A stretch of 26,075 nt of DNA. It comes from a virus. The position numbers and the translations under genes are program-made. The DNA lies in IMG/VR virus record IMGVR_UViG_3300044823_000237, positions 1 through 26,075 of that record, one strand, 5' to 3'. Below the pieces are notes generated by a model. It saw nothing but the letters and a program-made list of their open reading frames with translations, was not told the origin of the DNA and searched no databases. Shown piece by piece: positions 1 through 26,075 of the stretch. Positions within the stretch are counted from its first letter, which is position 1, and the number at the start of each line of letters is the position of its first letter.

Positions 1-105
1 ATCATCTTCCCGCTGGTCCTGTTCATCTTCCCCAGCATGTTCCTGGTTCTGCTCGGCCCCGCCGTGCTCAGCATTATGCGCGGCATGGCCCACATGGGCC
101 AGTGA
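1..105 (+). CDS. TadC-like pilus assembly protein, C-terminal end (partial)
   Basis: This is the 3' end of a host gene; its start lies outside the window. The 34 visible residues are very hydrophobic (IIFPLVLFIFPSMFLVLLGP) and end in a short polar tail, with stop TGA at 103-105. The FPxxLFIFPxxFxVLLGPA pattern is what closes TadC, the GspF-like inner-membrane platform protein of Tad (Flp) pili, a type II secretion F-domain family. It is the only plus-strand gene and the only one that looks chromosomal, so it marks the host side of the prophage junction. The insertion lies about 30 bp after its stop, so the gene itself appears intact at this end. Another GspF-family protein is possible, because only the last helix is visible. 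Confidence 0.6.
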   Translation: MIFPLVLFIFPSMFLVLLGPAVLSIMRGMAHMGQ

Positions 106-133
106 CAAGAGCGGCGCGACCGGCAAAGAGACA

Positions 134-202
134 GTCTCCCGGATTGCTCAAGGTCACGGGTTACCCTGAGCCGCGTCTCCCGGATTGCTCAAGGTCACGG
201 GT
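134..202. repeat. Two identical 28-bp direct repeats at the prophage/host junction
   Basis: The units are 134-161 and 175-202, both starting GTCTCCCGGATTGC and ending GGTCACGGGT. They are identical over 28 bp and separated by 13 bp (period 41). They lie between the host gene stop (105) and the phage cargo. Unit 1 is preceded by a short palindrome, GAGAC-A-GTCTC (128-138). A weak hairpin (CTCAAGG 147-153 with CCCTGAG 164-170, one mismatch) could form just after the host gene. Two direct repeats at a phage end resemble the repeated transposase-binding sites at the ends of Mu-like phages. They could also be attachment-site cores or a tandem duplication. The other prophage end is not in the window, so this cannot be settled here. 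Confidence 0.75.
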
Positions 203-1014
203 ACAGGGAGGTCGGTGGTCCTGGGGAATATCCCAAAATATGGCGTCTGGTTTAAACTACCGCGTAAGATGATTGGCACATTGTCTGGGGCATTACGGTA
301 ACACACGACCATAGTCGCAAGTTCTTTGTATCCAAGCCCGAATTTGGAAATTCTGTTGCATATATTTACGAGGCGGTCCTTGTCGTCCTGGTCAAAAACA
401 GTGCAATTGGCATGCAGTGGACGCTCCTCTTTCATGTGTTTATGACCTGTAAAGGCCTGAATTCCTCGTTTATCCAACTCCTCGAACGCTTCCTCGCATA
501 TACTCGGTGCCAGTACAAACTCTGAAAAAGTGCCTACAAAGTTGCTGGCCGCAAAATCCCGCTCAGAGCAAAACTGATCGCCGCTTCCTACAAAGTCATC
601 AACATATATCAACGCACCTTCACCAATTTTATTCATTATCCTAATAAGTCGGAGCGTATCGCGTGCATCAACTAAATGGCATCCCAATCGCTCTAGGTTC
701 GCGGCGTCACGGAGCAGATTTAGCATTACGGGGCTACTGCTTCCCGCGTCATGAAGCTGCACATAAATTAGCTTTTTGGACGATAACCCTGCATTGGACA
801 GCCGTTTCGTGAGCAGTTCGTTCTGCGCCACCAAAATGTCCCTTGTTCTCAATTCAGAAAAGTAGATTACGTTGTCGAGGAGTTGCCCGACCAGTTTGCG
901 GTCCTTCCTCTCAAATTGGTTCACCCAGCGTCTTGCCGACAGAAATGACAGTGGTTTCGGCCTATAGTCGCGAAAACGTAGTGCAGCCTTGACGCTTTTG
1001 ATGAGCTGCCTCAT
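154..1014 (-). CDS. Phosphoribosyltransferase-like protein (PRTase-CE-like)
   Basis: A 286-residue soluble protein, last gene of the cargo operon. It starts 2 bases after the stop of the ParB-like gene, so translation is probably coupled. Seen: a hydrophobic strand followed by VDDFVGSGDQF at residues 138-148, which has the shape of the type I phosphoribosyltransferase PRPP loop (hydrophobic strand, two acids, glycine/serine turn). An upstream loop HDAGSSSP (88-95) sits where the pyrophosphate loop would be. The N-terminal helix-rich part (about 29-75) has no motif I can name. From family knowledge, this DD-F-GSG variant matches PRTase-like proteins described in prokaryotic conflict systems (PRTase-CE) rather than nucleotide-salvage enzymes. 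Its substrate is unknown. The last residues are encoded by the 28-bp repeats, and the stop lies inside repeat unit 1, so the natural C-terminus may have been altered. The fold call is moderately secure; the role is inference. Confidence 0.65.
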   Translation of the reverse strand: MRQLIKSVKAALRFRDYRPKPLSFLSARRWVNQFERKDRKLVGQLLDNVIYFSELRTRDILVAQNELLTKRLSNAGLSSKKLIYVQLHDAGSSSPVMLNLLRDAANLERLGCHLVDARDTLRLIRIMNKIGEGALIYVDDFVGSGDQFCSERDFAASNFVGTFSEFVLAPSICEEAFEELDKRGIQAFTGHKHMKEERPLHANCTVFDQDDKDRLVNICNRISKFGLGYKELATMVVCYRNAPDNVPIILRGSLNQTPYFGIFPRTTDLPVPVTLSNPGDAAQGNP

Positions 1015-1016
1015 GG

Positions 1017-2072
1017 TCAGTCTTGCTCGGCCTCGGGATCATCGCTTCCTTCAAGTGCACTCTCTAAGCTTTTACAATATGCTTGCACTTGGCGAAGCGC
1101 CTTACGAAGGTTTTGGCGCTCGTCTTCATTCGTTGTGTACCTGAGCCTGAACTTCTGGAGTTCGGAAAGGAAGCCTTCGCACGCGGCCAGGGCACTTTGC
1201 ACACGCTTCTTCTCAACTACAAATTCGTCAAATGCATCTCTAGTCTCTAACTTGGGATTAAGGAAGAACTCCTCGACTCTACGCAACACCTCAGCCCTGG
1301 TAGGTGGGTCATCTTCCGAGAGTTCATAGCTCTCCATAATTCTGCGAAAATGAATAACGCTCTTGATCTTCTTATCGCGATATTTATCTACTAACTTCCA
1401 AGTGCATCGGTTACGGCCAAGTTTCTTGAGTGGATCGCTCGTTTCGAGCGCTAGATCTAAAACCGGGAGTGCTTCGATCCAGAAGTTCGGTGGAATCCTT
1501 GTCTTCGGATTTGGGTCGAGCGAGAGCTCCTGAAACTCTTCCGGGAATAACAGCAGCTTCTTGCAGCGTTCGATCTGTGGTTCGCTCAGGCCAGTCAGTT
1601 TTTCCAACGCTTTGTTGTCAGTAGTTCCGAGGTCCTCCATCACAATCTTTAAGCTAAGAGCGGTGGGCATCAGCTCCCATCCTTCTCGATAGTTGTGGAT
1701 AGAGAACATGTAAAGAAGCCCAGCGATTACTGTGGGCGGTTCTACCACGTTAGCGTCCAGTGTCAGCGGCGCCCCGTCCTTACCGACGCGTCCTTCGCTA
1801 ACAAGCTCGACGACGCAACGGTACCGACGCTCACCGTCAAGGATCGAAAACTTTGCGTCGCCTTTGGCCTGATAGACAGTGATTGGAACGAGTACGCCGT
1901 GCTCGGCGATATTCTTCTTCAATTCCATCAACTGGTCGGGGTCGAACAGATGACGGGGATTGTTGCTGCTCCGCTTAACTTCCTCGACTGTGAGACGTCG
2001 CAGTTGTCCCGTGGGGATTATCTGCGGCACTGTAGGCTCGGTCGGCTTTAGGGCTGGCATCTTGGCTCTCAT
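1017..2072 (-). CDS. ParB-like N-domain protein with HTH-like segment
   Basis: A 351-residue protein. The N-terminal half has the ParB/Srx-like signature: NPR at residues 38-40, the helix and strand LMELKKNIAEHGVLVPITV (48-66) and DGERRYR at 79-85, the GERRxR box that binds CTP in true ParBs. A helical segment with LTGLSEPQIERCKKLLLF (about 158-176) looks like the ParB helix-turn-helix. The C-terminal 70 residues are charged and likely coiled coil. Its ATG overlaps the methyltransferase stop (ATGA at 2072-2069), so the two are translationally coupled; a second ATG lies four codons in. There is no ParA partner and no plasmid context, so a role in partition is unlikely. Free-standing ParB-like proteins in phages and defence cassettes act as DNA-binding regulators, CTP switches or nucleases. 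It could also bind the inverted repeat upstream of the operon (inference). Confidence 0.75.
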   Translation of the reverse strand: MRAKMPALKPTEPTVPQIIPTGQLRRLTVEEVKRSSNNPRHLFDPDQLMELKKNIAEHGVLVPITVYQAKGDAKFSILDGERRYRCVVELVSEGRVGKDGAPLTLDANVVEPPTVIAGLLYMFSIHNYREGWELMPTALSLKIVMEDLGTTDNKALEKLTGLSEPQIERCKKLLLFPEEFQELSLDPNPKTRIPPNFWIEALPVLDLALETSDPLKKLGRNRCTWKLVDKYRDKKIKSVIHFRRIMESYELSEDDPPTRAEVLRRVEEFFLNPKLETRDAFDEFVVEKKRVQSALAACEGFLSELQKFRLRYTTNEDERQNLRKALRQVQAYCKSLESALEGSDDPEAEQD

Positions 2073-2899
2073 GTATTTGTGATTAATAGTTCATTGGTCC
2101 ACGCGCGGTGGGTTGCAAAACCGGCGATGTTACGACGGACAGCAACTGTCTCGTATGAGAAGTTTTTTCTCAAAACATCTGCTTCATCCGATTCGGCATA
2201 GCTGACTACAAAGTTTATTCCAGCAGTGTTTAGTCGTTCCATCCACGATCGCAGCCGCTTAATATCTTCATGAGTGAATGTACTTGGGTCGTATTCACGG
2301 AATACCCTGCGCGCACGAACGGCGTACGGGGGATCCATGTAAACCAGATCGCCCTTTTCTGCGTGATTTAGGACTTGTTCGAAGTCACCATTTATAAAAC
2401 GTGCCTTACGCAGGCTGCGGGAGCATTTCAGAAATACTTCGTCCTCTTGCAGTGAGCCGCATCCGTTCCCACTGTAGGGGACATTGAAGTGCCCAAGTAA
2501 ATTCGTCCGGTAAATGCCGTTAAAGCAAAACCTGTTCAGATATATGAATCGTGCTGCCCTGGCACACTGCTCCATCGTCGAAGTGTCGATTGATCGGAGG
2601 CGCTTGTATACCTCCTTGTTCGCAGGTGGAAGCCTCCTAAGTTTCTTTAGAACAGCGTTGATCCTATACTTCACCTCTATGTACGTTGCGATCAACTCAG
2701 GATTGAGGTCGCCAAGGATCGCCTTGGGTGGCTTAATTGCGAAAAATAGACACGCCGAACCCGCAAACGGCTCGATGTAACGGTTGTGTCGGTTTGTCCA
2801 GAATGTTTGGAGAATAGGGAGCAGTTTGCGCTTGCTGCCCGCCCATCGCAAGAACGGTGGACAGTTACTTTTTATCGGTTTGGGGATGTTTGACGACAT
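2069..2899 (-). CDS. D12-class (Dam-like) DNA adenine N6-methyltransferase
   Basis: With the ATG at 2899 the protein has 276 residues, close to the usual Dam length. Motifs in order: RWAGSKRKL (18-26), EPFAGSACLFF (43-53, the SAM-binding FxGxG-type motif I), the DLNPEL acidic strand (64-69), FNGIYRTN (126-133), FNVPY (138-142) and the catalytic DPPY (189-192). This is the full D12 set, so the enzyme should transfer methyl from SAM to adenine N6; the target (GATC or other) cannot be read from sequence. An upstream in-frame ATG at 3019 would add 40 residues without family similarity, so the later start is preferred despite a weak ribosome site. It is first gene of the cargo operon and lower in GC than the phage genes. 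No restriction endonuclease is adjacent, so it is solitary or pairs functionally with the two downstream genes. Confidence 0.9.
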   Translation of the reverse strand: MSSNIPKPIKSNCPPFLRWAGSKRKLLPILQTFWTNRHNRYIEPFAGSACLFFAIKPPKAILGDLNPELIATYIEVKYRINAVLKKLRRLPPANKEVYKRLRSIDTSTMEQCARAARFIYLNRFCFNGIYRTNLLGHFNVPYSGNGCGSLQEDEVFLKCSRSLRKARFINGDFEQVLNHAEKGDLVYMDPPYAVRARRVFREYDPSTFTHEDIKRLRSWMERLNTAGINFVVSYAESDEADVLRKNFSYETVAVRRNIAGFATHRAWTNELLITNT

Positions 2900-3022
2900 T
2901 TGATCTTCAGGAGGATCATACAGTAACAAACATGCGCCTCGACAAAACAATTGGATGGGGGGTACACGGTCCGTCCACGAATTGCCGCGGTCTGTTGGCA
3001 GGCCGTATGAGGGCCGCAAAGA

Positions 3023-3066
3023 TATTTGAGACTTTTGTTAGAGATAAATGAGAGTAGTCTCAAATA
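3023..3066. promoter_or_regulatory. 11-bp perfect inverted repeat flanking a candidate promoter (operator)
   Basis: Arms TATTTGAGACT (3023-3033) and AGTCTCAAATA (3056-3066) are perfectly complementary, with a 22-bp spacer; arm centres are 33 bp apart, close to three helical turns. On the minus strand a -35-like TTGAGA (3063-3058) is followed after exactly 17 bp by a weak -10-like TAACAA (3040-3035). The upstream arm therefore overlaps the -35 and the downstream arm covers the expected start point. This is a typical repressor-site geometry in the AT-rich gap between the last tail gene and the methyltransferase. The loop is large and no T-tract follows, so a terminator is less likely. The repeat is certain; the promoter call is moderate. 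Confidence 0.55.
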
Positions 3067-3135
3067 GCTCTGAAACTAAATAACAAATTCCTGTTCGCTT
3101 TCTATTCACCATAAAGAGGAGGTCATTGACGAGGC

Positions 3136-5385
3136 TCAGGGGGCCGTGAAGGTGCCCGTTGCGACAAGCATTGAATCGGACGAGGGGCGCGGGAAATAGG
3201 ATGGGCCAGAGACCCATCCGGCGGGGTAATCGGTACCGGGAATCCAGTCGGCGGGGATGGCTTGGGCGGCGATGAAGCCGAAGGTTGGAGATGTGCCTGA
3301 ACCGTCAGGATCGGAGACATAAAGAGCAATTGGCGAGCCCGCAGGAATGCCAGAAACGGTGAAACCTGGATAGGCAGTCGGGCCGACAATGCCCATCACC
3401 TGGACAGAAAGATCGGGGATTGCAATCGTCAGGTTGCCGTCACCGGCAACATCGGCCGAGATGGCAAGCGTCGCACGCAGCACCCAGGCAGGAGATATAA
3501 CCGAAGGAAAGCCGGTGAGGGGGAGAGAGCTGTTGGGCACCTTCATATAGTAGCTGCCGGGATCGTCGCTGACATCGGTGTAGGCATCGCGGTTGTAGGC
3601 ATGAATGGTGAGGTCGATCTGCCCGAGCGAAGAGTCAGAGGGAGTAGAAATCTCCATCTCCTCAACTAAATAATCACCAGGCGCTTCGGGGTAGAGCCAA
3701 CTATCGAGTGTGATGACATCTTTGGGCCGCACCTTCTCAATCAGCGCAGCACCATTCACATCGACAACCTCTGGATATAAAGAGAGTGAGCCAGCGATCG
3801 GAGCGTGCCATCCAGGGCCAATATCGGTGCCGAGACTACTATCGCGCTCGAACTTCATGAGTCGGTTTGTTTGGTCGAAGATGGAATTTCCACAGTCATA
3901 GATAACACGCCGAATTATCGGCTGCTGTAGAAGACCGGGAGCCTGGCGCGGAACCATGTGCCGCGCAGAAAGATGCTGTACGTTCCGAGGGGTGCGCGAA
4001 GAGAAGCGAGCATCGTCGGAACCAAGATAGCCGCCCGTTGCATTTACGATCGGTGAACCCTCTGGGTCAGTGTTAGCGGAATAAGTGTTATTCGGAAAAT
4101 CGGCTCCCTCGGGGTATGGATCGCCATCGACAACCCAGACTGGATAGACCCCGTCGAGCGAAGGGTCGCTGGAACCGCCGTAGGTCAGATAAGACGAATT
4201 GGAAAACGGACTCGGCGTTGAGCAGTTGAAGGTGCTCATTCCGAAGGCTTCGCCGTCGCGGAAGCTCCACATCCCATTGCGTGTATAACTGTTGACCTTG
4301 CAGACGGCCGGCATGTCCAGATCGCGATAGCTTGGGACAAATAGGTTGGGCGCTTTAGAAACATCTTTTTTATCCAGTTTCAAGGAGCCGGAAACAAGGT
4401 GTTTCGCGGAAGCAATAAATACCGAGGCGCGGGCGTCATCGCCAATCAGATATATTTTCCCCGCGTCGATGCGCTGATAACCGCGATCGACGCGGCACAT
4501 TGTTTCCATCATGCTTGTGAGCGAAGCATCCGAGGCGAAAATATAGCTGCCCACAAAGCGCGGGTTGCCGTTGGGCAAAATATAGTCGTTACGAGCTGCC
4601 AGCTCGCAGATGGAAGGCCAGTCGAAGCAGGCTTTTTCAGCGTCCGTCAATCCAGAGAGAGGCGGCTGTTGCGGGCGAATTTTACAACGAAGCAACGCTT
4701 CTACTTTGTGCCATGCCGGGTTGCAGGTAAAACCATAACTCACGACGTTGCCATAGCCGTCGAATATTCTACAACGCGTCGTGCGCCAGACGGCCGATCC
4801 ACTGATAGTCTGGCCGGAAGGTACGCCGCGAGCATAGGATGGAGCGCCCGGAATGGCGAAGATCACGTAGGAGATACCGCTGAAAGACTGAGGCGGAGTT
4901 ACTGTCGGGAATTGGGAGAACCATTCGTCGTAGCCTTGATCGGGGCCATAGGACTGCGATGAGTTCGCGGGGACCAATCCTGTGACTGGATCGAGAACAG
5001 GGATTGCCGTGCCGATGGGCGTATAGCGTCCAGCATGGAAGTGGAGAGATGGCTGGCCCCACTGAAAGCCCGGATAGTCGTACCAGGTGGCCAGCGTGTG
5101 GGTGTTGTAATAAATCCCAGAAGTGTAGGTCTGCGAGTTCGGGACCACCCTCTTAGCCCAGACCATATGTGGCGGAATCGCAGTCTGCGAGCCGACGGCC
5201 GCGACCGGGAAGGTGCTCATCATTTCGAAGCCATCCCACTCACCCTCGCCGAGCAAGCGACCAGAGAATTGTGAGCCGTCGATCGCGACTGTCGAAAGCA
5301 CCTCATCACCCGACCCCATGATATAGCCGAAGGCAAGCGGCAGCTTGCGCGTGCTCTGGCTGGCGAATGCGGGGTTTAGTGGCAT
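3136..5385 (-). CDS. Phage tail hub / tip protein
   Basis: A 749-residue protein, last gene of the structural operon. Its ATG overlaps the stop of the DUF2163-like gene (TGATG at 5387-5383). The first part begins with PLAFGYIMGSG, and a middle region carries several cysteines (TTRCRIFDGYGNVVSYGFTC and DWPSICELAARNDYIL). The stretch around residues 260-350 resembles the hub domain of tail-tip proteins of long-tailed siphophages and gene-transfer agents. The C-terminal about 120 residues are beta-strand rich and could be a Fibronectin/Ig-like receptor-facing domain. No separate tail fibre gene follows before the cargo operon, so this protein or its neighbour probably carries receptor binding. 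The call rests on position, size and general character rather than a sharp motif. Confidence 0.6.
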   Translation of the reverse strand: MPLNPAFASQSTRKLPLAFGYIMGSGDEVLSTVAIDGSQFSGRLLGEGEWDGFEMMSTFPVAAVGSQTAIPPHMVWAKRVVPNSQTYTSGIYYNTHTLATWYDYPGFQWGQPSLHFHAGRYTPIGTAIPVLDPVTGLVPANSSQSYGPDQGYDEWFSQFPTVTPPQSFSGISYVIFAIPGAPSYARGVPSGQTISGSAVWRTTRCRIFDGYGNVVSYGFTCNPAWHKVEALLRCKIRPQQPPLSGLTDAEKACFDWPSICELAARNDYILPNGNPRFVGSYIFASDASLTSMMETMCRVDRGYQRIDAGKIYLIGDDARASVFIASAKHLVSGSLKLDKKDVSKAPNLFVPSYRDLDMPAVCKVNSYTRNGMWSFRDGEAFGMSTFNCSTPSPFSNSSYLTYGGSSDPSLDGVYPVWVVDGDPYPEGADFPNNTYSANTDPEGSPIVNATGGYLGSDDARFSSRTPRNVQHLSARHMVPRQAPGLLQQPIIRRVIYDCGNSIFDQTNRLMKFERDSSLGTDIGPGWHAPIAGSLSLYPEVVDVNGAALIEKVRPKDVITLDSWLYPEAPGDYLVEEMEISTPSDSSLGQIDLTIHAYNRDAYTDVSDDPGSYYMKVPNSSLPLTGFPSVISPAWVLRATLAISADVAGDGNLTIAIPDLSVQVMGIVGPTAYPGFTVSGIPAGSPIALYVSDPDGSGTSPTFGFIAAQAIPADWIPGTDYPAGWVSGPSYFPRPSSDSMLVATGTFTAP

Positions 5386-6587
5386 CAGAATGTCCTCGCG
5401 GGGTTATAGAAGACGGCGGGCGCTGGCTGCGCATACTGGACATTCGGGCATTCCTGGTCCCACTGGGTCACAACACCCGCGAAGCGATTTATGGAGCTGC
5501 ATCCACCGTAGGTGAGGTCGCAGGGCGTGGGAGAAGTAGAGCCACATGCAACCGACCCGAAGGTGAGCGGGCAGGTCACGTCGATGTCGTAGGCTGGCGC
5601 AGCCACGTCGCTGAAGTTGCCGAAGCCTTCCAGCGTGAGCTGCATCCGGCTCTCATCTATTTCTGCTGCTGCGACCGTACCAATAAAGGTAAAGCACGAC
5701 GACTCCGCGTCGCCGCGCCAGAGTCGGCAGACTACCAGCGCGCCGATAAACTCATTCTGACTCCAGGCTGTTGCCACGTCGCGCGTGACCGTATTTCCAG
5801 AGATGTTCTGCACGGCAAGAGATGCGGTATCGGTCTGCGTGCTTCCAAACAACGTAAATTTCGGCTGACCTACAACCCAATCCAAAAATTGCTCAGGAAT
5901 TCCGGTGAGTATCGATGGCCAGATGCATTTATGCTCCGACCAGAAGTAACTGTTGCCGGATGCCGTCTCGACTTCAACGAGAAGGACTGGGGCGCAACCG
6001 CCGCTCGCCGCCAGGGGAATAAAAGTCGATCCGGTGGAGGAGCCAGAGCCAGGCAGAGGGGAAATTGTGATGGAGAGGTTTGCAGAGGCCGTAAACCCGG
6101 CCGAATCGGTGACCGTCAGGGTGAAGGCAGACGAACCCGCGATGATCGGAGTGCCACTCAATATGCCTGTCGCCGCATCGAGAGAAAAGCCAGAAGGCAG
6201 AACTCCTGAGGTCACCGTAAAGCTATAAGGAGCAGCTCCACCAGATGCACTTACAGTTTGGCTGTAGGGCGTCCCAATCGAACCGCTGTTGGCGATAGAA
6301 CTGTTGAGTAGAAGACCATCGTAAACGACGAGTGAACATTCAACGGCGTCGGGAGCTATAAAAGGGGGGCGCAAAAATGTGATCGTAAATAGGTAAGTCC
6401 CTGCGACCGTGGGAGTGCCACTTAGCAAACCATGTGTATCATCAGGGCAATAATCGGAGAGAATAAGTCCAGGGGGGAGAGACCCGGCGGTGACTGATTC
6501 AGTCACGGAGTAGCCCTCCGTTGTGCGCATCCCAAACTCATAGGAATAAAGGGCGCCAACCAGAGCGGGAGTGAGAATGAGGGGCAT
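5385..6587 (-). CDS. DUF2163-like tail protein with two N-terminal putative-Ig (He_PIG-type) repeats
   Basis: Start chosen at the ATG at 6587, which overlaps the previous stop as TGATG; a longer frame to 6782 only overlaps the neighbour. This gives 400 residues. Residues about 5-88 and 95-177 are two beta-sandwich repeats sharing LPxGxxL...GxLSGTPxxAGxxxFTxT, the He_PIG pattern. A Gly/Ser linker follows (178-187). The remaining about 210 residues resemble DUF2163/BR0599-type tail proteins. These include a cysteine cluster near the C-terminus (CPLTFGSVACGS, then further Cys) of the kind that carries metal in related tail-tip proteins. It sits between the distal tail protein and the hub, as DUF2163 genes do in siphophages and gene-transfer agents. 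The Ig repeats at the N-terminus are unusual and may bind cell-surface glycans. Confidence 0.65.
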   Translation of the reverse strand: MPLILTPALVGALYSYEFGMRTTEGYSVTESVTAGSLPPGLILSDYCPDDTHGLLSGTPTVAGTYLFTITFLRPPFIAPDAVECSLVVYDGLLLNSSIANSGSIGTPYSQTVSASGGAAPYSFTVTSGVLPSGFSLDAATGILSGTPIIAGSSAFTLTVTDSAGFTASANLSITISPLPGSGSSTGSTFIPLAASGGCAPVLLVEVETASGNSYFWSEHKCIWPSILTGIPEQFLDWVVGQPKFTLFGSTQTDTASLAVQNISGNTVTRDVATAWSQNEFIGALVVCRLWRGDAESSCFTFIGTVAAAEIDESRMQLTLEGFGNFSDVAAPAYDIDVTCPLTFGSVACGSTSPTPCDLTYGGCSSINRFAGVVTQWDQECPNVQYAQPAPAVFYNPARTF

Positions 6588-7492
6588 CAGACGATCACCG
6601 TGACAGCGGGAAAGATTGCGGCCGTGCCTGCGCCCGCGTTCGCCGCGTAGGCCTGCACCATCACGCGGTGCATATCCAGCGGCATTTTGCGCACTGTGAG
6701 GAGGCCATTGGCAACGGTGACTCCGGAGGGCAACGCCGCGCTCCCGACTGGCAGAGACCCGGAGCTGAGGTCGATGATGCACAAAGGTGCACCATCAACC
6801 AGAATGGCGACCTGGCCAAGATTCGCGGCCTGGCGGAACTGCATCCGAAATCCCCAGCCCACATATTGGATTTGCGCCCAATCGCAGTTCGCAGGCGCGA
6901 CGGTGGCAAGAGTGGGCGCTGCGTTGTAAATCTCATAGGCCGTCGGATCAGTGACCGACGGAGCGACAAGTGCTGGATTGAGCTGGAGAGCCCACGCCCC
7001 GGCGGTAACCGAATAAGTGGCGACGGCCTGATTCATGAAGTCGTCGAGCACGTTGATGGTGCGAGACCAGTTGACGAAGTCGCATGGGTATTTCAGCATT
7101 CGCGCCTGCGGCATCTCCTGGAAGACAACGCTCTGGACGCTATAGGAACCATTGGCGATCTCTTTCTCGTAGATTGGGGTAGTGAAGCGGCCGACGTGGT
7201 GACGCCCACCTCCGTCGTAGTCGATGTAGGTGAAGTAGCCTCCCTTGAATGCCTCGTAGAAGTATTTCAGCCGAAGAATGGTTGACCACGGACGGTTCAG
7301 ATAGGTCAGCGAGAAGGCGAAACCATCGTTCATCGTCTCGCGAGAGTAGGGAGCGCCCAGCCTCGCCTTCGAGAGCGAAGAATTGGAGGCGCTGCGGCGC
7401 TCGAACCCGAAGCTGGGGTTCGGGCTGTCGTTGAGCGTCTTCCAGAACTCGGTCGTCGGATTGAGGATGTCGGTCTCAGCCACTGATGCCAT
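6587..7492 (-). CDS. Distal tail protein, DUF2460-like
   Basis: About 300 residues. The N-terminal 130 residues contain PYSRETMNDGFAFSLTYLNRPWSTI and a YIDYDGGGRHHVGRF segment, typical in position and flavour of the distal tail protein placed directly after the tape measure in siphophages; the C-terminal half is beta-rich. Several starts are possible. The ATG at 7492 touches a GGGAG directly, whereas a GTG at 7483 has the same GGGAG nine bases upstream and overlaps the tape-measure stop by only 8 bp, so GTG may be the true start. Its stop overlaps the next ATG. Moderate family confidence. Confidence 0.6.
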   Translation of the reverse strand: MASVAETDILNPTTEFWKTLNDSPNPSFGFERRSASNSSLSKARLGAPYSRETMNDGFAFSLTYLNRPWSTILRLKYFYEAFKGGYFTYIDYDGGGRHHVGRFTTPIYEKEIANGSYSVQSVVFQEMPQARMLKYPCDFVNWSRTINVLDDFMNQAVATYSVTAGAWALQLNPALVAPSVTDPTAYEIYNAAPTLATVAPANCDWAQIQYVGWGFRMQFRQAANLGQVAILVDGAPLCIIDLSSGSLPVGSAALPSGVTVANGLLTVRKMPLDMHRVMVQAYAANAGAGTAAIFPAVTVIV

Positions 7493-10400
7493 CTCCCGCA
7501 TACTGGCTTGCAAAATTGTTGACGTGCTTTACGATCTGCCGCGCACCGCCGTTGCGAAGGAACGAGTCGAAACCCTTCGCATCGATCGCGCTGATGTTGT
7601 AGTGGTGGTGAATGTCTCCGCCCGAAGAGCCGCTGCCGTCCGCGCCGCGATACATCGAAGCCATCTCCGCCGGTGACGCTCCGCTGTTCATCGCGCCGAT
7701 CGCGGGGGCGTGCGTCGACGCAGCCGTGGGATTGATGACCGCCTCGCCGAGCATCGCGTGGATGAATCCCTCATTGGGACTTGTAGACAGTTCCCCGAAT
7801 CCATCGATGGCGCCACCCGCATGGAACTGCTTCGCGCTCATGCTGACTGCGTAGCTGCCACCCTTTGCGCGCGCTCCGATTTCGCCGACGGCGAGGATCT
7901 GCTCCTTGCGCAGATAGTTCTGATTGACCCAGTCGGCCGCGCTGCCACCCCACTTCGAGCGCATGTAGGTCAAGCCATCGGAGGCCTGTTTGTTGACGTC
8001 CGAGATGGCCGACTGGAAGTCGCCGCCACCATAGCCGTTGCGGTCTTTCTCGATCTGGGGGAAGATCGTCTTCTTGTAATAGTCGCGCGCGGGAATGCGT
8101 CCGCCTTCGCCCATGACCGCGCCAGTAACTCCCGCGATGAGTCCAACCGCCGCGCCCACCCCCGCGCCGATCAGCGCACCCACAGGGCCGAACAGACTGC
8201 CGATGGCCATGCCCGCCATGGCATCGCCCAGCATCCCCTTCATCGTTCCGCCGGCGGTGCCCGATTTGAAGTCGGACTTGGTGTCCTCATATCCCTCGTA
8301 GCCGGCGACGCCCGCGGTAGCAGCGTCGGCAACGCCGGTTGCGGCGGCGCTGCCCTTGGGAACCGAGGGGCTGAGGGGCATATTCTGGGGCTGCTCGGTG
8401 CCGCCTATCATTGCATCCGTGGCGGCGTTGCCATTCTCGTCAAAACTGATTGAGCTGGCAGGAACGGACACTGAGCTTTCAGTGCCGGGAGTCGCAATTG
8501 AACCGGCGGTTGCCCGGTCCGAACGCGCCGACTGCGCTGCCGAAACGCCGTGGACGAGGCCGGGAATGTCCGATGCGGCCGCACTGACCGTCGAGCCAAC
8601 TCCGGACGCGGATGCGGAAACGGGGCCGGAAGAGCTTCCGCCATAGCTGCCACCGCCGGCGCTGTAACTGCCCGAGGAGCCGCCGGAGTACTCCGAAGCA
8701 CCTACCCCACCACTTCCTCCGTAGACGCCCCCGCTGCCCCCGCTGCCGCCTGTCCGTGCGCCGCCAGAATGCGGGGACGAACCATGGAAGAGGCTGCCGA
8801 AGATGCCGCCTCCAGAAGCAGCTCCCGTGACTCCGGGGATGCCGGATGCGCCAGGCGCGGCATGGCCGCCAAGGATCGAGCTTTGGAACTGTTTGAAGAT
8901 GGTGAGCTGCATGATCCAGTTGGCGACGATCTCCATCATCTCGTGCTGCATGGCATCCTTGATCGAGCCCATCGGGTCCCTGAATGCCGATTCCAGCGTG
9001 CTGGTCAGGCGATCGCGCATTGCGTTCTGCTCGTCGGCCATCTGGGCGTTGCGCAGATCCCCGGCCGCGGAGATCTTGGCCAAGGCGTCGGCATGGCCTT
9101 CAACCGTGGCGTCGTCAGATTCATTCGCCATGCGCACGCGCTTCGCATATTCGGCGTCGATCTTCGCGGTCTGCTGCTGCTCCTGCGCGAAGATGCCCAT
9201 CAATCCCTTCTGGTGCGAGCCGGAGTGGACCGAGCCGGCAGCATCCTCCATCGTGGCAATCTCATCCATGTTCTTCTGGTGCAGGTCGAGCTTCTTCTGC
9301 GCGGTGCCGTTGTCGATGTCCTGCAGCTCAAGGTTGTAGGTTTGCGTGGCCTGCACATAGCGAGCGTCGGTCTCGGCAAGGCCGTCGGCGACCTTGTGGT
9401 AGCGTTCCAGCGCGTCGTCGCGCATCTTCTTGTCTTCGGCATCGAGGCGGCTGTAGCCCTTCAACGGAGAGACTTCCAGCGAGTCGCGCAGGTTCTTCTC
9501 GGCCTGGACGTAATCCTGGAGGCTCTTCGCAATCTCCGCGTTCGCCTTTACCCCGGCTGCGGTTTTGCGATCCTGCGCGTCCTCATACGTCAGCTCGGAG
9601 CGGGCGAGCAGCGATTCAATCTGCTGGATGGTGTATCGCTCGTCTTCCAGGATGCGGGCATTGCCGGTGAGCGATGCCATCACGCCCTGCTCGATCAGGT
9701 CTGCGGTCTTCGCGGCTTCCTCGGTATGCAGGTTGGCGATCTTCTTGGCCGTCTGCGCGTCGATCTCGCGGACTTTATCCGCGTAGCCAGCCTCGCCGGC
9801 GGCCATCCCCGCGAGCTCAACTTGTTCCTGCGCATAAAGAGCATCATCGCCCTTCAGCCCCATCGCTGCCGTCTCGGCGCGCATCCGGCGGATCGCCTGC
9901 TGCGTCTCTTCGTTCAGCTTGACGGTGTCGGCGCCAGCCTTGGCGCTCGCCATGTCGATTTTCTGCTGCTCTTCCGACAGGCCTGCATCGGCAGCATGTT
10001 TGTTGGGGCTTTCCTGGCCAGTCGCGTTTTTATACATCTGATCTTCCAGCGCATTCTGGGCCTGCGTATAACGCAACTCTTCTTTGGCAAGGTCAACGGT
10101 CTTCTGCCGTTCCTGGGTGATCTGCTTTTGCCGGGAGAGTGCAGAATCGCCTGCATGCGCATATTCGATGTCCGAGACGTTTTTCTTGTGCGTATCCTCA
10201 AGGGCTTTCGGGTTGAGCTTGTCGAGGTTTTGCTGGCTCTCCACAGACTGCTTCGAAGCCTGCGCCGCGGCAATGCGGTCTGCAATAAATAATGACGGGT
10301 TAGACAGATCCCGCCAGCTTTGGGCCGCCAGATAATCTGCAACCCCTTTGAAGACATTGAGAGAGGCCGTTGCCTCGTCGATCCGGAATTTTGCGTCCTC

Positions 10401-10892
10401 GATCGAGGTGACGTTGGCAAAGTCCTTCTTGGCGTTCTCCTCAACCTCCTGGCCGTAGGCGCGCGCCGCCGCGCCTGTATCCAGCCACTTCTCGCCGAGG
10501 TCGTAGACCTCTTTGCCCATGTGGTAGAGAACTTCAGCGATGGCGAGACCGGCAAACGCTCCGAACGCAACAGAGGAGATGGCCTGGAATGCCTCTGTCT
10601 GAGCAATCAGCTTTGTCAGAGCACGCGGCATGTGGACGCCGAGGGACTCCGACATCAGCCGCGTGCTCTCGATATTGGTGAGCATGCTCGCGTTGGATTT
10701 CTGGAAGCCCGCTTCAACCGCGGCCCCGGCCTTCGACCCGGCCGCGCCGACGAGAGTGATCTGCTCACCCGCGATCTTTGCCTGCGCGGACGTCCCGGCG
10801 AACGCGGCTTTGGCGCGCTGATCGAAGCGGGTTACCCCCGCGACCGCCCCGCTCTCATCCACCACCAAGCTGATTACCGCCTGCGTCGCCAT
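7476..10892 (-). CDS. Tape measure protein
   Basis: At 1138 residues it is the longest gene of the window, directly upstream of the tail-tip genes. This is the expected place and size for the protein that sets tail length and is threaded through the tube. Seen: an N-terminal region with a hydrophobic helix (about 101-127) and a long Ala/Glu/Lys/Gln-rich helical coiled-coil section (about 130-640). A strongly Gly/Ser-rich flexible stretch follows (about 680-780), then a hydrophobic Gly/Ala-rich segment (about 884-930) that could cross the cell membrane during DNA entry. The ATG lies just behind the TAA of the zinc-ribbon gene with an AAGAGG ribosome site. By the usual rule of about 0.15 nm per residue it implies a tail near 170 nm. 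Confidence 0.88.
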   Translation of the reverse strand: MATQAVISLVVDESGAVAGVTRFDQRAKAAFAGTSAQAKIAGEQITLVGAAGSKAGAAVEAGFQKSNASMLTNIESTRLMSESLGVHMPRALTKLIAQTEAFQAISSVAFGAFAGLAIAEVLYHMGKEVYDLGEKWLDTGAAARAYGQEVEENAKKDFANVTSIEDAKFRIDEATASLNVFKGVADYLAAQSWRDLSNPSLFIADRIAAAQASKQSVESQQNLDKLNPKALEDTHKKNVSDIEYAHAGDSALSRQKQITQERQKTVDLAKEELRYTQAQNALEDQMYKNATGQESPNKHAADAGLSEEQQKIDMASAKAGADTVKLNEETQQAIRRMRAETAAMGLKGDDALYAQEQVELAGMAAGEAGYADKVREIDAQTAKKIANLHTEEAAKTADLIEQGVMASLTGNARILEDERYTIQQIESLLARSELTYEDAQDRKTAAGVKANAEIAKSLQDYVQAEKNLRDSLEVSPLKGYSRLDAEDKKMRDDALERYHKVADGLAETDARYVQATQTYNLELQDIDNGTAQKKLDLHQKNMDEIATMEDAAGSVHSGSHQKGLMGIFAQEQQQTAKIDAEYAKRVRMANESDDATVEGHADALAKISAAGDLRNAQMADEQNAMRDRLTSTLESAFRDPMGSIKDAMQHEMMEIVANWIMQLTIFKQFQSSILGGHAAPGASGIPGVTGAASGGGIFGSLFHGSSPHSGGARTGGSGGSGGVYGGSGGVGASEYSGGSSGSYSAGGGSYGGSSSGPVSASASGVGSTVSAAASDIPGLVHGVSAAQSARSDRATAGSIATPGTESSVSVPASSISFDENGNAATDAMIGGTEQPQNMPLSPSVPKGSAAATGVADAATAGVAGYEGYEDTKSDFKSGTAGGTMKGMLGDAMAGMAIGSLFGPVGALIGAGVGAAVGLIAGVTGAVMGEGGRIPARDYYKKTIFPQIEKDRNGYGGGDFQSAISDVNKQASDGLTYMRSKWGGSAADWVNQNYLRKEQILAVGEIGARAKGGSYAVSMSAKQFHAGGAIDGFGELSTSPNEGFIHAMLGEAVINPTAASTHAPAIGAMNSGASPAEMASMYRGADGSGSSGGDIHHHYNISAIDAKGFDSFLRNGGARQIVKHVNNFASQYAGDGISG

Positions 10893-10895
10893 TTC

Positions 10896-11282
10896 TTACC
10901 TCTTGAACTCTGCCTGGCACTTCCGGCAGCTCCATGCCGCCTCTTCGTTCAACGCTCCGCATTTGAAGCAGCTTGGATGGCAATTGCGGAACTCGCGCTC
11001 CGCGTCCGCCAACACAAGCAGCCCTTCCGCCTCATCCGCCATCAACTCGATCTGCGCTCCGGGCAGCGCGGTCACGCTGCGCAGCCACATCAAGTACGCA
11101 ACCCATTGGTAGTAGCCGTGAGCTACAGAGCGCGCCGGGAGCACCTTCCCGAGCGCCTCGACCGCGCCCTCGCGCGTGCTGCCTTCCAGCAGCTCGTCGA
11201 GGTCCTTGCGCAAGAACGATTCGACGTACATCTCCGCCGCCGCCGTGCGCAGCCCTGGATAGTCGGTGCGGCAGTCGATCAT
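10896..11282 (-). CDS. Small tail-locus protein with C-terminal zinc ribbon
   Basis: Start at the ATG 11282, overlapping the previous stop as ATGA, giving 128 residues; a longer frame to 11312 only overlaps the neighbour. The N-terminal about 95 residues are helical with no domain I recognise. The C-terminus holds two CxxC knuckles, C105/C108 and C119/C122, spaced like a rubredoxin-type zinc ribbon, followed by a basic end. It sits between the tail chaperone locus and the tape measure, where lambda-like phages make the G/GT chaperones, so it could help tape-measure assembly. A zinc ribbon there is not usual. The gene is well supported by coupling on both sides; its function is unknown. Confidence 0.7.
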   Translation of the reverse strand: MIDCRTDYPGLRTAAAEMYVESFLRKDLDELLEGSTREGAVEALGKVLPARSVAHGYYQWVAYLMWLRSVTALPGAQIELMADEAEGLLVLADAEREFRNCHPSCFKCGALNEEAAWSCRKCQAEFKR

Positions 11283-11506
11283 TGCTTCCCATATATGCCT
11301 ACAAACCCGCACACGCGCTCACCGCCTGGAGCCTTCTCGCAGCGCGCCTCTTCGAGCCATACTGAATTCTTGATTTCGGTGGTCGCAGATAGACTGCACG
11401 GATGTATGCGGATTTGAGTGGCTTCAAAGAGGCCCGTGAGTCGCGCGCAAACGATATCTTCGAACCCCGTGATTTTGTCAACAACCTTATCGCCAAGCTC
11501 GATCAT
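11279..11506 (-). CDS. Small phage protein with VxDKITGFEDIV motif
   Basis: 75 residues, coupled on both sides: its ATG overlaps the upstream stop as ATGA (11506-11503) and its stop overlaps the next ATG as ATGA (11282-11279). The N-terminus LGDKVVDKITGFEDIVCARL resembles a family of very small beta-barrel phage proteins beginning with a KVxDxxTGFxGIV pattern, found in several tailed phages without known function. The short length and tight coupling suggest an accessory of tail assembly. Confidence 0.65.
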   Translation of the reverse strand: MIELGDKVVDKITGFEDIVCARLTGLFEATQIRIHPCSLSATTEIKNSVWLEEARCEKAPGGERVCGFVGIYGKQ

Positions 11507-12315
11507 TTTTGGTCACTATCTCCCTTCGCCGCGTCAACGATGCGGCCCGCGCCGCCCGCGTTCAGCAGCCCTTGGATGGCCGCGACCTTGTGGCTGGCGT
11601 CCATCTCGCGGACGATGCTCGCGCGGTCAAGCAGCATATCGCCGTTCGCGCGATACGAGGCGTCCACGCTCACGATCAGCTCGTCGTAGAAGTCCATCAT
11701 CAGGGCCTGGCGCGCCGGGTAGATGGTGCGGTTGCCGCGCTCGTTGCCCAGCACGCGATAGGTCCCACAGGCGCGGTTGAACTTGCGCTGCTGCTGTAGC
11801 GTTGGCGGGTTGAAGCGATGCACCAACCCGCTCCACTTCGACTTGCCGTCCCAGATGCACTCCAGCGAGATCTCGCTCAGCTCGCTCAATATGATCGGCG
11901 CATCATCCGAGACCGGCGCGACGCGCACATCGCGCAACACCTGGCCGAATGCCTTCAAGTGACCGAGCGGAAGCATGGCACGCCAGTCTCCTGCATCCGG
12001 CATGGTGTAGCCCTCGACCTTGACTACGCAGCTACGCGCCAGATCGATGGTTCCGCTCTCGACCTCAAAGGTCTCCGTCTCTTCGCCCTGGATCATCACC
12101 GACTCAGTATCGAAGCTGCGGAAGAACCGCTCCCAGTCGCTGCGCGTGATGCGGCGGAATATCCAGGTGTACTCATGCGCGCCGAACTTCATCGCGATCG
12201 CGCGGCCTTCGGTCAGCTCAAGAACCGGTGCGGGCGTTGCGGGCTCGGCGGCAATGGTGACTGGCTCGGCTTCGATGGCTTCGATCTGCTTCGGGGTTTC
12301 ATGGATTTTCGACAC
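11503..12315 (-). CDS. Putative tail assembly chaperone
   Basis: 270 residues, starting at a GTG at 12315 with an AAGGAG site seven bases upstream. It lies between the tail tube and the tape measure genes, where siphophages encode the chaperone that coats the tape measure before tube polymerisation. The N-terminal 35 residues are Ala/Pro/Glu rich and probably disordered; the rest is mixed alpha/beta with no motif I recognise. It ends in an AAAAATGA run shared with the next gene, which is also where phages place programmed frameshifts, but the sequence is not a classical slippery heptamer. Assigned by position only. Confidence 0.5.
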   Translation of the reverse strand: MSKIHETPKQIEAIEAEPVTIAAEPATPAPVLELTEGRAIAMKFGAHEYTWIFRRITRSDWERFFRSFDTESVMIQGEETETFEVESGTIDLARSCVVKVEGYTMPDAGDWRAMLPLGHLKAFGQVLRDVRVAPVSDDAPIILSELSEISLECIWDGKSKWSGLVHRFNPPTLQQQRKFNRACGTYRVLGNERGNRTIYPARQALMMDFYDELIVSVDASYRANGDMLLDRASIVREMDASHKVAAIQGLLNAGGAGRIVDAAKGDSDQK

Positions 12316-12402
12316 GGGTTCGCTCCTTCAATCTGGATGGTGAAGATTTCAAAAATGCAGCGCGTGCTGGGAAGTTGCCGCTCTGCGAAAGAAGGGTTGG
12401 CA

Positions 12403-12431
12403 GCCGGCCGGGGCAGTGTCACTCGGCCGGC
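12403..12431 (-). terminator. GC-rich stem-loop after the tail tube gene
   Basis: GCCGGCCG (12403-12410) and CGGCCGGC (12424-12431) form a perfect 8-bp stem, with a 13-base loop, beginning seven bases after the tail-tube stop codon. In the transcript it is followed by a pyrimidine-rich stretch but no real T-tract. It may be a partial terminator or a structure that protects the 3' end of the tail-tube message. Confidence 0.5.
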
Positions 12432-12437
12432 CCCCGG

Positions 12438-13466
12438 TTAGGCCGCTATGAGGTAGCTGGCCACGGAATTGATGACGACGGCCGTGATGAGCGGCGTCAT
12501 GCCGACCTGCAGGATGTCCGTCTCGCCTAGTTCCAGCGTCCAGCAGGAGGTGCCACCAACGTCGCTGAGCGCGCAGTTCTCGTCCAGCGTGAAGTTGGGC
12601 AGCGCGAGGTTGAGCGAGGATGCGCCGCTGGTGGTGTTCAGCGTGGCCTGCAGCATGGTGTTGGCGCGCTTCCAGCCGTAGATGTCGTCGGTGCCGTTGG
12701 CGGCGATCACCATCTTCATCTTTACCTTCGGCATGTTGACGATGAGGTGCGAGGCGTAGAGGCCGGAGCCGGAGACGCGCACCTCCTCCATGCCGCAGTC
12801 GATGGTCAGCTCCCAGCTCTTGACGCGGGGATAGAAGCTGACCAGCGCGCCGCCGCTGGGGCCAATCGAGACCTGCGAATCGCTGCCCAGCAGATGCTGC
12901 CGCTGTACCGGAATGGGCATCGTGGGAAGGATGCCATCCACCGTGCGGCCGGTGCCCATCATGGTCGCCTTGAACTTCAGCGATCCGGTGCCGGAGCTGG
13001 TGATGGTGAGCTGGCTGATGCCCATGTCGACGAGCTGGTAGGCAACGTCGTTGGTGTCCTGGCCATAGAGCGTTGTGGCCTGCGCTTCCAGGCCGGTATC
13101 GAGGAAGTTGCAGGTGTGCGTGTAGGGCGCGGGAGCAACGCCGCCGGTGACCACTTCCTTGCCCAGCGCGAAGGCAATCAGCCAGCCCGCGAGCCAGTCG
13201 GTGAGCTGGCCGCCGAGATCCAGCGACGACTTCTTGCCGGTGAGCCAGTTGTCGTTGGCGAAGCTGTTGGTTGCGCCGGCGGTTCCGTAAGTGGATTCCT
13301 TTGTCTGCTGGAACTTGGCGTATCCGCTGACGTCGTAGCGCAACGCCTCGATCAGCGCGGCGGCGGCCACCGGAGTTCCCCACGATGTCTGGGCGTTGGC
13401 GGCAACCACCATCTGCCGCAGAATTGATTTCTGTCCAACAAAACCACCGGTCAAAATAGGGGGCAT
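12438..13466 (-). CDS. Tail tube (major tail) protein
   Basis: 342 residues, preceded by a strong AAGGAG six bases before the ATG. It follows the head-completion genes and precedes the tail chaperone locus, the place of the major tail protein that polymerises into the tube. The protein is beta-rich and of the size of siphophage tube proteins, with internal repeats of Thr/Ser/Gly strands; the N-terminal section (QMVVAANAQTSWGTPV) resembles other tail tube N-termini. Its strong ribosome site and the stem-loop right behind its stop fit a highly expressed structural protein. There is no sheath gene next to it, as expected for a non-contractile tail. Confidence 0.75.
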   Translation of the reverse strand: MPPILTGGFVGQKSILRQMVVAANAQTSWGTPVAAAALIEALRYDVSGYAKFQQTKESTYGTAGATNSFANDNWLTGKKSSLDLGGQLTDWLAGWLIAFALGKEVVTGGVAPAPYTHTCNFLDTGLEAQATTLYGQDTNDVAYQLVDMGISQLTITSSGTGSLKFKATMMGTGRTVDGILPTMPIPVQRQHLLGSDSQVSIGPSGGALVSFYPRVKSWELTIDCGMEEVRVSGSGLYASHLIVNMPKVKMKMVIAANGTDDIYGWKRANTMLQATLNTTSGASSLNLALPNFTLDENCALSDVGGTSCWTLELGETDILQVGMTPLITAVVINSVASYLIAA

Positions 13467-13499
13467 CGGATTCTCCTTGGTGCGATTGAATTGCTCCGG

Positions 13500-13901
13500 C
13501 TATTTCTCCGGTGCTGAAGTTGTGGCCACGGATGCTACGGCGGACGATGGATGAAGGACAGGGCCGCCAAGATGCTCGGCCTCGATGAATGTCTCGGGAA
13601 CTTGAGCGTTCGTATGAACTGGAACCGGCGCGGGAGAAGCGGCCGCGATCGGCTTTGCAACCGGTGCGGCAACCGGCGAAGGCGCGGTTGATGCAGCCGG
13701 GGCAAGCTCAAACCACGGCTGCCCGAAGGGAGCTGTCGGGGCAAGCGTCTGAAACCAGATTGCGCGATGGACCGGCTGCACCGCGGAGCCGGTAAAGGTA
13801 AGCGTCATCGCGCCGCCATGGACGGAGAGGGGCCCTCCCTTTGCCGCAGCCTGCCCGGCGGCTGTGAGGCGCACATTGACGGTGTCGCTATTCGACTGCA
13901 T
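13500..13901 (-). CDS. Hypothetical phage protein with Ala/Pro-rich C-terminus
   Basis: 133 residues; the ATG overlaps the end of the upstream gene by 14 bases and has GAGGAG seven bases before it. The first 65 residues look folded (short beta strands, an FTGSAVQPVHRAIWF segment); the rest is Ala/Pro/Val rich, low complexity and likely disordered. It could be a minor tail or decoration component given its place before the tail tube gene. I do not recognise the family. Confidence 0.6.
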   Translation of the reverse strand: MQSNSDTVNVRLTAAGQAAAKGGPLSVHGGAMTLTFTGSAVQPVHRAIWFQTLAPTAPFGQPWFELAPAASTAPSPVAAPVAKPIAAASPAPVPVHTNAQVPETFIEAEHLGGPVLHPSSAVASVATTSAPEK

Positions 13902-14364
13902 AGATCAGCTCCTCGACTCGATGAATCAACTTGACGGCGTGGCATAGATACTGGCTGTACCACAGCACGGTTGGCCCTTCGACCTGTACCGGCTGGCTCC
14001 AGTCGTATTGCGGAACGCCCTCGGCGTTTGGATATTGGCGCAGCGGGAGCGGGTCGAAGGCGGCGCAGACATCCTCGATCACGCCCTGGAAGGTGCCTTC
14101 GCTGTTGGCTGCATCGTTGACGGACATGTAGCCCATCATGGCGATCTCGTGAATGCGACGATAGGTCCCCGTGCCCTCGTCGCGCGTCACGGTGGCCTGG
14201 CGCGTCACCATCCAGGTGTGAATGTTGCCGGCGACGGTGTCCTTGAAGAGTTCGAGGAAGGCCTTCTGCTCTTTGGCTTCGCGTGCATAGCTGTAGACGT
14301 TCCTGGCTGAAGGAACGGCTGCAAGGCGCGCGGTGACGGCAGTGATGATGTCAGGCAGTGGCAA
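13888..14364 (-). CDS. Head-tail completion / tail terminator-like protein
   Basis: Start chosen at a TTG at 14364, which has GGAGG six bases upstream and gives 158 residues beginning LPDIITAVTARL; the longer frame to 14535 runs deep into the neighbour in another frame and is probably spurious. It overlaps the upstream gene by 14 bases. The size, the N-terminal helix and its place between the HK97 gp10-like gene and the tail tube match the tail terminator that caps the tube. No diagnostic motif is visible. Confidence 0.6.
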   Translation of the reverse strand: MPLPDIITAVTARLAAVPSARNVYSYAREAKEQKAFLELFKDTVAGNIHTWMVTRQATVTRDEGTGTYRRIHEIAMMGYMSVNDAANSEGTFQGVIEDVCAAFDPLPLRQYPNAEGVPQYDWSQPVQVEGPTVLWYSQYLCHAVKLIHRVEELIYAVE

Positions 14365-14896
14365 CGGGCACCTCCTCGATGGCGCGCACCGCGATTGCAA
14401 TCTGACGCTCGATGATCGACGGAGCCTGCGGATCGATGACCTGCTCCGCACGGTCGAACATGTGCCGCCCCACCATACCGCGCTTGCGCTGATTGATCGC
14501 GATGGCCCACGCGATTCCCAGCGCCGACTTCTCATCCTCGACGCCGAACTTCAACTTCACCCATGGAAGCAGCGCGTTGACTGGCGGCATGTGTGCGCGC
14601 GCGCCATAGTTGAGCGGATCGGCATAGACATCCGCCGGCGCTCCGGCTTGCACCAGAAGGCGGCTGAGCATCTCGCTTGGAGTGACGGTCGCAAAGATTA
14701 AGTTGACGAAGTTACCAGTGGCGACGGCGGGCGGCATCGAGCCATAAGGTGAGCGGGTATTCTCAACCACATCCTTCACCGATTCAACGCCGACAGCTTC
14801 CAGTCCGGCGAGCACGCCCCGATGTATAGCCGCGCGCACCTCCTCGGTGGCCTGGTCGAGCCCGGAGATCCTGATTGTCATTCCGGGCGCGCTCAT
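14351..14896 (-). CDS. HK97 gp10-like head closure / minor tail protein
   Basis: 181 residues. The segment from about 99 to 148, with WVKLKF, AIAINQRKRGMVGRHMF and a following helix, carries the W-K-x-I...G-x-GRHMF layout common in HK97 gp10 and related neck proteins. Such proteins join the completed head to the tail. It overlaps the upstream adaptor gene by 4 bases (ATGA) and the downstream gene by 14 bases. The family call is moderate, and its place in the operon agrees with it. Confidence 0.65.
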   Translation of the reverse strand: MSAPGMTIRISGLDQATEEVRAAIHRGVLAGLEAVGVESVKDVVENTRSPYGSMPPAVATGNFVNLIFATVTPSEMLSRLLVQAGAPADVYADPLNYGARAHMPPVNALLPWVKLKFGVEDEKSALGIAWAIAINQRKRGMVGRHMFDRAEQVIDPQAPSIIERQIAIAVRAIEEVPVATA

Positions 14897-15612
14897 CGGG
14901 TGTCCTTACCATGGACTAGGCGGTCGACGCCGGCGGTGCCCATGATGTTGCGCAGGTTGCCGGTGGAGATGGCAAATCGGCTCTCGACGCCGCTTGCGTT
15001 CTCCTCGATCCCCAGGTGGTTGAAGTAGCGCTTGCGGATCTTCGCGGCCAGGGACGTATACTCCTGCGCCTTGGTGCGATAGTTCACGCTGTCCGCGCCC
15101 AGGGTGTTGTCGCCGAACTGGCTGGATCGGGCGGCCATCGCCTCCAGGCACAGCGAAGCGGCATAGTCGCAGACCGCGAAGAAGTCCACCTGCGGCACGG
15201 TCGAGCCATCGGGCGAGTGCTGCGCGGTCCAGGTGATGCGCGCTGCTTCGCCAACCTGCGGCACATAGGCGGAGAGCATCAACTGAGCGCCCTTGGGCGT
15301 GCGGTAGATCTCCCAATCCTCCGAGCGCACATCCTCGTCCGGGATCTGGCCGATGGGGTATTCGATCTTCTTGATCTCGCTGAAGTGCGGATCGAAGGTG
15401 CCCTTGGTCGAAGTCGGAAGCGCGGTGAATGCCGTCCCGGTTCCCGCCACGTCGCTGACAATATACAGCGGGCGGTCCTTCGAGTAGCGCTGAAGGATCG
15501 CCTGCTGCACAAAGCGGTCGAGCGAAGATGTGATCCAGCCCGACTCGTCGGCGATCACCGGAGCGATCGCGTCGAGGAAGGGTTGAAGCGGGTTGGGGGG
15601 GACGCCGGGCAT
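14893..15612 (-). CDS. Head-tail adaptor protein
   Basis: 239 residues following the capsid region. The N-terminal part contains an ILQRYSKDRPLYIVSDVAGTG segment, a pattern seen in gp6/gp16-type head-tail connectors of siphophages, and the middle is helical (CDYAASLCLEAMAARSSQF), as expected for the helical core of ring adaptors. It would dock under the portal. The ATG comes 3 bases after the previous stop. The call rests on this pattern and position. Confidence 0.65.
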   Translation of the reverse strand: MPGVPPNPLQPFLDAIAPVIADESGWITSSLDRFVQQAILQRYSKDRPLYIVSDVAGTGTAFTALPTSTKGTFDPHFSEIKKIEYPIGQIPDEDVRSEDWEIYRTPKGAQLMLSAYVPQVGEAARITWTAQHSPDGSTVPQVDFFAVCDYAASLCLEAMAARSSQFGDNTLGADSVNYRTKAQEYTSLAAKIRKRYFNHLGIEENASGVESRFAISTGNLRNIMGTAGVDRLVHGKDTR

Positions 15613-15615
15613 GGC

Positions 15616-16359
15616 TTAGATGTCCATCTCCACAACGGTGAGGATGACGGCGGCGGCTTTGGGCGAGGTGGTGACGGGAACGGAGGTCATATCGACCGTG
15701 ATAACGTCGCCGATATTCACGCGTTCTCCGCCCGGATAGCTCTGGATCGTTCCGAGCACTTTGACCTTGGTCGCGTTGACGGTCGCGTATTGCGCAACCG
15801 ACAAAGGAACATCGGTGGCCAGCGTCGTGCCGTTCTGATTCACAATCACAGTGGTCGGGCCTCCGCCGAGGGTTGTCTCGGTAAGCGCGGTCCCAGTGAG
15901 GTCGAGGGTGCTGGCTCCGGCCGCACCAACCGGCCCGGTGATGGTGATCTTGTTTGTGTTCCCGCCCGTGCCCTGTACCGCAACCAGGTCGGCCGCAACG
16001 AAGCTGGCTTGGGCATTGAGCTGAACGACTGCAGCCGCGATGGTAGTTCTGGCGGGAAAGATCGTGGAGACCACCGCACCCGCACCGACGGCAATGTCCA
16101 GCGTGCCCGCCATGGTGTTGGTGGCGGCGGTGAGTGTGAACAATGCGGTAGAACCGGCGGAGATGGTCGACGCGGCCGGGGTCGGAGTTATGATTGCAGA
16201 TGTAACCGCGCCTGCTCCCGTATCCGAGAGGCAAAGCTGCGCGGCCAGGATGCGTGCGGGACGCGAGGCTATGAAGGTCGCAAGCGCGACGCCGATCGCC
16301 GGCAATCCGGGAAGTGGAAGCGTGATGTAACTTCTGCGAAGCTGTTGCTGGTCTGCCAT
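15616..16359 (-). CDS. Phage structural protein of unknown function, Ala/Thr/Val rich
   Basis: 247 residues with a GAGGG ribosome site before the ATG. An N-terminal proline-flanked hydrophobic stretch (about 14-33) is followed by a beta-rich body dominated by Thr, Ala, Val and Gly. It is placed between the major capsid and the head-tail adaptor, where phages keep head decoration, head fibre or tail-attachment proteins. The composition (strand-rich, few charges) fits a surface decoration protein. I do not recognise a family. Confidence 0.6.
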   Translation of the reverse strand: MADQQQLRRSYITLPLPGLPAIGVALATFIASRPARILAAQLCLSDTGAGAVTSAIITPTPAASTISAGSTALFTLTAATNTMAGTLDIAVGAGAVVSTIFPARTTIAAAVVQLNAQASFVAADLVAVQGTGGNTNKITITGPVGAAGASTLDLTGTALTETTLGGGPTTVIVNQNGTTLATDVPLSVAQYATVNATKVKVLGTIQSYPGGERVNIGDVITVDMTSVPVTTSPKAAAVILTVVEMDI

Positions 16360-16400
16360 GAGGTCCCTCGTCTCGGTTGCTGCTGTTGGTCTTGAGCTTT

Positions 16401-16426
16401 GGCCCGGAGCAGATTCGCTCCGGGCC
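16401..16426 (-). terminator. Perfect 10-bp GC stem-loop after the capsid gene
   Basis: GGCCCGGAGC (16401-16410) and GCTCCGGGCC (16417-16426) pair perfectly around a 6-base loop. The hairpin lies in the 91-bp gap between the capsid stop and the next ATG, the largest gap in this part of the operon. There is no T-tract on the minus strand, so it is either a leaky terminator that lowers read-through after the abundant capsid message or an mRNA-stabilising 3' structure. Confidence 0.6.
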
Positions 16427-16450
16427 TCATCTCCTCATTCGGGTTGCGTC

Positions 16451-18871
16451 TTAGCCGGCGACGACGTTCTTCTGCACGCCGCGGTAGTCGATGATGGCGC
16501 CGCCGAAGACGTGCTTCACCTTGTACTGCAGCTGGTCGTTGGTGAACTGCGTTCCGACGACGGGGTTGTTGGCCAGGAATATCTGCGGCTGCTCCAGACC
16601 GTCGAGGAAACCGATCTCAAGGAACGGCGCGTTCGCCTGGTTGGTACCGCCGTAGAAGTCGTTGTCGTCGGTCAGCATTTCGTTGACGATGATGCGTTCG
16701 TTGTTGTCGCCGAAGCGGTGGAAGAAGGTGTTCGCGCCGGCGGTGTTGGTCTGGTTGATTTGGATTGCCAGCGCCTTCACCTGGATCGGCACCATCAACC
16801 AGTCCAGCGTGAGCCCGAGCTGCTCGCCCGAGTCCTTCTCCGTCTGCTGGAAGAGTGCGATCTCCAAAGCGATCAACGCGTCCTGGCTCAGCGCAGCCGA
16901 GCCGAGGTTTCCGTGTGCCGCGTTGAACCAGGTCACGCCATCCGCCATATAGGCCGGGTTGTTGAGGAAGTAGTTGGTGATGAACCGCTTCAGCGTCTTA
17001 CGTCCGGCACGCGCCAGGCGAGTGGGGAAGCGAGCAATCGCGCCGAGATCGTCGTTGCGGATCGTCTGCTCGGAGATCGTGAGCAGGTTGCCATAGTTGC
17101 CGACCGCGTAGTTCACGCGCTCATCCGTGGGCTTCACGATCTCGGTATACGGTGCGCCTTCGGCCACCACCGCCAGCTCCGGGAAGTACCCGTCGCGGAC
17201 CCGGTCCTGCAGCTTGTAGCTGTCGATGTTGGCCTTTTGATACAGGACGTCCAGGCCGTCGATGCCCAGCTCGGCGTAGTCCTGCAACAGCCGCTTGGTC
17301 ATCGAGTTCAACAGCAGGTTGGGGAAGTCCGTGGTGGACACCGCTTCCGAAACGCGCGAGAAGAACGTAGCGCCGCTGGCTCGCAGCTTGGTCAGGTCGA
17401 AGTCGCCGGTGATGTGGCTGTACGCCTCGCGGATGCCATGGAAGGCGATCACGCCGCTGGTCTCGTGCCCCTTGACGCCGAGCATGCGATCCATGGCGAT
17501 CTGGGCCATGTCGTGGCCATCGAGGCTGAGCGCAGCGATGCCGCTCACGCGTCCGCTGTTGTTGGCCGCGGCAAACGCTTCGCGCACCGCGGTGATCTGC
17601 AGGTCGAGATCGCCGTCCGCAATCGAGGTCATCTTCTCAAAATGGCCGCGCACTAGCTTCTTTGCAGGCTCTGGCAGCTTCGAGTCGTTCAGCTTCGCCT
17701 CCATCACATTGACGAACTGCAGCTTCTTCGCCTCTGCAAGGGTCGCATTCGCGGCGGTCTGCGCAGCGGTCGATGCAGCGGTGGTCGCGGTCGAGAGAGC
17801 TTCCGTGACGCGCGTGAAGATGTCCTCATACTTCTCTTCGGCTGCGGTGTTCAGCTCCGTCTGGAACGCGGTTGCGCTGGTCGCGTCCTGAGTACGCAAA
17901 GCCTCGATCACGCGCAGAATCATTTGCTTGTTTTTCATCTGGTCCTCCCGGACTTGGGCATTGTTGTGTCGGACCAGGTGGGCCGACGAACCTTGTTTGA
18001 CCGCGGCCAACTGGGCCGCCGCGATCTCACCACTCGCGTCGGCCGAGGCGGCCACGCGCATCTCTTGCAGAAAACGTCCGCCCGCACCGGCCTCGCCAAC
18101 CAGGTCGATGGAATAGAGCTTGCCGAGCTTCTTGGCTTCGAGGCACTTCTTGCCTTCGACGGTCGCCGGCGCGAATCCCACCGTGGCCAGGATCGAGAGC
18201 CCGAACATATCGAGCTTGCCGGCCTTTCGCGCCGCCGCGAACTTGCCGCGCAACGCAGTCTCGCTCTCTAACAGATTGAGATTCGCGCGGGCTTCGGAGA
18301 CACTCGCTGCAACCGCACCATCGCTGAACCAGCCAGCAATGCGATCAGGATCGTTCTCTCCGTACTGGTAGCCCGGCTCGGGCTGCGGATGCCGGCGCCC
18401 GAACTTCGCAGAGTTCGCGGCCTCGGCAACCTCAGCCACAAACACCGGGGGGTAGTAGTGAGGCAGCGAGCTTCCCGCCAGAATTCCTCCGCCCCAGCCT
18501 GCCTTCAACACGCTCACCGGGTAGATCGCGTCGTTCGCGGCGTCGGAATCGGAGGCCTCCGTAACGAAGTGCCCAGCCTCCGCAACGGGCACATAGGCCG
18601 TTTCGACTTCCTGCGCGTCGGTCAGTGTGATCGCGTTCAGTTTGTCGATCGAGTAGCCGATTCGATAGAGATTGCCGCCGTTGGTGCTGCGCGCGATGAC
18701 GTAATCGGTGAAGACATCCTGCACCCAGAAGCGCTGGCATCCATCGCTGTCGTTGCCGAACTGCGCCAGCAGTGCTCCGTCTAAAAGTGCGCTCCGGTCA
18801 AATAGCGACAGATCGGCCGCGGCGGCTTCCGCCACGGCCAACCAGATCAGGCGTGATTTCTGTGGGCGCAT
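16451..18871 (-). CDS. Prohead protease/scaffold-major capsid protein fusion
   Basis: 806 residues. Residues 47-95 (RFWVQDVFTDYVIAR... LYRIGYSID) and 155-270 (GRRHP, YGENDPDRIAGWF, LLESETALRGK, FGLSILATVGF, SIDLVGEAGAGGRFL) match the prohead protease/scaffold family. H161 and S226 are plausible catalytic residues, but I cannot prove this. A helical, Ala/Thr-rich delta-like region (about 312-430) follows. The C-terminal 350 residues are the HK97-fold capsid domain, with strands such as NAPFLEIGFLDGLEQPQIF and a terminal KHVFGGAIIDYRGV. Such fusions are known in NCBI families. An ATG at 17938 (M312) has a GGGAGGA site just upstream and could yield the capsid part alone (495 residues). The AAGGA site of the full-length start overlaps the stop of the ChaB-like gene. 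Confidence 0.85.
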   Translation of the reverse strand: MRPQKSRLIWLAVAEAAAADLSLFDRSALLDGALLAQFGNDSDGCQRFWVQDVFTDYVIARSTNGGNLYRIGYSIDKLNAITLTDAQEVETAYVPVAEAGHFVTEASDSDAANDAIYPVSVLKAGWGGGILAGSSLPHYYPPVFVAEVAEAANSAKFGRRHPQPEPGYQYGENDPDRIAGWFSDGAVAASVSEARANLNLLESETALRGKFAAARKAGKLDMFGLSILATVGFAPATVEGKKCLEAKKLGKLYSIDLVGEAGAGGRFLQEMRVAASADASGEIAAAQLAAVKQGSSAHLVRHNNAQVREDQMKNKQMILRVIEALRTQDATSATAFQTELNTAAEEKYEDIFTRVTEALSTATTAASTAAQTAANATLAEAKKLQFVNVMEAKLNDSKLPEPAKKLVRGHFEKMTSIADGDLDLQITAVREAFAAANNSGRVSGIAALSLDGHDMAQIAMDRMLGVKGHETSGVIAFHGIREAYSHITGDFDLTKLRASGATFFSRVSEAVSTTDFPNLLLNSMTKRLLQDYAELGIDGLDVLYQKANIDSYKLQDRVRDGYFPELAVVAEGAPYTEIVKPTDERVNYAVGNYGNLLTISEQTIRNDDLGAIARFPTRLARAGRKTLKRFITNYFLNNPAYMADGVTWFNAAHGNLGSAALSQDALIALEIALFQQTEKDSGEQLGLTLDWLMVPIQVKALAIQINQTNTAGANTFFHRFGDNNERIIVNEMLTDDNDFYGGTNQANAPFLEIGFLDGLEQPQIFLANNPVVGTQFTNDQLQYKVKHVFGGAIIDYRGVQKNVVAG

Positions 18872-18878
18872 GGAATCC

Positions 18879-19280
18879 TTATTTGGATTTGGCGGCAGCC
18901 TTCATTACCCCCGCGGTCTCCGCGATAACCGGAACAGGAGGAGGGACCGGGAAGCTGTGCTTCTTGCCGTCCGAAGTGACCACCCGGAGATGCTCGACGC
19001 CCTGGATCACGCGCTTGCCATGGCCGATCACCTTCCAGGCATCGTCGTTCTTGGCCTGGAAATCGGAGACCATCGCTGCGGCTTCCTTGTGGCTCGTCGG
19101 TGCGTCGATGCGAAGCAGCTTGTTCGCTTCCTTGCGCGCGGCCTGCTTTTGCCCGGATTCATCGTTCGGGATGTCCACCTGCGCCTGTTTGAGCGCTGCG
19201 GTGTAGATGCCGCTCCATTTCTGCTGGAGCGCTACCGGAAGATGGGCCGGGGAAGAAGGGATTTGTAACTCGGTTGTCAT
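18879..19280 (-). CDS. ChaB-like phage protein
   Basis: Start chosen at the ATG at 19280 with GAGGAAA just upstream, giving 133 residues; the frame extends to 19343 but that part has no ribosome site. Residues about 14-58 (LPVALQQKWSGIYTAALKQAQ... AARKEANKLL) match the ChaB pattern: an LP helix start, a W-x-x-I-x-x-A-A helix and a final A-x-x-x-A-x-x-x-L helix. ChaB was named for cation transport regulation, but homologues in phages sit among head genes and have no proven role. The C-terminal 60 residues contain a GVEHLRVVTSDGKKHSFPVPP strand pair and a proline/alanine tail. Confidence 0.6.
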   Translation of the reverse strand: MTTELQIPSSPAHLPVALQQKWSGIYTAALKQAQVDIPNDESGQKQAARKEANKLLRIDAPTSHKEAAAMVSDFQAKNDDAWKVIGHGKRVIQGVEHLRVVTSDGKKHSFPVPPPVPVIAETAGVMKAAAKSK

Positions 19281-19390
19281 GGCATTTCCTCGATAGACGG
19301 TAAAACGGTTTTCCGACTCCATCAGCATAGGCAAGTCAGGCAAATTCGCTGTTCAGCGTGAGCGATCCCACAAGAGCGGGATTCCGCGTT

Positions 19391-20284
19391 TTAGGAAACG
19401 TTCATGCTCAAACCCACTTTTGCAAGCGTGGCGCGGTCTTCCGCCGTTGCGTAAAGGTCTTTATCGGCGATGAAGGGAATCGAGAGGCAGTGGCAAAAGA
19501 TGGTGTTTTCCGGCGAACCGCTGGGGTCGCGGGGGAACATCAACTCCTCGCCTTCAACCATGAATGGTTGGTCCACCGCGACGGTCTGGCCTTTGGCAAG
19601 GATGTGCCCAATGCGCGGCACGCGCGCTGCGGGAATATGCAGCCAGCGCTTCTGGATGGCCTTATTGCGGCTCGCCAGGTCCTGCATCCGTGACTGCCCC
19701 GAGATCGAATGGACGCGCAGGATTTCGTTGAAGGCGACCTTCATGGCGCGATCGCCGACGTCGGTGAAGATGCCGCTGAACTTTCCGCCCTCCATCGCTC
19801 GGCCGACCTGGTCGATAATTTCGCTCATCGACTGGCCTCCGAGGAACGCGCGCTGGATGGCCCCTTTGACCTTGGCCGCCGCATCGGAAGAGAGTCCGGA
19901 GATCAGGTCCGCCGAATAGCCCTGCGCGATCCGCACCGTCTGCATGTTGATGGTGCCCAGCGGCATCGTTGTCCCAAGCCCCGCGCCGATCACCGCACTG
20001 ACGCCATGCGTTGCCATCGCAGCGGCACGCTCCTGTAGCGCATTCACCTTGTCTGTCGCCGCCGCCCTGAACTTGGCCAACGCACGATCGATGTCGTCTC
20101 GCAGCGACCGGAGCTGCCCCGCGGTGAAGCTCTGCGGATTGAGCTGCGCGATGCGCCCGAGGATCTCGCGGTCGGCGATGGCGAGCTGCCCCTCGATCGC
20201 CGTGCGCGCCTCGGGAGTGAGGCTCTTCGCTCCATCGATGAGCTTCGTCACCTGTTCCGCATACAGCTCGGCCCGCGTCGCCAT
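19391..20284 (-). CDS. Phage head morphogenesis protein, Mu F / SPP1 gp7-like
   Basis: 297 residues, its ATG directly following the portal TAG. The first 90 residues are long helices. The C-terminal third has the minor head protein signature: SGQSRMQDLASRN (195-207), a W-x-H motif (KRWLH, 212-216), H227 in RIGHILAKGQT, PRDPSGSPENTI (251-262) and the CHC motif at 264-266, equivalent to the NCRC box of Mu F proteins. These proteins bind the portal inside the prohead and assist DNA ejection. Order portal-F-scaffold-capsid is conserved. Confident family call. Confidence 0.85.
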   Translation of the reverse strand: MATRAELYAEQVTKLIDGAKSLTPEARTAIEGQLAIADREILGRIAQLNPQSFTAGQLRSLRDDIDRALAKFRAAATDKVNALQERAAAMATHGVSAVIGAGLGTTMPLGTINMQTVRIAQGYSADLISGLSSDAAAKVKGAIQRAFLGGQSMSEIIDQVGRAMEGGKFSGIFTDVGDRAMKVAFNEILRVHSISGQSRMQDLASRNKAIQKRWLHIPAARVPRIGHILAKGQTVAVDQPFMVEGEELMFPRDPSGSPENTIFCHCLSIPFIADKDLYATAEDRATLAKVGLSMNVS

Positions 20285-21880
20285 CTACGCCACCATGTCC
20301 GCGGCGGCGGCAGCGTCCGCCGGCGTAGGTTTGCCATCCGGCCCGATGGGCGGCTCAGCGCCCTGCTGCTGCGCGATCGCGGTAGCCAGCGCATTTTGTG
20401 GGAAGAGGTTGTTCTGATCCTCCGCCTTCTTGTCCGTCAATTCCTGCTGCGCAGCTTCGTATTCGGCCTTCGAATCGTCGATTTCAGTGCCGAGCTGACC
20501 GATCAGCATGTGGAAGATGCGCGCGGCTGTCTCGCCCTGTATCCAGCCGCGGTCCTCCGCTTCGGCCACCGACTGCGTCGCGCCAGTCAGCACAGAAGCG
20601 GCGCCAGATAGATCGCGTACCAGCAGCTCCGGGACTTCAATGGTGTGATTGGTGTTCTCATCCTGACCCAGCATCCCATGCAGCTTCGCCTGCTCCAACA
20701 CAAAGCTGGTGATGCGCTTGATGCAGTCCACCTGGTGCTGTTGGCGCATGGTGAACTTCTTACCCGTCGGCCCCTGCATCTCGGTCGCGGTGGAACGGTT
20801 GCCGCTGCCCGAATCGCCGAAGAACCAGTCCGGCAGGCCAGCGCCGCCGATGCCGTACTTCTTCACCATCTCCGCGCCAGCCGACATGTCCGCGCCCTTG
20901 AAGTCCGGTGTCTTGGCCTCGACCACGACCTTCTCATTCGACACAAACACCCCACCCTGGCGCGGCGGGTTCTGCGTGATCTCCTTGGAATAAGCGTCGG
21001 TCTGCTTCTGGTCCGCACCAGTCAGCGTGTAGTGCCAGACATAGCTATTCAGAAAGCGGACCTTGTCGGCGAAGTCGAAGATCATCTGGTCGAAGACATC
21101 GATCCAGTCGGCCAGGCTGAACAGCTCGGAGATCCCGCGGCTCGCGCTCATCGCCTTGTTGATGGCGAAGTAGAACGTCTCGCCGCTCAGGTAGCCCCAC
21201 GCCGGCGCGTTGATGTCCTCTTCGCGCCGGATGATGCTGAGCGTGCGCTGGTCGGGGATGCCGACTTCCTTGCGCAGCACTACATTCACCGGGAACGCTA
21301 CGATCTGGTCGCCGCCGCCGATGTCCATCTTGCCGTATTGGATGGACTCAATCTGCATAGGGTCGATGTAGCCGAGACGCACAAAGCCGTCCACCGGGTT
21401 GACGCTGACCGGCACGCAGAATTCCCCGAAGGTGGTCAACTCAGTACACATCGATTGCGTACGGGTGGGCATGCAATTGATGTCGTCATCCCAGAAGCGG
21501 TCGATCACGGCCTGCGATTTGGGACTTTCGCAGATGACCTTGAATCGCTCGCCGACGACGTAGCTGGTGATGATCTCGACGATGCGCTTGCCGAACGGCG
21601 TGGTGACGGCCAGGAAGAAGCACACCTGCTGCATGCGGTCATGCATCAGCGGGTTCAGGTCGCGCAGCGTCTGCGGCGACGTGATGCGGCGGAACTGGTA
21701 GTCGGTATCGTCGTCGCCCGAGGTGAGCGAGAAGATCGACGGCTGGATAGCTTCCTTCACCGCAAGCACGCGCAGGGCCTCTGCCTTCTCCGCCAGCGCC
21801 ATGCGAGCTTCCTTCAGATCGAGGAACACCATCGTTTCATGCCCACTGCCCAGTAGCCTCTTCAAATTCAACGGCGCCAT
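20285..21880 (-). CDS. Phage portal protein
   Basis: 531 residues between the terminase large subunit and the F-like gene. It overlaps the terminase by 13 bases and has GAGGA before its ATG. Seen: TPFGKRIVEIITSYVVGERFKV (about 95-116) and a wing region; the stretch SSGNRSTATEMQGPTGKKF (about 365-385) with ITSFVLEQAKLHG resembles the stem and crown entry helices of portals. The C-terminal 60 residues are Gln/Ala/Asp rich and disordered. Twelve copies would form the DNA channel. It does not look like the DUF935 portal of Mu itself, so the Mu-like packaging genes are combined with a different portal family. Confidence 0.85.
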   Translation of the reverse strand: MAPLNLKRLLGSGHETMVFLDLKEARMALAEKAEALRVLAVKEAIQPSIFSLTSGDDDTDYQFRRITSPQTLRDLNPLMHDRMQQVCFFLAVTTPFGKRIVEIITSYVVGERFKVICESPKSQAVIDRFWDDDINCMPTRTQSMCTELTTFGEFCVPVSVNPVDGFVRLGYIDPMQIESIQYGKMDIGGGDQIVAFPVNVVLRKEVGIPDQRTLSIIRREEDINAPAWGYLSGETFYFAINKAMSASRGISELFSLADWIDVFDQMIFDFADKVRFLNSYVWHYTLTGADQKQTDAYSKEITQNPPRQGGVFVSNEKVVVEAKTPDFKGADMSAGAEMVKKYGIGGAGLPDWFFGDSGSGNRSTATEMQGPTGKKFTMRQQHQVDCIKRITSFVLEQAKLHGMLGQDENTNHTIEVPELLVRDLSGAASVLTGATQSVAEAEDRGWIQGETAARIFHMLIGQLGTEIDDSKAEYEAAQQELTDKKAEDQNNLFPQNALATAIAQQQGAEPPIGPDGKPTPADAAAAADMVA

Positions 21881-23532
21881 ATCGTCTTCCTCGCTCTCTG
21901 AACAAAATCCTGTGGGCCATTGACTAGGTCCGCACCACCGCGCCGTTCCAGTTGATTGAACACGCGCGATAACATTCCCCGGCCGGTGCCGTTGTCTCCG
22001 CGATCGCCGATGCGCACCTCAGGCGACAGCGAGATAATTACTGGCCGGAAGTTCATCTCGCGCGCCAGAGCAACCGCACTCTCCAGCGCGTCGGCCAGGT
22101 CGTCCTTTATTTTTCCCAGATAGAGAAGCTGGTTGATGAGCGCGGTCTGCGTGCCGTCGAGGCAGAACTGGATCGTCCCGTTCTCTACAAGGCCGGAGAT
22201 CTTCGCAATGCGCATGAACTTGTCCGTCAAATGCGGAACGCCGACGACGTTCATGTAGCGGCCGGTCTGCGTGCTCACCTCGTCGATCGTCTGTTTCAGC
22301 GCTTCCTGATACGCCTGGTCCTCGATGCCGACGACCTCCGGCCGCTCCTGGTCCCACAGCCGGATGATGTAATCGACCTGCTTGGTAAACGGCATCTTCG
22401 ACTGCTCCGCGCGCAACACCAGGATCTTGCCATCAGCCTTGACGCCAACCGTCACCGAGCCAAAGAAATCGGCCCTGCGCTTCAGGCTGATCGCAGGATC
22501 GTGATAGGTGATCTTTGCCAGAGCGACGCCGACGATATGCTCGCGGAAATACTGGTGCTGCTTGATCCACGCTTCCTGGAAGACCTGCGTCTCTGCCGAG
22601 AGCGGAAGGTTGCGGAACTCCTGATTGAAAAAGACCGAGCCGAGGTCGGCTTCTTTCAGCCGCAGCGATTCCAGGTCCCACTTCGCCGGCCACAGCACCG
22701 ACTCCGGAGTCCAGTCCAGGTCGACGGCCATGAAGCGCCGTTTGATGTAACGCTTGAATTTGGTTTCATCCAATAGGTCGGCAAGGAACGAATCGTAGTG
22801 AAGGATGGTACCGACAGTGCAGATCTGGCAGTACTTGCCCAGGTTCATCACGGTGCCCTTGAACCAGCGGGTCAGCTTCTCGCGCGTTTCGGGGTTATCG
22901 ACATCCTGCTCATTTTCCAGATCGTCTAAGACGACAAGGTCAGGACGCCACATGCGATAGCGCAGGCCGCGCAAGCTCTGTCCGGCGCCGCGCGCAACGA
23001 TGCTGATTCCGGTGGACGTGCGGCAGTCGTTGACATCCCACTTCTTGTCGCCCACCAGGTCGCCGAAGTCTTTGCGCAGCGCGTCGTTGCTTTCGAGTTC
23101 TTCCTTGATGGCGGCGAGCTGAAGCGCGGCCTGCGGTTGCGTATCGCTGATGAGGACGATGAACCGCCGCTTCTTGTAGCAGATGCAATAGAGCGGCCAG
23201 AAGACGGAGACGACGGTGGACTTGGCGTGCTCGCGCGGCGCCGCAACGGCGATGAACTGCTCGGTCAGAAGCAGCCGGTAGATCTCTTTGTGGAACTCGG
23301 CCGGGGGTATGAGCTCGCCCGTCTTCTCATCCAGCATGAAGTGCGAGAGGTATTTCACCGCGAAGTCGGTGATCTCCTCGGCCATCTGCCACGCCTGGTC
23401 CAGCAGCTCCTTCGGATCGCTGCGCTGGATAGCGACGATCTCCGGGTTGATGCCGAACGCGCCGCGTATTCGCGCGGCGGACTCATCAAGCCGCTGACGC
23501 TTCGATTTGCCTTGCGAAGGCCTCTGCGCCAT
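21868..23532 (-). CDS. Terminase large subunit
   Basis: 554 residues with an AGGAG site seven bases before the ATG. ATPase: Walker A-like APREHAKST (98-106), Walker B DLVVLDDLE (198-206) and the coupling motif TVGTILHYDS (239-248). Nuclease: D345 in YHDPAIS, E404 in VGIEDQAYQ and D477/D478 in KDDLADALESAVAL form the expected RNase H-like acidic set. All catalytic elements are present, so it should cut and translocate phage DNA into the prohead. It overlaps the putative small terminase by 47 bases, an unusually long overlap for this operon. Confidence 0.93.
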   Translation of the reverse strand: MAQRPSQGKSKRQRLDESAARIRGAFGINPEIVAIQRSDPKELLDQAWQMAEEITDFAVKYLSHFMLDEKTGELIPPAEFHKEIYRLLLTEQFIAVAAPREHAKSTVVSVFWPLYCICYKKRRFIVLISDTQPQAALQLAAIKEELESNDALRKDFGDLVGDKKWDVNDCRTSTGISIVARGAGQSLRGLRYRMWRPDLVVLDDLENEQDVDNPETREKLTRWFKGTVMNLGKYCQICTVGTILHYDSFLADLLDETKFKRYIKRRFMAVDLDWTPESVLWPAKWDLESLRLKEADLGSVFFNQEFRNLPLSAETQVFQEAWIKQHQYFREHIVGVALAKITYHDPAISLKRRADFFGSVTVGVKADGKILVLRAEQSKMPFTKQVDYIIRLWDQERPEVVGIEDQAYQEALKQTIDEVSTQTGRYMNVVGVPHLTDKFMRIAKISGLVENGTIQFCLDGTQTALINQLLYLGKIKDDLADALESAVALAREMNFRPVIISLSPEVRIGDRGDNGTGRGMLSRVFNQLERRGGADLVNGPQDFVQRARKTIWRR

Positions 23533-24235
23533 GCGACATCTCCTGGACCAGCTCGTCTTTGATTGGGTCGAGCACGGCGCGGACGGCTTCGCGCGTGCGT
23601 AGCTTCTTCAGTAGGTCGTTCACCGCTTTGAGGTAGACCTCGCGTGGATCTCCGGAGGTGGCCGCGATCCGCGCCCGCTCCGTCTCGCTCTTCGCAATGT
23701 CTGCCTTCACCTTCAGCGCCGACATCTGCACCCGCTGGATACGCGTCATCGCCAGCGTTAGCTGGTTCAGCGATTTCATGTAGACGCCGCGACTCTCGGT
23801 ATCCATTTTCCCGGCTAGCGCAAACACCTCGTCCCGCATGGCGTTGATGACCGCATCGTTCGCGTCATCGATCCCCGCTCCCACAAACTTCGAGGCAAAG
23901 GCGCGCGCAGTCTCCGACTCCTTCAGAATCTGGCTCTGCACCTGATCGACGCGAAGATCGTACCAACGATGAAGACTGGACTTCGGGAGTCGCTTTCCAG
24001 GGAACTCCGCAAGAAGTTTGGGATCGATTTTGCTCCAGTCGATAAAGCCGCCGCCATCGGTCTCCCATTTCGCGCTGTAGGGTTTGCGGCTTTGTTCTTC
24101 GATCTCCTCCCAGGGTTTGAACCTCGCATTATGCAGCCTGGTGATTGCGAAGCGCACCTTTTCCGGTAGCTTGTCGATCTTCAGCGGCTGATGGGTCTTC
24201 CGTTTTTCTCCGGTGCGAGGTCTCGCCTTGGTCAT
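23486..24235 (-). CDS. DUF3486 / Mu gp27-like protein, probable terminase small subunit
   Basis: 249 residues. The N-terminus has KIDKLPEKVRFAITRLHNARFKPWEEIEEQ (about 19-48), matching the DUF3486 (Mu gp27) start: an I-D-x-L-P-E helix followed by a helix-turn-helix opening. Next come the long helices typical of small terminases. It is placed directly before the large terminase, as in Mu-like phages. It would recognise phage DNA and guide the large subunit, although for Mu gp27 this is an assignment by context. GGAGA nine bases before the ATG; the preceding gene ends 3 bases away. Confidence 0.75.
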   Translation of the reverse strand: MTKARPRTGEKRKTHQPLKIDKLPEKVRFAITRLHNARFKPWEEIEEQSRKPYSAKWETDGGGFIDWSKIDPKLLAEFPGKRLPKSSLHRWYDLRVDQVQSQILKESETARAFASKFVGAGIDDANDAVINAMRDEVFALAGKMDTESRGVYMKSLNQLTLAMTRIQRVQMSALKVKADIAKSETERARIAATSGDPREVYLKAVNDLLKKLRTREAVRAVLDPIKDELVQEMSHGAEAFARQIEASAA

Positions 24236-24238
24236 GGG

Positions 24239-24559
24239 TCAGATCTCCACGGCGGGATCGGTGATCGTCCCTTCCAGCAGGTCGCGGCCCTTCGCCGTCA
24301 GTTCTACCTGGACCAGATAGGCGTCGCCGGTGTCGTGATTGAGCACGCGGTTGAAGCGGAGATAGCCGCGATCGCCCAGGTCCTGCAGCAGTGTCTTCAC
24401 TTCGTTCTTGCTGACATCGAAGCAGAGCCCGCGCAGCAGTGCGCTCCACAGGGCCGTCGAGTCCATGCGCGAGGCCTGGCGGTCATGGTTGTCGCGAAGC
24501 AGCCCAAGGACCGCCCCCCTCAGCCGCTTGAATCTCGCTATTACCGTAACTGCTGTCAT
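24239..24559 (-). CDS. Small winged-helix-like Mu-type phage protein (VpaChn25_0724-like)
   Basis: 106 residues, ATGA overlap with the upstream gene and GAGAGG before the ATG. The sequence RLRGAVLGLLRDNHDRQASRMDSTALWSAL...VSKNEVKTLLQDLGDRGYLRF...VELTAKGRDLLEG has the layout of a winged helix (helix, recognition helix, wing strands, terminal TxxGxxLxxG). It matches small proteins that sit between the gp25- and gp27-like genes of Mu-type phages. Their function is unknown; a DNA-binding role is inference from the fold. Confidence 0.7.
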   Translation of the reverse strand: MTAVTVIARFKRLRGAVLGLLRDNHDRQASRMDSTALWSALLRGLCFDVSKNEVKTLLQDLGDRGYLRFNRVLNHDTGDAYLVQVELTAKGRDLLEGTITDPAVEI

Positions 24560-25083
24560 GCCGTCCTCTCTTTAGCCATCGCATCCAACTTGGCATTGAT
24601 GGTATTGAATGCGGACGTATGATCGAGGTCCAGCTTGTCGCTGATCTCTTTCAGTTGATCGCGGACGCCCGCAATCTTCGCCGCCAGCCGCTCCGTTTGT
24701 TGCGCCGTGTAGCTGGTCAATGTCTGCATCTCCTGGGTCTGGCGATCGTCCTTGTCCGCGAGCTGCTGCTGCGCCACGGCCAGCTTCTCCACGGACTGCA
24801 CCAGTTGGTTTCCGATGCCCATCAATATCCGCACCAGGTCGTAGAAGACGTACAGCGCCACGATGGTGACGATGGCCCACGGCCCCCACGCCTTCAGCAG
24901 CGGGAAGGCGTCCGTGGGATTGGAGCGCAGCAACTGGAATGCGCCGAAGACAACGGCGGCCCCCACCGACCATCCGCCACCCAGCGCGATCCGCTTGAAT
25001 ATCTCGGCGCGCAGGGTGGTCTTGGCCGCGGCGGCTGAATTCAGTTCACTCTGCGACACTCCGCGTAACCAGAAGAGGTTCAT
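24556..25083 (-). CDS. Mu gp25-like (DUF2730-type) membrane coiled-coil protein
   Basis: 175 residues coupled by ATGA to both neighbours. Two hydrophobic segments (about 33-52 and 67-88) are followed by a long coiled coil (about 93-172) rich in Gln, Lys, Glu and Leu. This layout, membrane anchor then coiled coil, and the place between holin-like and gp27-like genes are those of DUF2730 (Mu gp25). Possible spanin-like or membrane-tethering role in lysis or morphogenesis; not proven in Mu. DUF2730 proteins usually have one helix, so the extra segment is a slight departure. Confidence 0.6.
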   Translation of the reverse strand: MNLFWLRGVSQSELNSAAAAKTTLRAEIFKRIALGGGWSVGAAVVFGAFQLLRSNPTDAFPLLKAWGPWAIVTIVALYVFYDLVRILMGIGNQLVQSVEKLAVAQQQLADKDDRQTQEMQTLTSYTAQQTERLAAKIAGVRDQLKEISDKLDLDHTSAFNTINAKLDAMAKERTA

Positions 25084-25409
25084 TCGGGGACCTCCCCTTT
25101 CGCCGCCACAAGCCGGATCGCCTCTACGCCCAAAGGCTTCATGTCGAAGATGGCAGCCTTATCGTTCCCGGCCCTGAAATCATCCCCGGCGCAGGCAATG
25201 ATCCCGAGCGCCTGGAGTATCTCCTCCTGATGCCGGTTTGCCTTGGCGCTCCAGCCGCAGATCGAGATGCCCACCCCGACTACCACCGAGGCCTCCGTCG
25301 CAGCCAGTTTTCCGGTGAAAACTCCGGCCACTCCGGCGGCGATTACCAGACACCCGCCGAGGATCGTTTTCTTGCCCGCAAACCAGCCTCGAATCCGACT
25401 CCAAATCAT
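25080..25409 (-). CDS. Small two-helix membrane protein, holin-like
   Basis: Start chosen at the ATG at 25409 with GGAGGAGCAGGACC just upstream; the frame extends to 25466 without a ribosome site. 109 residues: a basic amphipathic N-terminus (MIWSRIRGWFAGKK), two membrane helices (about 15-33 and 38-54) with a short turn, and a soluble C-terminus. This resembles class II holins and the holin slot before DUF2730 in Mu-like phages. No endolysin is in the window; it may lie further right. Could also be another small phage membrane protein. Confidence 0.55.
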   Translation of the reverse strand: MIWSRIRGWFAGKKTILGGCLVIAAGVAGVFTGKLAATEASVVVGVGISICGWSAKANRHQEEILQALGIIACAGDDFRAGNDKAAIFDMKPLGVEAIRLVAAKGEVPE

Positions 25410-25469
25410 GGTCCTGCTCCTCCGTCCAAAATCCGTCCAAAACCCCTCAGCCGGTCCAAACCCCAAAAC

Positions 25470-25484
25470 GGGGGTCTGACCCCC
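25470..25484 (-). terminator. Short hairpin upstream of the holin-like gene
   Basis: GGGGGTC (25470-25476) and GACCCCC (25478-25484) are complementary; in practice a GGGGG/CCCCC stem with a five-base loop. On the minus strand it is followed by GTTTTGGGGTTT, a weak T-tract. It lies in the 171-bp gap between the Cys/His protein gene and the holin-like gene and may be a weak terminator or an attenuator. I saw no convincing promoter in the rest of this gap. Confidence 0.35.
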
Positions 25485-25580
25485 CTCGTAATCCCGTCGC
25501 TATGGCCCCTAGAAAAATCGTTGCACCCCTGTACACGAATTATCTGGAGGGGGTGTAGCCAAAACTTTTCCCGGCGCGTC

Positions 25581-25790
25581 CTAGGGCCTCTGGTGGCCAA
25601 AGTGGAATTCCAGGCAAAATTGGCACCTGTAAACCACCAGTCCATCGCCCGTCCTCAATGCCCTCTCCTTCTGCAAAAACTTCAGCCCTGCGGAGGCTGC
25701 CGCCTCGGTCGGATAAGCCACCTTCCCCTCGCAGCTCCTCTCCTCCGTGCTGCCATCGATCTTGCCCCTCGGTCCGTGCCTGTGGGCCAT
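25581..25790 (-). CDS. Small Cys/His zinc-knuckle-like phage protein
   Basis: 69 residues with the ATG at 25790 and GGGAGGT nine bases upstream; a longer frame to 25853 would contain a strong hairpin and is disfavoured. The C-terminus YRCQFCLEFHFGH (54-66) has C-x-x-C and H-x-x-x-H/G-H spacing suitable for one metal ion. The middle (KVAYPTEAAASAGLKFLQ) is a helix. Small proteins ending Y-x-C-x-x-C-x-x-x-H-x-G-H are common in phages and mobile elements of high-GC bacteria, without known function. Confidence 0.55.
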   Translation of the reverse strand: MAHRHGPRGKIDGSTEERSCEGKVAYPTEAAASAGLKFLQKERALRTGDGLVVYRCQFCLEFHFGHQRP

Positions 25791-25824
25791 GCCAATCCGA
25801 CCTCCCTTTTCTGCCCGGCGGGGA

Positions 25825-25846
25825 GGAGGGGGAACCGTCCCCCTCC
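25825..25846 (-). terminator. Perfect 9-bp hairpin before the small Cys/His gene
   Basis: GGAGGGGGA (25825-25833) and TCCCCCTCC (25838-25846) pair perfectly with a 4-base loop. It lies between the stop of the partial gene at the right edge and the chosen start of the next gene. No T-tract follows on either strand, so it may be an RNA-stabilising structure or weak terminator. It argues against the longer start at 25853. Confidence 0.45.
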
Positions 25847-25890
25847 CATCCATGCACTGCCCGCCGTCTAGCCCTCGGGGAGGGTTCTTG

Positions 25891-26075
25891 TCAGGCTATC
25901 GGCCTTCCGGCTCCGTCCGATTCAGCGATGGCCTCGGCTGCGGCATCGTCCGCTGCCGCGCTGGCCAGTAACTGGGGGTCTGTCTCGCCACGCAGCGCGA
26001 TCAGCTTTGGCAGCAGAGCGGAGCCCGCCGCAATCACCAGCGCGATCAGCTCCTCGATCTCCTCGGCTGTAAGCG
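25891..26075 (-). CDS. Hypothetical phage protein (partial, C-terminal end)
   Basis: Reading from the right edge there is an open frame of 60 residues to a TGA at 25891-25893: LTAEEIEELIALVIAAGSALL, then PKLIALRGETDPQLLASAAA and an acidic Ala/Asp/Glu tail. It is helical and acidic, and its codon use (strong G/C third positions) matches the phage genes. The start lies beyond the window. I do not recognise it; it precedes the small Cys/His gene in the same orientation. Confidence 0.5.
   Translation of the reverse strand, partial: LTAEEIEELIALVIAAGSALLPKLIALRGETDPQLLASAAADDAAAEAIAESDGAGRPIA

Follow-up and report, generated by a model that had tools for sequence, protein, structure and literature searches.

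Genes for a Dam-family DNA methyltransferase, a ParB-like protein and a protein of the PRTase-CE family form a conserved operon. This trio looks like an immune system not yet described, which would label its own DNA and respond to DNA lacking that label. Literature searches found no published description of the combination. We analysed it in a 26,075-nucleotide stretch of viral DNA, hereafter the window (IMG/VR record IMGVR_UViG_3300044823_000237), where the genes follow in this order on the minus strand from 2899 to 154 (Table 1). The methyltransferase and ParB reading frames overlap by four bases (2069-2072), and a gap of two bases (1015-1016) precedes the PRTase gene; the coordinates thus confirm the three co-directional genes, ATGA overlap and 2-base gap of a preliminary description of this DNA. 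Its recognition of a methylase, a ParB-like and a PRTase-like protein is likewise borne out by Pfam (MethyltransfD12, ParB_N and PRTase-CE).

Table 1. Features of the trio and its surroundings in the window.
Feature	Positions	Strand	Basis or remarks
DNA outside mobile element	1..203		Record-to-record mismatches concentrated in 90-203
PRTase-CE protein, 286 aa, proposed effector	154..1014	-	PF24390 4.6e-33
VDDFVGSG, PRPP-binding loop	580..603	-	Motif conservation
ParB-like protein, 351 aa	1017..2072	-	CTPase-type N-domain, HTH domain, helical C-terminus; ParB_N 4.6e-13
MFSIHNYREGW signature, at canonical EN.QR place	1677..1709	-	Alignment with canonical ParBs
DGERR nucleotide-binding motif of ParB domain	1824..1838	-	Motif conservation
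Dam-family N6-adenine DNA methyltransferase, 276 aa	2069..2899	-	PF02086 3.4e-42
DPPY catalytic motif of methyltransferase	2324..2335	-	Motif conservation
Leader between preceding phage gene and trio	2900..3135		GC 0.449 vs 0.609 for 3136-26075

The trio lies where a Mu-like transposable phage meets flanking DNA. In a sister record (42,577 bp), window positions 81-26075 recur at 99.9% (27 mismatches), together with genes for a Mu-type transposase (PHROG 310, 1.2e-77) and for a transposition ATPase (phrog_296, 2.5e-31), in keeping with the prophage end proposed earlier. Because 26 of the 27 mismatches fall within 90-203, with one elsewhere, the mobile element ends at about position 204. Two copies of the direct repeat TGCTCAAGGTCACGG, at 145 and 186, lie outside the element, and the PRTase frame runs past its end, with roughly the final 16 residues (from about 271) encoded by flanking DNA. 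The GC content of the trio is 50%, against 61% for the rest of the window, and the leader is probably the start of the cargo; a promoter scan of its minus strand (2900-3135) revealed no sigma-70-like site before the methyltransferase gene. The neighbouring gene at 3136-5385, previously taken for the last tail gene, has no Pfam or PHROG match, and that designation is not confirmed.

The PRTase matches PF24390 with 115.6 bits (cut-off 27) over profile positions 2-253 of 253. The AF2 model (pLDDT 87.4) gives, for 154-1014, the (type I) PRTase fold on which the preliminary description depended, with a Z score of 12.9 to uracil PRTase 1o5o, and the protein is predicted to retain an intact PRPP loop. 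The motif [VI]DDF.G[ST]G occurs in 9 of 10 trio PRTases, including that of the window, while the one from L088 has ASG instead. Foldseek TM-scores of the model by query length were low (0.24-0.34 among the 50 matches listed), a phmmer search of PDB sequences returned nothing at E 1, and the PRTase profile found one weak PDB match, a PRPP synthetase (0.22). Retron PRTase-CE proteins are described as probable effectors in the available text of PMC9122126.

Profile comparison placed residues 17-178 of the ParB-like protein among ParB/Noc/Spo0J structures (1.1e-13). Its AF2 model (pLDDT 74.6) matched ParB-CDP 7bnk (Z 12.2, rmsd 11.7), Noc 7nfu (Z 11.8, rmsd 4.2), KorB 8qa9 (Z 11.4) and the KorB DNA-binding domain 1r71 (Z 8.3). 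The protein shows the ParB/Noc architecture of ParB_N plus HTH, the latter identified from profile and structure matches; Pfam HTH_ParB did not match the window protein. DG[EQ]RR is present in all 11 trio-type ParBs, as is MF.IH..R..W (siblings described below included), which occurs in none of 19 canonical ParBs. All 19 of the latter carry EN.QR, in whose place the window protein has IHNYR, and since the canonical motif is missing the clamp cycle of the trio ParB may differ from the canonical one. Two further ParB matches, G1369 (1e-24) and G1303 (2e-23), carry EN.QR and were therefore classed as canonical and excluded; by eye, G1303 adjoins a ParA-like gene. In the trio loci, ParB has Dam and PRTase as its neighbours.

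The window methyltransferase exceeded the TIGR00571 dam cut-off (197.6 vs 114.85 bits), and its nearest solved structure is DpnM 2dpm (9.8e-42). DPP[YF] was present in all 11 methyltransferases checked, among them those of the window and two sibling loci. Similarity to DpnM and EcoDam suggests GATC as the target by homology; GATC counts (191 vs 202 expected in the window, 310 vs 334 in the sister record) are near Markov expectation and therefore uninformative on this point. The start was placed at the ATG at 2899, and a TTG at 3019 is a possible alternative start of the open frame.

The trio operon was found at ten distinct loci, in three different phages and in Acidobacteriota, Alphaproteobacteria, Chloroflexota and Ignavibacteria, so different elements do share the three-gene combination, contrary to the rarity that would have counted against the preliminary proposal. 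ParB and PRTase are together at 10/10 loci, and Dam is present at 9/9 where the contig reaches. The order Dam-ParB-PRTase is shared by nine loci (the window, L045, L068, L131, L088, L097, L085+L047, L048 and L089); at the tenth, L046, which has ParB-PRTase, the contig begins inside ParB. Intergenic spacings range from -13 to +93 bases. A profile search covering 396+385+301+198 genomes gave seven strong matches, all with ParB alongside and three from outside the profile-building set, and ten weak matches, none with ParB alongside.

As a control we used 34 loci with other PRTase-CE genes, all of which the PRTase profile matches; the trio-type ParB and Dam profiles matched at none. These loci include near-identical ones (L014/L016/L033; L035/L051) and three, L100-L102, with only ~1.5 kb of flank per side. 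A ParB-like-methylase fusion was seen by eye at L031 and escapes the trio ParB profile, so the control is informative for ParBs of the trio type alone. Because the operon recurs and is absent from the 34 control loci, chance is ruled out. In tblastn searches of 50,697 phage and 72,556 plasmid records, the PRTase found nothing at 1e-3; ParB gave only partial matches, in 15 phage records, and none at 1e-10 in plasmid records. Single-protein scans of viral contigs recovered the near-identical sister record only. Two candidates were rejected: Azospirillum plasmid H16, where an annotated ParB partition protein lies beside an AAA ATPase, and Kozakia H38, where a restriction endonuclease adjoins a SIR2 gene and no ParB is annotated.

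At two sibling loci, the gene after a trio-type ParB is other than PRTase. At L123 ParB has a D12 methylase on one side and an Mrr-like nuclease on the other, the Mrr_cat match of the latter being barely above cut-off (21.3 vs 21 bits); a scan of viral contigs for this ParB found nothing. At L132 it lies inside a DpnII restriction-modification operon (DpnII 6.5e-90), with a HEPN match below cut-off (14.6 vs 24.4 bits). The pair suggests modularity, with writer and reader retained and the effector exchanged; since ParB at L132 comes after the DpnII nuclease, an effector slot behind ParB is a reading of that locus. An alternative is that the ParB-like NTPase and the PRTase add a sugar-phosphate or an altered base to DNA, with Dam placing a second mark. 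This pathway would be analogous to DpdA plus DpdB in deazaguanine modification, DpdB being a ParB-like ATPase and known partner of a base-exchange enzyme according to the accessible portion of PMC12839542; a nuclease-like gene in the PRTase place at L123 does not fit, and we regard the pathway as highly improbable.

The distances of ParB and PRTase are correlated at 0.964 over eight loci (0/5000 permutations as high) and at 0.931 over six (2/720 permutations). Dam co-diverges less with both (r 0.55-0.69), and in view of this weaker co-divergence it may be exchangeable or accessory to ParB and PRTase. That the tightest co-divergence is ParB-PRTase rather than Dam-PRTase also argues against ParB acting as an operon regulator only, like KorB or an R-M control protein, with the PRTase sensing infection alone or via Dam. 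The KorB structural matches would agree with such a role, as would the DpnII operon at L132, which already has its own nuclease, but a likely DNA-handling partner also accompanies many other PRTase-CE genes, and we consider a purely regulatory ParB quite improbable.

Other PRTase-CE genes often sit with a different likely partner of this kind: of 16 loci where the PRTase was located, 10 have a gene of 615-659 aa directly after it and the other six have no ORC-sized partner in this position, while all seven partners tested, two of them near-identical, are ORC-CDC6-like ATPases (PF24389). Retron III-A-like sets were also seen by eye. In a PRTase tree with 15 of 20 inner branches weak, two retron-type PRTases fall outside the trio group on long, unsure branches. 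The tree label 'ORCtype' was tested by Pfam for L029, L051, L056, L062, L063 and L066, assumed from gene size for L052, L057, L058, L060 and L064, and assumed for L059, which has no ORC-sized neighbour.

The trio lies on or beside mobile elements at 4 of 10 loci, and to these the earlier term 'mobile' can be applied: the Mu-like phage, the viral contigs L068 (with an endolysin and a tyrosine integrase) and L131 (with a portal protein), and the Paracidobacterium scaffold L045, where a serine recombinase adjoins the trio. At L088 and L089, inspection of the trio's surroundings by eye found neither mobile nor defence genes. Such mobility would suit an addiction module in which Dam is the antidote and methylated sites keep ParB off DNA; once the element is lost, methylation would be diluted and the cured cell killed by ParB and PRTase, with defence as a by-product. 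Some type II R-M systems indeed use DNA methylation as antidote. Because addiction and defence predict much the same chemistry, sequence cannot separate them; with L088 and L089 lacking mobile genes around the trio, we judge addiction unlikely.

Location where a Mu-like phage ends could also point to fitness or counter-defence cargo, with Dam shielding phage DNA against GATC-cutting enzymes, much as Mom shields Mu DNA, ParB serving as regulator or partition factor, and the PRTase supplying nucleotides. The operon is, however, also found on long bacterial contigs (0.6-0.94 Mb: L045, L088 and L089), which weakens this alternative; ParB-PRTase co-divergence and the nuclease after the same ParB type at L123 further oppose it. 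Phage polyvalent proteins are known to contain PRTase domains, for which a nucleotide role is proposed in the available part of PMC5512222. Overall, cargo serving the phage itself appears rather improbable.

Among known systems, the closest validated analogue of the trio is PD-lambda-5, termed 'RM+Abi' in the accessible text of Vassallo et al. 2022 (PMC9519451). Its PADLOC protein A weakly matches the sibling ParBs of L123 and L132 (about 8e-4, ParB_N part), and the trio Dam matches its protein B, a D12 methyltransferase profile, at 1.8e-14, a match outscored by general type II and orphan methyltransferase models. A homologue at L135 also adjoins a D12 methyltransferase. In contrast to the trio, the two PADLOC components of PD-lambda-5 include no PRTase, and its ParB-like part lies within one protein of 460-490 aa. 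The window ParB matched no PADLOC family at E up to 0.1, and profile comparison with the L135 protein aligned 46 columns only; neither result supports homology to PD-Lambda-5_A, or membership of the trio in PD-lambda-5.

The trio resembles DpnII-type R-M in its DpnM-like methyltransferase and in the trio-type ParB of the L132 operon, but it has a PRTase as third gene and no restriction endonuclease gene; membership in type II R-M was rejected, as the operon contains no endonuclease and DNA past position 204 no longer belongs to the element. Retron type III-A combines a PRTase, a winged-helix protein and a reverse transcriptase. The trio PRTase matches PADLOC PRTase_III-A (1.2e-15), whereas ParB and Dam stand in place of the reverse transcriptase and winged-helix protein; a retron reading was dropped, RVT_1 occurring in none of the four trio-carrying phage records, all possibly fragments. 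Pairs of PRTase-CE and ORC-CDC6-like ATPase share the PRTase family and the gene-pair layout, often with 4-base overlaps, but the partner is an AAA ATPase (PF24389) rather than ParB, and trio-type ParB and Dam are absent. The DprA-PRTase system of a P2-like phage, which blocks T7 and lambda, likewise pairs a PRTase with a DNA-binding protein in a prophage hotspot; by description, it has DprA in place of ParB, and the available part of the account (PMC9122126) includes no methyltransferase. The HEPN MAE_28990 toxin domain lies in operons with a ParB gene and a DNA methylase gene, which differ from the trio, by the description in the accessible part of PMC3710099, in having a HEPN ribonuclease where the trio has a PRTase.

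Starting from what is directly observed (the three families, their folds and motifs, gene order and spacing, ParB-PRTase co-divergence, and other genes after ParB at two loci), we infer that the unit defends, with ParB as sensor, methylation as self mark and the PRTase as effector; the siblings L123 and L132, one locus each, strengthen this assignment of defence and of the part roles. The reading we favour, at somewhat better than even chances, is a mobile R-M-like defence in which Dam marks self, ParB reads DNA and a non-nuclease PRTase is the effector. In resident DNA, the Dam-type enzyme would methylate an adenine target that homology suggests is GATC. ParB would load on DNA via its HTH domain, use nucleotide to form a clamp, and distinguish marked from unmarked or newly arrived DNA. 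On unmarked DNA it would switch on the PRTase of the adjacent gene, which would use PRPP to alter or drain a nucleotide or other cell component, so that phage growth is stopped or the cell killed.

More tentatively, the trio could belong to a 'ParB-read' restriction family that combines a methylase self mark, a variant CTP clamp signal and an open effector slot. In such a family the clamp, with histidine for the glutamate of EN.QR, would slide from unmarked sites, carrying the signal, and either a phosphoribosyltransferase, an Mrr nuclease or a putative ribonuclease of HEPN type might occupy the slot. The trio is a defined, clonable three-gene unit that places PRTase-CE beside a measurable mark and measurable DNA binding. 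The role proposed here would take a ParB-type clamp outside chromosome segregation, to reading methylation for an immune effector. If true, self would be told from non-self by a new principle, with a sliding clamp signalling from sites free of methylation to an effector that drains nucleotides.

The minus-strand operon of Dam-family methyltransferase, ParB-like protein and PRTase-CE has the gene order and spacing given in the preliminary description (Table), and the trio is a conserved operon. Scanning genome contigs with a PRTase alignment returned 22 loci, four of them (L045-L048) in the trio group; on viral contigs, the corresponding scan yielded three loci, each in its own record, and two belong to that group. 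When profiles were run on genomes of Acidobacteriota (396), Alphaproteobacteria (385), Chloroflexota (301) and the phylum to which genome G003 belongs (198), 17 genomes matched at 1e-6. Seven of these matches are strong (E ≤ 1.8e-50), comprising four seeds and three genomes outside the seed set, and ten are weak (2.9e-12 or worse). ParB adjoins PRTase in all seven strong cases and Dam precedes the pair in 6/6 whose contig reaches far enough, while the ten weak ones had neither trio-type ParB (0/10) nor Dam (0/10). Scanning with ParB brought in a third phage, L131, whose portal gene lies downstream of the same gene trio. Counting G004, which is split over two contigs, and L046, where ParB is cut, trio-type PRTase and ParB occur together at 10/10 distinct loci, Dam is present at 9/9 where visible, and intergenic spacings range from -13 to +93 bases. 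At 34 loci with other PRTase-CE genes, all positive with the PRTase control profile (34/34), trio-type ParB and Dam were absent. The proposed co-occurrence of methylase, ParB and PRTase in different elements is therefore borne out, by ten distinct loci against 0/34 controls. In a tree of 23 PRTases, nine trio members group together with support of 87/82, below the tool's firm-branch mark, and support is weak for most of the remaining inner branches.

The window PRTase scored 115.6 bits against PRTase-CE (cut-off 27) and contains the PRPP loop VDDFVGSG. Its AlphaFold2 model (pLDDT 87.4, pTM 0.84; alignment of 20 sequences) retrieved mostly phosphoribosyltransferases among the Foldseek matches listed (best E 5.1e-4, TM ~0.3). 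Among the best 50 VIA-align rows, 46 are titled PRTases, PyrR, UMP synthase or PRPP synthetase, the enzyme being absent from the titles of the other four (1ufr, 1v9s, 2e55, 7rh8). With uracil PRTase as the top VIA-align match (Z 12.9, rmsd 2.9, 151 aligned), the predicted structure upholds the PRTase fold anticipated for the product of 154-1014. Structures of ParB, Noc and Spo0J align with the ParB profile over residues ~17-182, a stretch that covers the nucleotide and HTH domains; the ParB model (pLDDT 74.6) aligned to CDP-bound ParB at Z 12.2 but with an rmsd of 11.7, and to Noc at Z 11.8 and rmsd 4.2. DpnM is the closest solved relative of the methyltransferase.

Across eight complete loci, and with shared ancestry inflating all these correlations, ParB and PRTase pairwise distances correlate at r = 0.964 (0/5000 permutations as high), and Dam distances with those of ParB or PRTase at r = 0.55-0.59 (p ~0.007). 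Removal of two divergent Alphaproteobacterial loci left r = 0.931 for ParB-PRTase (2/720 permutations) and 0.694 (29/720) and 0.581 (42/720) for the Dam pairings. This ranking points to ParB and PRTase as the tight pair and Dam as the looser partner.

The trio ParB profile, run on 372 Alphaproteobacteria, detected 72 genomes at a threshold of 1e-15. Two of these are trio loci with E values no higher than 1e-130; L123 follows at 4e-41, and the other 69 are weaker (3.6e-19 upwards). All 19 weaker-match ParBs read, 17 from this search and two from another, carry the canonical EN.QR motif. The signature MF.IH..R..W occurs in none of these 19 and in 11/11 trio-type ParBs covering the motif, siblings included. 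Profile alignment to ParB structures pairs its histidine with the EN.QR glutamate, a replacement that, given ParB biochemistry, may alter nucleotide hydrolysis. At L123, overlapping genes encode, in order, a D12 methyltransferase, ParB and an Mrr_cat protein. A second sibling ParB, L132, was found at 5.7e-57 among 200 Pseudomonadota genomes within a DpnII restriction-modification operon ordered D12 methyltransferase, DpnII nuclease (6.5e-90), ParB, 281-aa protein, second methyltransferase. The 281-aa protein, a possible HEPN protein, contains the string RNAVSH and matches HEPN below threshold. Since L123 has Mrr_cat and L132 another gene, both with a methyltransferase, the gene following trio-type ParB appears to change while the methyltransferase stays, with one locus per variant. 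PADLOC models of PD-lambda-5 match the sibling ParBs over ParB_N only, and gave no match to the window ParB.

Coordinates of the operons and neighbouring features
Feature	Location	Strand	Details
Trio: Dam-family methyltransferase, ParB-like, PRTase-CE	window 2899-154	minus	4-base overlap, 2-base gap
D12 methyltransferase-ParB-Mrr_cat operon	L123:8479-11574		Alphaproteobacterium; flanks guaA- and parC-like by eye
DpnII operon	L132:7779-12310		carries trio-type ParB and 281-aa protein
Second D12 methyltransferase	L005:7913-8734 (sister record G001 27913-28734)		PF02086, 5e-19
Ig-like (He_PIG) stretches, two putative	window 5385-6590		8.6e-22
DNA outside the element	window 1-203
Direct repeats, two copies	window 145 and 186		TGCTCAAGGTCACGG
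Frame with hydrophobic end	window 1-105	plus
PRTase-CE, ORC-CDC6-like ATPase, third gene	L029:957-4770; L035:6347-10066		viral contigs
PRTase-CE in larger set	L031:2662-13912		viral contig

On gene content, the trio's carrier is a Mu-like transposable phage: window genes match Mu gp27, a phage capsid family and terminase above Pfam cut-offs (portal and Mu F below them), and a sister record supplies transposition genes. Within this phage, the structural-gene half ends with the trio. The window is a complete virus record of 26,075 bases; the sister record (42,577 bp) matches 81-26075 at 99.9% and then extends 16.6 kb, encoding a Mu-type transposase, a transposition ATPase, a repressor-like S24 protein and, near the S24 gene, a second D12 methyltransferase. 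The gene just before the trio had been called a tail gene, an assignment that is not supported, as it matched no family. A structural-region protein contains putative Ig-like stretches.

Twenty-six of the 27 mismatches between window and sister record fall within 90-203, which puts the element border inside the last codons of PRTase. The L045 relative stops near the same residue, at TTDLPIPAGG, so the extra residues of the window PRTase derive from flanking DNA. Outside the element, direct repeats occur, and the plus-strand frame has a hydrophobic end that we take to be a TadC-like protein. Because the flanking sequences of window and sister record resemble each other without being identical, two related hosts may each carry a Mu-like phage at one and the same site. 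GC content is 49.9% in the trio versus 60.9% for 3136-26075, where trio-length stretches taken at 100-base steps never fall below 55.9%; the low value agrees with recent cargo.

Beyond the trio, a 615-659-aa gene directly follows PRTase-CE in 10/16 loci, and such partners are ORC-CDC6-like ATPases in 7/7 tested (L035 and L051 near-identical). On viral contigs L029 and L035, PRTase-CE, the ORC-CDC6-like ATPase and a third gene lacking a Pfam match form a recurrent set of their own. By eye, we also noticed retron III-A-like sets with PRTase-CE and, on viral contig L031, SIS-, AAA- and PfkB-like genes in a larger set, with a ParB-like-methylase fusion some kilobases from PRTase-CE. PRTase-CE genes other than the trio's are often partnered by a protein that may handle DNA.

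Among the titles and abstract starts of open-access papers in the matches listed, the trio was not found. An earlier survey describes operons in which a HEPN family accompanies genes for ParB and a DNA methylase (PMC3710099), and a ParB-fold survey describes phage members fused to DNA methyltransferases and the binding of ATP or CTP; the words 'PRTase' and 'phosphoribosyl' do not occur in its main text (PMC12704722). The DefensePredictor paper lists a PRTase among validated systems in a figure legend (PMC13092281), and another paper describes a P2 system of PRTase and DprA that blocks T7 and lambda (PMC9122126). Because other PRTase-CE pair with likely DNA-handling proteins, and given the P2 PRTase-DprA system, the simplest reading beyond the observed gene facts is that Dam would write a self mark, ParB would read DNA for the PRTase, and the PRTase would act as the effector.
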